From Clostridia bacterium (GTDB taxonomy: Bacteria > Bacillota > Clostridia > Lachnospirales > Cellulosilyticaceae), in the NCBI GenBank assembly GCA_029239755.1, contig JARBUI010000001.1, forward strand, positions 248,001-312,000: a stretch of DNA of 64,000 nt, in the 5' to 3' direction. Of this stretch, positions 1 to 64,000 are shown piece by piece. The translations under genes and the position numbers were made by a program. Position 1 is the first letter of the stretch, and each line of letters begins with the position of its first letter. Under the pieces are notes generated by a model that saw only the letters and a list, made by a program, of their open reading frames with translations, ran no database searches and was not told the DNA's origin.

Positions 1-1276
1 TGGCTTCCTGTTCCTCTTCGTATTCATAACCCCCTTGCTTTTGGAGTTCTTTTTGTATCTCTTTTTGCTTAATTCTCTCAAGAGTATTTAACTTTTTAAG
101 TATAATACGTTCCATGCGGTTAAGGCGCTTCCCGATAGGCATCTGAATACTGTTGTCTAAAAACTCTTTTTTAAGTTCTTCTTTTTTTGAAATGACTTCT
201 CCATCATAAATGATGTCCTGAAACTGTATGAGATGCTTTTCAAAATGAGTTACTAAGCGATCCAGTACCTCAATAAAAACCGTGGATCCTTTAAAAGCAA
301 TAGTCCTTCTGATAGCTTCCCGATATTTGCTGATAATCATGTATTCGAGCTGACTATTGCGCTGACGTATACGCACTGAATGTCCAAAGCAAGCTTCAAA
401 GATATTCTCTACGGTAGTCTGCAAAACATTTTGCTCCCCTAGCGCAGGAAGAACATTTGAAATATATTCTGCAAATAGATTATTAGGTGAAATAATCATA
501 ATGTTATTATGACTAAGTCCTTCACTCATGCGATCATAAAGCAAAAAAGCTATCCGGTGCATGGCTATAGAAGTTTTACCGCTCCCTGCTACTCCTTGTA
601 CAATAAGAAGATCATTATCTTTATCCCTAATAATTTGGTCTTGTTCTTTTTGGATAGTCTCCACGATATTTTTCATGTGACTGGAAGCATTTTGCCCTAA
701 TGCCTGCTGCAGGATTTCATCTGTGATGGCTACGCTGGAATCAAAGAAATATTTCAGCTTGCGTTTATCAATCTCATACTGTCTTTTAAGCAGGACTTCC
801 CCTTTTATTTCTCCGTTAGGGGCTGTATAACTCGCCATTCCCAGCTCACTTCTATAGAACACACTTGCAATAGATGCCCGCCAGTCATATACCATGACCT
901 CATAAGTATCATCCTTCATCACATTTTGGTAGCCTACATAGATGGGTTCTTTATCTTCTCCTTGTTCCTTAAAATCAAAACGCCCAAAGTAAGGCTTCTC
1001 TATTATTTTTTTATATTTTTGAAGTTTCTCCTGCTGATAGATATATTTAGAGGACTCGATATGCTCCATAGACTGATACTGAGCAAGCTCAATATGTCTT
1101 TCATAATCATCAGCTGCCGGAATCCCTTCTGCAAACATTTCCTTTCTTAGAGCTACTAAATCCTTTTTTTGTGTCCCTACATGCGTCTCACTTGTTTTAA
1201 TTTCCTGTTCTAAAAAATCTGTCACTCCTTTTAGGTAATCCTGTTCTAGTTTAAGTTCTTCATCGTATGTTATCAT
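1..1276 (-). CDS. helD: HelD-like superfamily 1 helicase (RNA polymerase-recycling type), 3' end off the window
   Basis: The first 425 codons are present and the rest lies beyond the left edge. The start is the ATG at 1276 (MITYDEELKLEQDYLK). The N-terminal 120 or so residues are charged and probably a coiled coil, as in HelD. A region with MVYDWRASIASVFYR follows, which is the insert HelD and UvrD-like relatives carry before the ATPase core. A Walker A motif GVAGSGKT lies at residues 228-235, followed by AMHRIAFLLYDR. HelD proteins use ATP to remove stalled RNA polymerase from DNA. The later helicase motifs and the C-terminus cannot be seen here, so HelD is preferred over a generic UvrD/Rep from the N-terminal layout only. 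Confidence 0.85.
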   Translation of the reverse strand, partial: MITYDEELKLEQDYLKGVTDFLEQEIKTSETHVGTQKKDLVALRKEMFAEGIPAADDYERHIELAQYQSMEHIESSKYIYQQEKLQKYKKIIEKPYFGRFDFKEQGEDKEPIYVGYQNVMKDDTYEVMVYDWRASIASVFYRSELGMASYTAPNGEIKGEVLLKRQYEIDKRKLKYFFDSSVAITDEILQQALGQNASSHMKNIVETIQKEQDQIIRDKDNDLLIVQGVAGSGKTSIAMHRIAFLLYDRMSEGLSHNNIMIISPNNLFAEYISNVLPALGEQNVLQTTVENIFEACFGHSVRIRQRNSQLEYMIISKYREAIRRTIAFKGSTVFIEVLDRLVTHFEKHLIQFQDIIYDGEVISKKEELKKEFLDNSIQMPIGKRLNRMERIILKKLNTLERIKQKEIQKELQKQGGYEYEEEQEA

Positions 1277-1322
1277 TCACTATCTCCAGTCACTTTATGT
1301 TATATGTTCTTCTATAGCATAC

Positions 1323-1355
1323 AAAAAAGAGCAGTCCATTTAAAATCTGCCCTCT
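1323..1355 (-). terminator. Probable terminator of the tRNA-Leu(CAG) gene
   Basis: Read on the minus strand, an imperfect stem (AGAG..CAG with CTGCTCT) is followed by six T. It lies about 60 nt past the tRNA and before helD. The stem has a bulge, so the call is moderate. Confidence 0.45.
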
Positions 1356-1413
1356 ATTCAACATTTTTCTCTATTCTCTTGTCTTTTATTCCTTAATCAG
1401 TGGTTAACACCAA

Positions 1414-1496
1414 TGCGATTAGGGGGACTCGAACCCCCAAGTCCAATGGACACTAGAACCTGAATCTAGCGCGTATGCCAATTCCGCCACAATCGC
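1414..1496 (-). tRNA. tRNA-Leu, anticodon CAG
   Basis: The acceptor stem GCGATTG (1496-1490) pairs with TAATCGC (1421-1415), with A as discriminator base. The T arm contains GGTTCGAGTCC. The anticodon stem CTAGA/TCTAG encloses the loop TTCAGGT, which gives CAG. The gene has the long variable arm of a class II tRNA. No CCA is encoded. It decodes CUG leucine codons. Confidence 0.95.
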
Positions 1497-1512
1497 ATGA
1501 AACTCTTGATTT

Positions 1513-1541
1513 ATTATAAGACAAGTTTAATATCAATTCAA
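1513..1541 (-). promoter_or_regulatory. Promoter of tRNA-Leu(CAG)
   Basis: On the minus strand, TTGAAT (1541-1536) and TATAAT (1518-1513) are separated by 17 bp. The expected start falls a few bases before the tRNA 5' end at 1496. Confidence 0.75.
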
Positions 1542-1598
1542 TACCTCTAAAGCTAATATTTCCATTTAAAATACTAAATATTAGTTTTCCTTGCTTTT

Positions 1599-2879
1599 TT
1601 ATATAAGCATATCACCCTTAAATGAAATAGGCTTAGTTATTCCTGTTTTTCTCTCCTTTGAGATGCCTCCAACCATATGATCTAAGTTTGCCCCTAAAAA
1701 TGTTGCTCTCTTAACTGAATCATCACCATATTTATTTCTTATTTTATCTACAGCTTTATCTAGTTTTTCATACTTATCATACTTAAACATATCAAATATA
1801 TTGTATTGATAGGCTTTGCCATCAGAGAGCTTGCTTGTATGAACGCCTAAATGTCTGATTGGCGTCTTATGATCCCATAGTTCATCAAATACCTTGCAGA
1901 CATACTCATAAATTTCATCTGTTACATGAGTTGCAGAAACAAGTGTCTTTTGATGAGATGAATACTCAAAGTAGGTGTCCACCAGCGTTACAGAGATACA
2001 GCTTGCTTTAACATCATCAGCTCTCAGCCGCGTGCATACTGTTTCGCATAGAGATAAGAGAACTAATTTGGCACGATCTGCCGAGTTCACATCAAAGGGA
2101 ATAGTAGTTGAATTCCCATACCCTTTATTAGGAACTGTCTCATGGGCTACTTCCATAAAATCTATGCCATTTGCATATTTGTGTACTATTTCTCCTTGCT
2201 TTTTCAAATGAGCCTTTAGCAGATTCACATCAGCCTGAGCTAACTTCCCTATTGTATTAATGCCCAGCATCTTAAGCTTCTTTTCAGTAGCTTTTCCAAC
2301 AAAGAAGAGTTCCCCTACGCTAAGCGGCCACATCTTTTCTTCAATTTCTTCCGGAAACAGAGTGTGCACTAAGTTAGGCTTTTTAAAATCACCGGCCATT
2401 TTAGCCAGAAGTTTATTAGATGAAACACCTATATTCACTGTAAATCCTAATTCTTTATAAATTCTATCCTTTATAACATGAGCTATCGTGATCGGGGACC
2501 CATACATTCCTTCTGTTCCTGTCATATCCATATACGCTTCATCTATAGAATATTGCTCAACAATAGGTGAATACTCCCGTAGTATAGTCATAAAAGCCTT
2601 AGAACATTGGGTATAAAGTGTAAAGTTAGGTTTTACTATAGTTAGGTCAGGACATTTTAAGAGAGCGGATACAACAGGTTCTCCTGTAGTAATCTTGTAT
2701 TTCTTTGCCGGAATAGATTTTGCCAAAATAATTCCTTTGCGTTTTTCTATATCGCCTCCCACTGCAGATGGGATATCTCTTAGATCAAGCGTTTCCTCTA
2801 AAACTTTAACCCTATAAACAGCTTCCCAGCTAAGGAATGCTGAATTAACATCTATATGAAAAATAATAGGCCGACTCAT
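1599..2879 (-). CDS. dinB: Y-family DNA polymerase IV (translesion polymerase)
   Basis: This 426-residue protein begins MSRPIIFHIDVNSAFLSWEA, with the first catalytic aspartate in the FHIDVN strand. QYSIDEAYMDMTG near residue 115 carries the other metal-binding acidic residues. VNIGVSSNKLLAKMAGDFKKP and the following helix-hairpin-helix thumb are typical of DinB. The C-terminal little-finger domain is present, so the length is normal for the family. It copies damaged DNA with low fidelity. It sits 9 bp downstream of a small gene preceded by a LexA box, so both are probably induced as one SOS operon. Confidence 0.93.
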   Translation of the reverse strand: MSRPIIFHIDVNSAFLSWEAVYRVKVLEETLDLRDIPSAVGGDIEKRKGIILAKSIPAKKYKITTGEPVVSALLKCPDLTIVKPNFTLYTQCSKAFMTILREYSPIVEQYSIDEAYMDMTGTEGMYGSPITIAHVIKDRIYKELGFTVNIGVSSNKLLAKMAGDFKKPNLVHTLFPEEIEEKMWPLSVGELFFVGKATEKKLKMLGINTIGKLAQADVNLLKAHLKKQGEIVHKYANGIDFMEVAHETVPNKGYGNSTTIPFDVNSADRAKLVLLSLCETVCTRLRADDVKASCISVTLVDTYFEYSSHQKTLVSATHVTDEIYEYVCKVFDELWDHKTPIRHLGVHTSKLSDGKAYQYNIFDMFKYDKYEKLDKAVDKIRNKYGDDSVKRATFLGANLDHMVGGISKERKTGITKPISFKGDMLI

Positions 2880-2888
2880 AAATACCCC

Positions 2889-3158
2889 CTAATACAATAC
2901 TCTCCGAATAATCCATTTATGATTTGCTACATGATACCTTAGTTCTAATAACTGTTCTCTTCCCCCGATGACTGCCTTACAGCAGTAGTCAAAGGTTTTT
3001 ACTCCTGCAAAATTATTCTCTACAGCATATACTATCTCATTGATACTGGCAGTTATTAATTGATGGTTATCATCTTCTAATCGAATTTTTAGGGGCACTA
3101 TATCACCCAGAGCATTAAATTTGGAAATTGCCTCAATCGGTACATTCTGTAACTGCAT
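2889..3158 (-). CDS. Small conserved-looking protein co-transcribed with dinB
   Basis: This 89-residue protein (MQLQNVPIEAISKFNALG...) has no domain I can name. It is mixed alpha/beta in composition, with no signal peptide or membrane segment. It contains the basic stretch ITASINEIVYAVENN and ends WIIRRVLY. It is the first gene after a LexA box and is followed by dinB after 9 bp, so it is very likely SOS-induced. A role in translesion synthesis is suggested only by that position. Confidence 0.75.
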   Translation of the reverse strand: MQLQNVPIEAISKFNALGDIVPLKIRLEDDNHQLITASINEIVYAVENNFAGVKTFDYCCKAVIGGREQLLELRYHVANHKWIIRRVLY

Positions 3159-3175
3159 GAAAACACCTCTTCAAT

Positions 3176-3189
3176 CGAACATACGTTTG
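3176..3189. promoter_or_regulatory. LexA operator (SOS box)
   Basis: CGAACATACGTTTG matches the Gram-positive LexA consensus CGAAC-N4-GTTYG. It lies 18 bp upstream of the start of the small gene that precedes dinB, where a repressor would block the promoter. Confidence 0.88.
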
Positions 3190-3329
3190 ATTGCATTATA
3201 TCAAATTATGGAAGTAATGTAAACTAGGAAATGTTAAATTAATTCTATGAAGTATGGTGGGAAATGTTATTTTAGGAATAGTATTGTTTACGGAATCCAT
3301 AGATGTTGTGAGGCTCATTTGTATTAGGG

Positions 3330-3422
3330 CCGCAAGGTGGGGGAGGGATATCTTTTGTGGCTCCACGCCTCCCACAGCCAAACCCGAGTCGCCCCAAAAG
3401 ATATCCCTCCCCCACCCCGCTA
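3330..3422. repeat. Dispersed palindromic repeat, copy A
   Basis: A perfect 22-bp inverted repeat (3336-3357 and 3395-3416) encloses a loop. The loop holds a 28-nt core at 3363-3390 (beginning CCACGCCTCCCACAGCC) that is identical to 37401-37428 in copy B. The arms start after GCAAGG and end before CCGCTA. The arm sequence differs from copy B yet stays self-complementary. The T-free GC-rich arms and the long loop argue against a plain terminator. Confidence 0.85.
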
Positions 3423-3538
3423 ACCACTGATATAATGAGATTAACACTTTATAAAGAAGAAATTAGACTTATAAAAAACAGCTCTCTACTTCTTAGCTAA
3501 TATTTAAGCGTTAGAAATATAGGCTGTCTCTTAATATT

Positions 3539-3813
3539 TTATTCTTTTTGCATAAGAACTTCTTTTAATAGCTTAGTAGCTCTTCTTCAGTCGTATCAAT
3601 TGTACCCCATTCACCACGGAATGCCTTAGCAAGGATAGCTTCTTTCATAAGATCTATTTGATCAAGCACATTAAAAAGTTCTTTCCTCTGCTATTCATCT
3701 TCTAAAAGACATTTAGTATATGTACCATCTCTGTCTGTTCATCTAGAGAACATATTGGCATCTTAAATTGAGCCATTTTTTTAGCATTAATATTCGACTG
3801 ATTTACTCCATCA
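3539..3813 (-). pseudogene. hsdS: C-terminal remnant of a type I restriction specificity subunit (HsdS)
   Basis: The minus-strand translation gives NQSNINAKKMAQFKMPICS, then LDEQTEMVHIL, and after a frame change IDLMKEAILAKAFRGEWG. This is the usual end of HsdS: the second target-recognition domain edge and the conserved helix. A stop and at least two frameshifts break it. Restoring the frame gives KLLKEVLMQKE and a stop at 3541-3539. No hsdM or hsdR remains in the window. Confidence 0.8.
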
Positions 3814-4064
3814 CTTTTTATTTTGTTACAGTAAGCCCTCGCTCTAGACAATTAAGTATATAGAACGGTTGTCTTCGGAGAATGAATCATTTTTTCTTTT
3901 ATACTTATATGGACTCTACACCTTTTAAGCTAGCTTTAAAACTAGACTTATAGATATAAATATCACGTCGAACAAAGAGCCTCAATATTTAAATACACTG
4001 CGACTAATACTACTCGCTTTATTATAAAGTATTCAAAAACTATATATTTACGAATAGAACTTAA
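3814..4064. other. Gene-free AT-rich stretch
   Basis: I see no coding remnant, RNA gene or clear terminator between the hsdS remnant and the DUF262 gene. It may hold more decayed restriction sequence beyond recognition. Confidence 0.5.
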
Positions 4065-5834
4065 CTAAGAAAGTTTACTCTTGATTGTCTTCATTATGTC
4101 CTCTTTTCTTCTTTGTTTAAATTCTTCATACATACCAAGACTGAAATCTGAATTAAGGAATTTGTCGTCTAAATAATGTAATCTGTACTCAGCTTTAGCA
4201 TAAGGAGTTCCCATAGTATCTATGTCGTTAAAGTAGGTTTTGGGTTGTGCATCTTTTATTTTTTCATTTGCAACCTTTGAAATTAGTGTTCTATTTAATA
4301 TAGTATTTACTGAGTTTCCTTTTAATCCATTCAAACTTAAAAATTTTCTTGGAAAAATATGATGATCTTCAATATCTCTTTCTTTCATAGAATAAATTGT
4401 TGCTCGTGTCTTATAAAAATCTTTAGCCCCATTTAAGGTATATAAATTCAATATTGCTTTATACTGTGCACTTCTAGTTGCTGAAAGATTATCTAAACTA
4501 TTATATAAGTCCCCTAAATAAGCTTGATTTGCGACAACTTCTGGAACTAAAGCATCATCATCAAACCACCCTTTATCTTTTTCTGTTCCTAAAAATTCTT
4601 TTAAAGTGCGTCCATTTTTAGTTTCTGTTGCATTATCATAATAGCCTGAAAATACAACACTCCAATACCATTTATCTAACTTTCTCTTATTGTTAGGACT
4701 GTCTTTGAATTTATCAGAATTCACAATAATAGCAATTACCGGCAACATGTCTTTATATGGAAAATACTGAATTCCAAGCACTCCATAATTAACTTTTATA
4801 TACTCTAATGCATATTTAGTATATTCAACTGCCTTGTCCCAATTATCTTTGATCTCAATAGCGGTTAAATTTAGTAAATCAGATTTTTTACATGATTTTT
4901 TACACAGTAAACCAATCGTTCTAACAATCGCCAAACCTATAGAATCATTTTTATCATTATAATTACTAAAAATTTCATATTTTGCATATGCATCCTCAAG
5001 CTCATTTCTTAGGAAAAATTTGTGAGCAAAACATTTGGCATTCAAAAGATCTAATACAGTAAGCGGCTGACCAGTGGAATTAATAGTCTCAAAAATGGTA
5101 CAAATAATGTTAGGACTTGTATTCTTATCAATTACTATTTCACTGGCTTGATACGATGTTAAACTTTCAACTAATCGCTTAATAAATATTTCTTTACATC
5201 TACTGAGCAAGCTAAACTTTTCTGGATCTATTTGCTTATTTGCATTTAAAGCATTAGACATACAATAATTGTCTAACCAAGTAGAATATCCTTGATCTCC
5301 TCCATTAAAAATAATATCTAAGGGAAATAAGCCTAATGCTCTTTGTAAATCCGGATTATTTCCTGGATTTCTTGATGATATATCTTCTAATTTAAAAACG
5401 GATATCCAATCTTCAATATTATCTTCAATTATACCACTTAATCCTTCTGATTTTACATCTTTCACATCTTCTATAAACTGTTTAAAATTGATGTAAAATC
5501 GCCACTCTCCTTTTCCATAAAAGATTTGATATATTGATGTTGTTCTCTGCTGTCCATCTAAAATAAGTAAGGCATTTGAATTATTAGAGTTTTGAACTAC
5601 CACATCATCATTCTCTGTTTCAAATCCCGTAATATATCTACTACTATACATGCCTGTTTCTTGCATAAGCAAAAAACTACCTATAGGATATCCCTTTAGT
5701 AATGATGCTGCAAGTTTAACCATTTGCCCTTTAGACCAAACAAAATTCCTCTGGAACTGTGGAACTAAAATATTTTTTTGATCTACTTCTTTTAAATACT
5801 CTGACAAAGAAATATTCTTGCTAGAATGTGCCAT
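4065..5834 (-). CDS. DUF262/DUF1524 protein, single-chain GmrSD-like (type IV) restriction enzyme
   Basis: This is a 589-residue protein. The N-terminal DUF262 (ParB-like) domain has VPQFQRNFVWSKGQ and the nucleotide-binding motif DGQQRTTS at residues 93-100. FETINSTGQPLTVLDLLNAK is the next conserved block. The C-terminal DUF1524 domain carries an HNH-type nuclease motif, DHHIFP at 490-495, followed by an N-rich segment (NTILNRTLIS). GmrS and GmrD have these two halves, and fused forms cut modified phage DNA using nucleotide hydrolysis. The substrate here is unknown. All key residues appear intact. It stands alone between a broken hsdS and a dead IS200-type element in a defence-rich region. 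Confidence 0.85.
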   Translation of the reverse strand: MAHSSKNISLSEYLKEVDQKNILVPQFQRNFVWSKGQMVKLAASLLKGYPIGSFLLMQETGMYSSRYITGFETENDDVVVQNSNNSNALLILDGQQRTTSIYQIFYGKGEWRFYINFKQFIEDVKDVKSEGLSGIIEDNIEDWISVFKLEDISSRNPGNNPDLQRALGLFPLDIIFNGGDQGYSTWLDNYCMSNALNANKQIDPEKFSLLSRCKEIFIKRLVESLTSYQASEIVIDKNTSPNIICTIFETINSTGQPLTVLDLLNAKCFAHKFFLRNELEDAYAKYEIFSNYNDKNDSIGLAIVRTIGLLCKKSCKKSDLLNLTAIEIKDNWDKAVEYTKYALEYIKVNYGVLGIQYFPYKDMLPVIAIIVNSDKFKDSPNNKRKLDKWYWSVVFSGYYDNATETKNGRTLKEFLGTEKDKGWFDDDALVPEVVANQAYLGDLYNSLDNLSATRSAQYKAILNLYTLNGAKDFYKTRATIYSMKERDIEDHHIFPRKFLSLNGLKGNSVNTILNRTLISKVANEKIKDAQPKTYFNDIDTMGTPYAKAEYRLHYLDDKFLNSDFSLGMYEEFKQRRKEDIMKTIKSKLS

Positions 5835-6059
5835 AATTTATCCCCCAAATATTTTAATTAATTATAGATATTTCTATTGCTCTATTTGTTAGTGTCTTAA
5901 TTTTAAATAAATTATAGCATCTACTTACATTAATTAAAAGGATTATCCTTTTATCCCCATGTGTTTCATTACTTAAAACAACTTTTTATTTGTCAAACTA
6001 ATATTCTGATAGTCTACGTAGCAAATGAAAACCTTATATTTTTATCATTCATCAATACC

Positions 6060-6720
6060 GTTAGTTAAACCGATGGCTTGCACTAGCCATAGAAGGTCAT
6101 ATTACTCATTAGTATCTTAAGATGCATCAAATAGTCCGTCAACCGTATTACTTCCACCGTCAGCCGCTAAAGTGGCTGTCTATTACTATGCCTTCTTATT
6201 CTAACTATCTGTAAACGAGTCTAAATACTCTTTAAGTGATATTTGATCTCGTATAATATCTTCTTGTAATTGATTTTTGATATACTCTTCTATTGCTTTT
6301 TGGTTTCTACCTACCATATCTCCATAAAATCCTCCGCACCAAAAATGTCTGTTTCCATATCTACATTTTAAGTTTGTGTGTCATCAAAAATCATAAATGT
6401 ACTTTTCCCTTTCAAAAATCCCATAAACTAAGCTACGCTTATACTTAGTGGTATACATACAAGCATGTGTATAGGAGCCTTACATGCTTGGGCTTCTATA
6501 ATTTCTATACCTTTTTACTCCATAGCTGTCTAAATATTTGTCCTCTACTTGCTTTTAGCTTCCTATAACTTTCTTGACATCTATACTTAGGGGCAAAACT
6601 ATATGATATTTACATCTCCATTTAGAATGTAATAAACTTGTATGCCATTCATGGGAGATCTCCTTTTGTTATTAGATTGACTCGCGTAGCCCTTTTCTAT
6701 GGTAACAAAAGGAGATCTTT
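6060..6720 (-). mobile_element. Decayed IS200/IS605-family element
   Basis: It consists of a broken tnpA (6201-6648), an upstream end with a 16-bp perfect inverted repeat AGATCTCCTTTTGTTA (6656-6671 and 6703-6718), and a downstream end with two small hairpins. One hairpin is ATGGCT/AGCCAT at 6072-6089 and the other is an imperfect one around CAGCCGC at 6160-6180. Subterminal hairpins instead of terminal inverted repeats are typical of this family. No tnpB or guide RNA is recognisable. The outer limits are estimates. Confidence 0.7.
6201..6648 (-). pseudogene. tnpA: IS200-type TnpA transposase (HUH, Y1), frameshifted
   Basis: Minus-strand fragments in order are MAYK, LLHSKWRCKYHIV, then (after losing one T) APKYR. 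These are followed by IIEAQAC-like, IHMLV, FMGFLKGKS, GNRHFWCGGFYGDMVG, and NQLQEDIIRDQISLKEYL to the stop at 6203. This is the full order of an IS200 TnpA of about 150 residues, including the HMLV region near the HUH motif. Several frameshifts and stops make it inactive. Confidence 0.82.
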
Positions 6721-6791
6721 TATAACATGCTCAAAGCTAAAGCTCGTTGGAACTACCTGCATAGCATGTAGTATTCTTAATACAAAAATAG

Positions 6792-6815
6792 CCTGCTATC
6801 TTCATTTATAGCAGG
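6792..6815. terminator. Small hairpin, possible terminator
   Basis: CCTGCTAT (6792-6799) and ATAGCAGG (6808-6815) form a perfect 8-bp stem with an 8-nt loop. A short T run follows on either strand. No intact gene ends next to it. Confidence 0.4.
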
Positions 6816-6863
6816 ACACTTTTATTATTATCTAATTTTTATAGTACTAGCTTTTTTATTGAA

Positions 6864-6962
6864 CTACTCCAATGGATTATATTTATCATAATCGACTGTT
6901 AAATCGTCCTGAAATATATTCACATAGTTGCGCACGATTTTAAGATTTTCCAGCGCATGACG
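6864..6962 (-). pseudogene. C-terminal fragment of an unidentified protein
   Basis: An open stretch of 32 codons reads HALENLKIVRNYVNIFQDDL and then TVDYDKYNPLE before a stop at 6864. The composition looks like real protein, but no start or upstream sequence remains. I cannot name the family. Given the neighbours, it may be the tail of a lost defence gene. Confidence 0.35.
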
Positions 6963-7061
6963 TTATACATTATTTGCATAAAATATTTCCCATAGATTCA
7001 TACTTTTTAATAAAAAAGCTATTAAGTATAGCAGCAAAAAACAAACTTATAAAATCAAAAA

Positions 7062-7174
7062 CCTTGTCACTCAATAAGCTACAAGGTTTTAATACGATCA
7101 TGAAGCCTCAAACCTCCAAGGTCTAGGGCCACTAGATTCTTAGTCTGGCACATATGTCAATTGTAATATTGATA
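7062..7174 (-). pseudogene. Decayed tRNA-Leu(AAG) with its terminator
   Basis: Positions 7094-7174 align along their length with the intact tRNA-Leu(AAG) at 12556-12638, in the same orientation. The anticodon loop (minus CTAAGAA), the variable arm and part of the T arm are kept. The D arm, acceptor stem and T stem carry many changes. The associated hairpin at 7062-7086 matches the terminator hairpin at 12524-12546. The stems no longer pair, so it should not make a working tRNA. Confidence 0.85.
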
Positions 7175-7299
7175 TGCAGAAGTATTGATATTCAATACCC
7201 CCATGAGTTAAACAATGGATCTTCTTAAAAGCCGCATACTAATTCTATATAATTAATGTTACTGTGAAAGAAACAAACTTTCAACCGTGTTATAGATAA

Positions 7300-7485
7300 T
7301 TACACAGCAAAACATGTTATCCATGGCAACTCACCTAAAGTATATTCCCCTCCCAAAGGGCAAGATTTATGCTGCATGAATGCCAGCGGTTTAGGACAAT
7401 AAATACCATCTATTGCTAAACAAAATAAATTAGCATTAATAATCAGTCTTTCAATATAATCTCCATCAAAATTATTAATCTTCAC
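7300..7485 (-). CDS. Small ORF overlapping the end of hamB, unknown
   Basis: This 61-codon frame begins with GTG at 7485, overlaps the hamB stop by 11 bases and so could be translationally coupled to it. The product is MKINNFDGDYIERLIINANL followed by a segment with four cysteines (LFC, IYCP, SCPL, TCF). It has no family I recognise. It may be a genuine small third gene of the defence operon, the start of a truncated gene, or chance. Confidence 0.35.
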   Translation of the reverse strand: MKINNFDGDYIERLIINANLFCLAIDGIYCPKPLAFMQHKSCPLGGEYTLGELPWITCFAV

Positions 7486-10400
7486 TCCAGATAATTTTCA
7501 TACATTTCATTACGCCATCCAACTGCTCGCTTTGGACAACATCTTCTTTTCTTTTACTTATCCATTTCTTTGTTTCACCCAAACTTTTAGTCCTAGGTAT
7601 TGGGCATATCTGTTGCAACCTATGTGCACATATTCTTTGCGAATATCCATACTGGAACCACATTAATGTCCCCATGCTATTACATCCGTGCTTTATACAT
7701 AAAGGAAATGCTTTTAGCAAACTAGGTATATCACTTTCATTCCCCTTAAATACATCCATTTCAAGAATAGCTAATAAGACCCCTGCATAAATAGCAATTT
7801 CACTGATTACATCTTTTATAAAAGTGAATACAGAAGGAATAGGCTCCCCACCATTTCTTTTACTATTCTGCTCAACACTTTCATCTTCTATTCTGTAGTA
7901 TTTCTTATATATTTGAATATAATTATCTCCATTCACATATGCCAGTATTACTTTTTTCAAATCATCCCATAATTGTTCGGGTATTTCTTCTTTATTAATG
8001 ACGTGTTCAATCATTATATCAATTATGTTTTTATTACTTTTAATTTGATTATTATCCATAAATTTAAAAATATTCATGTTATCTACATGTTTCAATACTT
8101 TAATAAGTATATTTACTAACTCCTCCATGTCTATTTCATCTAATGACGTTTTATCAATATCCATTTGTTTAAAACTCTTCCATACACTAATAATACTAAA
8201 AATGTCTCGTCCCGTTTTTAAGGCAACAGTTCCAATCCATTCTGGTAAGCCTTGTATTCCTTCTAACATTTTATCTCTAATCTGTTCTATCCTCATATCC
8301 ATTATATTTTTGTTTTCTTCACTAAAGATCTCTCTTTTAACATATCCTGCATAACTCTTAGCTAAAATCGTACTCGCTTCTCCATTTCCTTTTGCATACT
8401 CGCCCAATGCTGTTATTATTTGTAATTCTTCTCTAGTAGCTTCTGGAATAGTAAAGTCTTCACTTTTAACTCTTGTAACAAATTTTTCTAGGTGACTTTT
8501 TATTTTAATACAACTATCTTCTTCCCGCATAATTGGATAATTAGATACTACACGCTGTATATTCACAACTCCAATCTTATTACTAACATTAATAGAAAAT
8601 GGTCTATCAGGAATCAACACAGCAATTCCTTGATTAGAAAAACCAGCTCTCCCAGCTCTTCCAAAACTATTTAATATTAGTGAGTTTATTCTTTCTTCGT
8701 TCATTACCTCTCTAGAGTCACCAATTGAAGTTCCCGAAACAATCACTGCTATAGCTGGCATATTCAATCCTTCTGCCAATGTTCCCGTTGCAAACATTGC
8801 CCTGCTTAGTTTATGTGTAAACATATATTCAGAAGCCAATTGTTCAACTACTAGCATACTGCTGCTATGTACTGATACCCCTTTTTTCAATAAGTCTGTT
8901 AATATCGTCTTAACCCCTAGTTCCTCTTCAGCAATCAATAAGTATGCTTTTACTAAATCTGGAATGATTACCTCTGCATTCTCCCCCATACAAACTATAC
9001 ATTTCTTAGCACTACTAAAAGCATGATGTCTACTCGTCAATATAAAGTTAATTACCTGTATCCCTCTCTTACTTAAATATGCAGATAATTTTATTCCTAT
9101 ATCATTCTTCCATGCCAAAAATGAAACTTCTAATTTTTCTCTATTCCCCACAGATACTTTCCCCGTAAAATCAATAGGTAATTGCATAATTTTATAATCA
9201 TTTATGTCATCTGTATCCCACTTAGCATGTAATCCAAAAATCCCCATTGCATCTACATTAAATGATTCATTTTTTCTTTTCTTATTTTTTTTTCTAATTC
9301 TCATTAACTCTATTTCAGCATCAGTCACATTTTTTTTATAAGACTCGCCATTGATTCCAATCATCCCTCTTATAGTCCTAGATGGCCTCCACTTAATAGA
9401 TACTGGCTCTCCCTCACCTGTTGCAAATTTTAACCATTGTGCTATCTGATCAACATTTTGCAACATTGCTGACATTAGTAAAAATTTTATATTAGGAGAA
9501 ATGTTTATTAATTGAGCTAACAAAATCTCTGAGGTAATTCCTCTGCCATTGTCATTTAATAGATGACATTCATCAAATACACATAGCGCACATTCCTTAA
9601 AAATATTTTCACTATTTCTTAAAGTGATAATGCACTTTTCGGGCGTCATAACCATAACCTTAACCCTGTTATTATCAACATCATGTTGCGAATTAAATGT
9701 TGTGTATTCGTCTTCGGAAATATAGGCCACTATTTCTATGGTCTTTATTCCTCTTAAAGCTATCCGTAAATCTCTTTTCACTTGACTTACTAAGGCATTA
9801 GTAGGTGCAATGTAAAGCACCCAACCATTAATTAACCCCAAAACTACTCCTAGTTCAGCAATAAAACTCTTTCCACTACCTGTTGGCATAGAAACCACAC
9901 AGTTTTTTAAGTTTCCTTCTAACATAGTATCCAAATACTGCTTTGTGGATGGCCATAAGAATGGTCTTACACTTGCTCTATTCCTTAAATATCTAGTTAA
10001 AATATCACTATTAGATTTGTTATTAGCAATATTAATTATTCTGTAATATACCGCATCTTTACTGGTCTGATAAACTGCCCGCTTAAACAAATTAGTTATA
10101 TGATAAACGGTAGTTAATTGATTTCTTACTTCATATTTACTTGATTCACATGCTTTTATAATCTCGTCTACATATTTTAAAGTCTTCTCTAAACCAGCTT
10201 TATTTTCTCCTGTTAGCCACCCTACATAATTTTCCATAGCCTCTAACAACTTATCTACAACAACCTCTTCTACATAAAGCAAAAATTCACCAAAATGTAT
10301 CTGGCTATAATCTAGGTTATTTCGTTTTTTGTATACAAGTTTTAGCACCCTATAATTTTGCCCACATAAAAAATTTAGATAATCTAATAATTTATGTTTA

Positions 10401-10846
10401 TTCTCAGATATCTTTGTATTAAGTGATAATTTATTTATCATACTAAGTGCATCTATCTCATATCCTGCTATCATGTACAATAATCCTGCTTCTACAACAG
10501 CATAATATCTCTCATTTTCAACATATTCATTATCTTTATCTAAATTCACTAATATGGTATCTATTAATTCTAATCCCTGAGCTGATACAAAAGCTGATGC
10601 CATTTTTTCTTCATCACTGGCTAAATCATCGTCGCCAAAGATCGATAATAATTCTAAACTGTTAACCAATTTTCTAAGATATGTAACTGTTAAATAAATT
10701 TCTCTTTCATCTAAATCTTTCATTCCTAATTGTAATTGTATACCTATTAGGTAGGCTAGAGACAATTTATTTTTGCATTCTTGTATATCTAATCCTTCAA
10801 ATCTAGGTATTTTTTCAATTATATCTTCTGTATACGTATCAAACAT
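7475..10846 (-). CDS. hamB: Superfamily 2 (Ski2-like) DExH helicase of a Hachiman-type defence pair
   Basis: This is a 1123-residue protein. About 300 residues of helical N-terminal region precede the helicase core. The core has Walker A MPTGSGKS at 320-327, DECH at 425-428, motif III SAM at 459 and motif VI GRAGRAG at 729-735. VKVMVMTPEKCIITLR and MFATGTLAEGLNMPAIAV are other conserved helicase blocks. A long helical C-terminal region follows. HamB of Hachiman is a large helicase that works with the nuclease HamA against phage. Its ATG overlaps the hamA end by 8 bases and a GGAGTG site lies inside hamA, so the two are coupled. The helicase call is firm; the Hachiman label rests on partner, order and size. 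Confidence 0.75.
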   Translation of the reverse strand: MFDTYTEDIIEKIPRFEGLDIQECKNKLSLAYLIGIQLQLGMKDLDEREIYLTVTYLRKLVNSLELLSIFGDDDLASDEEKMASAFVSAQGLELIDTILVNLDKDNEYVENERYYAVVEAGLLYMIAGYEIDALSMINKLSLNTKISENKHKLLDYLNFLCGQNYRVLKLVYKKRNNLDYSQIHFGEFLLYVEEVVVDKLLEAMENYVGWLTGENKAGLEKTLKYVDEIIKACESSKYEVRNQLTTVYHITNLFKRAVYQTSKDAVYYRIINIANNKSNSDILTRYLRNRASVRPFLWPSTKQYLDTMLEGNLKNCVVSMPTGSGKSFIAELGVVLGLINGWVLYIAPTNALVSQVKRDLRIALRGIKTIEIVAYISEDEYTTFNSQHDVDNNRVKVMVMTPEKCIITLRNSENIFKECALCVFDECHLLNDNGRGITSEILLAQLINISPNIKFLLMSAMLQNVDQIAQWLKFATGEGEPVSIKWRPSRTIRGMIGINGESYKKNVTDAEIELMRIRKKNKKRKNESFNVDAMGIFGLHAKWDTDDINDYKIMQLPIDFTGKVSVGNREKLEVSFLAWKNDIGIKLSAYLSKRGIQVINFILTSRHHAFSSAKKCIVCMGENAEVIIPDLVKAYLLIAEEELGVKTILTDLLKKGVSVHSSSMLVVEQLASEYMFTHKLSRAMFATGTLAEGLNMPAIAVIVSGTSIGDSREVMNEERINSLILNSFGRAGRAGFSNQGIAVLIPDRPFSINVSNKIGVVNIQRVVSNYPIMREEDSCIKIKSHLEKFVTRVKSEDFTIPEATREELQIITALGEYAKGNGEASTILAKSYAGYVKREIFSEENKNIMDMRIEQIRDKMLEGIQGLPEWIGTVALKTGRDIFSIISVWKSFKQMDIDKTSLDEIDMEELVNILIKVLKHVDNMNIFKFMDNNQIKSNKNIIDIMIEHVINKEEIPEQLWDDLKKVILAYVNGDNYIQIYKKYYRIEDESVEQNSKRNGGEPIPSVFTFIKDVISEIAIYAGVLLAILEMDVFKGNESDIPSLLKAFPLCIKHGCNSMGTLMWFQYGYSQRICAHRLQQICPIPRTKSLGETKKWISKRKEDVVQSEQLDGVMKCMKIIWSED

Positions 10847-11741
10847 ATTTATTACACTCCTTACAGAAGTCTCTCATAAAGCCTGCAACATCCTCAAAAA
10901 ATCTATCAAAATCTTTTATTTCATGAGGCATAATTATTTTATAATCTTTAGGTATATCTAAACTACTAAAGCTTGGCCTTTGATTTTTCCAATTTGCTCC
11001 CACCCTTACATCATAATGTGGATTAGGAACATAGCTTTTAGTATCTTTCCAAAAAGAAGGTGATATCTTTTTTTGATAAATAGGGTTTAAATTGCTTCGC
11101 ATGCTTGTAATCTCTCTTCTAATATGTGTATTATATTTACCTAACTCCACTTTTTTGAAAAAATCTATAGCATTAGTTATCGCCATATTATAATTATCTT
11201 TATAAGCTTTAGATTCTATTAAAACTAATCCCAACTCATCACTAGGAGTTAAAAATATACCCACACCATCTAAACCGTGATCCTTAGCATTAATATGAGC
11301 TAAGTTTATTCCTATAATTTTGCCTGGAGGATATATAGCCTGATTATATTTAGTTGCTACTAAAATCATATGCCAAATTTGTTCTGCTATCCAAGGATTT
11401 CTTTCGTCTCTTTTCTGTTCATCAGATAAACTTATTTTTTTCTCACCTATAATTTGTTCTACACTCGCACATAAGTCGTTTACACCATCTTTTGTATTCT
11501 CATATAGAAGACTATTGATTATATTTGTCCCTGAATCTATTGCCTCTGCTCTGATCCCTACTAAATAGCAAGCAATTGCCCTTTTCATAGGTTCTAAGTT
11601 CATCTCCTTAACAGTTATTGCTTTATGTGTTTGAACGTCTAACTTTTCTATCTTTATATTTTTAGCTAAATATTGAACTGCCTCCTCCATAGATTGAGAA
11701 ATAAAGTTATTTAATTGAACTTTCCTTGTCTTAGCTTTCAT
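10839..11741 (-). CDS. hamA: HamA-like (DUF1837-type) PD-(D/E)xK nuclease, Hachiman effector candidate
   Basis: The start chosen is the ATG at 11741, which has AAGGAG six bases before it; a longer frame to 11774 lacks a site. That gives 300 residues. The catalytic pattern of a PD-(D/E)xK nuclease is visible: Asp158 in HGLDGVGIF, then Glu176-Ser-Lys178 in LVLIESKAY. A helical region with TNAIDFFKKVELGKY follows. HamA proteins carry such a domain and, with the helicase HamB, damage DNA on phage infection. The gene order hamA-hamB and the overlap match Hachiman. The family match is by motif and context, so a related undescribed helicase-nuclease pair cannot be excluded. Confidence 0.65.
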   Translation of the reverse strand: MKAKTRKVQLNNFISQSMEEAVQYLAKNIKIEKLDVQTHKAITVKEMNLEPMKRAIACYLVGIRAEAIDSGTNIINSLLYENTKDGVNDLCASVEQIIGEKKISLSDEQKRDERNPWIAEQIWHMILVATKYNQAIYPPGKIIGINLAHINAKDHGLDGVGIFLTPSDELGLVLIESKAYKDNYNMAITNAIDFFKKVELGKYNTHIRREITSMRSNLNPIYQKKISPSFWKDTKSYVPNPHYDVRVGANWKNQRPSFSSLDIPKDYKIIMPHEIKDFDRFFEDVAGFMRDFCKECNKYV

Positions 11742-11889
11742 AATAAACTCCTTCGCTGTATGATTATCCACCATCTCACACTAAATAATTTATTTTATAA
11801 TAAAAAACATTAATGCAATTATGGTGTTACCATCAAGAAACTCCTAATATATGACCTCTCTCTACATACTGTTTCCTGTATATTATACA

Positions 11890-11937
11890 AAATATTTTAA
11901 ATTATTTATATATGCTATAATATAATTTAAAATATTT
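11890..11937. repeat. AT-rich inverted repeat upstream of hamA
   Basis: AAATATTTTAAATTAT (11890-11905) and ATAATTTAAAATATTT (11922-11937) are perfect 16-bp arms. The spacer is itself partly palindromic (TTATA/TATAA). A minus-strand TATAAT lies directly beside it at 11887-11882, about 140 bp before hamA. It could be an operator, an insertion-element end or a weak terminator. Confidence 0.6.
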
Positions 11938-12258
11938 AGGTTCTATAATAAATATTCAGATGTAAAAAATAGATGGATAGAAGAAAAGCAAATTCACCAA
12001 CCCTAAGTATTATCCACATACTAGAAAAGATTTAATGAATATGCTCTCTTCTTATTATTTCCAATAATTTCTTATCTTGTAAATCCATTAACCTTCTTAC
12101 TAGATATCATCATCAGGCTAAAAGACTATCTTACTATATTATGCAACTCTGCTTCTTCTTGTAAAATACTTTCTCGGCTGTAACCCTTTATATTACTACT
12201 GCTATCTAGATACTCACTAAACTTTCCTACGCCCCCTCTTTATTGCCAAAGGCACTAC
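11938..12258. other. Gene-free stretch, probably eroded insertion sequence
   Basis: No open coding remnant can be assigned. It lies directly before the ISL3-family fragment and may be the eroded remainder of that element. Both 11822-11850 and 12251-12275 contain the phrase TACCATCAAG, which may be chance. Confidence 0.4.
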
Positions 12259-12420
12259 CATCAAGGAATCTTAAAGTCACTTACTACTAACTGTATAAAT
12301 GATTGTACAGAGGGTATAAATAATAAAATTAAAGCTCTCAAACGTAATGTCTGTGGCTACCGCAACTTTAATAGGTTCCGAAATAAAATACTACATATGT
12401 GCACTAACAAAAGTAGCTAG
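12259..12420 (+). pseudogene. C-terminal remnant of an ISL3-family transposase
   Basis: The plus-strand frame reads HQGILKSLTTN, then TEGINNKIKALKR, then GYRNFNRFRNKILH and a stop at 12420. The EGxNNKIKxxKR and YRNFxRFRxRIL blocks are the signature end of DDE transposases of the ISL3 (IS204/IS1001/IS1165) family. Everything upstream, including the catalytic residues, is missing. Confidence 0.82.
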
Positions 12421-12523
12421 AATAATCTTTTTATTATCCTAGCTACTTATAAAGTTCTATACTTGGGTTACCCCAACAATTGACATAGAACCGAAACATT
12501 CCCCAATCCAAACAGCAAAAAAA

Positions 12524-12552
12524 CCTTGTAACTATTAGCTACAAGGTTTTTT
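12524..12552 (-). terminator. Terminator of tRNA-Leu(AAG)
   Basis: CCTTGTA (12524-12530) pairs with TACAAGG (12540-12546). On the minus strand the stem is followed by a run of seven T. It sits just after the tRNA 3' end. Confidence 0.85.
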
Positions 12553-12555
12553 TCG

Positions 12556-12638
12556 TGCGATCGGGGGGACTCGAACCCCCAAGGTCTAGGACCACTAGAT
12601 CCTTAGTCTAGCGCGTATGCCAATTCCGCCACGATCGC
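12556..12638 (-). tRNA. tRNA-Leu, anticodon AAG
   Basis: The acceptor GCGATCG (12638-12632) pairs with CGATCGC (12563-12557), with discriminator A. The anticodon stem CTAGA/TCTAG encloses CTAAGGA, giving AAG. The long variable arm is present and no CCA is encoded. It decodes CUU (and CUC by inosine or wobble). Its decayed twin is at 7094-7174. Confidence 0.95.
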
Positions 12639-12663
12639 GTATTCAATTTCGAAGACAAGTATA

Positions 12664-12692
12664 ATTATAACCAGCCATTATGCTTATGTCAA
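12664..12692 (-). promoter_or_regulatory. Promoter of tRNA-Leu(AAG)
   Basis: The minus strand has consensus TTGACA (12692-12687) and TATAAC/TATAAT-like (12669-12664) hexamers separated by 17 bp, about 25 bp before the tRNA. Confidence 0.85.
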
Positions 12693-12828
12693 GTATTTTG
12701 TTTTACTTTTTATCTGCTTTTTTTATTATTTATATGTTTTATAACCTGATGTTAAAATAGGTAAATGCTTAATATGTATAAAACAGAAGGGAACCGAAAA
12801 GTCATTTCTTTTCGATTCCCTTTATCTT

Positions 12829-13146
12829 TTATAACATTCTATCTATCTTGTCTTGTAATACTGTTTTAGGAATAGCTCCTACCACTGTATCAACTACTTG
12901 GCCGTCTTTCATAAGAAGAATGGTAGGAATACTCATTATATTATATTTAGTTGCTATACCACGATTCTCATCTGTATTTAATTTGCCGATTTTCACCTTA
13001 CCCTCATAGTCAGCTGCTAGTTCATCAACTACAGGGGACATCATCTTGCATGGCCCACACCAGTCTGCATAAAAATCTATCACTACTGGTATTGATGAAT
13101 GAATTGCATCTTGCTCAAAATTGCTGTCTGTAAACTTATATGCCAT
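12829..13146 (-). CDS. trxA: Thioredoxin
   Basis: The 105-residue length is standard. The active site WCGPCK has its cysteines at residues 30 and 33, in FYADWCGPC. A cis-proline follows in IMSIPTILLMKDG. It reduces protein disulfides in the cytoplasm with electrons from thioredoxin reductase, which is not in the window. It stands alone, with a strong AAGGAGG-type site before the ATG. The strongest nearby promoter elements belong to other genes. Confidence 0.96.
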   Translation of the reverse strand: MAYKFTDSNFEQDAIHSSIPVVIDFYADWCGPCKMMSPVVDELAADYEGKVKIGKLNTDENRGIATKYNIMSIPTILLMKDGQVVDTVVGAIPKTVLQDKIDRML

Positions 13147-13290
13147 TTCGCATTTCCTCCTTTATACATTGTATGATATAAGCATATTGTTATATCAAAG
13201 TATATGGTTAGTTTATTATATATTATTTGTAAATGCAATATAATATTCCCTTATAGAGTAGTATTACAACTTCTTATTGAACTATTCCTT

Positions 13291-13482
13291 TTATTTCTTT
13301 TTAGAATGCTGATATTCCTTTATTTTTTCATCCAGGTACTCTTCCATCTCATCAAGCACTTCCGTTAAGTGGGCAAAAAACATACCTTTATCTTTAGACG
13401 AGTGATTACCTTTATTTTTATTTCTGCCTTTTTCATACATAAATTCTTTAAAGATTTGTTCTGCTTTTTCACCAAATAGCAT
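13291..13482 (-). CDS. Small charged protein, unknown function
   Basis: The start is taken at the ATG at 13482; a TTG three codons earlier would overlap its own AAGGA site. The product is about 63 residues (MLFGEKAEQIFKEFMYEKGR...) and highly charged. Its C-terminal half is helical, HLTEVLDEMEEYLDEKIKEY, ending in a lysine tail. No membrane segment is present. I do not recognise a family. Confidence 0.6.
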   Translation of the reverse strand: MLFGEKAEQIFKEFMYEKGRNKNKGNHSSKDKGMFFAHLTEVLDEMEEYLDEKIKEYQHSKKK

Positions 13483-13580
13483 TTTTATCAAATCCTTTCA
13501 ATCGTTCTTCCCTTTCCATTATATGGAACAGCTATAGCAAGTGTACCCTTTTATGCCCAATGCTTTAGAAAGATTTTAAA

Positions 13581-13610
13581 TTGACAATTTATTATGCATT
13601 CTTATATAAT
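13581..13610 (+). promoter_or_regulatory. Promoter of the EAL-domain gene
   Basis: TTGACA (13581-13586) and TATAAT (13605-13610) are separated by 18 bp. The 5' leader of about 75 nt ends at GGAGA before the ATG at 13695. Confidence 0.8.
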
Positions 13611-13694
13611 GTAGGTAATTATGAAATGTTAATTTAAACCAATTTTAAGTATTTATTCTAAATTTTCATTCAAATTAGAGCAGGAGAAATTATA

Positions 13695-15662
13695 ATGTCA
13701 CTATCTATTTGGAATTCGCTTCAAATTCTACTTGTAATACTTGTACTAGTTGCTTTAGCTGCCTATAACTTTTTAGGGTTATATCAATTTCTTAAAGAGA
13801 AATCAATGTCAAGTATTATACTTATTGAACATATTCTTTCTTTTTCTCTTTTATGGCTGACTGAAAGCCTCTTTATCGTATTAACTTATGTATATATCAC
13901 CTCTATTAAAGCAGCTCCTTTAACGAGGGAGTTGTTGGCTATCTTAGTTATTATTTTTGTTATTACTCTTTTCCTTACTCTAAGCTACTTTGGGAATAAA
14001 AAATCCTTTGCATTGCCGCTTACTATTATTATACTGGCTATCAATGGAGGATTAGCCTTAGTTATAGCACTTAAAGTCCCACTCCTTATCATACTAAAAC
14101 TCACACTGTTATTTTACGTTCTTATTTTTTTAGTTTATACTTTTTTTACATATAAATTGGCTAATAAAATTTCTTTAATCAGAACCTATTACGGTATATT
14201 TTGTGTTATCCTGCTGCTTATTATAAATCTGCTTCAATATAGTATGGATCTTAGCTTTTATTTGATTTTTAATCTATGTGTCTGTTTTTTTCTTACCATA
14301 TCTTTCTGTTTATACTATGCAGAAGCCTATACTTCAAAGCTGCTTGTAACTACAAAAAACATCGAGTTTAAAGACTCAGAGCTTTTAGAAGCTGAAAAAC
14401 GTATACAATTTTTAGCTTACACACATCCTGACAGTGGTCTTAAAAATTCACATAAATTACATGTAGATCTTAAGAACTTTTCTGGTCACTTAACCGGTAT
14501 GTGCATGCTTAATATAAAAAATTTCAAACTGCTGCTTACTCTCATCGGCTATAGAGAAAGCAAATCTATCCTTCAGGACATTGCTAAAGCCTTAATACTT
14601 AATCTTAATCTAGAAGGTGATCTCTATCATTTTTCTACAGATAGATTTATTATTTTATATAAAGGCTCTGCAAACGAATTTGAAACATTTATAAACAGTG
14701 TCTTGTCTGTGTTTTCTGAAAACAACTTGTGTACTATTGATTTAAATCCTTGCATAGGCGCTGCTTATATTCATGATATGCCGCTTAATTACGATACACT
14801 TATTCAGGAATTAGAACTCGCCTCTCATGTTTCAAAAAATTTACCTTGTCATTATGCGCTTTATATGCCTGAAATGTCTGAAACACTTCAAAGCAATTTA
14901 GACTTAGAGTCAAAACTCAAAGAAGCAACCCGCGATAATCACTGGGAGGTATATTTTCAACCAAAGGTCAATGTTATTAATAATCAAATTATAGGCGCTG
15001 AAGCTCTTATTAGGTGGCGTGATAACGAAACAACCATTACCCCTAACATATTTATCCCCTTAGCGGAAAAGTTAGGTTTAATTAGTCAAATAGGCCGCTA
15101 TGTGATAGATACTACTTTCAAATATGTTGGTGAATTGGAATCTCTAGGATACAAGGAACTTAGGTTTTCTATTAATCTCTCTGTCCAGCAGCTTATGGAA
15201 TTAGACTTAGTAGACTTTATTGAACAGTGTCTTATCAAATATAATATCTCTTCTAAGTATATTATATTTGAAGTTACTGAATCTGTACTCATACATAACA
15301 TTACCAAAGCGAACACTACCATTACCAAGTTAAAAAGCTTAGGCTTTAGGCTTTCTCTGGATGATTTTGGAACTGGCTATTCTTCTCTTGCTTATCTTTC
15401 AAAACTTAATTTTGATGAGCTGAAATTTGACAGAGAATTTATAAGGAATATTGATTCTGAACAAAAAAACCGTATTATATTAGAATGTGTTACCAGAATG
15501 GGGCAGGATCTTGGCTTAGATATTGTAACAGAGGGAATTGAAGATGAATCGCAGTATAATACTATTAAATCTTTAGGATGCAACTATTATCAAGGTTATT
15601 ACTATAGTAAACCTATTCCTTTTAATAACTTTCTTAGTTTACTTGAACTTCCTTCTCTATAA
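13695..15662 (+). CDS. Membrane EAL-domain c-di-GMP phosphodiesterase with degenerate GGDEF domain
   Basis: This is a 655-residue protein. Residues 1-215 form about seven membrane segments. A GGDEF-fold domain follows (about 235-385), but its active-site loop reads STDRFIILYKG instead of GGDEF, so no cyclase activity is expected. The EAL domain (about 405-650) keeps the catalytic set: EALIRW at 436-441, SINLSVQQL, EVTES, DDFGTGYSS at 556-564, KFDREFI, and VTEGIED near the end. It should hydrolyse the second messenger c-di-GMP in response to a membrane signal. The GGDEF-like domain may act as a GTP sensor, as in some relatives; that is inference. Confidence 0.92.
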   Translation: MSLSIWNSLQILLVILVLVALAAYNFLGLYQFLKEKSMSSIILIEHILSFSLLWLTESLFIVLTYVYITSIKAAPLTRELLAILVIIFVITLFLTLSYFGNKKSFALPLTIIILAINGGLALVIALKVPLLIILKLTLLFYVLIFLVYTFFTYKLANKISLIRTYYGIFCVILLLIINLLQYSMDLSFYLIFNLCVCFFLTISFCLYYAEAYTSKLLVTTKNIEFKDSELLEAEKRIQFLAYTHPDSGLKNSHKLHVDLKNFSGHLTGMCMLNIKNFKLLLTLIGYRESKSILQDIAKALILNLNLEGDLYHFSTDRFIILYKGSANEFETFINSVLSVFSENNLCTIDLNPCIGAAYIHDMPLNYDTLIQELELASHVSKNLPCHYALYMPEMSETLQSNLDLESKLKEATRDNHWEVYFQPKVNVINNQIIGAEALIRWRDNETTITPNIFIPLAEKLGLISQIGRYVIDTTFKYVGELESLGYKELRFSINLSVQQLMELDLVDFIEQCLIKYNISSKYIIFEVTESVLIHNITKANTTITKLKSLGFRLSLDDFGTGYSSLAYLSKLNFDELKFDREFIRNIDSEQKNRIILECVTRMGQDLGLDIVTEGIEDESQYNTIKSLGCNYYQGYYYSKPIPFNNFLSLLELPSL

Positions 15663-15697
15663 CAAAAGTAGGGTATGCTGCATACCCTACTTTTGTT
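15661..15697. terminator. Bidirectional terminator between the EAL gene and trmB
   Basis: A perfect 17-bp inverted repeat (15661-15677 and 15681-15697) with a CTG loop lies between two convergent genes and overlaps both stop codons. A and T flanks supply a T run on each strand. Confidence 0.93.
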
Positions 15698-16334
15698 ATT
15701 TATATGCTTCTAATCTATTAATCGTATATCCCATTTCTGAGAACTTTTTTTCATACTCTGTCATAATGTTGTCTTCCATGTCACTGTTATGAAGATCTAG
15801 TGTCACATTTTTCATAACCCACTTCATAGCTGAAAACTCCTCGATGGAATAAGCAAAGAGACCTTTATTATCTGTCTTAAAATGTATTTCTCCCTTTTCT
15901 GCAAGAATATATTCATATTTTTCAAGAAATCCTCTATTTGTAAGCCTTTTATAAGCATGTCGCTTCTTAGGCCATGGGTCTGAAAAATTAAGATAAATAC
16001 GTTCAACTTCTCCTTTTTCAAAAATATCTTTGCAGTTATTGACGTCAAAATAAAGAAATCTTAGGTTATCTGGAATATCCTCTTTATCATTTGCTTTTTT
16101 ACAAGCCTTATATACTACTGTTTCAGCTCTCTCCGCTGCAATATAGTTGATATTTGGATTCCTTATGGCAAGCTCTGTAATAAAGCCTCCCTTTCCACAG
16201 CCAAATTCTACATGAATCGGATGGTCATTTCCAAAATTTTCTTTCCAGTTTCCCTTAAAGTCCTGCGGATTAAGTATGACTCTTTCGTCATTTTCTAAAT
16301 ACTCCGGAGCTCTTCTATCTCTTCTTAGGCGCAT
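15696..16334 (-). CDS. trmB: tRNA (guanine-N7-)-methyltransferase
   Basis: This 212-residue protein has the SAM-binding motif VEFGCGKGGFITELA near residue 45. The TrmB signature YLNFSDPWPKKRHAYKRLTN follows near residue 115. It methylates G46 in the variable loop of tRNAs using S-adenosylmethionine. The start MRLRRDR is typical of the family. It is separated from the uxu operon by a strong terminator. Confidence 0.95.
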   Translation of the reverse strand: MRLRRDRRAPEYLENDERVILNPQDFKGNWKENFGNDHPIHVEFGCGKGGFITELAIRNPNINYIAAERAETVVYKACKKANDKEDIPDNLRFLYFDVNNCKDIFEKGEVERIYLNFSDPWPKKRHAYKRLTNRGFLEKYEYILAEKGEIHFKTDNKGLFAYSIEEFSAMKWVMKNVTLDLHNSDMEDNIMTEYEKKFSEMGYTINRLEAYK

Positions 16335-16403
16335 CGTTATTATTCCTTTCTTTAGTTATAAGCAGTTATTATAAAGTATTATCTACGTAGTCTATATCCA
16401 CAT

Positions 16404-16435
16404 AAAGAAGAGGTATATATTTATACCTCTTCTTT
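16404..16435. terminator. Terminator of the uxu operon
   Basis: AAAGAAGAGGTATA (16404-16417) pairs perfectly with 16422-16435 across a 4-nt loop. It lies downstream of uxuB, before trmB. Confidence 0.85.
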
Positions 16436-16519
16436 ATACTTTATCATTTTATTAACGACTATGCAATTCATTAAACAGACATAATCAAGATATCTTAACT
16501 ATATAGGTGTATTTTTGAG

Positions 16520-18130
16520 CTATAAATATTTCTTAAGTGTTGCTCTTACTGCTCCTGGTCCTCTAACTAGCTCCGCGAAGTAGTTCTCCACTCTTTCTCC
16601 AAGCCCTGCATTATATAAATTTATACCGAATATCTTATCGTTAGAGAGAATGGGTTTTAATACTTCTCCAAATGGTCCTTCTTGTCCTAAAGAAATACCT
16701 TCTAAATAAGAACGAACAGTCTCTAACATAGGATCTGGGCTTAATTCAAATGCTTCTCCTGAATCATCCACTCCTAAAAGGTAACGACACCATCCTGCCA
16801 GTACAAGAGGTATGAGCTTAAGATCTTTTACATTTAAGTCCTCACTCTTCACATAAGCTTTTATTGTTTCACCAAAACGTATGGACAGCTTTTGTGAAGT
16901 ATCTGTTGCTATACGCTGTGGTGTATCTGGCATGAAAGGATTCGGTACGCGCACATTAAGTACTTCATTGATAAAGTTTTTAGGATCTATAATGCCTGGG
17001 TTAACGACTACAGGCAGACCTTCTTCATACCCAATGATCTCTACCAGCCTTCTTAACTCAGTATCTTTCATTTCTTCCGAAATCTTAGTATAGGATAGCA
17101 GGCAGCCATAGATTGCAAGTGCAGTATGAAGAGGATTTAGGCAAGTACATACCTTCATCTTCTCAACTTTGTCTACAGTCTCTCTGTCTGTAAAAATAAT
17201 ACCGCCTTTGTCAAGATGAGGTCTGCCATTAGGAAACTTATCTTCAATAACTAAATACTCAGCTTTTTCAGCATTAACAAATGGCGCAACATAAGTATTT
17301 TTAGAGGTAACAGTTCCTTCAGTATCTTCAAAGCCTGCTGCTTTTAGCATATCCTTTACACTCTCATCTGGTCTTGGAGTAATCTTATCAATCATACTCC
17401 AAGGAAATGAAACAGTATTTGGATCTTCAATATAGCTTAAGAATCCTGCCTCAACTAAATTATTCTCTTCCCAGTTCTTAGCAAATGCTCTTACCGCTTC
17501 AAATAACTTTGTCCCATTATGTGAACAGTTATCCATACTTACTAAAGCTACTGGGTATTTCCCTGCAGCATATCTTTCGTAGCAAAGCGCAGCTAACTTT
17601 CCAATATAGCTTTTAGGAGCCTTAGGTCCTTCTGAAAAGTCACTCATAACGTCTGGGTAAAATTCTCCATTTGGATAATTTAAGCTATATCCTTTTTCTG
17701 TAATAGTGAAACTCACCATCTGAAGGGATGGATTTGTAAAAATTTCTTTTAGCCTAGTAAAATCTTTTTTATTTTCACTATCCACTTTCAGAGCTTCAAC
17801 AATGCTTGCAATAACTGTTTTTTCTATGGTGCCATCTGATTTTAAAGTAACTAATAATGTGAGGTTATCATGTGCATCAAATACACTATCAATAATTTCG
17901 TAGTCGTATCCCTCTGCTACAATAATCCCTTTATCTTCTAATCCCTGATTTAGCAGGTTTTGCTGAACTGCTGCCGGGAATGCACGAAAGATGTTCCCTG
18001 CTCCAAAGTGAATCCAAGCAGGTGCTTTCTTTGTCTTAATCGTTATATCTTCAATATTAAATTTAGGAAGATTAATTCCTTCTTGTTCCCACTGTTTTGT
18101 TTGTTCTATTTCCTTTATATTTAATTTCAT
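16520..18130 (-). CDS. uxuB: Fructuronate reductase / mannitol dehydrogenase family (D-mannonate oxidoreductase)
   Basis: This 536-residue protein belongs to the polyol/mannitol dehydrogenase family. The N-terminal Rossmann region has WIHFGAGNIFRAFPA near residue 40. SMDNCSHNGTKL near 205 and the catalytic helix segment with KMKVCTCLNPLHTALAIYG near 330 are the family's key blocks. It interconverts D-fructuronate and D-mannonate with NAD(H). It is the last gene of uxuA-gntR-uxuB, 12 bp after gntR, so the hexuronate assignment is favoured over mannitol dehydrogenase. UxuC, kdgK and kdgA are not in the window. Confidence 0.88.
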   Translation of the reverse strand: MKLNIKEIEQTKQWEQEGINLPKFNIEDITIKTKKAPAWIHFGAGNIFRAFPAAVQQNLLNQGLEDKGIIVAEGYDYEIIDSVFDAHDNLTLLVTLKSDGTIEKTVIASIVEALKVDSENKKDFTRLKEIFTNPSLQMVSFTITEKGYSLNYPNGEFYPDVMSDFSEGPKAPKSYIGKLAALCYERYAAGKYPVALVSMDNCSHNGTKLFEAVRAFAKNWEENNLVEAGFLSYIEDPNTVSFPWSMIDKITPRPDESVKDMLKAAGFEDTEGTVTSKNTYVAPFVNAEKAEYLVIEDKFPNGRPHLDKGGIIFTDRETVDKVEKMKVCTCLNPLHTALAIYGCLLSYTKISEEMKDTELRRLVEIIGYEEGLPVVVNPGIIDPKNFINEVLNVRVPNPFMPDTPQRIATDTSQKLSIRFGETIKAYVKSEDLNVKDLKLIPLVLAGWCRYLLGVDDSGEAFELSPDPMLETVRSYLEGISLGQEGPFGEVLKPILSNDKIFGINLYNAGLGERVENYFAELVRGPGAVRATLKKYL

Positions 18131-18142
18131 GGCTTGCCTCTC

Positions 18143-18886
18143 TTATTTTAACATTTTATAAAAATCCTGCTGCAGCAAATCATTAGATGCTTCTGGTTTA
18201 AACCCAATCTCAAATAACTCAGGATACTTCTCTAATAAATCTAGTTCTTCAGTGTCTAATTTTGTTAAATGCAGACGAAGTAATTTCTCAAGTCTCTTTG
18301 CATCTTGTAGTACAATGCACTCTATTATATCTTCGTGCTGCTGAATAACACTTCCTACTATGTTTTTGTCTCCCATTGTAAGAAGCCTAATTCTTCTGTA
18401 GTGTCCTGATGTACTCTGAAGCGTTTGCCAACAAAGTTTTTTATTGGTTGCATCGAAGAAAATTTTATGAAACTCGTCGTCATACTGCAAAGACTTTCTA
18501 TAGTCTTCATCTGCAATACTTTCTTTTTGTTTCTTTACTATTTCTTTTAATCTGTCAATATCTTCTGGCTTATGACACTTTAAAAATAACATCATTGTCT
18601 TTTCTTCTAAACATTCTCTTAAATAGCGCTCTTCCGAAACTCTATTTAAATCTATTTTGGAAATCATTGTTCCTCTTTGAGGCATACTTGTAATCAAACC
18701 TTCTTTTTCCAGCTTAATGAGAGCGTCTCTTACGGGTGAGCGGCTGACATTAAGCTGTGTGCAGATATCTTTAATACTGATCATTTCTCCGGGTTTAATA
18801 TTGAGTTCAATGATATTATTTCTCAAACTGCTATATACACTATCACCAATAGTCATAATACTCTTTTCATTCTCTCTGTAATACAT
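18143..18886 (-). CDS. GntR-family regulator with FCD domain, likely hexuronate-responsive
   Basis: This 247-residue protein has an N-terminal winged helix, with SLRNNIIELNIKPGEMISIK and INVSRSPVRDALIKLEKEG-like residues at about 15-75, and an all-helical FCD effector domain (about 90-225). Its ligand-binding residues include DDEFH near 135 and HLTKLD near 208. The start has AGAGG six bases before the ATG. Sitting between uxuA and uxuB, it probably represses the operon until a hexuronate or its keto acid product binds. It resembles UxuR/ExuR-type FadR regulators in layout. Confidence 0.85.
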   Translation of the reverse strand: MYYRENEKSIMTIGDSVYSSLRNNIIELNIKPGEMISIKDICTQLNVSRSPVRDALIKLEKEGLITSMPQRGTMISKIDLNRVSEERYLRECLEEKTMMLFLKCHKPEDIDRLKEIVKKQKESIADEDYRKSLQYDDEFHKIFFDATNKKLCWQTLQSTSGHYRRIRLLTMGDKNIVGSVIQQHEDIIECIVLQDAKRLEKLLRLHLTKLDTEELDLLEKYPELFEIGFKPEASNDLLQQDFYKMLK

Positions 18887-18958
18887 ATTTATCCTCTTTC
18901 TCTACATGTATATTAATCTATCACTATAATACATTATATAGAGAATTTAATATAATAA

Positions 18959-20023
18959 CTAGGACATTTTAGTAATACTTTCCCATAGTCCATTTAAATA
19001 AGTCGCTCCTAGAGCTCTGTCGTATAATCCATATCCAGGCATAGCTACTTCTCCCCAAATAGCTCTTCCATGGTCTGGACGTACTACGCCATCAAATCCA
19101 CTTTCATAAAAAGCTTTCATAATCTCAAACATATCTAAAGAACCATCAGATGATAAGTGTGCTGCTTCGTCAAATTTACCTTCTCCAAGATGAATGATAT
19201 TTCTTACATGTGCAAAGTGTATTTTCCCTTTTAAAGAACGAATAATATCAGGAATATCATTATTAGGATTAGACCCTAATGAACCAGTACACAATGTAAC
19301 GCCATTGCAAGGACTGTCTACCATATTAACTAATCTTAATAGTTTTTCCTTTGTTGTCATAATTCTTGATAAACCAAATACTGACCATGCTGGATCATCT
19401 GGATGGATAGCCATTTTAATGCCATATTTTTCACAAGTAGGCATAATAGCTTCTAAAAAGTATTTCAAGTTAGCAAATAGCTTTTCTTCATCTACCCCTT
19501 TATACATCTCGAATAATTCTTTAATTCTAGCCATTCTTTCTGGCTCCCAGCCTGGAAGCACAAAGCCATTAGATTTTTCATCCATAGATTCCATAATTTT
19601 ATCTGGATCTATTGCATCGATAATCTCTTGGTCATAAGATAATACTGTAGAGCCGTCTGGACGTTCCTTAGCTAAGTCAGAACGGGTCCAGTCAAATACA
19701 GGCATAAAATTGTAGCATACTAAATCAATACCTTCTTCACCAAGTCGTTCAAGTGTTGTAATATAGTTTGCAATATACATATCTCTGTCCGCTGAACCAA
19801 CTTTTATAGCATCATGAATATTAACGCTCTCTATGCCTTTTATTTTAAGTCCCGCATCTTCAACTTGTTTTTTAATCTCACGAATCTTTTCGCTCTCCCA
19901 TACTTCTCCTGGTTTTGTATCATATAACGTTGTAATAACACCTGTTACTCCTGGAATTTGTCTGATTTGCTCTAAAGTTACAGAATCAAAATCCTTCCCA
20001 AACCATCTTAAAGTCATATCCAT
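18959..20023 (-). CDS. uxuA: Mannonate dehydratase
   Basis: The start is taken at the third codon of the longest frame (20023), because AGGTG lies 7 bases before it and touches the first ATG. That gives 354 residues. It begins MDMTLRWFGKDFDSVTLEQI and shows YNFMPVFDWTRSDL, MAIHPDDPAWSVFGLSRIM, HFAHVRNI and VRPDHGRAIWGE, all characteristic of UxuA. It removes water from D-mannonate to give 2-keto-3-deoxygluconate and needs Mn or Fe. It is the first gene of the hexuronate operon. Confidence 0.94.
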   Translation of the reverse strand: MDMTLRWFGKDFDSVTLEQIRQIPGVTGVITTLYDTKPGEVWESEKIREIKKQVEDAGLKIKGIESVNIHDAIKVGSADRDMYIANYITTLERLGEEGIDLVCYNFMPVFDWTRSDLAKERPDGSTVLSYDQEIIDAIDPDKIMESMDEKSNGFVLPGWEPERMARIKELFEMYKGVDEEKLFANLKYFLEAIMPTCEKYGIKMAIHPDDPAWSVFGLSRIMTTKEKLLRLVNMVDSPCNGVTLCTGSLGSNPNNDIPDIIRSLKGKIHFAHVRNIIHLGEGKFDEAAHLSSDGSLDMFEIMKAFYESGFDGVVRPDHGRAIWGEVAMPGYGLYDRALGATYLNGLWESITKMS

Positions 20024-20064
20024 AATCATTCACCTTTCCTTTATCTAAATTTATTTAAATACTA

Positions 20065-20083
20065 ACTAATATATTAGTATACT
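20065..20083. promoter_or_regulatory. Palindrome upstream of uxuA, candidate GntR operator
   Basis: ACTAATATATTAGT (20065-20078) is a perfect palindrome that overlaps a second one, AGTATACT (20076-20083). The latter contains a minus-strand TATACT that could be the -10 box. The position, about 45 bp before uxuA, suits repression by the linked GntR protein. This is inference. Confidence 0.4.
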
Positions 20084-20263
20084 ATCATATTAATATTGTT
20101 GTGTCTACCTTTTTAAGGTGTATTTTATCATTTTATCTAAATGAATAATTTAATCTTATATATTTGTACATTTAGCACATTCTTTTTAGGATTTTATCTT
20201 ACCTCTCATTTACTAAATAGCTTTACCATGTTTTGATCAAACTATTACTTAATAACCAGAACA

Positions 20264-20291
20264 CAAAAAAACAGCCCATGTGCAGGCTGTT
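20264..20291 (-). terminator. Terminator of the trp operon
   Basis: On the minus strand, AACAGCC pairs with GGCTGTT (20291-20270) across an 8-nt loop, followed by seven T. It lies directly downstream of trpA. Confidence 0.93.
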
Positions 20292-20303
20292 CTTATTTAT
20301 AAA

Positions 20304-21092
20304 TCAATCTTGTAGTGCTGTCATCATTTCCTGTGCAAATTGGGTAAGCGGCATTTCTGCTTCTTCTCCATGTTCTTCTATAAGCTTCACTATGGCACTG
20401 CCTACAATAACCCCATCAGCATATTTCTTTAGGTCTTTAGCCTGATCTGCATAAGAAATACCAAAGCCTAAAGCCGTGGGAATCTTGCAATACTCATTAA
20501 TCGTTTCAAACATAGACTTAAGATCTGTTTGAATACTATTCCTTGTTCCCGTTACTCCCATAGAGGATACGCAGTATAAAAATCCTCTCGCATCTTTAGT
20601 AATTTCTTTAATACGCTCTTTAGAGGTTGGTGCAACAAGTGAAATGATATCAACTTCACATTCTGTTGCATAGGCGTTAAACTCTTCTTTTTCTTCAAAA
20701 GGAAGGTCAGGAACAATAATTCCGTCCACCTCTACTTCCTTACACTTTTTAAAAAATTTCTCTATCCCATAGTAGTAAACTGTATTTGCGTAAAGTAAAA
20801 ACACAAGAGGTACTTTGGTTAATTTTCGCACCTTAGCTACCATGTCAAATACCTTATCTATTGTAATTCCCTTTTCCAGTGCTCTAATATTAGCCTTTTG
20901 AATAACTGGTCCATCAGCTATCGGATCTGAAAAAGGTATGCCTATTTCAATAATAGTGCTGCCAGCTTTCTCCAGCGCATAAATAAATTTTTCTGTGGCT
21001 TCTAAATTTGGGTCTCCTGCTGTTACAAAGGGTATAAAAGCTTTTTGTCCTTCCTGTTTTTTCTTCTCAAATGCCTTTTGTATATTACTCAT
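20304..21092 (-). CDS. trpA: Tryptophan synthase alpha subunit
   Basis: The start is the ATG at 21092 ([15 protein letters not shown]), nine bases after AAGGGGG; a TTG three codons earlier is less likely. The product is about 262 residues. [34 protein letters not shown] (catalytic Glu in the first strand) and [16 protein letters not shown] are diagnostic. It splits indole-3-glycerol phosphate into indole and glyceraldehyde 3-phosphate. It overlaps the trpB end by 8 bases and is the last gene of the operon. Confidence 0.96.
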
Positions 21093-22272
21093 TAAGTTCA
21101 ACCCCCTTATATCTTGCTATACTTGCTACGTCTTTATCGCCTCTTCCAGACAGATTAATAACAATGATTTTTTCTTTTGACATTTGCGTGGCTATTTTTA
21201 TAGCATAGGCTACTGCGTGAGAACTTTCAATAGCTGGGATAATGCCTTCTATTTTTGATAAATATTCAAACGCAGCTACTGCTTCTTTATCTGTAGCAGG
21301 TACATAATATGCTCTTTTAGTATCATGTAAATAAGCATGCTCTGGCCCTATTCCAGGATAATCAAGTCCAGCTGATATAGAGTATACAGGGGCGATACTC
21401 CCTCCCTCTGCTTGAAGAAAGTACGATTTCATACCATGAAATATCCCTATTTCTCCTTTACTGATAGTTGCTGCATGATTTTCGGTATCAATCCCTTCCC
21501 CTGCTGCTTCTACACCTATCAGCTCTACTTCTTCGTCTTTTATAAAGTCATAGAAAAGCCCCATAGCATTGCTGCCTCCTCCTACGCATGCAATAAGAGT
21601 ATCTGGAAGTTTACCTTCTTTTTGAAGCATCTGCATTTTAACTTCCTTGCCTATAATACTCTGAAAGTCTCTTACCATCTCAGGATATGGGTGAGGCCCC
21701 ATAACTGATCCGATACAATAAAAGGTATCGTCAACTCTTCTGGTCCACTCCTGCATGGCTGCATTAACCGCATCTTTTAGAGTACGTGTTCCTGTTTTTA
21801 CAGCTGTGACCTTTGCTCCTAAAAGTTCCATTCTAAAAACATTAAGTGCCTGACGCACCGTATCTTCTTCTCCCATAAATACTTCACATGTGAGTCCCAT
21901 AAGAGCAGCTGCTGTTGCTGTTGCGACGCCGTGCTGCCCTGCCCCCGTTTCTGCAATGACTCTTTTTTTCCCCATCTTCTTAGCAAGAAGTACCTGCCCT
22001 AAAACATTGTTGATTTTATGAGATCCTGTATGGTTAAGATCTTCTCTTTTAAGATAGATCTTTGCTCCTCCTAGATCCTCCGTCATTTTTTTTGCAAAAT
22101 AAAGCAAAGAAGGTCTCCCCGTATATTCCTCAAAAAGAACCTTTAGTTCTTCTTTAAAAGCTTCATTATTTTTGTAGTATTTATAGGCCTCATCTAATTC
22201 ATGAATTGCATTCATAAGTGTCTCTGGTATATATTGCCCGCCAAATACACCGTATCTGCCCGTATTATCCAT
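21085..22272 (-). CDS. trpB: Tryptophan synthase beta subunit
   Basis: This 395-residue protein starts [20 protein letters not shown]. The PLP lysine lies in [11 protein letters not shown] near residue 85. The phosphate-binding loop [12 protein letters not shown] and the C-terminal LSGRGDKD are present. It joins indole and serine to make tryptophan, as a pair with TrpA. An AGGTGA site precedes the ATG. It is a standard full-length TrpB1 type. Confidence 0.97.
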
Positions 22273-22293
22273 CTCTAATCACCTCATCATTTT

Positions 22294-22911
22294 TTAGTCC
22301 ATCTTACTATTTTGCTCTCTCACAATACTGATCATTTCAAGTATTTTATCTCTATCTTTGACGCCATTTGTTTCAACGCCGCTGCTCACATCTATCCCAT
22401 AGGGAGTTTTCTTAATGGCTTCCCGAACATTGTTAAGGTTAATTCCCCCTGCCAGAAAGTAAGGCTCTTTAATATTTTTTATAACTTGCCAATCAAAGCT
22501 TTCTCCACCGCCGCCGTAAGCTCCTTCTAAATACTTGTCAAACAGCAAAAAATCTGCGTTATGGTTTTGATTAGGATTCACTTCATTTTTTACTCTTATA
22601 GCTTTTATAATAGGAAGCTTTATTTTTTTCTTTAATTCTTTAACATAGTCATCAGATTCATCTCCATGAAGCTGAATGATATCAATCACTTGTTCATTTT
22701 CATACCTTATTAGACTGCTGATAGGTTCATTGACAAATACGCCTACAGCCTTAACAGAAGGACTTAATAAATGTTTTAGATGCTTAGCCTGACTTAATGA
22801 GAGCTGCCTTTTGCTTTTAGCAAATACAAAGCCAATGTAATCTGGAAAACACTCATTTGCTATATGGATATCTTCTTCCCTTGTTAAACCGCATATTTTA
22901 ATCTTTATCAT
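22294..22911 (-). CDS. trpF: Phosphoribosylanthranilate isomerase
   Basis: This 205-residue TIM barrel begins MIKIKICGLTREED, with the catalytic cysteine in KICGLT. IQLHGDES and the phosphate loop LAGGINLNNV with DVSSGVET near the end are typical. It performs the Amadori rearrangement of phosphoribosylanthranilate. The gene starts 8 bp after trpC and is separate, not fused to it. Confidence 0.96.
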   Translation of the reverse strand: MIKIKICGLTREEDIHIANECFPDYIGFVFAKSKRQLSLSQAKHLKHLLSPSVKAVGVFVNEPISSLIRYENEQVIDIIQLHGDESDDYVKELKKKIKLPIIKAIRVKNEVNPNQNHNADFLLFDKYLEGAYGGGGESFDWQVIKNIKEPYFLAGGINLNNVREAIKKTPYGIDVSSGVETNGVKDRDKILEMISIVREQNSKMD

Positions 22912-22919
22912 GTGAGACT

Positions 22920-23696
22920 CTATGCCTCCTTAAGTTCTTTAAGTTTACCTATTCTATCCGAAGATTTCACAATGCTTTCTCCAATAAGTACCGCATCTGT
23001 CCCTAACTGTTTGAGGCGCTTTATATCCTCTTTAGTATGAATTCCACTTTCTGAAACAAATACTTTATCTTGTGGTATAAGCTTTCTTAGTCTTTCAGAA
23101 GTCTCAAGACTTACTTCGAAGGTCTTCAAATTTCTATTATTCACCCCTATTATCTCAGCATTAACATCCAAACTTCTTTTTACTTCTTCTTCGTCATGAG
23201 CTTCTACCAAGCACTCAAGTCCTAGGCTATGGGCCACTTTCAAGAAATATGCCATTTCTTTTTGAGTAAGTGCCGCTGCAATGAGCAGCACAGCATCTGC
23301 TCCTATTACTTTAGCTTCATAGATTTGCCATTCATCTACAATAAAATCTTTTCTTAAGAGCGGCAGCTTAACAATCTCCTTAATCTTGGTAAGATACTCA
23401 TTTGCTCCTAGAAAATAGTTAGGTTCTGTTAATACAGATATAGCAGCTGCTCCTCCTCTTTCATAATCCTTAGCTATTTGAATATAATCAAAATCAGTAC
23501 ATATAAGCCCCTTAGAAGGAGATGCCTTTTTAGCTTCAGCGATAATACTTACGCCTGATCCCTTAAGGGACGCTTTAAAACTATTGTCAGCATATGTGTG
23601 CTTTTCAATTTGTCTCTCAAAAGAACTTATGCTCGTTAGAGCTTTCAGCTCTTCTATATCTTTCTTTCTCCTCGTTATAATTTGATCAAGTATCAT
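22920..23696 (-). CDS. trpC: Indole-3-glycerol phosphate synthase
   Basis: This 258-residue protein begins MILDQIITRRKKDIEELK. IIAEAKKASPSKGLI carries the catalytic lysine region. LLRKDFIVDEWQIYEAK, CLVEAHDEEEV and GVNNRNLKTFEV complete the family pattern. It closes the indole ring of the tryptophan pathway. AGGAGG lies just before the ATG. Confidence 0.97.
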   Translation of the reverse strand: MILDQIITRRKKDIEELKALTSISSFERQIEKHTYADNSFKASLKGSGVSIIAEAKKASPSKGLICTDFDYIQIAKDYERGGAAAISVLTEPNYFLGANEYLTKIKEIVKLPLLRKDFIVDEWQIYEAKVIGADAVLLIAAALTQKEMAYFLKVAHSLGLECLVEAHDEEEVKRSLDVNAEIIGVNNRNLKTFEVSLETSERLRKLIPQDKVFVSESGIHTKEDIKRLKQLGTDAVLIGESIVKSSDRIGKLKELKEA

Positions 23697-23720
23697 ACTT
23701 CCTCCTAGTCTAAATGTCTT

Positions 23721-24731
23721 TTAGCTCACCTTCCTGGTTGCTGCTGCAAACTCTTCAAGTTTTGCAAGTGCCTTGCCGCTGTCTATCATTTCTTCTGCTA
23801 TCTTTACACATTCTTGCAGAGTTTTATCATTATACGCTATATAAAGAGCTACTGCTGAATTGATAAGCACCATATCTCTTTTAGGCCCTTTTACCCCGCT
23901 TAGAATGTCTAGTGTAATTTGTTTATTTTCACTAGCAGCTCCTCCAACCAGCTCTTCTTGTCTGCAAGCTGCAAGTCCTACCATCTCAGGAGTTAACACA
24001 AAAGCTTTGATTGTACCCTCATTAATCTCATATACTGTTGTAGGCCCGCACAAAGAAACTTCATCTACTCCATCCTGCCCGTGTACAACTAACGCCCGCT
24101 TAACTCCTAAGTTATTAAGTACCCTTGCCATAGGCTCTATTAATTTCTCGTCGTAGACTCCTAAAATTTGGAGCTTTGCATAAGCTGGGTTAGCTAAAGG
24201 TCCTAATATATTAAATACTGTTCTAATTCCTAATTCTTTTCTTGTCTTTGCAACATGTCTCATCGATTGATGATAGACAGGAGCAAACATAAAGCATAGA
24301 CCTGCCTCTTCTAAAACTTTAGCATTTTGTTCTGGGGTGATGTCTAACTTAACACCAAGTTCCTCTAGTATATCTGCTGCTCCGCATTTACTTGATACTG
24401 ATCTATTACCATGCTTCGCTACTTTAATGCCTGCAGCAGCCACGACCATCGCCGAAACGGTAGATACATTGAAGGTATTGGTACAATCGCCCCCTGTACC
24501 CACAATATCTATCACTTCATCTGCTGTCTGAAGTCTGGTGCATTTCTCTCTCATAACCTTCGCACAAGCAGTAATTTCTTCTATTGTTTCACCTTTCATT
24601 CTCATAGCTGTTAAAAACCCTGCAATCTGAGCATCTGTGGCCATACCTTCCATAATGGTATTCATAGCAGCTTCTGCCTCATCTATACTTAAGTTGTTTC
24701 CTTCCACAAGCTTTTTAATATATTGTTCCAT
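23721..24731 (-). CDS. trpD: Anthranilate phosphoribosyltransferase
   Basis: This 336-residue protein has IVGTGGDCTNTFNVST (PRPP-binding GTGGD), KHGNRSVSSKCGAAD and FNILGPLANPA, all hallmarks of TrpD. It transfers phosphoribose from PRPP to anthranilate. Its ATG shares a base with the trpG stop (TAATG), so translation is coupled. It is not fused to the glutamine amidotransferase, unlike in enteric bacteria. Confidence 0.97.
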   Translation of the reverse strand: MEQYIKKLVEGNNLSIDEAEAAMNTIMEGMATDAQIAGFLTAMRMKGETIEEITACAKVMREKCTRLQTADEVIDIVGTGGDCTNTFNVSTVSAMVVAAAGIKVAKHGNRSVSSKCGAADILEELGVKLDITPEQNAKVLEEAGLCFMFAPVYHQSMRHVAKTRKELGIRTVFNILGPLANPAYAKLQILGVYDEKLIEPMARVLNNLGVKRALVVHGQDGVDEVSLCGPTTVYEINEGTIKAFVLTPEMVGLAACRQEELVGGAASENKQITLDILSGVKGPKRDMVLINSAVALYIAYNDKTLQECVKIAEEMIDSGKALAKLEEFAAATRKVS

Positions 24732-25303
24732 TACACTGCCACCTCCAAGAAGTTCTTAATAATCATTTCTCCATCCTTTGTCAGAATGGATTCAGGATGA
24801 AATTGAACGCCGAACACCGGATAATCCCTATGCCTAAGTGCCATAATCTCCCCATTTTCATCCTCAGCAAGCACAGTTAGTACATCTGCAAGGCTTTCTT
24901 TTTCTACAATAAGTGAATGGTATCTGCCTGCTGTTATAGTAGCAGACATACCCTTAAAGAGTACGGATTTATTAGCTACACTAATATTACTTTGTTTGCC
25001 ATGAAGGATAGTTTTTGCCTTAACTACTTTACTTCCATAGGCTTCACCAATGGCTTGATGCCCTAAGCATACTCCAAGAATAGGTATTTTACCTGCAAAG
25101 TGCTTAATAGTCTGTATAGAGATGCCTGCATCTTTTGGGTATTTGGGGCCTGGCGAGATAATAATATGACTTGGATTAAGTTCTTCTATCTGGTCTATTG
25201 AAATTTTATTATTTCTAAAAACTTTGATGTCTTCATTAAACATCCCTATATATTGATAAAGATTATAAGTAAAGCTGTCATAATTATCGATTATTAAAAT
25301 CAT
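24731..25303 (-). CDS. trpG: Anthranilate/aminodeoxychorismate synthase glutamine amidotransferase
   Basis: This 190-residue class I amidotransferase begins [20 protein letters not shown]. The nucleophile is in GVCLGHQAIGEAYG (near residue 79) and the catalytic His-Glu pair is in GVQFHPESILT. It supplies ammonia from glutamine to TrpE. Since no other pabA is seen in the window, it may also serve folate synthesis; that is inference. It overlaps trpE by 4 bases (ATGA). Confidence 0.95.
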   Translation of the reverse strand: MILIIDNYDSFTYNLYQYIGMFNEDIKVFRNNKISIDQIEELNPSHIIISPGPKYPKDAGISIQTIKHFAGKIPILGVCLGHQAIGEAYGSKVVKAKTILHGKQSNISVANKSVLFKGMSATITAGRYHSLIVEKESLADVLTVLAEDENGEIMALRHRDYPVFGVQFHPESILTKDGEMIIKNFLEVAV

Positions 25304-26802
25304 CTCATTTCCCTCACTTTCTGGATCGCATCAAAAATGGCACTTGCTTTTGTAATGGTTTCTTTATACTCACTTTCTGGATCTGAATCTAATACAATGC
25401 CAGCTCCTGCCTGTACATAGGCCATTCCATCCTTTTTAACTATCGTTCTTATTGTGATACAGGTATCTAGATTGCCATCATAGCCTATATAGCCTATGGC
25501 TCCCCCATAAATGCCTCTCTTTTCATTTTCCAGCTCTTCTATAATCTCCATAGCTCTTACTTTAGGAGCTCCCGAGAGGGTCCCCGCAGGCAAAAGTTCT
25601 CTTACTGCATCTATGCTGCTAAAGTCTTTTCTAAGTCTCCCCTTTACATTCGTTGTAAGATGAATGACATGTGACAGCTTTTTGAAAGCCTGATAATCTG
25701 ATACCTGCACACTGTTAAACTCACTTATTTTGCCTACATCATTTCTGGCTAAATCTACAAGCATATTATGTTCAGCAAGTTCCTTCTTATCATTTAGCAG
25801 CTCTTGTTCAAGTCTTGTATCTTCTTCATCACTTTTACCTCTTCGCCTTGTTCCTGCTATAGGCTGAGTCATAACGATGCCATCCTGCACCTTAACAAGG
25901 GTTTCAGGCGATGCCCCTGCTATTTCCATATCTTCGATTTTCATAAGGTACATATAAGGGGAAGGATTAATCGTTCTAAGTACACGATAAACATCAAAGA
26001 GTTCACAGTTTAACTTTGTTTTAAAAACTTGTGAGAGTACTACTTGAAAAATATCCCCATTTTCAATATAAGTCTTTGCTTTCATAACATTTTGCATGAA
26101 GGTTTCTTTAGTCATATTACTCTCAAATGTTATCTCCTCATTAACATGCACATTATACTTTTTAGCAGGAGTATTAATAAATGTGTAGAGTTCAGCTAAT
26201 CGGTCTTTTGCTGCTTGATACGCTGTGGCTACAATTTGTTCTTCAGTTTGTTTCACCGCAGCAGCTCGCCCCATCGCTGCAACGTCTATATTAGCCATTA
26301 ATATTATTTTTTGCTTTAAATGATCAAAAGCTATAATTTCATCAAAGAACATTAGCTTAATATCCTCTGCTTTTAAACTATTATGATTACTCAGCGTGAT
26401 ATCTTCTACATACTTCACTGTTTCATAACCAAAGTATCCTACTGCACCTCCGGTCAGCGGCGGTAAACTCTTATCTTTAGGAGCGTTATACTCTTCTAGA
26501 ATATTTTTTAATATATCAATAGGATTCCCAGCTATATGTCTTATTCCTTCTGATGTTTTATGAAAGCTTTTACCTTCTTGTACGTAAAATAATTCTTTTG
26601 GATTAAACCCTAGAAAAGTATAGCGCGCCCACTTTTCACCGCCTTCTATGCTTTCCAAAAGAAAATATTGACTGCAGTGCTGCCTGATATGATTAAGTAG
26701 TGCTATAGGCGTATGAAAGTCCATATACACTTCTAGACTTACAGGGATTTTATTATATTCTTTGGAGAGCTCTGTTACTTTTTCTAAACTTGGATAAAAC
26801 AT
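25300..26802 (-). CDS. trpE: Anthranilate synthase component I
   Basis: The start is the ATG at 26802 ([20 protein letters not shown]), placed 7 bases after GGGGG. A TTG seven codons upstream is inside that site. The product is about 500 residues. The N-terminal regulatory part contains [18 protein letters not shown], close to the LLES tryptophan-binding motif. The catalytic half has [45 protein letters not shown] and QAGAGIV. It makes anthranilate from chorismate. It is the first gene of the operon, behind a T-box leader. Confidence 0.97.
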
Positions 26803-26878
26803 ATTTATTCCCCCTTTTACCAAGGCTGGCCTATGTGCCTGCCTATCAACACATTATGATATATTATTTTTAAACAAC

Positions 26879-27165
26879 AAAAAAACGCTCGCCACTTAGC
26901 TATCGCCAAGGACGAGCGTATATAGAATACACCCACGGTACCACCTTGATTCGTATTTAAAAATACGCACTTTGCAGAATGCCATCACATTCTTCATCTA
27001 TAACGCAGATGTAACGTCATGAGATACTAAAGGTTTGCCCATTTGGGTATATCCCCTTTTCATCATGCCCTCAAGAGACCATTTGTCTAGTTCGTTTCCT
27101 ACTGGGCTCGCACCATTCCCAGCTCTCTGAAAGTTCGTGACTAGTTTTATTCCTCTATCACAGGT
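26879..27165 (-). promoter_or_regulatory. Tryptophan T-box riboswitch
   Basis: The trpE leader, read on the minus strand, has a stem I with AGAGAGCTGGG and an apical region. A candidate specifier codon UGG lies at 27081-27079 in the context ACAAATGGTCTC. The T-box sequence AAGGTGGTACCGTGGG is at 26947-26931. The final hairpin ACGCTCG/CGAGCGT (26917-26886) is followed by seven T and is the terminator. Uncharged tRNA-Trp should pair with UGG and the T-box to form the antiterminator. Confidence 0.94.
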
Positions 27166-27192
27166 TTTAAAGGTTATTATTTAATTATTCTC

Positions 27193-27221
27193 ATTATATG
27201 ATGTTATTAACTAAATGACAA
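27193..27221 (-). promoter_or_regulatory. trp operon promoter
   Basis: On the minus strand, TTGTCA (27221-27216) and TATAAT (27198-27193) are separated by 17 bp, just upstream of the T-box leader. Confidence 0.85.
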
Positions 27222-27238
27222 GACTTTTTTAAATTTTG

Positions 27239-28972
27239 TTATAAACTAACAATCCAATATCCATACTCACCTATTGCAGGTGTAGTCTTTTTACGGCATA
27301 AAAACTTTTCTATCTTTTTATCAGAATCCATAATATTTTTTCTTTCTGGATGATAAATATCCGGTATCCCAATATAATATTTCCCTGTGCCTCTTTCCTT
27401 TCCTAATATAATTTCATTGTATTTATAGTATGAAAAGGTTACAAAAGGCTGTGTGCACCATCTATGAGGCAGAGCTGAAATAGCTGAAAGATCTGCTAGT
27501 GATATTCTTACCCAATCAACCTCGCTGTCTATATATTCAAAAGGCTGAACTTCAGGTGCATTCTCATAAAGATCTTGCAGCTCATCATCACCCATCATAG
27601 GTTCATTTTTTTTTTCTCCTGCTTGCAGATTCCCTTTTGCCTCAATGCTGTTTTTAAGTTCTGCAATCTTATTAAGAATGTCTTCTATCGGAACACTTGC
27701 CCCCATATCTGTTTCTTCTTGGCTGCTTCTTGTTTTATTAAAAAGCTGTATATTTTGGAATCTTTTTATGCTCTGTTCTATATCATCTGATGCTTTTAAT
27801 CTAGCTTGAATATCCTTTAATTTCTTTTCTATTTCTTCAAGATAATTGATTTCTTCCGGAGTTTCTCTTTGAAGTTCATGGTCTGCTAGGTGATTATCTT
27901 CTTCTCTTAATTTTTTATTTGCTATTTTGGGCTCATTATTAAGCTCATTAAAAATTTCTTTATAATTCTTTTGCTTTGTATAAGTTTCTTGAAGAACTCT
28001 CTCTATCTGACACTGGAATATACCTTCATCCTCTGCTTCATCAGGCTCTTCCATTGGCATCTCGTCATCTTCCATTAACATTTCGTCATCTTCCATTGGC
28101 ATTTCATCATCTTCTATTGGCATCATGGCTCCTGTTGGCATCATGGCTCCTGTTGGCATCATAACTCCTGTTGGCATCATAACTCCTGTTGGCATCATGG
28201 CTCCTGTTGGCATCATGGCTCCTGTTGGCATCATGGCTCCTGTTGGCATCATAACTCCTGTTGGCATCATAACTCCTGTTGGCATCATCGACCCCGGTGT
28301 TGGGGTGATAGGTCCCTCTGTTGGTGCTCCAGCTCCTTGTATTGGTGTTATCGGTCCAAATATTGATATACCTGACCCTGGTGTCGGGGTGATAGGTCCC
28401 TCTGTTGGTGCTCCAGCTCCTTGTATTGGTGTTATTGGTCCAAATATTGATATACCCGACCCTGGTGTTGGGGTAATAGGTCCCTCCGTTGGTGCCCCGG
28501 CTCCTTGTATGGGTGTGAGAGGCCCCCCCGTAGCTGACCCCGTCATATTACTACTTGGCATTTCTTCCTCTGGCAATAAGTCTTGCAAAATAGAACTGAT
28601 TCTGTATTTATTACGTGCAAATCCAATAAGAATGGTGTCAGTATTCCGCATACCATTTCCTTCTTTAACAACAGCTACTGCGTCTATATCTTTAGCTTTA
28701 ATACTACTATTCATTACGTTCTGTTCATCAATTCGCCATCTTGTTTCTCTGCTTTCTCTAGGCGACGTTAAGACTCCTATCCTTACCCCTTTATCATCTT
28801 TACTGGAAAAAGCATAGAGCACATATTTCTTTTCATCCTTTGCACTTAAATTTTGCACATAGCATTTAATAATTCCTGGTGTGGATATAGTAACATGCCC
28901 ATTAACTTTTTTACCATCTATTCCATATGTAGGCATATTTTCTTCTAAACCTATTAGTGAATTCACATACAT
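27239..28972 (-). CDS. Repeat-rich lineage-specific protein with DUF6128-like C-terminal domain
   Basis: This is a 577-residue protein in four parts. The N-terminal beta-rich domain (1-145) contains HVTISTPGIIKCYVQNLSAK. A proline/glycine region follows with three near-copies of a 28-residue unit (GPITPIQGAGAPTEGPITPT...), nine MMPTG[VA] hexapeptides and three acidic DDEMPME units. A charged helical segment comes next. The C-terminal domain has VDWVRISLADLSAI, YYIGIPDIYHPE and GEYGYWIVSL, resembling the C-terminal domain (DUF6128-like) of proteins common in Lachnospiraceae. No signal peptide is present. The function is unknown; the repeats suggest a spacer. Confidence 0.8.
   Translation of the reverse strand: MYVNSLIGLEENMPTYGIDGKKVNGHVTISTPGIIKCYVQNLSAKDEKKYVLYAFSSKDDKGVRIGVLTSPRESRETRWRIDEQNVMNSSIKAKDIDAVAVVKEGNGMRNTDTILIGFARNKYRISSILQDLLPEEEMPSSNMTGSATGGPLTPIQGAGAPTEGPITPTPGSGISIFGPITPIQGAGAPTEGPITPTPGSGISIFGPITPIQGAGAPTEGPITPTPGSMMPTGVMMPTGVMMPTGAMMPTGAMMPTGAMMPTGVMMPTGVMMPTGAMMPTGAMMPIEDDEMPMEDDEMLMEDDEMPMEEPDEAEDEGIFQCQIERVLQETYTKQKNYKEIFNELNNEPKIANKKLREEDNHLADHELQRETPEEINYLEEIEKKLKDIQARLKASDDIEQSIKRFQNIQLFNKTRSSQEETDMGASVPIEDILNKIAELKNSIEAKGNLQAGEKKNEPMMGDDELQDLYENAPEVQPFEYIDSEVDWVRISLADLSAISALPHRWCTQPFVTFSYYKYNEIILGKERGTGKYYIGIPDIYHPERKNIMDSDKKIEKFLCRKKTTPAIGEYGYWIVSL
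28125..28287. repeat. 18-bp tandem repeat coding MMPTG[VA]
   Basis: There are nine full copies and one degraded copy of a unit containing GGCATCATGGCTCCTGTT or its ATAACT variant. Two variant types alternate in blocks, which suggests slippage and block duplication. Unit length is a multiple of three, so copy-number change keeps the frame. Confidence 0.95.
28288..28520. repeat. 84-bp tandem repeat in the same gene
   Basis: About two and a half to three copies encode GPITPIQGAGAPTEGPITPT plus PGSGISIF. They differ by a few silent changes. Confidence 0.9.
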
Positions 28973-29024
28973 AGTATCATCCCCTTTTGTTGTCCCCGCA
29001 TTTAAAATTCTATACTATGTATAT

Positions 29025-29055
29025 GAAAAACATTGTAGTCTTATGACTACAATGT
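29025..29055 (-). terminator. Terminator of the aroF-pheA operon
   Basis: ACATTGTAGTC (29030-29040) and GACTACAATGT (29045-29055) form a perfect stem with a TTAT loop. On the minus strand it is followed by five T. Confidence 0.9.
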
Positions 29056-29093
29056 CGTAATTGCCTGTATTTGAGCCTTTTCCTTTTTAAAAA

Positions 29094-30038
29094 TTAGCTT
29101 TTTTTGTAATTGCCGAGTATCTTAAAATATTTACTATGCTCTTTAACCTTGCCAAGTGCTATAAGAACATTGGCATCCTGCAGGTTACCTTCTAGGTCTG
29201 CAAAGAAAAAGTAATGCCAGGTTTTTTCCTGAAGTGGTCTCGACTGGATCTTAAGCAGGTTAAGCCCATTATACGCAAAGTGACCTAAAATATTATAAAG
29301 TGCCCCGCTGGTATGCGCTGTAGTAAAAACTATACTTATTTTATCACACGCTTCTGTAATATTCATATTTTTAGCAAGAATGATAAATCTAGTACAGTTA
29401 TTATCATTAAAGTGAATATTTTCCTTGAGAATTTCCAGGTTATATAAACTTGCTGCTCTTTTGCTTCCTATTGCTGCTTTTGTTATATCATTAGTTTGTG
29501 AAACATACTGGCTTGCTATAGCTGTATTAACATAGGGTTTTTCTGTAATATGTTTATGGGCTTTTAAGAAACCTCTGCTTTGGGAGAGAGCTTGAGGATG
29601 AGAATAAACTTCCTTCAAATCTTCTATTACTGCCCCTTTAATTCCCAGCAGATTATGCTGCACTTTGATAATTTGTTCTCCTACTATAGACACATTATGC
29701 TTAATCATAAGATCATAAACTTCAAGCACTTCTCCTGCACTTGAGTTTTCAATAGGAACAACGCCGTAATCTATTATATTCTGACTTAATGCTTCAAATA
29801 CATCTTCAAATTCTTCATGAGCTATCAGCAGGGCTCCTTTTTTTTCAAAGTAAGATATGGCGGCTTCCTCTCCAAATGATCCCTGAACTCCTTGATAGCC
29901 CACTACCGGATTGATTTTAGATCTTTCCATTATACCTTCTTCTATTTGCTTTAAAAGGTGCTCATTATTTTTATATAGGTTCTCTATAGATACTTTAAGG
30001 TTCTCACTAATGCTATAATAATGACCTTCCCCTGCCAC
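29094..30038 (-). CDS. pheA: Prephenate dehydratase with ACT domain
   Basis: The start is GTG at 30038, sharing one base with the aroF stop (TAGTG) and having GAGGTG upstream. The product has 314 residues. The catalytic domain has VGYQGVQGSFGEEAA, VVPIENSSAGEV, HPQALSQSRGFL and NCTRFIIL (catalytic Thr-Arg-Phe). The C-terminal ACT domain has SGALYNILGHFAYNGLNLLKI and QSRP, where phenylalanine would bind. The first 45 residues look like the tail of a chorismate mutase domain found in bifunctional P-proteins, but the catalytic part is absent. It makes phenylpyruvate. Confidence 0.93.
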   Translation of the reverse strand: MAGEGHYYSISENLKVSIENLYKNNEHLLKQIEEGIMERSKINPVVGYQGVQGSFGEEAAISYFEKKGALLIAHEEFEDVFEALSQNIIDYGVVPIENSSAGEVLEVYDLMIKHNVSIVGEQIIKVQHNLLGIKGAVIEDLKEVYSHPQALSQSRGFLKAHKHITEKPYVNTAIASQYVSQTNDITKAAIGSKRAASLYNLEILKENIHFNDNNCTRFIILAKNMNITEACDKISIVFTTAHTSGALYNILGHFAYNGLNLLKIQSRPLQEKTWHYFFFADLEGNLQDANVLIALGKVKEHSKYFKILGNYKKS

Positions 30039-31066
30039 TACTGCACCTCACTGATTTGACGTTCTTCTATAGCAGCGTACTTTCTCATCTTATCTGCAAC
30101 CTTATCAAACTCCTGAGGTGTAATTGACTGAGCTCCGTCGCATAAAGCTTTAGCAGGATTATTGTGTACTTCTATAATGACGCCATCGGCTCCTGCTGCT
30201 ATAGCAGCCATACACATAGGTTCTACCATAAACTTAAGTCCCGTTGCATGACTTGGATCTACGATAACAGGTAAGTGACTGAGTTTTTTAACTGCGCAAA
30301 TTGCTGATAAGTCTAATGTATTACGCGTGTAATTTTCAAAGGTTCTTATCCCTCTTTCGCAAAGAATAACTTGCTCATTCCCCCCCGCCATAATATATTC
30401 TGCTGCCATAATCCATTCTTCTATCGTAGAAGATAAACCTCTTTTAAGCAGTATAGGTTTCTTTGTTCTTCCAAGTTCTTTAAGCAAGGCAAAGTTTTGC
30501 ATGTTTCTTGCACCTATTTGAATAATATCCACGTCCTCAACAAACTTATCAATTGTCTGCGGATACATAATCTCAGTTACAATAGGTAATCCTGTTTTTG
30601 CTCTGGCAATTTTAAGTAGTTCAAGTCCATCTTCTTCAAGTCCTTGGAATGCATAAGGTGATGTTCGCGGCTTGTACGCGCCGCCTCTTAAAAATGCTGC
30701 TCCTGAAGCTTTAACCGCCTCAGCAATGCCTACAATTTGTTCTTCGCTTTCTACTGAACAAGGCCCTGCTATAATAGCAATATCCTTGCCGCCTATTTTT
30801 CTGCCGTTTACTTCTACAACGCTGTTATCTGGATGAAATAATCTATTTGCTTTTTTAAATGGTTCTCTGACTCTCATCACCCTATATACTCTGCTATCCT
30901 CTTGTATTTGCTCCATATCTACTCCGGATGTATCTCCTATAAAACCTAAAACTGTACGCTCACTGCCTGTTATTTTTTGTATTTCCACAGGATAACTGCT
31001 TTTTAATTCCTCTATTAAATTTGAAATCTCTTGATCTGATGTTGTATGATTCATAACGACTATCAT
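30038..31066 (-). CDS. aroF: 3-deoxy-7-phosphoheptulonate (DAHP) synthase, AroF I-beta type
   Basis: This 342-residue protein has an N-terminal regulatory ferredoxin-like domain (about 1-75), followed by a KDSA-like barrel. IIAGPCSVESEEQI, FLRGGAYKPRTSPYAFQG, QIGARNMQNFALL and PVIVDPSHATG are diagnostic. It joins phosphoenolpyruvate and erythrose 4-phosphate, the first step of aromatic synthesis. AAGGAGG precedes the ATG. It is followed directly by pheA, which suggests phenylalanine-linked control. Confidence 0.96.
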   Translation of the reverse strand: MIVVMNHTTSDQEISNLIEELKSSYPVEIQKITGSERTVLGFIGDTSGVDMEQIQEDSRVYRVMRVREPFKKANRLFHPDNSVVEVNGRKIGGKDIAIIAGPCSVESEEQIVGIAEAVKASGAAFLRGGAYKPRTSPYAFQGLEEDGLELLKIARAKTGLPIVTEIMYPQTIDKFVEDVDIIQIGARNMQNFALLKELGRTKKPILLKRGLSSTIEEWIMAAEYIMAGGNEQVILCERGIRTFENYTRNTLDLSAICAVKKLSHLPVIVDPSHATGLKFMVEPMCMAAIAAGADGVIIEVHNNPAKALCDGAQSITPQEFDKVADKMRKYAAIEERQISEVQ

Positions 31067-31127
31067 GCTTATGCCTCCTTGTAAAATTTAATTTATTTTT
31101 TCCCATACTTTCTGTTTTTTTATACTT

Positions 31128-31153
31128 CTTGTATGCGGGGCCCCTTATACAAG
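31128..31153. repeat. GC-centred hairpin in the aroF upstream region
   Basis: CTTGTAT (31128-31134) and ATACAAG (31147-31153) flank a GGGGCCCC centre. No T run follows on either strand. It lies between a terminator and aroF and could be a regulatory structure. Confidence 0.45.
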
Positions 31154-31177
31154 CTAAGCGTAAAAAATCTATAAATA

Positions 31178-31216
31178 ATAAAAAGGCCTTATGCCCCTTT
31201 TGGAACATAAAGCCTT
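31178..31216 (-). terminator. Terminator upstream of aroF
   Basis: AAGGCCTTATG (31183-31193) pairs with CATAAAGCCTT (31206-31216). On the minus strand it is followed by five T. It ends a transcript from the small ORF upstream, or acts as an attenuator in the aroF leader. Confidence 0.75.
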
Positions 31217-31251
31217 ATATCTTTTGTTTTTAATGGTACTTAAGATATATT

Positions 31252-31383
31252 TATTCAGACGTATATGCCAACGGCGTTTGTATATTTTGTTTGCAGCAAA
31301 AATAACCAGCGCTAAAATAAAAGTAGCCCCAGCTAAAAAAGAATGTATAAAATTTGCCTGCAAGTTCGCCTATACGATTCATT
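31252..31383 (-). CDS. Possible small membrane protein, frame uncertain
   Basis: An ATG at 31383 with AGGA at good spacing opens MNRIGELAGKF and runs 43 codons, but this frame gives an unnatural aromatic-rich tail. If one T of a TTTT run after GKF were absent, the frame would continue IHSFLAGATFILALVIFAAN then KIYKRRWHI, a convincing single membrane helix with a basic end. It is therefore either frameshifted or a sequence error. The function is unknown. Confidence 0.3.
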
Positions 31384-31479
31384 TTTATATCCTCATTATT
31401 CATTATATTTTTTAAATTTTTTACAAAATAACTTAATTACATTTCATTTCTAAAATTAGGTTCATTATAAGTTGCAAAC

Positions 31480-32370
31480 TTAGTTTTTGTCAACTGTTTT
31501 TTTTAGTCTGCACGCGTCAATATAATCTGATAATCTCGCAAAGTCTTCTAAGGACAAGGTTTCTCCTCTTGTTACTGCTCCTATTCCGCTCTCATCTAAT
31601 AAATCTTTCAACTCTTCTTTAGATATGTTTAGTTCTCCATTAGCTATGAGTGTATTAAGTAAAGTCTTTCGCCTCTGAGAAAAGGCTGCCTTAATCATTC
31701 GAAAGAGCTGCCCTGTGTCATTAACCTTAACAACCGGCTCCTGATTTAAGGTAAGCTTAAGCACTGCTGAGTCTACATTTGGCCTTGGCATAAAACAATT
31801 TCTAGGCACATTGGCTACCAGGTATGGTTCTGAATAGTAATTAACAGCTACAGTAATAGCCCCATACTGCTTGCTTCCCGGAGGAGAAGCTAGTCTGTCA
31901 GCTACTTCTTTTTGTACCATAACCGTAATACTCTCTATAGGCAGTTCGTTTTCTAAGAGCTCCATTATAATAGGTGTTGTAATATAATACGGTAAATTTG
32001 CAACTACCTTAATTCTTTGATTTGGAGATTCCTTTTCAATAAGTTCTTTCAGATTTACTTTTAATACATCATTATGAATAAGCATAAAATTTTCTTTTTG
32101 ACCAAATTGTTCTTCTAATATGGGAATAAGCTGAGGATCTATTTCTATAGAAATAACCTTTCCCGCATGCTCTATGAGAGCCTCTGTAACACTTCCTATC
32201 CCCGGCCCTATCTCTAGTACACAATCATCTTTTGTAATAGCTGAAGCACTAATAATCTTATCTAAAACATGCGGATCTATTAGAAAGTTTTGTCCAAACT
32301 TTTTACGAAAAATAAAGGGATATTTATTTAGTATTTCTTTAGTACCTTGAGGTGTTGCAATTTTATCCAT
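31480..32370 (-). CDS. ksgA: 16S rRNA (adenine1518/1519-N6) dimethyltransferase
   Basis: The start is the ATG at 32370 (MDKIATPQGTKEILNKY), eight bases after AAGGAG; the frame extends 21 codons further without a site. The product has 296 residues. FGQNFLID, VLEIGPGIGSVTEAL, IEIDPQL and the catalytic motif NLPYYITTPII are present, and the C-terminal helical domain is complete. It dimethylates two adenines near the 3' end of 16S rRNA during ribosome assembly. It follows the YabE-like gene as in many Firmicutes, though here a terminator separates them and rnmV is absent. Confidence 0.96.
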   Translation of the reverse strand: MDKIATPQGTKEILNKYPFIFRKKFGQNFLIDPHVLDKIISASAITKDDCVLEIGPGIGSVTEALIEHAGKVISIEIDPQLIPILEEQFGQKENFMLIHNDVLKVNLKELIEKESPNQRIKVVANLPYYITTPIIMELLENELPIESITVMVQKEVADRLASPPGSKQYGAITVAVNYYSEPYLVANVPRNCFMPRPNVDSAVLKLTLNQEPVVKVNDTGQLFRMIKAAFSQRRKTLLNTLIANGELNISKEELKDLLDESGIGAVTRGETLSLEDFARLSDYIDACRLKKTVDKN

Positions 32371-32419
32371 ACAGTTCACTCCTTCTTTGAGTATCATATC
32401 ATATATTCCAGCATCAAAA

Positions 32420-32451
32420 CAAGGGAGCTGCACCTTAAGGCAACTCCCTTG
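32420..32451 (-). terminator. Terminator of the YabE-like gene
   Basis: CAAGGGAG..GC (from 32451) pairs with GC..CTCCCTTG (to 32420) on the minus strand, followed by TTTTG. It lies between the YabE-like gene and ksgA. Confidence 0.8.
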
Positions 32452-32473
32452 CTGTTAGCATTAGTATCTCAAA

Positions 32474-33487
32474 TTAATTTCTTTCTGATGCAATGTCAAT
32501 AGACTGATCCTTAAGAACATAAACTGTTTTTGGTCTGCGTCCAAATTGATAACATTCGCGTTCTGTTGTAAAGAATAAATCTATTTTATTCCCTTTTATA
32601 GCTCCGCCAGTATCTGCTGCAAGAGCAAGGCCATATCCTTCAACATAGAGTTTAGTTCCAAGTGGAATGACTCTAGGATCTACTGCAACTACTCCAACAA
32701 ATGTTTTTATACCGCTTGCAGTATAACCTCTTCCGTCACCACCTGAATTAGTATACGCTGAAGCTTCCATATCATATACCTTTGTATACTCATAATTTTT
32801 ACCTGTTAAAGCATCTTGTATGCCCTTTTCTATCCCTTTAAGGACAATCTGGTCCTTTGGTTCTTCTTTTACGATGACCTCTTTAATAGTCTCCTCTATA
32901 AGCTCACCGCCTACAAGGATCTTTTCTGAAATAACTTGCTTTAACCCATTTTTGCCTTCTTGTGTAACTTTTGTTTCACCTGATTTAAGTTCTGTAGTTG
33001 TTTTTTCTATTACGTTAAAACTCATAGGTCTGTCTTCTACAACTGTTTTAACTTCTTTTGTCTTCACTATAATATCCATATTATCTTCTATAGCTGAATT
33101 TTGACTTGGACTGACAGACAATGCTTCTGCACCCTGCAGACCTTTTGCAGCTATGATTTCACCTACTGTCTTAAAACTTGTTTTAAAGCTGATACGCTCT
33201 CCGTTTAAAACAAAGTTAACAGTTGGTTTCCATCTATTTATAGTAATTTTCATGCCATCTTCTATTTTTGTGTCTATGCTTGGCACCACTATGTCCTTGG
33301 TATTTAGTTCAATGTCTAATTGCTGTAATAATTCTGTTACACTATTAGCATCTGTTTCGTATTGAGTCACTTTTCCATCATCTACTAAGGTAATAATTTT
33401 AGATAGAGATTGATAGGCTGTAATACTAACTGTCCCTAGCATAAACAACACTATAACGAGTAAAGCGATTCTACTTCGATTCTTCAT
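32474..33487 (-). CDS. yabE: YabE-like cell-wall protein: DUF348, G5 and 3D domains
   Basis: This is a 337-residue secreted or membrane-anchored protein. Residues 8-27 form a signal or anchor (IALLVIVLFMLGTVSITAYQ). Two DUF348 ubiquitin-like units follow (about 35-140). A G5 domain (about 150-225) and the C-terminal 3D domain come next. The 3D domain carries the three catalytic aspartates, in GVVAVDPRVIPLGTKLYVEG, ALAADTGGAIKGNKIDLFF. Such proteins act on peptidoglycan as lytic-transglycosylase-like or stationary-phase survival factors. The position beside ksgA is that of yabE in Bacillus. Confidence 0.9.
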   Translation of the reverse strand: MKNRSRIALLVIVLFMLGTVSITAYQSLSKIITLVDDGKVTQYETDANSVTELLQQLDIELNTKDIVVPSIDTKIEDGMKITINRWKPTVNFVLNGERISFKTSFKTVGEIIAAKGLQGAEALSVSPSQNSAIEDNMDIIVKTKEVKTVVEDRPMSFNVIEKTTTELKSGETKVTQEGKNGLKQVISEKILVGGELIEETIKEVIVKEEPKDQIVLKGIEKGIQDALTGKNYEYTKVYDMEASAYTNSGGDGRGYTASGIKTFVGVVAVDPRVIPLGTKLYVEGYGLALAADTGGAIKGNKIDLFFTTERECYQFGRRPKTVYVLKDQSIDIASERN

Positions 33488-33992
33488 GATTACCTCCTTA
33501 AAACATAAACTGCTTTGATAAAAAGTTTAGCTGTATCTTCACTAATCAAAACAATTAGATTTTCTCACTTGATCTGGTGAATCGGGCTTTGTTACAATCA
33601 TTTGATATTAAATATAATTTTTACTTTATTGCAACTACATTTCAAATTGTAATATATTTCTTCTAATTTATCAAGCCTTTTGTAACAACTTTTTTTAAAA
33701 CAATTTAAAAAACACTCAAAAATTTATTGCATATCTACGTGTTTTCAAGGCTTACACGACTATCAAAAAAATATTGCAAAGAAATCAATTTAACAATTAC
33801 GTAACATTTAATTAATAATTATTATATGCTTATACTTGTCTTTTTATGCAATAAATTCCATTTATTATTGAGCTTTTAAAATTAAATCTATTTTTTTATA
33901 CTACCATACATTTATAGATGATTATTTTTAGCATTTTTTCTCATTTAATATTTAATTATTCTATCCTTATTGTTTAGTATAAGTATACAAAA
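33488..33992. other. Long gene-free AT-rich region upstream of the YabE-like gene
   Basis: It holds no coding frame of note. On the minus strand a possible leader with a small hairpin (CTAAT/ATTAG around 33534-33556) lies before AAGGAGG and the ATG. I looked for a c-di-AMP (ydaO) riboswitch, common before wall-lysis genes, and did not find its conserved core. The rest shows nothing recognisable. Confidence 0.5.
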
Positions 33993-34029
33993 ATTAAAAA
34001 ACAGCTTTTGTAAAAAGCTGTTTTTTAAT
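33993..34029. terminator. Terminator downstream of tatD
   Basis: A perfect 17-bp inverted repeat (33993-34009 and 34013-34029) centred on AACAGC/GCTGTT has T runs on both strands. Confidence 0.92.
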
Positions 34030-34064
34030 GAGATATTTCTATTATTTTTTAGTCCATCTGTCTG

Positions 34065-34823
34065 CTATATTCTAAATAATCTTGCTGCACTTTGACAAGT
34101 TATATTACTTACTGTAAGAATATCTGTTCCTTTTATTTCTGCAATTTTTTGTGCTATATAACTTAAATAAGAAGAGTCATTTCTTTTCCCCCTAAATGGG
34201 ATTGGTGTAAGATAGGGACAATCTGTTTCTATAAGTATATTTTGAATAGGTATTTCTTCTACAACCTCTACAGTCTTTTTAGCATTTTTAAATGTTAAAG
34301 AACCTCCTATTCCTATATAGAAACCTCTCTTTACATATTCCTTAGCAAGTTCCTTGCTTCCTGAAAAGCAGTGAATGACTCCTTCTTTCACACCGCTTTC
34401 TATGACAAGGTCAAATGTTTCCTGACTTGCCTCTCTGCTATGAATAATAACCGGCAGGTCAAATTCTTTAGCTAATTCTAACTGTTTCTTAAACCATTTC
34501 CGCTGATCATCCCTTGGGGATAAATCATAATAATAGTCAAGACCAATTTCACCTATAGCTACTACCTTATCTCTTTTTACAAGCGTTCTAAGTTCCTCTA
34601 TATGTTTTTCTTCTAAATCCTTGACCTCATGAGGGTGCACTCCAATGCTGCAGTATATAAACGGATATTTATCAGCCAGTTCTATCCCTTTATAGCAAGA
34701 TGCCATATCCGCAGCTGCATTAATAATAAAATCTACTCCTTTTTGAGGCATACCAGAAAGAAGCTCATCTCTGTCTTCATCGAAGCTTTCATCGTCATAA
34801 TGTGCATGTGAGTCAAAATACAT
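34065..34823 (-). CDS. tatD: TatD-family metal-dependent DNase
   Basis: The start is the ATG at 34823 (MYFDSHAHYDDESF), seven bases after AAGGAG; upstream codons of the frame overlap the previous gene. The product is about 252 residues. The metal ligands appear in DSHAHYD, the GEIGLDYYYD strand, IIHSREA, GVIHCFSG and LIETDCPYLTP. TatD enzymes are 3'-5' exonucleases involved in DNA repair or tRNA quality control. Confidence 0.93.
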   Translation of the reverse strand: MYFDSHAHYDDESFDEDRDELLSGMPQKGVDFIINAAADMASCYKGIELADKYPFIYCSIGVHPHEVKDLEEKHIEELRTLVKRDKVVAIGEIGLDYYYDLSPRDDQRKWFKKQLELAKEFDLPVIIHSREASQETFDLVIESGVKEGVIHCFSGSKELAKEYVKRGFYIGIGGSLTFKNAKKTVEVVEEIPIQNILIETDCPYLTPIPFRGKRNDSSYLSYIAQKIAEIKGTDILTVSNITCQSAARLFRI

Positions 34824-34848
34824 TGTCGTTCTCCTTATACTTCTTAAT

Positions 34849-37047
34849 CTACTTTTCAAAAATAGCTGTTTTTGTGTCTGCATCCCACGTTACTTTTACA
34901 TCGAGGAGTTTTGCTATTTCTGCAATTGGTACATAGGTTCTTCCTGCTTTAGTCACAACCTGGCCGCTTATCATAACCTTCTCGTTATTAACTTGTACTG
35001 CACTTTCGTTAGGATATAATATAATCGTCTTTTGAAGCGTCCTAATGGTTGCTGCATTATTACTAAATGTAATATCTTTGCTTGTAATGCCTACGGCATC
35101 TGCTACATATCTTAGGGGCACCATCGTCCGGCCGCTTTCTGCATAAGCCTTTGCATCCATATTTCTCATTTCTCCGTTTACATAGTAGAATTCACTACCC
35201 ATAGTAAAGCGAGACGTTGTTTTTGGCGTACTAGCTATCTGCACATCTCCAACAATCATAAAATTATCGTATTCTATTGCTCCAAGCGCTGCATCCAGCG
35301 CAAGAGCGCTTCCCTTAAGGCTCAGCTTATATCCTCCGTCAGGTACCATTCTGTCTGTGGTTATAACAAAGTTCTTAATTTCAATACTTGATGCATTTTT
35401 AGAAGTACGGAGCACATCAATTTTGAGCATATTAGGTTTAATACCATCATATCGTACATCACCTAATTTAATATCCCCCGATATTACCGTAACTTGCGGC
35501 TCTTTACTAAATGTTATTCCCTCTTGGGCTTCTATCTCTAATTCCAGGATTCCTTCTTGTATCATGTCTTTATCTGTTTCTGTAATAATAATTTTACCGC
35601 CAACCTGATCTTTTAAACCAACCTTAAGTCTAATTGACTGCATATTCACTGAACTTATTGGTTTTATGACAGCTACGACAGCCGACGCATCTTCCTTTAA
35701 CCCTACTACGTGCGCCAAAAGTTTTACGTTTCCTGCTGCATCTTTAGGTGCATAAACTTGTACATCATTAAATTCTATTTCATTAAGTTTGCTGCTATCA
35801 ATACTCTTTGGAATATCAAAATTAAAACCTACTAAAAAGTCATCTCTATAAACCCCATTAAGACTTACTTGCTTAGTCATATCTTGTTTATTTAACTTAA
35901 TATTACCTATACTCACATCACTTATTCCAGCCTTCTTACGCGCTGCAAAATAACCTTTATCTAAAGTAACTTGTACTGTTTTACCAACGACCATGCTATC
36001 TAATACATTTTCCTTTATAGAAAAACTTATAGCATTTTTATTTCCTACCTTTATAGAAGCTGGTTCATTTAGTTTATTAATCACTGCCACACTATAATCT
36101 TTTATTTCCGCTACGGTAACAGTAGATTCTTGAACATTAGGGCCAGTTACTTGTATTTGTATTTTTCCAGGTCTTATCTCTTTTGAAACTGCTTTTACTT
36201 TTAGGTCAGTAATATTAAGTTTCCCTTGAGATTTCGTATCTGTTTTTTCAGGCAAGTAAATATATAAAATACTTTTATTGGGCTGATTGCTTGAAATTCT
36301 TCCATAACTTGTGGATATTGGATTTACCTCATAGAAAGTGCTGCTATTTTGATTATAGACTCTAGTAATCATATCACTAAAGCCTCCGCTCGTTTGAATA
36401 GCTGGCTTTTCATTTTCAAATTCATAGTTTGAATGAAGAAGTGTAAGCTTTATTGTTCTATTTTCAGATCTTGAACTATCTACAAGATCACCTTTTATAA
36501 GCTCATCTATCTTAATATTAGCTACAATTCCTTCTTCTCTTACTGCAGGTATATCTCCAACTGAAACAACTGCTTTTTGCTCACTGGTTATGGCAAAAGG
36601 CACAGCAGCCATACTGCTGATTTTAGTCCCAGCACCATCTACACTTACCTCTGCCTTTCCGCCTGTAAGCTCAGTTAAAAGCGGAATGTAGTATACGCCT
36701 CCACTAAGTGAGTTGCCTATTTTCACTTCCAGCTTTGTATCATTTATTTTTTTAAAAGTAGCAGCTGTAAAATAAGTAGGCGGAACAGAACTATTCACTG
36801 TATCTAGCCATTTTGCTCCCTCTAAATTCACATAGAAAACGATAGGGGTACCATTATATTGAATAGGTTCTTTAAGATCAATCTTAATACGTGATGCATT
36901 ATCCAAAGAAAACTGGTAGCCTTTTGCTTGAACTAATGTATTTTTAGTAAGTGTATTGGTCGACTGTGCCATTATGTAATTGGGTATAAACATAAAAAAA
37001 CTAAGTGTTAAAAAGCTTATTACTATTTTCCTCATTTGACTTATCAT
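34849..37047 (-). CDS. Large secreted protein with C-terminal stalk (copper amine oxidase N-terminal-like) domain
   Basis: This 732-residue protein has a signal peptide (KIVISFLTLSFFMFIPNYIMAQ, cleavage after AQ). A long series of beta-rich segments follows, with repeated patterns such as SIRLKVGLKDQVGGKIIIT. The last 110 residues form the stalk domain: MVPLRYVADAVGI and TYVPIAEIAKLLDVKVTWD. That domain is common on clostridial surface proteins and does not imply amine oxidase activity. It likely sits in or on the cell wall. The gene is 26 bp upstream of tatD and the two may be co-transcribed by chance of order. Confidence 0.85.
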   Translation of the reverse strand: MISQMRKIVISFLTLSFFMFIPNYIMAQSTNTLTKNTLVQAKGYQFSLDNASRIKIDLKEPIQYNGTPIVFYVNLEGAKWLDTVNSSVPPTYFTAATFKKINDTKLEVKIGNSLSGGVYYIPLLTELTGGKAEVSVDGAGTKISSMAAVPFAITSEQKAVVSVGDIPAVREEGIVANIKIDELIKGDLVDSSRSENRTIKLTLLHSNYEFENEKPAIQTSGGFSDMITRVYNQNSSTFYEVNPISTSYGRISSNQPNKSILYIYLPEKTDTKSQGKLNITDLKVKAVSKEIRPGKIQIQVTGPNVQESTVTVAEIKDYSVAVINKLNEPASIKVGNKNAISFSIKENVLDSMVVGKTVQVTLDKGYFAARKKAGISDVSIGNIKLNKQDMTKQVSLNGVYRDDFLVGFNFDIPKSIDSSKLNEIEFNDVQVYAPKDAAGNVKLLAHVVGLKEDASAVVAVIKPISSVNMQSIRLKVGLKDQVGGKIIITETDKDMIQEGILELEIEAQEGITFSKEPQVTVISGDIKLGDVRYDGIKPNMLKIDVLRTSKNASSIEIKNFVITTDRMVPDGGYKLSLKGSALALDAALGAIEYDNFMIVGDVQIASTPKTTSRFTMGSEFYYVNGEMRNMDAKAYAESGRTMVPLRYVADAVGITSKDITFSNNAATIRTLQKTIILYPNESAVQVNNEKVMISGQVVTKAGRTYVPIAEIAKLLDVKVTWDADTKTAIFEK

Positions 37048-37368
37048 TTAATCCTCTCCCTTTAATCATATTAACTACCATTATATTACAAATATTCGTG
37101 ATATTAAATATCTCGTTTAATCATATCAATGCTCTATCATTTCACATAAGTAATATTTTTTAGTCCTTATTTTAATTATACACCTATCTATACTTAAAAA
37201 TCTTTCCATTCTTTACTTTTTAATAAAAATATAATATTTGAGCAATAAAAAAGAGAATACCGATCTCGATATCCCCCTTTATGTATATGCTATTAATTTA
37301 CTACGGCGCCTACCAGACTATCTGAAAACTACTCATATCCTTTGTAGGTTTAGTATCTATATTAGGTT
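37048..37368. other. Gene-free AT-rich stretch
   Basis: It contains the upstream region of the secreted stalk protein (AGAGG before its ATG), then AT-rich DNA. Nothing else is recognised before repeat copy B. Confidence 0.5.
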
Positions 37369-37459
37369 CGCAAGGCTGCCTGGAGGCACTTTACGTCTTT
37401 CCACGCCTCCCACAGCCAAACCCGAGTCAAGCCGTAAAGTGCCCCCAGCCAGCCTCGCT
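37369..37459. repeat. Dispersed palindromic repeat, copy B
   Basis: Arms of 22 nt (37374-37395 and 37433-37454) pair with two imperfections, one of them G-U compatible. The core at 37401-37428 is identical to that of copy A, while the arms differ in sequence from A. The 5' flank TATTAGG-N3-GCAAGG and the 3' GCTA are shared with copy A. Confidence 0.85.
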
Positions 37460-37530
37460 AGCATTCTAAACTTTTAGGGCAAAACCCTTGCAAAATACTG
37501 ATTTCTTTTAAAACTCGCTATAATAAAGAT

Positions 37531-37749
37531 AAAGAAGGCAGCCCTGCCTATGATCTTAAGGACTTATTGAAGCTTTATCTGTATGGCTACTTTAACAAAG
37601 TGAGTTCTTCTAGAAAGCTTATGAAAGAATGTCACTGAGATACAGACGTAATGTGTTTTCTTAAGAAGTTAACCCCAGATTTTCATGCTATTGCTGACTT
37701 TAGAAAGACAATGCAAAGACACTTAAGAGTGTTTTTAAAGTCTGCATAA
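37531..37749 (+). pseudogene. N-terminal remnant of an IS1182-family transposase
   Basis: The frame reads SPAYDLKDLLKLYLYGYFNK, then VSSSRKLMKECH, an in-frame TGA at 37636, and then FLKKLTPDFHAIADFRK. This is the conserved start of IS1182-type DDE transposases (GRPAYxPxxLLKLLLYGY, SSRKLExEC, LTPDFxTIADFRK). It ends at a stop at 37749. No catalytic domain or ends are seen. Confidence 0.85.
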
Positions 37750-37834
37750 AGATTTGCATTGAGATGAACTTATATTAAGAATATGCGACCCTTTACTTCG
37801 TACTTTTATCTTTAACCTATCTTATTGATAACTA

Positions 37835-38204
37835 GCAAGGGTGAGGGGGGAGGTCTTTTGGTGCGGCTCAGGTTTGGCTGTGGCAGGCTGTCCAAAACTA
37901 TTACCACTTGACTTTTTTCGAAAATTAGCGTGGGGATTTTAGGGTGCGGAAGATGCCTCTGGAGTCATTTCGTTAAAAAAATCTTAGTGGTTTTTTCAAA
38001 TGGTACTTAGCTCGCACTGTTTGAGCGTACGCGAGTTTGCGGCGTTCATTTGAAAAAAGCGCCTAGATTTTTAGAAATGCGCAAGTGAGCAGCTGGAGCA
38101 CCCTAAAATCCCCACGCGGATCGCCTTCGAAAACTAAAATTGTAGTTTTCGGACAGTCTGGGGGGAGGCGTGCAGCATCAAAAGACCTCTCCCCTCTGCC
38201 TTGC
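37835..38204. repeat. Dispersed palindromic repeat, copy C, with a nested palindromic insertion
   Basis: The outer arms (37835-37860 and 38179-38204) pair over 23 of 26 positions. Inside is the A/B core in reverse orientation (from about 37865), split by a second palindrome (37886-38158). That insert has arms GGCTGTCC-AAAACTA and TAGTTTTCGGACAGTC, a perfect inner 20-bp pair (37928-37947 and 38098-38117) and a further imperfect stem (37966-38002 with 38047-38079). The whole could fold into one hairpin of about 370 nt. It has no coding content. Confidence 0.8.
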
Positions 38205-38243
38205 GACTCTCAGTTAGAATGCTTTAAATAAAAATCACTTATC

Positions 38244-38289
38244 AAAAAGAAGGGCACCTATTGGCTAACGCCTTAATGATGTCCTTCTT
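38244..38289 (-). terminator. Terminator downstream of the SH3-domain gene
   Basis: AAGAAGGGCA (38247-38256) pairs with TGTCCTTCTT (38280-38289), with an inner GGC/GCC stem. T residues follow on the minus strand. Confidence 0.65.
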
Positions 38290-38372
38290 CTTCGCAGTTC
38301 TATCCACTTCTACCCACTTGCTCTAAGCAGTTAAATTTCCTAAGCTTCTATGTAAACCATCCCTACACTTAA

Positions 38373-39437
38373 CTATTTATACTTTGCCGCTATATTAATC
38401 GCCGCTTGATGCTTCGGATCTACTGTTGCACTTATTCTTCCATCTTTATGTTTAGTGCTGCCTCTAAAATGGAGATCACATACGCCACTCATTGCATTAC
38501 CTTTAACAGCATCTAAGTTTTGTCCAAAGCCATAACCTCCTGATAGTCCCCATGTATAAGATAAATTTTTCGCACTGTCTCTTCCTGCATGAGGCATTCC
38601 TGCCATCGAAGCAGCTAATCTCCTGCCATCTATATGAACAATAACAGGTCTTCTTTCCCAAGTAAATCCTCCCCAGATTTGTTTCATAATCTCAGTATCC
38701 TTGGCTGTCAACGTCTCAACATCCGCATGATTCGTGCCAAATGTTCTTTTTATTTTAAAACTTTTCCCAGTATAGACATCTTCTATTGTCGCAGAATCTC
38801 CTCTTGCTAATATTTTTGATGCACTGCTCCACATAACAACTTCTACAGGTTTATTTTCGGATGAAATATTTTCTGATGGACTATCTTCTGGTGAACTATC
38901 TGACATTGTTCTATTTTCTGCTGCTCTTTCTTTCATGAGCCACGTGTTTAATTTTTGTAAATTCTTTCGTTCTAATAAATACAAATCTTCTTCATCGATT
39001 TGTGATTCATAAACAAATCCTCGCTCTCCGCTTTCTATCTCTATAGCATACCAATCACTATATTTGTAAAAAGCCGTTACCTTATCATTTTTTTTAAGTG
39101 TTGCAAGAATCTCGGAAACAGGGTCTGGTTCTTTTCTTAAATAAGCTCCATCTGTTAAAATCTTAGTTTCTATTTGTTTAAGCTGTATATCACTTTTACT
39201 AACATATCCATATGTACCGTTCATATCAACTTTAGCTATGTCGTTTTTATGAAAGTTTTCATCTATGACCATCTTAATCCTATCTCCAGCTTTTAAGGTT
39301 ACTGTTTGAGCATCTTGCTTAGTTAGAACAGTCGTCTTCTCTCCTACAATCGCAATATTAGCTGCAAAAATATTTGTAGTACCTACACTTATGGCTCCTA
39401 TAATAAAAAGTGAGAGTATTTTGTGATTGAGTTTCAT
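38373..39437 (-). CDS. Secreted SH3-domain protein with conserved C-terminal domain of unknown function
   Basis: This 354-residue protein has a signal peptide ending in TTNIFAAN. Two bacterial SH3-like domains (about 30-85 and 90-150) contain AYLRKEPDPVSEIL and SDWYAIEIESGERGFVYESQ. A serine-rich linker follows. The C-terminal domain (200-354) has VYTGKSFKIKRTFG, NHADVETLT, GRRLAASMAGMPHAG and GVCDLHFRGSTKH. That block recurs in Firmicute envelope proteins. Its His-Asp-His residues suggest a metal or hydrolase site, but I know no proven activity. It probably acts at the cell wall. Confidence 0.82.
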   Translation of the reverse strand: MKLNHKILSLFIIGAISVGTTNIFAANIAIVGEKTTVLTKQDAQTVTLKAGDRIKMVIDENFHKNDIAKVDMNGTYGYVSKSDIQLKQIETKILTDGAYLRKEPDPVSEILATLKKNDKVTAFYKYSDWYAIEIESGERGFVYESQIDEEDLYLLERKNLQKLNTWLMKERAAENRTMSDSSPEDSPSENISSENKPVEVVMWSSASKILARGDSATIEDVYTGKSFKIKRTFGTNHADVETLTAKDTEIMKQIWGGFTWERRPVIVHIDGRRLAASMAGMPHAGRDSAKNLSYTWGLSGGYGFGQNLDAVKGNAMSGVCDLHFRGSTKHKDGRISATVDPKHQAAINIAAKYK

Positions 39438-39607
39438 ATGTATTCCTACCTTTGTTAAAATTTATTAAGTAATTGTTACATAATTATTATAAAGCCATTG
39501 CTATTAATTGTCAATCTCTTACAGATTTTTATACTAAAATCCATTTTTCTTTTTATTGTAAAAGCTCATTTATCAAGGATTACAGACTTTTCCAGAGAAT
39601 ATAACAC

Positions 39608-39646
39608 AAACCAGATAAATGTATTATTATTACATTCACCTGGTTT
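39608..39646 (-). terminator. Hairpin downstream of the deoxyribonucleotidase gene
   Basis: AAACCAG (39608-39614) pairs with CTGGTTT (39640-39646), extended by ATGTA/TACAT inside. The T tail on the minus strand is weak. Confidence 0.5.
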
Positions 39647-39669
39647 ATACTTAATAATTACGTAATATT

Positions 39670-40266
39670 TTATATAGCTTCTTCTATTTCAAAACTAAAA
39701 TACTCACTGCTCTTTTCCTTATAACATGCATTAATTATAAATTTCTCAAAGCTAAGCCAATCTTTTACCTTAACAAAGTCATGAATTAAGTGAGCGTTGT
39801 GAGGCCTTTCAAAGACAATAGGCGTACCGCCAGTCTTATGAAAATCATATATATTATGCATGCCGTCATCTAATAAATAATCCCCTTTTATCATAAACTT
39901 ATGGGTACATACTATAATTCTGTTTTGTGGAAAAAAAGGCAGATATTGTGCTATCCACTCATACTTAGCTTCAACAGATCTTGGATTTGCTGCTGTTACA
40001 ATATACATTTCAAAAAGACCGCTATGAAATAATCTTTCAAATACCTGTAGGGCATTTTTTGCAGGTATTAAATTCCTAAAAACTTCTGGTTCATGCATAA
40101 CTGTATCGATGTTTTCTCCAAATACAGAACATAGGTCCCAACTCATACAATCCTCTATTGAAAACTGAGTATGATACTTCTTATTAAAAGCAGTGGTTAC
40201 TCCTAGAATGTATTCTGCTAATACATCGTCTTGATCTATTAAAAGAACTGGTTTATTATCACTCAT
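39670..40266 (-). CDS. 5'(3')-deoxyribonucleotidase-like HAD phosphatase
   Basis: The start is the ATG at 40266 (MSDNKPVLLIDQDDVLAEY), six bases after AAGGTG. The product is 198 residues. The HAD motif I is LIDQDDVLA with both aspartates. Motif II is VTAAN and motif IV is LLDDGMHNIYDF. The C1-cap arrangement matches the NT5C type of bacterial 5'-nucleotidases. It likely dephosphorylates deoxynucleoside monophosphates in the cytoplasm. No operon partner is evident. Confidence 0.82.
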   Translation of the reverse strand: MSDNKPVLLIDQDDVLAEYILGVTTAFNKKYHTQFSIEDCMSWDLCSVFGENIDTVMHEPEVFRNLIPAKNALQVFERLFHSGLFEMYIVTAANPRSVEAKYEWIAQYLPFFPQNRIIVCTHKFMIKGDYLLDDGMHNIYDFHKTGGTPIVFERPHNAHLIHDFVKVKDWLSFEKFIINACYKEKSSEYFSFEIEEAI

Positions 40267-40382
40267 TCTTCTCACCTTCTAACTTGTTGTTGTAATCTCT
40301 ATCATAATATGTCCCTATTTCTCTTGTCTAGTGTAAAAACCTGTTAGTATTATTTTATTAAGTTAACGTCATTTGGTTCCTA

Positions 40383-42074
40383 TCAATAAAATTGCCATAT
40401 TGGAAACCATCTTGTTAATACCGCATAAGCTATAGGTATATTCAGCCCCGACCATATAGGATAAAAAAATATAAAGTTTATAACTGCTAATATACCGTAC
40501 CATTGTATAACAGCAGATTTTCCCATCGCCTCTATAATGTGCCTAAGTGAACTTACAATCGCTAGAATAAGAAATGGCACAACGGGAAAATAATGATATA
40601 AAAACATCACACGGGGTATAAATGCATAAGGAATATACAGTGAGAACAGTGCAATAATGATATATTTGTCTTCCTCTTTTCTACGAACTATTACCTCTTT
40701 AATAAGATAGATTGCTGCTGCAGCTCCGCTCCACCAAATGATTGGATTTCCCATCGCAACGATAGTGGAAACAAATCCCTTTGGCGTCATTCCCTTATAG
40801 TACCATACCGGCTTTATATCCAGCGGCCATAAATACCAAGCTGACCCATAAGGATGAACGCTCTGCAGCTCTGAATGATACTTATACATTTGCTTCTGTA
40901 ATTTTATAAATTCCCCAAATGGATTTGTTTCGCCAAATTGTGTTTCAAAAAAAGGGATATAAGATAAAAGATATATTCCAAAAGGTATAAGGATAAAAAA
41001 TATAATACACCCTATAACAATAAAGATAACTTGTTTCTTCCATATATAATTATGATACTTGTTTTTCATCCTTGTAAAAAAATTTATAAAAAATATAACT
41101 GCCAGTCCTATTCCTCCGTATACGCCGCTCCACTTAACAGCAATACCTGCCCCCATGAATAGCCCTGAAAAAAATAAATGAATAAGCTTCATACCTAAGC
41201 TGCCATTATCTTCAGTTTTTATATATTGATACATAAACAAATAAGCAAGCATAATAAATAATACAAGAAAGCTATCAACAGTAGCTATTCTTGTCTGAAC
41301 AAAATGCATTCCGTCTGAAGCTAATAACACAGCTGCTAAAACCGCATATCTTGTCTCCCCAAATAATCTTTTTGCGAGGATATAGATAACTGCCAGCATA
41401 GAAATACCAGCTATTTCTCCCATCAGCCTATAAGAAAAGGGTGTTATGCCAAAAACGCGAATAGACAACCCTATAATTAACTTGCCAAGCGGCGGATGTG
41501 TCCATTCATATGCACGCATCTTATGAACATGTTCATAAGCAGTTCTTACATGATAAATTTCATCAAAGTAAGTGCTGTTCAGATAACTTATTTTATCAGG
41601 CAGCTTATCTGTCTCATCAACTAATACTTTAGCATTTTTAGTTATAAATTCTGTTTCAAGAACTTTTCCTTCTTTATTATAAATACCTAAATCTCCCATA
41701 AAACTTGCATGATCATTTGCTTTAAAAGCCAAATAGCGAAAGCTCTGATTAACATTTGTATCTTTCCATGCAAATACCTTTTCCTGCTTAAGTTCTCCAA
41801 TATATCTAAAGTTTTTATTATCATCTGATATATACATTTTATAATTACCAAAAACGGGCCCCGCAAAATGTCTAAGCTTTAATACGTGCTCTTTTTTGCT
41901 TAGGCCGAGCACAGCATAATCTCCAGTTAAATTAGGACTCCAAAAAGTTTGTGGATTATCTAATCTCCCTAGATTAATAAATGATATGGCACTGTAAATA
42001 AGTATAATTAGCAGCATCCACATTTTATCTATTTGGGTTATTGCAGATTTATCTTTAGTGCTATAATAGATCAC
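40383..42074 (-). CDS. GT39 protein O-mannosyltransferase (PMT family) homologue
   Basis: This 563-residue polytopic membrane protein has about ten membrane segments. The extracytoplasmic loop after the first segment carries the conserved YFDEIYHVRTAYEHV acidic motif. A second conserved block is EWTHPPLGKLII near residue 195. Unusually, an insert of about 130 residues lies between segment 1 and the catalytic DE motif, with a galactose-binding-like beta pattern (FGNYKMYISDDNKNFRYIGE). PMT enzymes move mannose from a polyprenyl phosphate carrier onto secreted proteins. The sugar and target here are unknown. Confidence 0.85.
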   Translation of the reverse strand: MIYYSTKDKSAITQIDKMWMLLIILIYSAISFINLGRLDNPQTFWSPNLTGDYAVLGLSKKEHVLKLRHFAGPVFGNYKMYISDDNKNFRYIGELKQEKVFAWKDTNVNQSFRYLAFKANDHASFMGDLGIYNKEGKVLETEFITKNAKVLVDETDKLPDKISYLNSTYFDEIYHVRTAYEHVHKMRAYEWTHPPLGKLIIGLSIRVFGITPFSYRLMGEIAGISMLAVIYILAKRLFGETRYAVLAAVLLASDGMHFVQTRIATVDSFLVLFIMLAYLFMYQYIKTEDNGSLGMKLIHLFFSGLFMGAGIAVKWSGVYGGIGLAVIFFINFFTRMKNKYHNYIWKKQVIFIVIGCIIFFILIPFGIYLLSYIPFFETQFGETNPFGEFIKLQKQMYKYHSELQSVHPYGSAWYLWPLDIKPVWYYKGMTPKGFVSTIVAMGNPIIWWSGAAAAIYLIKEVIVRRKEEDKYIIIALFSLYIPYAFIPRVMFLYHYFPVVPFLILAIVSSLRHIIEAMGKSAVIQWYGILAVINFIFFYPIWSGLNIPIAYAVLTRWFPIWQFY

Positions 42075-42226
42075 ATTTATGTCTCCTTTTAGCGGGGTTG
42101 CACATGTAGGTTCTTGCTCTTACTAAATTATGGGGACTTTTAATCTAAATTATACCTATTCATAACTTATACATGCATATATAATAAATGCATAGGTTTT
42201 TATCGATTTAAAGGGAGGTATAAAAA

Positions 42227-42544
42227 ATGCTTATTGTTACAACAGATACTATTCCAGGCAAAGAAATATTAGAGGTCAAAGGATTTGTTAAAGGAAGCAG
42301 TGTAAGATGCAAACATATAGGAAAAGACATTTCAGCTAGTTTCAAAACACTAGTAGGCGGAGAACTTACTGGTTACAATGAAATGCTGATCGAAGCAAGA
42401 CAAATTGCTATGGATCGAATGATTAACGAAGCGACGAATATGGGCGCTAATGCCATTATCGGTCTAAGATTAATGTCTGCTGCTGTTATGGCCGGTGCTG
42501 CTGAAATGGTAGCTTATGGCACCGCCGTTGTTCTAGCTGAGTAG
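42227..42544 (+). CDS. YbjQ-family (DUF74) protein
   Basis: This 105-residue protein is the usual size for the family. It has GKEILEVKGFVKGSSVR, TLVGGELTGYNEMLIEAR and the repeated GANAIIGLRLMSAAVM. Family members form pentamers and are called heavy-metal-binding, though a function is not proven. A GGGAGG site lies before the ATG. It is convergent with pgmB. Confidence 0.92.
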   Translation: MLIVTTDTIPGKEILEVKGFVKGSSVRCKHIGKDISASFKTLVGGELTGYNEMLIEARQIAMDRMINEATNMGANAIIGLRLMSAAVMAGAAEMVAYGTAVVLAE

Positions 42545-42555
42545 AGACACATAAA

Positions 42556-42580
42556 AACGGCAGGTCTCAGGCCTGCCGTT
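42556..42580. terminator. Bidirectional terminator between ybjQ and pgmB
   Basis: AACGGCAGG (42556-42564) pairs with CCTGCCGTT (42572-42580), with A and T flanks. Confidence 0.85.
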
Positions 42581-42584
42581 ACGC

Positions 42585-43232
42585 TTAAAATAATTTATCT
42601 GTATTTAACTCTCCAAGAGATGCAATCCATTCATCTGCTCCTGGCAAGTCCTCTTTTTTCCCTACCCCAACTGCATACATACCTGCATTTTTGGCTGCTT
42701 GTATCCCTGCTCTGGCATCTTCAAATACAACGCAGTCACCAGGCAGTACACTAAGCATGCTGGCTGCTTTTATAAATACCTCAGGATCAGGCTTAGCTCT
42801 TTTGATGATGTTCCCATCACTTATAGCCCCAAAATACTTCTTTATCCCTAAACGTTCTATAATTAAAGGTGTATTTTTACTTGCTGATCCGATAGCTGTT
42901 TTAATTTCTCTATATTGAAGCTCTTCTAATAAAGCTACCGTGCCTGGGAGCAAGTCACTCTCATCTATTTTCGAAATATATTCTACATAACGTTCATTCT
43001 TTTCACGCGCTATTTTTTCCTTTTCTTCATCTGAAAAAGCAAGCCCTCCTAAATGAAGAAGGATATTCAGCGATTCCATTCTTGATACGCCTTTAAGAAG
43101 TTCATTGTCTTTTTGGGTAAATTCGAAGTTCAGCGATTCTGCTAGTTCTTTCCATGCAAGAAAATGATACTTAGCCGTATCCACCAATACCCCATCTAAA
43201 TCAAATATAGCTGCTTTATATTTTCCGCTCAT
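42585..43232 (-). CDS. pgmB: Beta-phosphoglucomutase
   Basis: This 215-residue HAD protein begins with AAIFDLDGVLVDTAKYHFLAW, which gives both catalytic aspartates and the cap entry helix. GVSRMESLNILL in the cap, GSASKNTPLIIERL and VFEDARAGIQAAKNAGM complete the family. It converts beta-glucose 1-phosphate to glucose 6-phosphate. It lies at the end of the disaccharide operon directly after the GH65 phosphorylase that produces its substrate. Confidence 0.94.
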   Translation of the reverse strand: MSGKYKAAIFDLDGVLVDTAKYHFLAWKELAESLNFEFTQKDNELLKGVSRMESLNILLHLGGLAFSDEEKEKIAREKNERYVEYISKIDESDLLPGTVALLEELQYREIKTAIGSASKNTPLIIERLGIKKYFGAISDGNIIKRAKPDPEVFIKAASMLSVLPGDCVVFEDARAGIQAAKNAGMYAVGVGKKEDLPGADEWIASLGELNTDKLF

Positions 43233-43289
43233 GTTTTCCCCCGATTCTTTACTGTGTTATGACTTATAAGTATTTTTACTGTCAATTAT

Positions 43290-45566
43290 CTAGATCTCTA
43301 TAACAAGTTCCCCACACAGTTCATACTTGATGTCTTTAATATGAATGGTTACTTTTTCACCTTCTAAAAGTTTAAAGCTACTCTCTCTCTTATTAACACG
43401 TACCTCTATTACTCTATTTTGATAGCAAATCTTAAATGCATAACCTTCCCATTCATCCGGCAAAATAGGATTAAAATAAATGCCTGTTTCTTTTATTCTA
43501 AGTCCCGCAAATCCGTAAACCATGCCCATATAGGTTCCTCCCATATTAGCCGTATGAATTCCGTCTTTAGTATTATGGTGAGTATTATCAAGGTCAAGCC
43601 GTGTAGTCTGCATAAAATAATCATAAGCCTTACGGATATTCCCTAGCTTTGAAGCTACAATGCTGAATATACAGGTAGATAATGATGAGTCATGGGTAGT
43701 AATTTTCTCATAGTAATCAAAGGAATTTTGAATAGTACTTAGCTTTTCTTCATCCTCTAGTAAAAAGTGTGCAAGTACAGTATCTGCTTGCTTACATACC
43801 TGATGCCTATAAATATAAAGAGGATGATAGTGAAGGAGAAGCGGGTACTTATCTTTAGGTGTATTTTCAAAATCCCATACTGCTTTAGAAAGGAATGTAT
43901 CATCTTGTGGATTGATATCTAATTCTTTATCATATGGGAGATACATTTTTTGATAAGCTTCATCCCATTTTTCTGCCTCTTCTTCTGTAATCTGTATTTT
44001 CTTAATTAAGTCATCTAACTGATTAGTACCTTTAAGAAGATAGAAGAATTTTGCAGCCCACTTCAGGTTATATTTAGCCATACTATTAGTATAATAGTTA
44101 TTATTCACGATACAGGTATATTCATCAGGTCCAGTAATCGCATCTATTACAAATCTGTCCTCTGCATAATGTCCTGCATCCATCCAGAGCCTTGCTGTTT
44201 CAAATAATACTTCTGCTCCTTTATGAACTACAAAGTCCAGATCATTAGTCACCAGATAATGTTGTACAAACATATAAGCTATGTCTGCATCAATATGATA
44301 TTGTGCGGGCCCTGATGGGAAATAGGCTGAGCATTCACTGCCAGATATTGTTCTCCATGGGTAAAGTGCACCTTTCTTATGTCCCATTAATCTTGCATTA
44401 TTTCTTGCATCATCCAGCTTCTCATATCTATAAGAAAGCAAGTTCTCTGCCAGCTTCTGATTTGTGAGAAGGAAAAATGGCAGCATATAAATTTCTGTAT
44501 CCCAGAAATAGTGGCCTTCATACCCTTCTCCTGATAATCCTTTTGCTGCAATATTACTATACTTATCCTTTCCTACTGACTGCAGTAACTCAAAAAGGCT
44601 GAAACGTATGCCTTGCTGAAGATTACTATCTCCCTCTACAACAACATCTGATCTATTCCAAAATTCGTCTAAATAACCTTGTTGCAGTTTATAAAGCTTT
44701 ATGAGCGGCATTTGAGCTGCTTCTTGCATAATACAAATAGCACTGATGCTCGGATCTGCGCATCTTATTGAATCAGTAAATACGCAATATTTAACAAGTT
44801 TTTCAGTTTTTCCCAGTTCAATATTAAACTTTATTTTAGATGTAAGTGATAACCGATCACTCGTACTTTCTATCTGGCACGGGGCCGAGACAATATGTTT
44901 TACTGCACTTACTACTTTTAACTTAGAAGTATTTGTTTCAGAATGGATTAAATCTATATGTTCTTCTCTTGTTATCTCTTTCACTGTCAAATGCTTTTCA
45001 TATTCTCCTGCAACTCTAGGATCGTTGGGGTTAAAGTAATTGGATACTTCTCCTTTTTGAGTGGAAACAAGTATAATTTCTCCCTCGTAATTAACTGATT
45101 TCACTGCATATTCTATAACAAACAGTTCTGGCTTTACAAAAGATGCCATCCTCTTTATATCTATTTGAAGAATATGTCCTTTTGGTGATTTCCAAACCAC
45201 ATGTCTTCTGGCAACTCCCGCCTTCATATCTAATATTCTTGTATATTCTAATATTTCTCCTTCAAATAAAGAAAACTTATCGCCTTCAATAAATAACTGT
45301 ATACCTTGTACGTCTGTGATATTGATAATTTTTTGCTTACTGTCTATAAATCCTTGCAGCTTTTCACCATGTTTAACTTCAGATATATCATAAAGGCCAT
45401 TAATATAAGTTCCCCTTATCGTATCATATCCATTTGGATACTCTTCTTCAAAGTTTCCTCTAACCCCAATGTAACCGTTAGCTACATGAAATAATGTTTC
45501 ATCTACTATAAGCTGAGAAGGTTCAAGGGAAGTGCTTATAACTTCCCAGTTCTTGTTTTCTGTCAT
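43290..45566 (-). CDS. GH65 disaccharide phosphorylase (maltose/kojibiose/trehalose type)
   Basis: This 758-residue protein is normal length for the family. GYIGVRGNFEEEYP at the N-terminus and GEGYEGHYFWDTEIYMLPFF near residue 350 are conserved. The general acid is Glu482 in ITGPDEYTCIVNNNYYTN. The catalytic (alpha/alpha)6 barrel and C-terminal beta domain are complete. It cleaves an alpha-linked glucose disaccharide with phosphate to give beta-glucose 1-phosphate and glucose. The neighbouring pgmB fits. The specific disaccharide cannot be told from sequence alone; maltose or kojibiose are likely. Confidence 0.92.
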   Translation of the reverse strand: MTENKNWEVISTSLEPSQLIVDETLFHVANGYIGVRGNFEEEYPNGYDTIRGTYINGLYDISEVKHGEKLQGFIDSKQKIINITDVQGIQLFIEGDKFSLFEGEILEYTRILDMKAGVARRHVVWKSPKGHILQIDIKRMASFVKPELFVIEYAVKSVNYEGEIILVSTQKGEVSNYFNPNDPRVAGEYEKHLTVKEITREEHIDLIHSETNTSKLKVVSAVKHIVSAPCQIESTSDRLSLTSKIKFNIELGKTEKLVKYCVFTDSIRCADPSISAICIMQEAAQMPLIKLYKLQQGYLDEFWNRSDVVVEGDSNLQQGIRFSLFELLQSVGKDKYSNIAAKGLSGEGYEGHYFWDTEIYMLPFFLLTNQKLAENLLSYRYEKLDDARNNARLMGHKKGALYPWRTISGSECSAYFPSGPAQYHIDADIAYMFVQHYLVTNDLDFVVHKGAEVLFETARLWMDAGHYAEDRFVIDAITGPDEYTCIVNNNYYTNSMAKYNLKWAAKFFYLLKGTNQLDDLIKKIQITEEEAEKWDEAYQKMYLPYDKELDINPQDDTFLSKAVWDFENTPKDKYPLLLHYHPLYIYRHQVCKQADTVLAHFLLEDEEKLSTIQNSFDYYEKITTHDSSLSTCIFSIVASKLGNIRKAYDYFMQTTRLDLDNTHHNTKDGIHTANMGGTYMGMVYGFAGLRIKETGIYFNPILPDEWEGYAFKICYQNRVIEVRVNKRESSFKLLEGEKVTIHIKDIKYELCGELVIEI

Positions 45567-45576
45567 ATTTTATCCA

Positions 45577-46431
45577 CTACTCCTTTACAGCTCCCGAGAT
45601 TAGCCCAGACACAATTTGTTTTTGGAATAGGAGTACCATAATAAGTGTAGGTATCGTTACAACGATCGTAGCTGCCGATACTTGCCCCCATAATATTGAA
45701 AATTGGTCTCTTAAAAATGATACTGCTACAGGTACTGTATGATATTCTTTGTTTGTATTAAGTGTTATTGTTAAAAGGTATTCGTTCCATGCAGAAATAA
45801 ACGTAATAATTGCTGTAGTAAATACCCCTGGTGCTGCAAGCGGGAATATTACCTTTGATAGTGTCTGAAAAGGTGTTGCTCCGTCTATTTTGGCTGATTC
45901 CTCAAGTGCCATAGGTATTTTATTAAAATGCGTTACCATAATCCAAACTGCTGATGGCAGCGTAATGGTTGAATAAGGCAAAGCTACAAAATAGCTGTTT
46001 GTAAGACCTAATTGTGTAAACAAATTATAAATTGGTCCTACTACTATCATTTGTGGGAACATAGAAATGGCAAGTATGATCCCTAATAAAATGTTTTTCC
46101 CTATAAAATTAAATCTTGATATAGCATAAGCTGCTAGTATAGCTATACCAACAACGTACAGCATAGTTGATGTCGCTACAACAAAGCTGTTCACAACCGA
46201 GTGAGGTATCCCCTTTTCAAAGATAACGGTCTTAAAGTGGTCTAAGACCAGGCTGCCAGAATAAATTGAATAAGCTCCATCTCCGAATATGGCACTTGTA
46301 GGTTTAAATGAGGTAACAAGTATCCAAAAAAATGGGAATATGATAACGAGCATAAAAAGTGTAATGAAAGCAGCAAATGTTACTTTCCATAATGTGCTAT
46401 TTCCAACTTGTGTTTTTTCCATTCTATCCAC
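45577..46431 (-). CDS. malG: ABC sugar transporter permease, MalG type
   Basis: This 284-residue protein has six membrane segments. The cytoplasmic EAA loop reads ALEESAKIDGATPFQTLSKV, where the ATPase docks. FPFFWILVTSFKPT at the N-terminus and SAWNEYLLTITL are typical of MalG relatives. It pairs with the permease encoded 2 bp upstream. The ATPase (MsmK/MalK) is not encoded here and is probably a shared one elsewhere. Confidence 0.93.
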   Translation of the reverse strand: MDRMEKTQVGNSTLWKVTFAAFITLFMLVIIFPFFWILVTSFKPTSAIFGDGAYSIYSGSLVLDHFKTVIFEKGIPHSVVNSFVVATSTMLYVVGIAILAAYAISRFNFIGKNILLGIILAISMFPQMIVVGPIYNLFTQLGLTNSYFVALPYSTITLPSAVWIMVTHFNKIPMALEESAKIDGATPFQTLSKVIFPLAAPGVFTTAIITFISAWNEYLLTITLNTNKEYHTVPVAVSFLRDQFSILWGQVSAATIVVTIPTLIMVLLFQKQIVSGLISGAVKE

Positions 46432-46433
46432 CC

Positions 46434-47663
46434 CTAATTCTTCGACATAAGGTCTGCACCAAGCACCTTAACAAATAATGTGGCTATTGCTGCAACACAT
46501 ACAAACATGATCATAACAATTACTGATCCATACCCAAAGTTTGTCTGTCCAAACATTACTTTATAAGCATAGATTGATAGGGTTTCTGTAGAACCTCCTG
46601 GTCCTCCGCCTGTTAAAACAGCTATTAAATCATGCACCCTAAAGGCATCCAGCGTTCTGAAAAGAAGTGCTACAAGTATAGATGGCTTTAAGAGCGGCAA
46701 TGTGATAGACAAAAATGTTCTTATTTTGCCTGCCCCATCAATTTGAGAACTCTCATAAAGTCCAGCATCAATCGTCTGAAGTCCACCTAAAAGCAACAGT
46801 GCCATATACGGAGTTGTCTTCCATATATCAGCAATAATGGCACATATCATTGCACCAGTACTTGTTAACAATAGGTTTTCCGGACTCGCAACAAGACCTA
46901 TATCAGCTGCTATTTTAGCTATAATACCACTGCCGCCGTCATACATGTAACTCCACATGAGAGCTGATACTGCTGTAGGTATTGCCCAGGGAATAAGGGA
47001 TATTGTTCTTATGGCTCCTATGCCTTTCATTGCCTTACTCATGATCATGGCGAGCCCAAGTCCTGCTGCAAATTCTATAGAAACCGAAAATATTGTAAAA
47101 ATAATTGTGTTTTTAAGTGCTATCCAAAATCTTAAATCTGTAAAAATCTGTCCATAATATGTAGGTCCTATAAAGTTGGAACCTATCAAACATTTATTAA
47201 GTTCATCAATAACCATTTGAATGCCTTCAGCGTTTTTTAGTCCTGCGCCCTTATTCTGTTCATATAAATGAGTAACATCATTCTTTACAGTTACTATAAA
47301 TTCCTTCATGGCACTAGATTCACTTGCTGATAATTTTATATTTTCGCTTTGCTCTGGGTAATTTGAAATCATTTCTCCAACATAAGCCATAATTCTTTCA
47401 AACTCTTGCTTTTGAGTAGTATCTTCTACAAGGGTCATGTCTTTTTTGAGATAAAAATTAATATATTTTGTATTTTCATTAAATGCACTTGTGTTAAAAC
47501 GATCACCTAAAAACATTTTCGATTTTTGCTGATCATTAAGACGGTAATCAAATACAGTATATTTAACTGAATCTAGTATAGGCCAAATAGAAAAAACAGA
47601 AATAATAGCTAGTATGGGCAGTATAAACAAAAATTCCCTAAAAGTTATTCTCTTACTTACCAC
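46434..47663 (-). CDS. malF: ABC sugar transporter permease, MalF type, with large external insert
   Basis: This is a 409-residue protein. After the first membrane segment (LFILPILAIISVFSIWPIL), about 140 residues form an extracytoplasmic domain rich in charged residues. Five further segments follow. The EAA loop is YESSQIDGAGKIRTFLSITL. A large periplasmic loop also occurs in E. coli MalF, where it contacts the binding protein; here it is of unrelated sequence. AATLFVKVLGADL ends the chain. It is co-transcribed with malG. Confidence 0.92.
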   Translation of the reverse strand: MVSKRITFREFLFILPILAIISVFSIWPILDSVKYTVFDYRLNDQQKSKMFLGDRFNTSAFNENTKYINFYLKKDMTLVEDTTQKQEFERIMAYVGEMISNYPEQSENIKLSASESSAMKEFIVTVKNDVTHLYEQNKGAGLKNAEGIQMVIDELNKCLIGSNFIGPTYYGQIFTDLRFWIALKNTIIFTIFSVSIEFAAGLGLAMIMSKAMKGIGAIRTISLIPWAIPTAVSALMWSYMYDGGSGIIAKIAADIGLVASPENLLLTSTGAMICAIIADIWKTTPYMALLLLGGLQTIDAGLYESSQIDGAGKIRTFLSITLPLLKPSILVALLFRTLDAFRVHDLIAVLTGGGPGGSTETLSIYAYKVMFGQTNFGYGSVIVMIMFVCVAAIATLFVKVLGADLMSKN

Positions 47664-47706
47664 GTTCTCGCCCCCTTTATATCTATAAGAATCTAGTATG
47701 ATACAG

Positions 47707-47742
47707 ATGGGAATAGTTCCCTAGATAGAGTTCTATTCCCAT
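47707..47742 (-). promoter_or_regulatory. Intercistronic hairpin between malE and malF
   Basis: ATGGGAATAG (47707-47716) and CTATTCCCAT (47733-47742) form a perfect stem with no T run after it. Such a hairpin can protect the upstream mRNA and raise the amount of binding protein over permease. Confidence 0.6.
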
Positions 47743-47768
47743 AGTCATTCATATAATTATTTCAATAC

Positions 47769-49043
47769 TTATTTTAATGCTTCTTCCACAGCTTTAACTG
47801 TAGTATCTATATCTTGGCTTCCTGATAAGTATTTGTGTACATTTACTTGAACTGCATCTGTAGCTTTTGCATACTCACCACTAACAGGTCTTGCAACAGT
47901 TGCTTGAAGTGCTTTTTGGAATCCTGGGAATTTAAATAATTCATTTGATGCTTTGATTTCCTCGTCAGCAAGAAGCTTATTAACACCTGGTAAGTAACCA
48001 CCTTTTGTTGAGTTAATTTTTTGTCCTTCTTCACCAGCTATAAATTTCATGAATTCCCATGCACCTTCTGCATTAGCAGATTTTTTATTCATAGATAATA
48101 ACCATCCACCAACAACATCGCCTTTTGGAAGCGGAGCAATTGCTACTTGTTCAGGTTTAACTTTTGATTCTTCCCCTTTGATAACACCATATTGGTATGG
48201 CCAGTTTCTAGCAAATACTGATTTACCTTCTGTAAAGCTTGTATGTGTTGCTCCTTCATCATAGTTCAAAATATCTTTTGGAACTGCTTTTGAAGTAACA
48301 AACTTTTGCATTGCTTCAAGGCCAGCTTTTACATCTTTGTAACCGCCTGTGAACTCTGCAACGTTACATGTTAAACCTTCATATTGTTTAGATTGGAATA
48401 CATAACCTGTTTCTGTACCACCTTGGCCAGCGTATTTTCCAGCCATTGCATAAAGATCATCATATGTATATGCTCCGCCTTCTAGCTTAGCAGCATCTTC
48501 TTTGCTTACGATATCTGTTCTGAAATATAATAAGCCAAGGTCTGGGAAGTAAGGTAATGTATATTGTTTACCTTGGTAATTACCAGATGCCATAGAACCT
48601 GCATTAAAGTCTTCTGCTTTAAATCCTGCTTCATCCATTAGCATATCAAGTGCTTCTATATAGCCTGCTGCAGCAAATTCTCCAGCCCATACAACGTCTA
48701 GTGACATAACGTCATATTCAGATGATCCTGATGATAAAGATGTGATTAACTGATCATGCATTTGTCCTGAGTCATTAGTAAACTCAACTATTTCTACTGT
48801 ATATTTATCTTGACTAGAGTTAAATGTGCTGATAAGTGTTTCAAGAGCTGGTGTGCTGTCTGCTTGTACTGCAAACTTAATTTTTGTCTTTTCTGCTGGT
48901 GCTGCTTCTTCTGCTTTTGGTGCTTCTGCTGCCGGAGCTTCTTCTTTAGTTTCTACCGCTACCTTTGCTGCACCGTTCCCTGCACATCCTACGCTTGATA
49001 CAACCATTGCCATTGCAGCAAAAATACTTAACCATTTCTTCAT
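47769..49043 (-). CDS. malE: ABC sugar transporter substrate-binding lipoprotein
   Basis: This is a 424-residue protein. The lipoprotein signal is MKKWLSIFAAMAMVVSSVGC, with Cys20 for lipid attachment, then an Ala/Glu-rich linker. The family 1 binding-protein fold shows AVQADSTPALETLISTFN, FAAAGYIEALD, ARNWPYQYGV and VAIAPLPKGDVVGGW. It captures an oligosaccharide outside the membrane. It is the first gene of malE-malF-malG-GH65-pgmB and divergent from an AraC regulator. Confidence 0.92.
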   Translation of the reverse strand: MKKWLSIFAAMAMVVSSVGCAGNGAAKVAVETKEEAPAAEAPKAEEAAPAEKTKIKFAVQADSTPALETLISTFNSSQDKYTVEIVEFTNDSGQMHDQLITSLSSGSSEYDVMSLDVVWAGEFAAAGYIEALDMLMDEAGFKAEDFNAGSMASGNYQGKQYTLPYFPDLGLLYFRTDIVSKEDAAKLEGGAYTYDDLYAMAGKYAGQGGTETGYVFQSKQYEGLTCNVAEFTGGYKDVKAGLEAMQKFVTSKAVPKDILNYDEGATHTSFTEGKSVFARNWPYQYGVIKGEESKVKPEQVAIAPLPKGDVVGGWLLSMNKKSANAEGAWEFMKFIAGEEGQKINSTKGGYLPGVNKLLADEEIKASNELFKFPGFQKALQATVARPVSGEYAKATDAVQVNVHKYLSGSQDIDTTVKAVEEALK

Positions 49044-49256
49044 TAAAATTCCCCCTTAAGTTTTGTTATATACAAGAGTACATACTTTAAATTCTATACC
49101 CTTCTTCAGCCAAAAGCCACTATTTAACTCTGGCCTGGTGGTTATGTTTTAATATTATATCATTTAGGATAATTTGTATTTTATTATTTTAATAAAAGTA
49201 TTATAATATTAATGAATAATATATCTATAAGTTTAATTGAAAGCGGGGTGCTTTTT

Positions 49257-50459
49257 ATGAAATATAGTTATTTCCATAACCTAACTTTAGAAAAGTTAGA
49301 AATTTTTCACTATTTCTCGCAATTTCCAGTAAGTTTATATAGCAATAATTTACTAGTAGGACAATTCCCTGAAAGTTTCCCTTCTCTAGGAGGCCTAACA
49401 GGTGCTGACGATTCATTTTCTAATCTTATATTCAGCAAGAACCAAACCTTTACGTGTCAATATATATCGAGCGGTTATTGTGAGTGTTTCATAGTTTTTG
49501 AGCTTAATAAGGCAGATTTTATTATAATTGGTCCTTTTTTAAATGAATCTATGTATGACGCTAAGCTTTCCGACCTTATTAAGAAGCACTCTCTTCCTAT
49601 TAAATTGAAAAGCAAGTTACATGATTATTTTTCTAAACTTAGTATTGCAGATACTACAAAATGTTTTTATATAAGCAAATTACTTAATAATCTTTTTGCA
49701 GATATTCCCGATGCCTCTGTCACACAAACTTCTGTATCAGAAGCATCCATTCCTGAAAACTACTTTGTTACCACTTACAAAAATAGACTTAATATGTTTC
49801 AGCATCCACCTTACTTTTTAGAACAAGTTATTATTAAACTGATTAAAAGTGGCACCAAAGCCAATGCCAGTCAAATTCTCACTGAAATTAACTCACTCAG
49901 CCGTGCTAAGCTGTCTGATAACCCACTTCGTTCACTTAAGAATTCACTCATATGCTCTTGTACAATCTTTACCAGAGCTGCTATAAAAGGCGGGGTTACT
50001 GATGATGATGCTTTTAATCTTAGTGATGCTTTTATTTACGAAATCGAAAACACAGATTCTATGGCTGAACTAGATAAGTTGGAACACAGGATGGTAGAAA
50101 CATTTATAGAGAAAGTGAATCACGCAAGTACTTTTAAATTTTCTCCAGTCATTAGAAATACAATGACCTATATTATGAATCACTTATCAGATAAATTAAT
50201 ACTACATGATATTGCTGAAAATGTTTATGTACACCCCAATTACCTTAGCGCCTTATTCAAAAAAGAGGTCGGTATATCTCTTTTTCAGTACATTATTAAA
50301 AGACGTATTGAAGAATCCACCTACTTTTTAAAATACAGTAATGAATCCATTGCTGATATTGCTGCCTTTTATCAATTTTGTAATCAAAGCTACTATATTA
50401 AAATGTTTAATAAGTATATGGATACTTCACCCCACGCTTATAGACAATTAAACAACTAA
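49257..50459 (+). CDS. AraC-family transcription regulator next to the sugar operon
   Basis: The start is taken at the ATG at 49257 (MKYSYFHNLTLEKLEIFHYF), six bases after GGGGTG, giving 400 residues. An earlier in-frame ATG lacks a clear site. The N-terminal 270 residues are a sensor of no named type. The last 100 residues hold two helix-turn-helix motifs: LHDIAENVYVHPNYLSALFKKEVG and the second with IADIAAFYQFCNQSYYIKMFNKY, as in AraC/XylS. Divergent from malE, it probably activates the disaccharide operon. Confidence 0.88.
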   Translation: MKYSYFHNLTLEKLEIFHYFSQFPVSLYSNNLLVGQFPESFPSLGGLTGADDSFSNLIFSKNQTFTCQYISSGYCECFIVFELNKADFIIIGPFLNESMYDAKLSDLIKKHSLPIKLKSKLHDYFSKLSIADTTKCFYISKLLNNLFADIPDASVTQTSVSEASIPENYFVTTYKNRLNMFQHPPYFLEQVIIKLIKSGTKANASQILTEINSLSRAKLSDNPLRSLKNSLICSCTIFTRAAIKGGVTDDDAFNLSDAFIYEIENTDSMAELDKLEHRMVETFIEKVNHASTFKFSPVIRNTMTYIMNHLSDKLILHDIAENVYVHPNYLSALFKKEVGISLFQYIIKRRIEESTYFLKYSNESIADIAAFYQFCNQSYYIKMFNKYMDTSPHAYRQLNN

Positions 50460-50619
50460 ATACCTCTAAATCCATCATTTATTATTATATACGACAACGC
50501 AATCACTAATTATCGACTAAGTTCTTAATTTATTGTTATATATATTAATATATTCAAATCTATTTTTCTACATATTTGATATACTACTCCTATGATTAAT
50601 ACTCTAGGAGGAATGTGTT

Positions 50620-52725
50620 ATGCTGCTTAAGAAAAAAACTAGTTCTCAAACGCTTATTAAGAAACCGAAGGCTATTAATTCCCCAATGCACCTTATTAAT
50701 AGAGCAAAGTTATCTCATCAAATCATTGCACTGCTATTAATAATTGGTATACTCCCTTCTCTCATTATCATAGCGATTACTAAGAATGAGATTACAACTT
50801 GTGTAGAAGATATTGTTTCCCTGTATTCTGAGAAAATAGTGAACCAACTTAATGCAAACATTAATGAATCTTTATCAACAGTTGACAGTGTTATTTCAGA
50901 GATTTCATTAGACCGCAATTTCAAGCAGTATACAAGGCAATACTATACGCTGGGTAAAGGTAAGCAACTGAATATGAAGGTAGATATAGATACTTTTACA
51001 TTAAATCTTCTAAAAAAGAGTAAAGTTTTGGACGGGTTATATATCATCAGTAATGATAAACTCATCTATTCTTCAAGTGTTTCTAGCCAGGCTGCAAACG
51101 ACTACTTTAACAGTCAAGAACTTTTAAATTCTACTCTCTATAGAGAGCTAAAAGAGACTGTTAATTACGATACACAATGGTCTTTAATAGATGATGGCAT
51201 TAGTAAAAGTACCTACGTTATAAAAAGGCTCGACGATACGATAAATAACAATGAAATTTTCATGTTCTTTTCGATTAATGAAGATCACTATAATGCCATT
51301 ATTAAAAATGCTAGTATTGATGAAGAAATCCCTATATTAATACTTGATAAGAATAATGAAATCGCCCTATGCGATAATGCTCCATTAGTAAGCCAGAACT
51401 TAGAATCGAACTATCTTAGCTACATAGATATCATTAATAGTCATTCTTTAGCCTCGGATACTATCACTCTTAGCAAAAATCTTATCAGTTATAGCAAATA
51501 TAGTAACGGTTGGCTGCTTATTATTAATTCCGATATCTCTATATTAATGAAGGACTTTTATCGCTCTTTTGCTAGGATCTTTATACTTCTTGCAGCTTTC
51601 CTAGTTATTATTGTATTTATCAGTATTTATTTTGCCCAATTACTCTCTAAGCCTATTGCTAAAATGTCTAGTGGTATGCAGGAAGTAGAACGTGGTCAGT
51701 TAAGTGTTGCTCTCGATTTACTGGGAAAAGTAAAAATTTCAAACAAAGAAATGTCACTTCTTGTAAATGGCTTTACTAACATGGCTTCTTCATTAAAAGA
51801 GCTTCTTAAGGACTCTCGCGAAGTAACTAGCAGCGTTGAAGCAAACACAAGCACGCTTCAGAAGGTAGCTGCTTATACATCAGCCTCAGCTAAAGATGTA
51901 AGCTTAGCAGTCGAAAATGTTGCTAAAGGAGCCGGAGAGCAGAGCGCTCAAATTCGTCAAAGCTTAGGCCTTCTCTCTGAATTATCTGATGACATTACCT
52001 ATGTTAATACAGCCATTGTAAAAATCAGAAACATCTCTAAGTTGACAATGAAAATGAGTCAAAATACCAAAGAAAGTTTGGCCGTACTATCTGATAGCGC
52101 AAATAGTACCATTAATAATGCTGCAAACATCTACGCATCCGTTAAGTCACTAGGGGATGAAGCCAGCAATATAAGTAATATCTTGAGTATCGTACGCTCA
52201 GTCAATGAACAAACAAACCTGCTTGCACTTAATGCAGCTATAGAAGCTGCTAGAGCCGGGCAATACGGCAAAGGATTTGCAGTCGTTGCAGATGAAGTCA
52301 GAAAACTTTCTTATCAAACACAAGAAGCAATAGATACTATAGCTAACACAGTTACTGCTATTCACCAGAAAAAAGAATTTACAATCAAAGAAGTTGAAAA
52401 ATCCATGACAGCTTTTAACAGCCAGCTGCCTATAGTAAATGAAACAACTACAATATTTAATCAAATTTTTGCTGAAATGGAAAACGTTAATGCCGAGATT
52501 CATAATGCCACAACTCTTCTTAACAGCGTTGTTTCTAATAAAGATAATCTGCACCGTAGTATATCAGAAATCTCACAAATAGTAGAACAATCTGCAAGCA
52601 TAACTGAGGAAGTAAGTGCAGAAACCTTAACTCAAACCCAACATTCTGAAAAGATTACTGATATGGCAAGCGATCTGCTTCGCAGTGTACAAGACTTAAA
52701 ATCAGCTTATTCTAAGTTTAGCTAG
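50620..52725 (+). CDS. Methyl-accepting chemotaxis protein
   Basis: This is a 701-residue receptor. Membrane segment 1 lies at about 34-54 and segment 2 at about 310-340, around an external sensor of roughly 260 residues that looks like a double Cache fold. HAMP follows ([19 protein letters not shown]). The signalling tip contains [20 protein letters not shown] and the following [22 protein letters not shown] precedes the ATG. It lies next to the sugar regulator, so it may sense a sugar or its binding protein. Confidence 0.92.
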
Positions 52726-52781
52726 ATAACTAAAATAATTGAGATCATTAAGGCGAACATATAGGAGGTTATTCCATTTAT

Positions 52782-52877
52782 ATGTTAGTCTTATTTTCTA
52801 TGCCATTATTAACCCTATTAGCTGCTAAAGTGTACTCATCCATGATTAAAAATACAGGTTATTATGGGATACCATAA
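52782..52877 (+). CDS. Possible small membrane peptide between two chemoreceptors
   Basis: A 31-codon frame encodes [20 protein letters not shown] and then [11 protein letters not shown]. It has AGGAGG about 13 bases before the ATG, slightly far. The first 18 residues form a hydrophobic helix. No homologue is known to me. It could be real or chance. Confidence 0.3.
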
Positions 52878-52909
52878 AAATTAAATATCAATCTTGGGAG
52901 GAATTAATT

Positions 52910-54976
52910 ATGAAAATCAAATTCAAAAGCATTGAAATGCAATTTTTTGTTATTTCACTTATTATCATTCTGCTCACCTTAGCAGCTGTTGGTACTGTAG
53001 TCAGCCTTAAAGTCACCACCCAATCCAAAAGTGATTACTTAAACAATTCAAACGAGCAAATGAAGATTGTAGAGAACGCTATTAATGTATTTTATAATCA
53101 AATTGATAAAGATATTACTATGATGGCTCAAAACCCGTTAGTGATGAAGGCCGACTCTACTATCACATCCTATAAAGATAATATGGAAAAGGTTCAAATG
53201 ACGCCCTCTAAGAATGGGGGATTAGAGCAAGAAATATATGAAGCATTTGATCTCTATGCAAAAGCGCACCCTGAAACAATGTATGTTTATTTCGGTACTA
53301 ATGATGGCTCATATGTCCAGTGGCCTGAAACAACTACTCTTGATCATTATAATCCTGCTGAAAAATTATGGTACAAATCTGCCTTGGATGGAAATGGGAA
53401 CATAGTAAGAACGGAACCGTATTTAGATACCATCTCTAATTCCCTAATTGTAAGTAACGTTCGTTCATTTACTGACTCAAGCGGCAAGGTAATAGGAGTA
53501 GTAGGTCTCGATGTGCAGCAATCAGTCATCAGTAATATGTTAAGTCAAATGAAAATGGGAGAAGGCGGCTTTTCGATGATTGTTCATAACACAGGTGTTG
53601 TTATGGCAGATGGCAATAATCCTGATAACAACTTCAAAAAAATAGAAGAGATTCAAATTGAAGGATTAGAAGGGCTTCTTGAAGAAAGTCCAAAACCATT
53701 CGATGTGCTTATTAATAACGAAAGTTTCATCGTTAATCCTTATAAGGTTAATGGAACAGACTGGATTTTAGCATCATTTATGCCAGCAAAAGAATTAGCA
53801 GCAGGAGCTAAAAAGATATCATTTACCGTTTTAATGATCTCTGTTATTATGCTGGCAATAACTATCGTTTTAACTAGTATTAGCACCAAAAGAATCGCGG
53901 ATCCAATTAAAAAGTCTGCAGAGTACCTACGCATCATTGCAAATGGTAACTTCTCACTCACTGTAGATCCTAAGTACCTAATGAGAGAAGATGAAATAGG
54001 AATTATAGCAAAAGGAATAAATGAAATGAAAGATTCTCTGAAACTCTTAATTCACAGCATCAAAAATGAAGCCTCCAGCATAGACTCCGAAGTAAGTGAA
54101 GCTATGAATAACGTGAACATATTAAATAACAACTTAGAAGATGTATCTGCTACCACTGAGGAGTTAGCCGCAAGCATGGAGGAAACAGCTGCTTCTTCTG
54201 AAGAAATGGCTGCAACATCTCTAGCAATCAAAAAAGCTGCCGAATATATAGCAGAGAAATCTCAAAAAGGAGCTCTTTCTGCTGGAGAGATCAGCAAACG
54301 AGCAGTGCAGACCAAAGAAAATGTTCATATTGCTCAAAAGAAAACTAATGAAACCTTCATCAATACTAAAATCAAATTAGAACAAGCTATTGAAGACTCA
54401 AAAGTCGTTAATCAAATTAATATTTTATCTGAATCTATTATGCAGATTGCTGAGCAAACTAACCTCCTTGCATTAAACGCTGCCATTGAAGCTGCAAGAG
54501 CTGGTGAATCCGGAAGAGGTTTTTCAGTAGTAGCTGATGAAATCAGGAAATTGGCCGAGCAGTCTAAAGATACCGTGTTGAAAATACGAACTGTAACAAC
54601 TACAGTGACCAGTTGTGTAGATAATCTCTCCAACCATTCTAATAGCTTACTAACATTTATGTCTAATGATGTACGCAGTGATTATCAAGTTATGCTGGAG
54701 GTGGGTGAGAAGTATAGTGAAGATGCCAAGTTTGTGGACATTCTAGTTGCTGATTTTAATGCTACTTCTCTGCAGCTTTTATCCTCAGTGCAAAATGTTT
54801 TGGAGGCTATTGAAGCTATCGCTCAAACAGCTAATGAAGGTGCATGCGGCATAACGAATATAGCAAACAGGGTATCTGAAATAAATATTAAATCGAGCGA
54901 AGTTATAGAACAAGTCTTAGCATCAAAAGAGAGCGCAAATAAATTAAAAGAAGGAATTGAAAAGTTCATTATATAA
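52910..54976 (+). CDS. Methyl-accepting chemotaxis protein with dCache domain
   Basis: This is a 688-residue receptor. Membrane segments lie at about 10-33 and 300-322. The external dCache_1 domain shows [36 protein letters not shown] and [16 protein letters not shown] follows, and the signalling domain has [20 protein letters not shown] and [16 protein letters not shown]. The ligand is unknown; amino acids or small acids are usual for dCache. TAC or CheW partners are not in the window. Confidence 0.93.
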
Positions 54977-54978
54977 GA

Positions 54979-55012
54979 ATACGCGAAAAGTCTTAACTGA
55001 CTCTTCGCGTAT
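54979..55012. terminator. Bidirectional terminator
   Basis: ATACGCGAA (54979-54987) pairs with TTCGCGTAT (55004-55012) between the convergent chemoreceptor and membrane-protein genes. Confidence 0.85.
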
Positions 55013-55017
55013 CTTTT

Positions 55018-56067
55018 CTACTTTGAATAATTTACTTTTTGAACATATTCATTTAATTCCTGAAACGAATTTACTGTCTCTCCATCCTTTAATATGACTT
55101 CATAGGTCGTATTGCCATCTTGCAGGTAATAATAGATTCTAACTTCTTTATAAAGATACCCTGCATTCTGTAATACAGTGATCACTTTAAAAGCATCCTC
55201 AGCAAAAGCTTCTTTATCAATATACACCTTTGTTTTTATCTCTTCATGCGCTTTTCTCTTCCAGCTAAAGTTTGGCTGCAGCTGAACATCGACATTTATA
55301 GGTTCGTCTCCTGAAAAACTGTCATGAAGCTCGTACTTAGCCAGTGGAACTTCTACCTTAGCATAGAGGCTTATATCATAGTCTGTTAAATCTGTTTGGT
55401 TTATAACAAGTGATGTGAGCAGTCTTGTTACTTCCTCCATCATATTACCGCTTGTTTCATCATGATAATGATCCATTATGGAGCTATTATCATCATAATA
55501 GATTCTTGATCTATTTCTGACATTTTCTTTTTGAACAACTTCTGCATAATATCCGCTCATCTTTAGGAAACTTCGTTTCATTCCCTCTATTTCTAATTGC
55601 CCTTCATAAGTCTTATCAATATAAGCTTGTATACTTGATTTAGCTTTTAAGTAACTTACAGGATCTCCCCACATCTCTATGTAATTTATATACGTAAGTA
55701 TGATGGCTGCTACGCCTATTCCCGTAAAAATAATACGTTTCTTTTTATCTTCATTTTTTATACCCTTTGCTGTCATGACTCCCGAAAAAGCCGCCAGTAC
55801 TATTGCAGGAATAAGGAGCATGCCATATCCTAAATCATCTTTTATCATACCTATGCTTATACTGCTTATAAAGGCCGTAACGACTATAAGCAGTCCATTT
55901 TCATAAAACAACCTTAAAACTAGAGGAATAATGATTACCAAAGGAATAGTAGCTACCAGCCCTTTCCCATTATAGGTAATCCATGTTGTTACAAACATAA
56001 TAAAAATGACTAATTCTGCAGGTACTTTCCTGTCCCATAACTTCTTGTTTGAACTTACTTTATCCAT
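55018..56067 (-). CDS. Membrane protein of unknown function
   Basis: This is a 349-residue protein. About five membrane segments fill residues 15-140 (ELVIFIMFVTTWITY, GLVATIPLVIIIPLVLRLFY, LLIVVTAFISSISIG and others). A soluble tail of 210 residues follows. It contains YDISLYAKVEVPLAKYELHD and GYLYKEVRIYYYLQDGNTTY, suggesting a beta-rich domain outside or inside the membrane. No family is recognised and there is no operon partner. Confidence 0.75.
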   Translation of the reverse strand: MDKVSSNKKLWDRKVPAELVIFIMFVTTWITYNGKGLVATIPLVIIIPLVLRLFYENGLLIVVTAFISSISIGMIKDDLGYGMLLIPAIVLAAFSGVMTAKGIKNEDKKKRIIFTGIGVAAIILTYINYIEMWGDPVSYLKAKSSIQAYIDKTYEGQLEIEGMKRSFLKMSGYYAEVVQKENVRNRSRIYYDDNSSIMDHYHDETSGNMMEEVTRLLTSLVINQTDLTDYDISLYAKVEVPLAKYELHDSFSGDEPINVDVQLQPNFSWKRKAHEEIKTKVYIDKEAFAEDAFKVITVLQNAGYLYKEVRIYYYLQDGNTTYEVILKDGETVNSFQELNEYVQKVNYSK

Positions 56068-56383
56068 TATCTCATCCTTTGAGCTTTGACTTAATTTTAA
56101 GATAATTATAACATATTAAGATACTTAATTGGTAAATTTCTCTGCCATATGCTGTAACTAACAGTAAAATTGTCCCATCTAAAATATTAATAGAGAGGTA
56201 TATATACTCCACCTGTCCGCCTCTCCCTTACGGAACATAGATCAGTATTGTTATCAATTAATCCTGTTTCTGACTAAATTCTAGCTAAATTCTAATCAAA
56301 TTCTAATTTTCAGCTTATACTCTTCTAATAATGATTGACTATAATCAATTTATAAAGTTAAACATTAAAAAGGAGATGTATTT

Positions 56384-56800
56384 ATGGGAACTATCACTAT
56401 CGAGCAGATTGATTTAATTATGGAGAGGGCTAATGTCACTTACTCTGAGGCTAAGGCGGCTCTTGAAGGAACTAATGGGGATGTTGTTGAAGCTCTGCTT
56501 CTTTTAGAAAGAGATCAAAAAATAAAAGATAAAAGCAGCGCTCATACGGGTTCTAAAAAAGGCGAAAAAATAACTTCATTTATAGAAAAGTTAAATGCTA
56601 CTAGCTTCATCATGAGAAAAAGAGGCCGCACCTTTGTGGATATTCCGCTATCTGTTGCTATTATTCTTGCAGCATGTACGTTTTATATTTCTATTATAGG
56701 TCTTTTACTTTCGCTTCTATTTGGTATTAAAATAGAATTCAAAGGCGAAAATGACGTAGCAGAAAAAATTAACTCTACAATTGATCATATTAATAAATAG
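56384..56800 (+). CDS. DUF4342 protein with UBA-like N-terminus
   Basis: This is a 138-residue protein. Residues 1-45 are a UBA/TS-N-like three-helix unit (NVTYSEAKAALEGTNGDVVEALLLLE). The C-terminal part is the DUF4342 region with one membrane helix, VAIILAACTFYISIIGLLLSLLFG. It is regularly found beside two-component systems in clostridia, as here. The role is unknown, perhaps envelope stress. AGGAG lies before the ATG. Confidence 0.82.
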   Translation: MGTITIEQIDLIMERANVTYSEAKAALEGTNGDVVEALLLLERDQKIKDKSSAHTGSKKGEKITSFIEKLNATSFIMRKRGRTFVDIPLSVAIILAACTFYISIIGLLLSLLFGIKIEFKGENDVAEKINSTIDHINK

Positions 56801-56844
56801 TTGTTATTTACTCTATTTTATTTTAAACTATATCATAGCAACCA

Positions 56845-56896
56845 CCTTCTTTTTGTTAAGACTTTTGCCAAGGCAAATCAAAAAGAAGGATTTTTT
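56845..56896 (+). terminator. Terminator or attenuator before the response regulator
   Basis: CCTTCTTTTTG (56845-56855) pairs with CAAAAAGAAGG (56879-56889), with an inner TTTGCC/GGCAAA stem and six T (56891-56896). The response regulator starts about 25 bp later, so some readthrough is possible. Confidence 0.85.
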
Positions 56897-56919
56897 ATAT
56901 TCATTAAGGAGGTCTTATT

Positions 56920-57603
56920 ATCAAGAATATATTGATTATAGAAGATGAAACAAAAATAGCTAGATTTTTGCAGCTAGAACTTGAACACGAAGGCTATACA
57001 GTAGGTATTTCAAGCGATGGCAGGGATGGTCTTAATAAGTCCCTTCATGGTGATTATCATCTTATTATACTTGATGTTATGCTCCCTCTGTTAAATGGCA
57101 TGGAAGTTTTAAGACGTATCAGACAAACTTCTGATGTACCAGTTATAATGTTGACAGCTAAGGATGATATAACTGATAAAGTTATGGGACTTGACCTTGG
57201 TGCACAGGATTATATGACCAAACCTTTTGCTATTGAAGAGCTTCTTGCTAGAATTAGAGTTATTTTCAAGCTTAAAAGTACACAAACTACTTCTCACTAT
57301 TCTAGTAGCCTTAAATGTGGCAATCTTACATTAAATCCAGATAAATTTGAGGCCAGCTATAATACTGTTCCGATTCCTCTTACTAAAAAAGAATTTGAAC
57401 TTCTGCATTACTTAATGCTTAATAAAAACATGCTTCTTACAAGAGATGCTATTCTTGAAAATGTTTGGGGCTATGAATATATGGGAGATACAAATGTAGT
57501 AGATGTTTACATCCGTTATTTGCGCAGCAAGATTGATCAAAAGTTTGAAGATAAAATAATCTATACCATCAGAGGAATGGGGTACCAGATAAAAGATGAA
57601 TAA
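56920..57603 (+). CDS. OmpR-family response regulator with a non-canonical start
   Basis: The best-placed start is ATC at 56920, seven bases after AAGGAGG (56906-56912). It gives (M)KNILIIEDETKIARFLQLE, the exact N-terminus usual for the family. A TTG at 56932 would remove the first strand. The protein is then about 227 residues. The phosphoacceptor is Asp52 (LIILDVMLPLLNG), with MLTAKDD and KPFAIEELLARI. The C-terminal winged helix has LTKKEFELLHYLMLN and VVDVYIRYLRSKID. It is followed by its kinase with an 8-base overlap. Confidence 0.9.
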   Translation: MKNILIIEDETKIARFLQLELEHEGYTVGISSDGRDGLNKSLHGDYHLIILDVMLPLLNGMEVLRRIRQTSDVPVIMLTAKDDITDKVMGLDLGAQDYMTKPFAIEELLARIRVIFKLKSTQTTSHYSSSLKCGNLTLNPDKFEASYNTVPIPLTKKEFELLHYLMLNKNMLLTRDAILENVWGYEYMGDTNVVDVYIRYLRSKIDQKFEDKIIYTIRGMGYQIKDE

Positions 57604-58783
57604 TTTTATTATGAAGTTTTTCAAATTCATTTTTTCAGGCATGCTATTTGTTTTTAAACTTATATTTGCTATCCTCAATTATAGTGTCCTAAGTCTATTT
57701 AAAGTAATAGCACTTTTTTTCAACAAGCTACGCTTTTCTATAGCTTTTAAAATTAATCTGTTCTATGGATTCCTCTACCTCTTACTCGTTTCATCTGCTT
57801 ACGCTGTCAGTCTATATATAACTCTTAATTTTTTTGCTAGGTCAACTGCTGAAGTTAATGGCTTTACTTACTATTTTTCATGGATACTGGGCATATCTAC
57901 TCTCTTATCTCTCATTTTATTTTTATTTCTTGGAAGAAATGTTGTCAGAAAAATGATGAATCCCCTTGAGGTTATGACACAAACCGTAGAAAAAATTAAA
58001 GAGCATGAGCTTAGTGATAGACTAAATACTTCAGGGGCCAAAGATGAGCTTAAAGAGCTTGCTGTTAGTTTCAATCAGCTTATGGATCGCCTGCAGTTAT
58101 TTGTAGAATATCAAAAACAGTTTGTATCGGATGCTTCTCACGAACTCCGAACGCCTATCGCTGTTATCGAAGGCTATGCGACCATGTTGGATAGGTGGGG
58201 AAAAGAAGATCCTAAGATACTAGAAGAAAGCATCCAATCTATCAAAAATGAGGCGCAAAACATGAAAGAGCTGGTAGAAAAATTGCTCTTCTTAGCCAGA
58301 AGTGATAGAAATACTCTTAAAGTAACTAAGGAGCCAATTAACTTATCTGAAATCGCTGACCAAGTTATTAAAGAAACTACATTTATAGATGATGAACATG
58401 AATTTGTTTGCCGGACTGACGAAAATACAATGATTTTAGGAGACCGACAGCTTATCAAAGAGCTCATTAGGATTCTTGTTGATAATGCAGTTAAATATAC
58501 CCCAGAAGACGGCAGTATCACACTTCACTGCGCTCGCACTTCAAAAAATGTAGTACTTTCTGTAAAGGACACCGGTATAGGTATTGCTGCTGAGCACCTC
58601 CCGCACCTCTTTGAAAGGTTTTACAGAGCTGGAGAAGCAAGGGATAAAAACAGCGGAGGTACAGGTCTTGGACTTGCTATTGCAAAATGGATAGCAGACA
58701 CGCACGGTGCTGTCATTCATGTCAGCAGCTACGAAGGGGAAGGAACAGATTTCCTCATCTTTTTCCCTTTAACAACTTATTAA
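57596..58783 (+). CDS. Sensor histidine kinase
   Basis: This is a 395-residue protein. Two or three hydrophobic stretches open the chain; the clear pair is at about 52-75 and 97-118 with a short external loop. HAMP follows (NPLEVMTQTVEKIKE). The dimerisation domain has His182 in SDASHELRTPIAVIEGYA. The ATPase domain has DNAVKYTPEDG, DTGIGIAAEHLPHLFERFYR and GGTGLGLAIAKWI. It phosphorylates the regulator encoded just upstream. The short sensor suggests it reads the membrane itself. Confidence 0.94.
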   Translation: MNNFIMKFFKFIFSGMLFVFKLIFAILNYSVLSLFKVIALFFNKLRFSIAFKINLFYGFLYLLLVSSAYAVSLYITLNFFARSTAEVNGFTYYFSWILGISTLLSLILFLFLGRNVVRKMMNPLEVMTQTVEKIKEHELSDRLNTSGAKDELKELAVSFNQLMDRLQLFVEYQKQFVSDASHELRTPIAVIEGYATMLDRWGKEDPKILEESIQSIKNEAQNMKELVEKLLFLARSDRNTLKVTKEPINLSEIADQVIKETTFIDDEHEFVCRTDENTMILGDRQLIKELIRILVDNAVKYTPEDGSITLHCARTSKNVVLSVKDTGIGIAAEHLPHLFERFYRAGEARDKNSGGTGLGLAIAKWIADTHGAVIHVSSYEGEGTDFLIFFPLTTY

Positions 58784-58810
58784 TTAATAATTTTTTTATA
58801 TAACAAGTCA

Positions 58811-58901
58811 AAGAAAGGCAGGCCCTTTGGCCTGCCACTACAAGGAACTTGGATGTCCTTTCTATTTACTGTAGTTGCGGGCCTTGGCGCCCGCCTTTCT
58901 T
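58811..58901. terminator. Composite hairpin region between the kinase gene and metG
   Basis: Two strong hairpins are present: GGCAGGCC/GGCCTGCC (58817-58835) and GCGGGCC/GGCGCCCGC (58877-58894). An ACTACA/TGTAGT stem lies between them. The outer AAAGAAAGGC and GCCTTTCTTT ends are also complementary, so a single large stem is an alternative fold. The hairpins serve convergent genes. Confidence 0.75.
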
Positions 58902-58915
58902 TAATTTTCTTCTGA

Positions 58916-60886
58916 TTATCTTACTTCCGATCCACTTACAACATCTTCTAGTGGCCCTACTGCTACTAATTTACCACTCTCATCTGCTGCGCACAGCACC
59001 ATACCTACTGACAGTATGCCTCTTAGTTTAACTGGTTTAAGATTAGTCACAACAACTACCTTGGTGCCAACAAATTCTTCTGGTGAGTAATATTTAGCTA
59101 TACCAGATACAATTTGTCTTACTTCTTCTCCTAGTTTAATCTTAGATACTAGAAGTTTATCAGATTTTGGTACCCTTGCACTTTCTATAACTTCACCTAT
59201 TTTAAGCTCTACTTTGGCGAAATCATCTATTGTTATATAGTCCGCTTCTTTGACTTCTTTAGGTTCTTCTTTAACTTCTTGCTTCACTTCTTCTTTTATC
59301 TCAGTTTTTGGTGTGTTAGCTGTTTCAAGGATTTCCAGTTCTTTTTCTTTATCAATACGAGGGAACATATTCTCACCTTTTTTAGCTAAAGCAGCTTTAG
59401 GAAGTGCTCCCCATGTATGGATACTGTCCCATGCTGTAAGCTCCCCTCTTTGAACACCTATCTGCGCCCAGATTTTCTCTGGTGTCTGCGGCATAAAAGG
59501 TTCAATCATAATACTTACAATGCGAAGTCCTTCTGACAACGTATAAAGAACCCCTGCCAGCTTTGCTTTATTTGCTTCATCTTTTGCAAGTACCCATGGC
59601 ATTGTTTCATCAATATATTTGTTTAACCTTCTGATAATCACCCAGATATCTTCAAGTGCGTTGTTAAAGAAGAGTTTTTCTACATTGTCCTCTGCTTTTT
59701 GAATTTGCGTTTTAACTAAAGACTTAATATCTGCATCAAATTCGTTTTCTTCCTGAACTTCAGGTAAAACTCCGCCTTCAAAATACTTTTCAATCATTGC
59801 AACTGTTCTCGAGGTTAAATTACCAAGGTCATTGGCAAGGTCTGAGTTGATTCTGGTGATAAGTGCTTCATTTGTGAAGTTCCCATCTTGCCCAAATGCA
59901 ATTTCTCTAAGTAAGAAGTAACGAATAGCATCACTTCCGTAGCGGCTTACCAAAATACTTGGATCAACTACATTTCCTTTTGACTTACTCATTTTGCCCC
60001 CGTCTATGACAAGCCATCCATGACCAAATATTTGCTTTGGAAGAGGGAGCTCAAGTGCCATAAGAAGCGCTGGCCAAATGATTGTATGAAAACGAACTAT
60101 TTCCTTACCTACTAAATGCACATCTGCAGGCCAATATTTTTTGAAAGCTTCATCATTATGGCTTAAATATCCAAGAGCTGAGATATAGTTTGAAAGTGCA
60201 TCTATCCAAACATAAACAACATGACCAGGGTCAAACTCTACTGGTACACCCCATTTAAAAGACGTACGGGATACACAAAGGTCGTCAAGACCCGGTCTTA
60301 GGAAGTTGTTAAGCATTTCATTTTGTCTTGTTTGAGGCTGAATGAATTCTGGATTTTCTTCTATATGCTTAATAAGCCTGTCTTGATACGCAGAAAGTTT
60401 AAAGAAATATGATTCTTCTTTTACTCGCTCTACAGGTCTGCCGCAATCAGGACATTTTCCATCTACAAGCTGATGTTCTGTAAAAAAGGTTTCGCAAGGC
60501 GTGCAATACATACCTGCATACTCACTCTTGTAAATATCCCCTTTGTCATAGAGCGCCTTAAATATTTTTTGAACTGTTTCTTTATGTTCAGTATCTGTAG
60601 TACGAATGAATTTATCATACGTAATGTCCATTGTTGTCCACAATTCTTTAATCCAATCCACAATGTTATCCACAAATGCCTGTGGAGTAACCCCATCTTC
60701 CTGTGCACGTCTTTCAATTTTTTGTCCATGCTCATCTGTTCCGGTTAAAAACATAACATCATAGCCTCTAAGACGCTTATACCTTGCCATTGCATCTGCT
60801 GCTACAGTTGTATAAGAATGCCCTATATGAAGTTTGTTGCTGGGATAATAAATAGGTGTTGTGATGTAATAAGTTGGTTTACTCAT
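58916..60886 (-). CDS. metG: Methionyl-tRNA synthetase with C-terminal tRNA-binding domain
   Basis: This is a 656-residue class I synthetase. The HIGH motif is HIGHSYTTVAADAMAR near residue 20. A zinc knuckle follows with CTPCETFF and CPDCGRPV. The KMSKS motif is at 298-302 (GKMSKSKGN). An acidic/lysine linker near 530-550 joins the C-terminal EMAP-like tRNA-binding domain (KVELKIGEVIESARVPKSD). It charges tRNA-Met for initiation and elongation. A T-box leader precedes it. Confidence 0.97.
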   Translation of the reverse strand: MSKPTYYITTPIYYPSNKLHIGHSYTTVAADAMARYKRLRGYDVMFLTGTDEHGQKIERRAQEDGVTPQAFVDNIVDWIKELWTTMDITYDKFIRTTDTEHKETVQKIFKALYDKGDIYKSEYAGMYCTPCETFFTEHQLVDGKCPDCGRPVERVKEESYFFKLSAYQDRLIKHIEENPEFIQPQTRQNEMLNNFLRPGLDDLCVSRTSFKWGVPVEFDPGHVVYVWIDALSNYISALGYLSHNDEAFKKYWPADVHLVGKEIVRFHTIIWPALLMALELPLPKQIFGHGWLVIDGGKMSKSKGNVVDPSILVSRYGSDAIRYFLLREIAFGQDGNFTNEALITRINSDLANDLGNLTSRTVAMIEKYFEGGVLPEVQEENEFDADIKSLVKTQIQKAEDNVEKLFFNNALEDIWVIIRRLNKYIDETMPWVLAKDEANKAKLAGVLYTLSEGLRIVSIMIEPFMPQTPEKIWAQIGVQRGELTAWDSIHTWGALPKAALAKKGENMFPRIDKEKELEILETANTPKTEIKEEVKQEVKEEPKEVKEADYITIDDFAKVELKIGEVIESARVPKSDKLLVSKIKLGEEVRQIVSGIAKYYSPEEFVGTKVVVVTNLKPVKLRGILSVGMVLCAADESGKLVAVGPLEDVVSGSEVR

Positions 60887-60928
60887 TATTTAATTCTCCT
60901 TTTAATTTGATTTCCTATTTCAAAATAA

Positions 60929-61250
60929 AAAACCTCGTCCTATAACTTTATGTTATAGAGACGAGGTATTATATCTCGTGGTACCACTCTAATTCGCTTA
61001 TATTTTAAGTATAAGCCTCATGAAGTACGCCATATAAAAGTAACGATTTCTCATTATTTATGGTTATACTCTTTCGCTATAACAGGCGAACCCGTTGCAG
61101 CCTAAACCCTTTTTAGGTTTCGGTGCACCACTCCAAGGCCATCTTCAGCTTAATCCATCTTACTTCTTTTCACCACAGAACTTATAAACTTATAAGTCCT
61201 TTTCGAAGCTCTCTTATAAAGACGCTTTATGCTTACTCTCCTTTTCACTG
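60929..61250 (-). promoter_or_regulatory. T-box riboswitch of metG
   Basis: On the minus strand, AGAGAGC opens stem I, and the T-box AGAGTGGTACCACGAGA is at 60990-60974. The terminator hairpin ACCTCGTC/GACGAGG (60968-60931) is followed by six T. An AUG in AAGATGGAT (about 61156) could be the methionine specifier, but its place in the loop is not certain. Uncharged tRNA-Met should promote antitermination. Confidence 0.88.
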
Positions 61251-61272
61251 CGTTTACTATTTGATTGGCCTT

Positions 61273-61301
61273 ATTTTATCATAGCCTTCCCAAAATTTCA
61301 A
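61273..61301 (-). promoter_or_regulatory. metG promoter
   Basis: On the minus strand, TTGAAA (61301-61296) and TAAAAT (61278-61273) are separated by 17 bp, just before the T-box leader. Confidence 0.8.
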
Positions 61302-61492
61302 TATCTTACTCGTACAATTTATTTTGAAATAGGAAAGGTGCCTGCATTTTTTGCACACTTTGTTATACTGTATAGTTTTTATAGGGTCTCCCAATATATC
61401 ACCCCCTTTATAATCATATATATGTTCATTCAATTATAACTTGTAGTATAATAATTTGTGTATCGTGTATCCTCTCACCAAAGGAGATCCTT

Positions 61493-62341
61493 ATGCTGTT
61501 TGATAATCCTATTGCGGCCTCAAATGTGCTTAAACAAACAACAAATCAGCTTTACATTGCTCCCCATCCTTTATTAAGGGAATATGTCGCTCATTATACG
61601 GTTAGCTTACCTGCTTCTCACCCTAAAAAAACTTCTTCAAAGGAGTACAAGGAATTAACACTTATTCCTGATGCAAGCGGCTGTATTATCTATACTTTTT
61701 CAGGTGGTCAGCTTTCTGAAAGCTTATGGGGACCTACTTCAAAAATTGTTAAAGTTAAAGATGATTCCTCTAATAACGTTTTTCGTTTCTTTATTGAATT
61801 TCTCCCCGGAGGCCTTTATGCACTTACAGGAATCAGCCAAATCGAGCTTATCGATAAGAAGCTCGATGTCTATGAAGCGGATCAATATCTTTCTTTAGCC
61901 TTAAGACGTATTCTCGAAACTTCAAACCATTTGAATGAAGTCATTATACAAGTAAATGATGTACTTCTGAGGGTAGCTTCTAAGTATCAAAAGATCCATT
62001 GTCCCGTCCCTCTTATTATTAAGCAGCTGAAATATCATCATGGGAACATCACTATTAAAGATTTAGCTGCCAACACATATATCAGTCATAGACATATTAA
62101 CAGGCTTTTAGAATGTCATGTAGGGATGAATGCTAAGCAGTTTGCAAGGCTTATTCGTATTAATAAGGCAGCTCAGACTTATAAATCATGTTTGTATAGC
62201 ACTTCAAAAGAAGCTGCACAAATGCTTGGTTTCTTTGATGAATCTCATCTTATTAGAGATTTTAAAGAGTTTTGTGATACAACTCCCAGGGCTTTTCTTA
62301 AAAATATGTCCAATTATTACAATGAAGCTTTTAAGTATTAG
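61493..62341 (+). CDS. AraC-family transcription regulator
   Basis: This is a 282-residue protein. The N-terminal region (1-155) has HPLLREYVAHYTVSLP and FRFFIEFLPGGLYALTGIS, resembling the DUF6597-type sensor of some AraC proteins. The C-terminal two helix-turn-helix motifs include ITIKDLAANTYISHRHINRL and KEAAQMLGFFDESHLIRDFK. AGGAG lies before the ATG. The target is not apparent; the next gene (DUF3795) is a candidate because it lies 70 bp downstream on the same strand. Confidence 0.87.
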   Translation: MLFDNPIAASNVLKQTTNQLYIAPHPLLREYVAHYTVSLPASHPKKTSSKEYKELTLIPDASGCIIYTFSGGQLSESLWGPTSKIVKVKDDSSNNVFRFFIEFLPGGLYALTGISQIELIDKKLDVYEADQYLSLALRRILETSNHLNEVIIQVNDVLLRVASKYQKIHCPVPLIIKQLKYHHGNITIKDLAANTYISHRHINRLLECHVGMNAKQFARLIRINKAAQTYKSCLYSTSKEAAQMLGFFDESHLIRDFKEFCDTTPRAFLKNMSNYYNEAFKY

Positions 62342-62413
62342 TGTATAGTTATTTATAGAAATTAGGTTAATTCGTAAGGAATAATATTAATATAAATTGT
62401 TGGAGGGATAAAA

Positions 62414-62674
62414 ATGGCAGAATCAAGATGTGGTATTATTTGCTCAGAGTGTGAATACAAAGAATCGATGGGGTGCGGGGGCTGTACAAATATTTCTAAG
62501 CCTTTTTGGGGGGATGCCTGTCCGGTCAAATCCTGTGCAGAAGAAAAAAGCCACTCTCACTGTGGCCAGTGCAGTGACTTTGCATGTGATCTGTTAAATC
62601 AGTTTGCTTATGACGAAGCTCAAGGAGATAATGGCAAACGTATTGAGCAGTGTAAAAAATGGGCTTGCAGTTAA
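62414..62674 (+). CDS. DUF3795 cysteine-rich protein
   Basis: This is an 86-residue protein with eleven or more cysteines, in CGIICSECEYKESMGCGGC, CPVKSC and CGQCSDFACD. The cysteine pairs suggest metal or iron-sulfur binding, and such proteins are common in anaerobic clostridia. The function is unknown. It has GGAGG before the ATG. Its stop overlaps the opposing gene's stop. Confidence 0.88.
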   Translation: MAESRCGIICSECEYKESMGCGGCTNISKPFWGDACPVKSCAEEKSHSHCGQCSDFACDLLNQFAYDEAQGDNGKRIEQCKKWACS

Positions 62675-63234
62675 ATTTCAAAATGACCTTTTAAATAGTC
62701 ATAAGCAGTTTTATAGGCCGGTGTATGGATACTTCCTCCATAAACTATATGGCTCCTGCCATCTTCTGAGGTCTTTATAACCTTTCCAAAGGTTATAAGC
62801 TCCTCACCATAATACTCTTCCATCGACATATTAAATGAGACATTCCTCTCATACAGTTTACCAAAATCCTCAAAAACCTTTTTATGCTCATGGTTACAAA
62901 GATCCTCATTAGTATCTTTAAAGCAGAACTTATACACACAAAAGCAAAAAAAGGTTATCTTTTCTGCGCCAGCTAAGTTATCAAATATAAGATTATGAAG
63001 ATACTTATTCCCTGCATAGGGCGAGCAGTCAATCCCTTGATTAACACTATAATTCATTAAGCCGCAAGAAGCCTTTAGGTCATCATCTAATACTCTGTCA
63101 ATAAGCGCACTTGCGTCACTTTTGGTAGCATCTTCCGGAAGAGAAATGCCAAGTGATGCTGCATATTCTCTCTGCCTCTTAGATGCTGGCTTTAAATCTA
63201 TTTTATTAGGAAATTTATATCTCTCAGAACGCAT
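62671..63234 (-). CDS. Hypothetical protein
   Basis: This is a 187-residue protein. The first 55 residues, LKPASKRQREYAASLGISLP followed by SDASALIDRVLDDD, resemble the short helix-hairpin motif seen in several phage and mobile-element proteins. The middle is cysteine and aromatic rich (ITFFCFCVYKFCFKD). It ends with a DY-rich segment. I do not recognise a family. The 4-base overlap with DUF3795 is tail to tail. Confidence 0.65.
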   Translation of the reverse strand: MRSERYKFPNKIDLKPASKRQREYAASLGISLPEDATKSDASALIDRVLDDDLKASCGLMNYSVNQGIDCSPYAGNKYLHNLIFDNLAGAEKITFFCFCVYKFCFKDTNEDLCNHEHKKVFEDFGKLYERNVSFNMSMEEYYGEELITFGKVIKTSEDGRSHIVYGGSIHTPAYKTAYDYLKGHFEI

Positions 63235-63305
63235 ATCTTGTCCTCATTTCAATAATTGATCTCTACCTCATCATACAATGCACCCCTAACGATTTCAACT
63301 CTATA

Positions 63306-63334
63306 TTGACAATCCCTGCTTTACTTGCTAGAAT
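63306..63334 (+). promoter_or_regulatory. guaB promoter
   Basis: TTGACA (63306-63311) and TAGAAT (63329-63334) are separated by 17 bp, followed by GGAGG (63351-63355) nine bases before the GTG start. Confidence 0.85.
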
Positions 63335-63364
63335 ACTTAGAAATTCATAAGGAGGTTGTTTGCA

Positions 63365-64000
63365 GTGGCATTTTATTATAATGAAGTTTCTCGTACGTTT
63401 AGTGAGTATTTGCTTATACCTAATTTAACAAGAAAAGACTGTATCCCAACTAAGGTTAATTTAAAAACTCCTCTCGTTAAGTTCAAAAAAGGTGAGGTAT
63501 CCCCTATCCAGATTAATATTCCTCTTGTTTCAGCTATTATGCAGTCTGTATCGGATGATAAACTGGCTATTGCTCTTGCAAAATGCGGAGGATTATCTTT
63601 TATCTTTGGTTCGCAGTCTATAGAAAATCAAGCAGAAATGGTACGAAGGGTTAAGAACTTTAAAGCAGGATTTGTAGTAAGTGTTGCAAACTTATCTCCA
63701 GAACATACGTTAAGCGATGTTATCAAATTAAAAGAAAAAACCGGGCACTCTACTATTGCTGTCACAGAAGACGGCACCTTATCCAGTAAATTACAAGGTA
63801 TTGTAACCAGCAGAGATTATAGAATAAGCAGAGATTCTTTAGATAAAAAAGTCGGTGAGTTTATGACTCCTTTTGAAGAGCTTATTGTCGGTCATTCAAG
63901 TATCACCCTAAGTGAAGCAAATGATATATTATGGGAGCATAAGCTAAACTGTCTGCCTATTATTGATGATAGCCAAAAACTTGCCTATTTTGTGTTTAGA
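63365..64000 (+). CDS. guaB: IMP dehydrogenase, 3' end off the window
   Basis: The start is GTG at 63365 ([20 protein letters not shown]) after GGAGG. The first 212 residues are present. [24 protein letters not shown] begins the barrel. CBS domains follow in [15 protein letters not shown] and [15 protein letters not shown]. The catalytic cysteine loop is beyond the edge. It oxidises IMP to XMP with NAD, the first committed step to GMP. Confidence 0.95.

Follow-up and report, generated by a model that had tools for sequence, protein, structure and literature searches.

A genus-specific family of probably mobile hairpins with a dedicated IS1182-type invader in Clostridia

Our analysis of the window (the whole 64,000-nt stretch of DNA introduced above) revealed a real, strongly structured, genus-specific family of mobile hairpins that has a dedicated IS1182-type invader. 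The three members of the family discussed here have distinct roles: copy A is a solo copy, copy B is the hairpin of a dead insertion sequence (IS), and copy C is a landing pad that was struck by a short derivative of such an element. We regard it as rather probable that these are REP-like mobile DNA hairpins of one genus that are used as a landing pad by IS1182-family elements.

RESULTS

Copy A extends from 3324 to 3433 on the minus strand and scores 121.8 bits with R1, a covariance model that we built from 46 copies; the ends of its G-rich strand are TAGC and GCGG. Its arms (3336-3361 and 3391-3416) are 26 nt each, with 25 of 26 positions complementary, and they enclose a near-invariant loop of 29 nt (3362-3390, minus strand), which reads GACTCGGGTTTGGCTGTGGGAGGCGTGGA on the G strand and is the same in copy B. 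Folded as single-stranded DNA, the minus strand of A reaches -33.5 kcal/mol, with a z score of -7.3. The original prediction, made from the sequence of the window alone, had assigned to A and B a common core of 28 nt and arms that differ but are self-complementary. We found 29 nt shared without change (3362-3390, corresponding to 37400-37428), and the arms indeed differ in sequence, yet each pairs with itself. The end motifs that had been named, GCAAGG and GCTA, are correct.

Copy B (37362-37471, minus strand; R1, 105.5 bits) is the hairpin of a decayed IS, as judged from a terminal repeat on one side and a transposase remnant on the other. The decayed left terminal repeat of an IS1182-type element (CAGACTATCTGAAAACTA, with 2 mismatches) lies at 37314-37331 on the plus strand, about 40 nt from B, and the remnant of an IS1182-family transposase is found at 37513-37764, likewise on the plus strand, with 60% identity over 84 aa and internal stops. 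Beside the terminal repeat, the short stretch GGCGCCTAC (37302-37313, plus strand) might be a relic of an outer target hairpin, from its left half, a weak reading from its sequence only.

Copy C (37833 to approximately 38208), which had been proposed as a third copy sharing the core, is a member of the family, but its core is not intact: a 277-bp insert (37884-38160) splits the loop. Its orientation is opposite to that of A and B. The first half of the hairpin (37833-37883, plus strand) faces B and has its G strand on the plus strand; the second half (38161-38208, plus strand) has an approximate end. The insert has the terminal repeats CAGGCTGTCC and GGACAGTCTG, matches the inserts at loci L029 and L195 in length and repeats, and is a short derivative (MITE) of the IS1182 type. 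It is flanked by GTGG (37880-37883) and GGGG (38161-38164), which we read as a target duplication that has mutated, given the perfect CCAC or GTGG duplications at other inserts. The short derivative, both here and at L029, L192, L193, L195, L196, and L061, contains an inner palindrome, GCGTGGGGATTTTAGGGTGC ... GCACCCTAAAATCCCCACGC, and several of its copies have a similar inner segment.

The family to which A, B, and C belong is present far above chance. When the 3.44-Mb genome was searched for the 26-nt core, a check that the original prediction had called for, 13 exact matches and 1 match with one mismatch were returned, and a control with the reversed pattern returned 0. A consensus search and the covariance model together gave approximately 37 class I copies and at least 6 class II copies in G000, the window's genome. 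Class I hairpins have the near-invariant 29-nt loop and arms of about 27 bp; class II hairpins have the same ends, a similar stem, and a loop composed of GACTTGGA, a short variable part, and GACGGA. The set examined after duplicate removal comprised 75 class I and 26 class II copies (101 hairpins), and copies were intergenic where checked. Class II hairpins were located at L116-L129 and L218-L224; we rejected the notion that they are a product of the same IS, as no transposase was found nearby. In G001 and G002 alike, family hairpins are also found downstream of a pirin-like gene.

With the covariance model, the family was detected in all five genomes of the genus. When 196 genomes of the order were sampled, the same search yielded nothing outside the genus at an E value of 0.01, with the exception of G041, which has two weak, shorter matches (29.1 and 26.8 bits), and a DNA search of 59 genomes, own and related, arrived at the same genus limit. 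Within these samples, the family is private to one genus of Clostridia. None of the viral contigs in IMG/VR contains the 18-nt core, and virus-carried spread was rejected on this basis.

Alignment of the copies provided the covariation check that had been recommended. On the G-rich strand, 24 of the 27 pairs change on both sides with pairing kept. Paired cells account for 94.7%, versus 71.3% after shuffling, and the covariation score is 0.664, versus 0.213 shuffled and at most 0.169 slid; as the structure was derived from the same sequences, the slide control favors it, but the gap is large nonetheless. This strong covariation, with arms that vary while pairing stays, supports the earlier claim of selection on structure. 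Little change is seen in the loop, in the mid-stem UUU/AAA, in GGG/CCC, and in a mismatch between two purines that lies 4 nt from the loop on the G strand. The loops are species specific, with five main types in G000 and another type mostly shared by G001 and G002, and within each species they change in concert. Every main loop type contains several GG runs; a G-quadruplex in the loop was nonetheless rejected, as ViennaRNA, set to permit quadruplexes, predicted such a structure for just 4 of 75 copies. In the window, Rfam recovers only two tRNAs, and copy A matches miRNA and other models far below threshold.

The mismatches that do occur in the arms are distributed asymmetrically between the strands. 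Read on the G-rich strand, class I arms contain 142 G·T versus 14 A·C mismatches (P of 8e-28), and class II arms contain 27 versus 7 (P of 8e-4); both values take the copies as independent, which kin are not fully. The G·T:A·C ratio is 31:0 where the G strand is the sense strand of both flanking genes and 55:8 where it is antisense to both. Because the asymmetry does not flip with gene direction, read-through transcripts from neighboring genes are not its cause. Mismatches that are one-sided regardless of gene direction therefore indicate that the folded single-stranded G-rich strand, as either DNA or RNA, is probably the functional form. Upstream of the hairpins on the G strand, sigma-70-like promoters are not enriched, and a sigma-70 promoter belonging to the element was rejected for this reason. 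We likewise rejected a fixed relation to gene direction, of which none was found, and a fixed relation to replication, since hairpin orientation by GC skew shows only a weak bias (22 versus 40; P of 0.03). More free intergenic sequence lies 5' of the G strand (median of 281 nt) than 3' of it (64 nt).

Evidence for mobility comes from an empty site. In G000, a spacer of about 330 bp that contains a hairpin separates a phenylacetate-CoA-ligase-like gene from the gene that follows it, compared with about 45 to 65 bp in G001 and G002; G004 has an unrelated gene and no hairpin at this locus. Some 280 bp including the hairpin is thus present in G000 and absent from three relatives, at the only empty site resolved and with approximate ends. 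A single gain in G000 explains this most simply, with repeated loss as the alternative. Together with the many dispersed intergenic copies, this empty site supports the transposed hairpin envisaged in the original prediction. At L036, a second empty-site test found no homologous region in the relatives. The DNA inserted at the ligase locus contains a short loop match in facing orientation (shuffle fraction, 0.014), which is only suggestive.

Some members of the family occur as inverted doublets. A facing loop is present within 500 nt on the 5' side in 13 of 62 copies and on the 3' side in 0; in these inverted doublets, the 5' ends of the G strand face inward, and most copies are singlets. The 5'-side doublets and the longer 5' stretch would be the pattern expected of an inverted-doublet ancestor many of whose partners have decayed, by analogy with the inverted-doublet origin and partner decay proposed for REPINs (PMC3116915). 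At L002, L012, L029, L031, and L035, the two stems of a facing doublet terminate differently next to the loop, one in GC and its partner in CTC, as though the unit had two distinct kinds of end, comparable to Y and Z REPs. Because several copies hold corresponding positions in two or three of the species, a large part of the family is old and has been passed on vertically. Beside cbiK, for example, orthologous copies in G000, G001, and G002 are alignable on both flanks, and their arms differ yet pair. Between paralogues, sequence conservation 5' of the G strand does not extend past about 50 nt.

The terminal-repeat end of the C insert was searched in the five genomes and found at 32 places. 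About 25 of the 30 ends that were read adjoin half a hairpin, with the junction at a CCAC or GTGG of the loop; this count was made by eye on the flanks, the automatic tag missing some cases and overcalling others. Seven inserts are complete and have complementary hairpin halves (six of 275 to 292 bp and one of 2,004 bp), most of them with CCAC or GTGG on both sides. The IS and its derivative insert almost only in these loops, where they enter at CCAC and duplicate 4 bp.

The 2,004-bp insert, L186 of G003, is a near-complete IS with an IS1182-type transposase of 416 aa whose reading frame is broken. Its terminal inverted repeats are CAGACTGTCC at 603 and GGACAGTCTG ending at 2606. The best NCBIfam match of the transposase is IS1182 (3e-74; 250.6 bits versus a cut-off of 270, the gene being broken), and Pfam DUF772 scores above its cut-off. 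Between its left end and the transposase, the element has a family hairpin of its own, and the whole IS sits in the loop of another. A terminal repeat (at most 4 mismatches) lies no more than about 75 nt from the end of the hairpin in 8 of the 101 hairpins, B among them, versus 0.02 expected, and the near-complete transposase and its two clear relics each adjoin a hairpin. The search for a partner transposase, another check proposed at the outset, thus linked an IS1182-family transposase to the hairpins. The enzyme acting in trans that had been postulated is borne out in part: an IS1182-family element does insert in the loop and carry the hairpin, but it is known as a user of the hairpins and not as the mover of solo copies. 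Because the transposase is nearly extinct in these five genomes, insertion is read from old events.

DISCUSSION

We propose a model in which a protein would read the folded, single-stranded G-rich strand and would thereby recognize or move the elements. The features read would be the loop, the conserved purine mismatch near it, the stem, and the TAGC...GCGG feet. Since such a protein would read the folded strand, loop and foldability would be kept while arm sequence drifts. As the IS bears its own hairpin, each insertion would bring a new landing pad. From the data above, we infer both the movement of the solo copies and the factor that reads the G strand.

Several other explanations need to be weighed against this model. 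The original prediction had also raised a structured RNA, and a family of noncoding RNAs, in which a transcript of the G strand folds, its loop binds a protein or an RNA, and the IS merely exploits the locus, seems to us unlikely, though it deserves some weight. Strong covariation, a constant loop closed by a tandem G·A-like motif, loops that differ by species and change in concert, and the longer free stretch 5' of the G strand (median of 281 versus 64 nt) are all consistent with it. The tolerance of G·U on one strand only is consistent as well, but the same asymmetry is expected of a single-stranded DNA hairpin that tolerates G·T. Moreover, sigma-70-like promoters are not enriched upstream, orientation to genes is inconsistent rather than fixed, paralogues lack conservation beyond about 50 nt on the 5' side, and there is no credible Rfam match. 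The strand asymmetry fits the RNA proposal, but promoter enrichment, a fixed gene orientation, and an Rfam match were looked for and not found.

Alternatively, all solo hairpins could be leftovers of IS-borne hairpins after decay of the IS1182-family element. Although the IS carries a hairpin, 8 of 101 copies keep the terminal repeat at the expected distance, and a near-complete transposase and two clear relics are each found beside a hairpin, we consider this account improbable: most solo copies have no trace of terminal repeat or transposase, and their flanks differ from IS-borne ones (GCTAGCCATTGATA in G000); arms and loops are better preserved than a dead IS would allow; and class II hairpins have no link to the IS. 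Intrastrand template switching can correct long palindromes, and the pairing of an unselected fold might be kept purely by processes acting on DNA, either such switching or gene conversion from one arm to the other, with a one-strand deamination bias producing the asymmetry. C-to-T and A-to-G changes on the G strand would yield the same mismatch types, and a mutation bias that affects one strand of the element would lead to an asymmetry of the same sign. However, the loop, the feet, UUU/AAA, GGG/CCC, and the purine mismatch located 4 nt from the loop are constant although neighboring positions change, the asymmetry is equal in all gene contexts, and loops change in concert within species, all of which makes this explanation highly improbable.

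The REP-like reading that we prefer rests on a comparison with REP, BIME, and REPIN sequences and their RAYT transposases in enterobacteria and Pseudomonas (PMC3116915, PMC8266576, PMC1525189). Like these, the hairpins are intergenic palindromes that number at least in the tens (about 37 class I copies between genes in G000 alone make them repeated extragenic palindromes), they occur as inverted doublets and singlets, they have a conserved loop and stem mismatch and a TAG-containing foot 5' of the stem, and they serve as landing sites for IS. REP elements are bound strand specifically as folded single strands, with contacts to loop and mismatch (PMC8266576), and are favored sites of several IS (PMC1525189). 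The hairpins resemble REPs in their distribution, doublets, and use by IS.

There are also clear differences. REPs are 20 to 40 nt long, in contrast to hairpins of about 100 nt with arms of about 27 bp; the REP foot is GTAG (or GGAG), whereas that of the family is NTAG, with TAGC in 64 of 101 copies and a variable preceding base that is rarely G; and arms differ between copies, most of which are singlets. The RAYT-like gene, furthermore, is not flanked by hairpins. This Y1 gene is single copy in four of the five genomes of the genus, and similar Y1 proteins occur in genera without the hairpin family. A RAYT as the mover was rejected, the gene being present but not linked to the hairpins. It encodes approximately 300 aa and lies between helicase-like and spore-germination-type genes at the same place in the four genomes (L144:1462-2358, L149, L142, and L143). 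Because length and RAYT linkage depart from those of REPs, we do not file the hairpins among them. Somewhat speculatively, they could represent a previously undescribed class of mobile hairpins, in which a folded strand is recognized, a near-invariant loop is read, arms may drift as long as they pair, loops change in a species-concerted manner, and a transposon has captured the hairpin, thereby bearing a landing pad of its own; we hold this to be possible, though less than likely.

The invader itself has known counterparts. IS1272 and TnSha1, of the IS1182 family, have been reported to insert in stem-loops of varied sequence without duplication, and the L186-type element resembles them in its IS1182-type transposase, its size of about 2 kb, and its insertion in hairpins (PMC5678879, PMC4923244). 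Terminal inverted repeats and, as reported for some IS1182-family members, palindrome targeting are both found for the L186 element and its relics. It differs in having one target family, a site in the loop, and a 4-bp duplication, whereas IS1272 replaces varied stem-loops without duplication; unlike IS1272 and TnSha1, it also carries a copy of its own target. IS1397, ISKpn1, ISPpu9, ISPpu10, and IS621 similarly insert almost exclusively at a fixed point of a repeated palindrome (PMC1525189), but these REP-specific elements belong to other families (IS3 and IS110), and in the literature on these five we found no statement of a palindrome carried by the IS itself. Rfam hairpin noncoding RNA motifs with conserved terminal loops have the covarying stem and conserved loop in common with the family; the latter differs in giving no credible match, being limited to one genus, being invaded by an IS, and having no promoter signal.

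The family is a clear example from nature in which parts that are recognized (loop, mismatch, and feet) are separated from parts that need only to fold, the arms being nearly free in sequence with pairing kept. The family also suggests that REP-like systems extend beyond the groups in which they were defined and may have much longer hairpins. Structure-guided target choice in the IS1182 family also becomes testable, because the element described here has a single repeated target and bears a copy of it.

In the window, a likely anti-phage island (4065-11774) between tRNA-Leu genes at 1413-1497 and 12555-12638 is the immediate neighbor of copy A, and DNA similarity to relatives ends near 3226. 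The island encodes a GmrSD-N protein as well as a DEAD-box helicase and a small protein with resemblance to HamB and HamA (Hachiman-like). A degenerate sequence at 7093-7175, about 60% identical to the tRNA-Leu genes, is perhaps a trace of island integration, and what remains of a Y1 (IS200-like) transposase, interrupted by four stops, lies at 6371-6559. Farther along the window, tandem repeats of 18 and 84 bp (28047-28541) are found within the gene for a DUF7922 protein (27239-28972).
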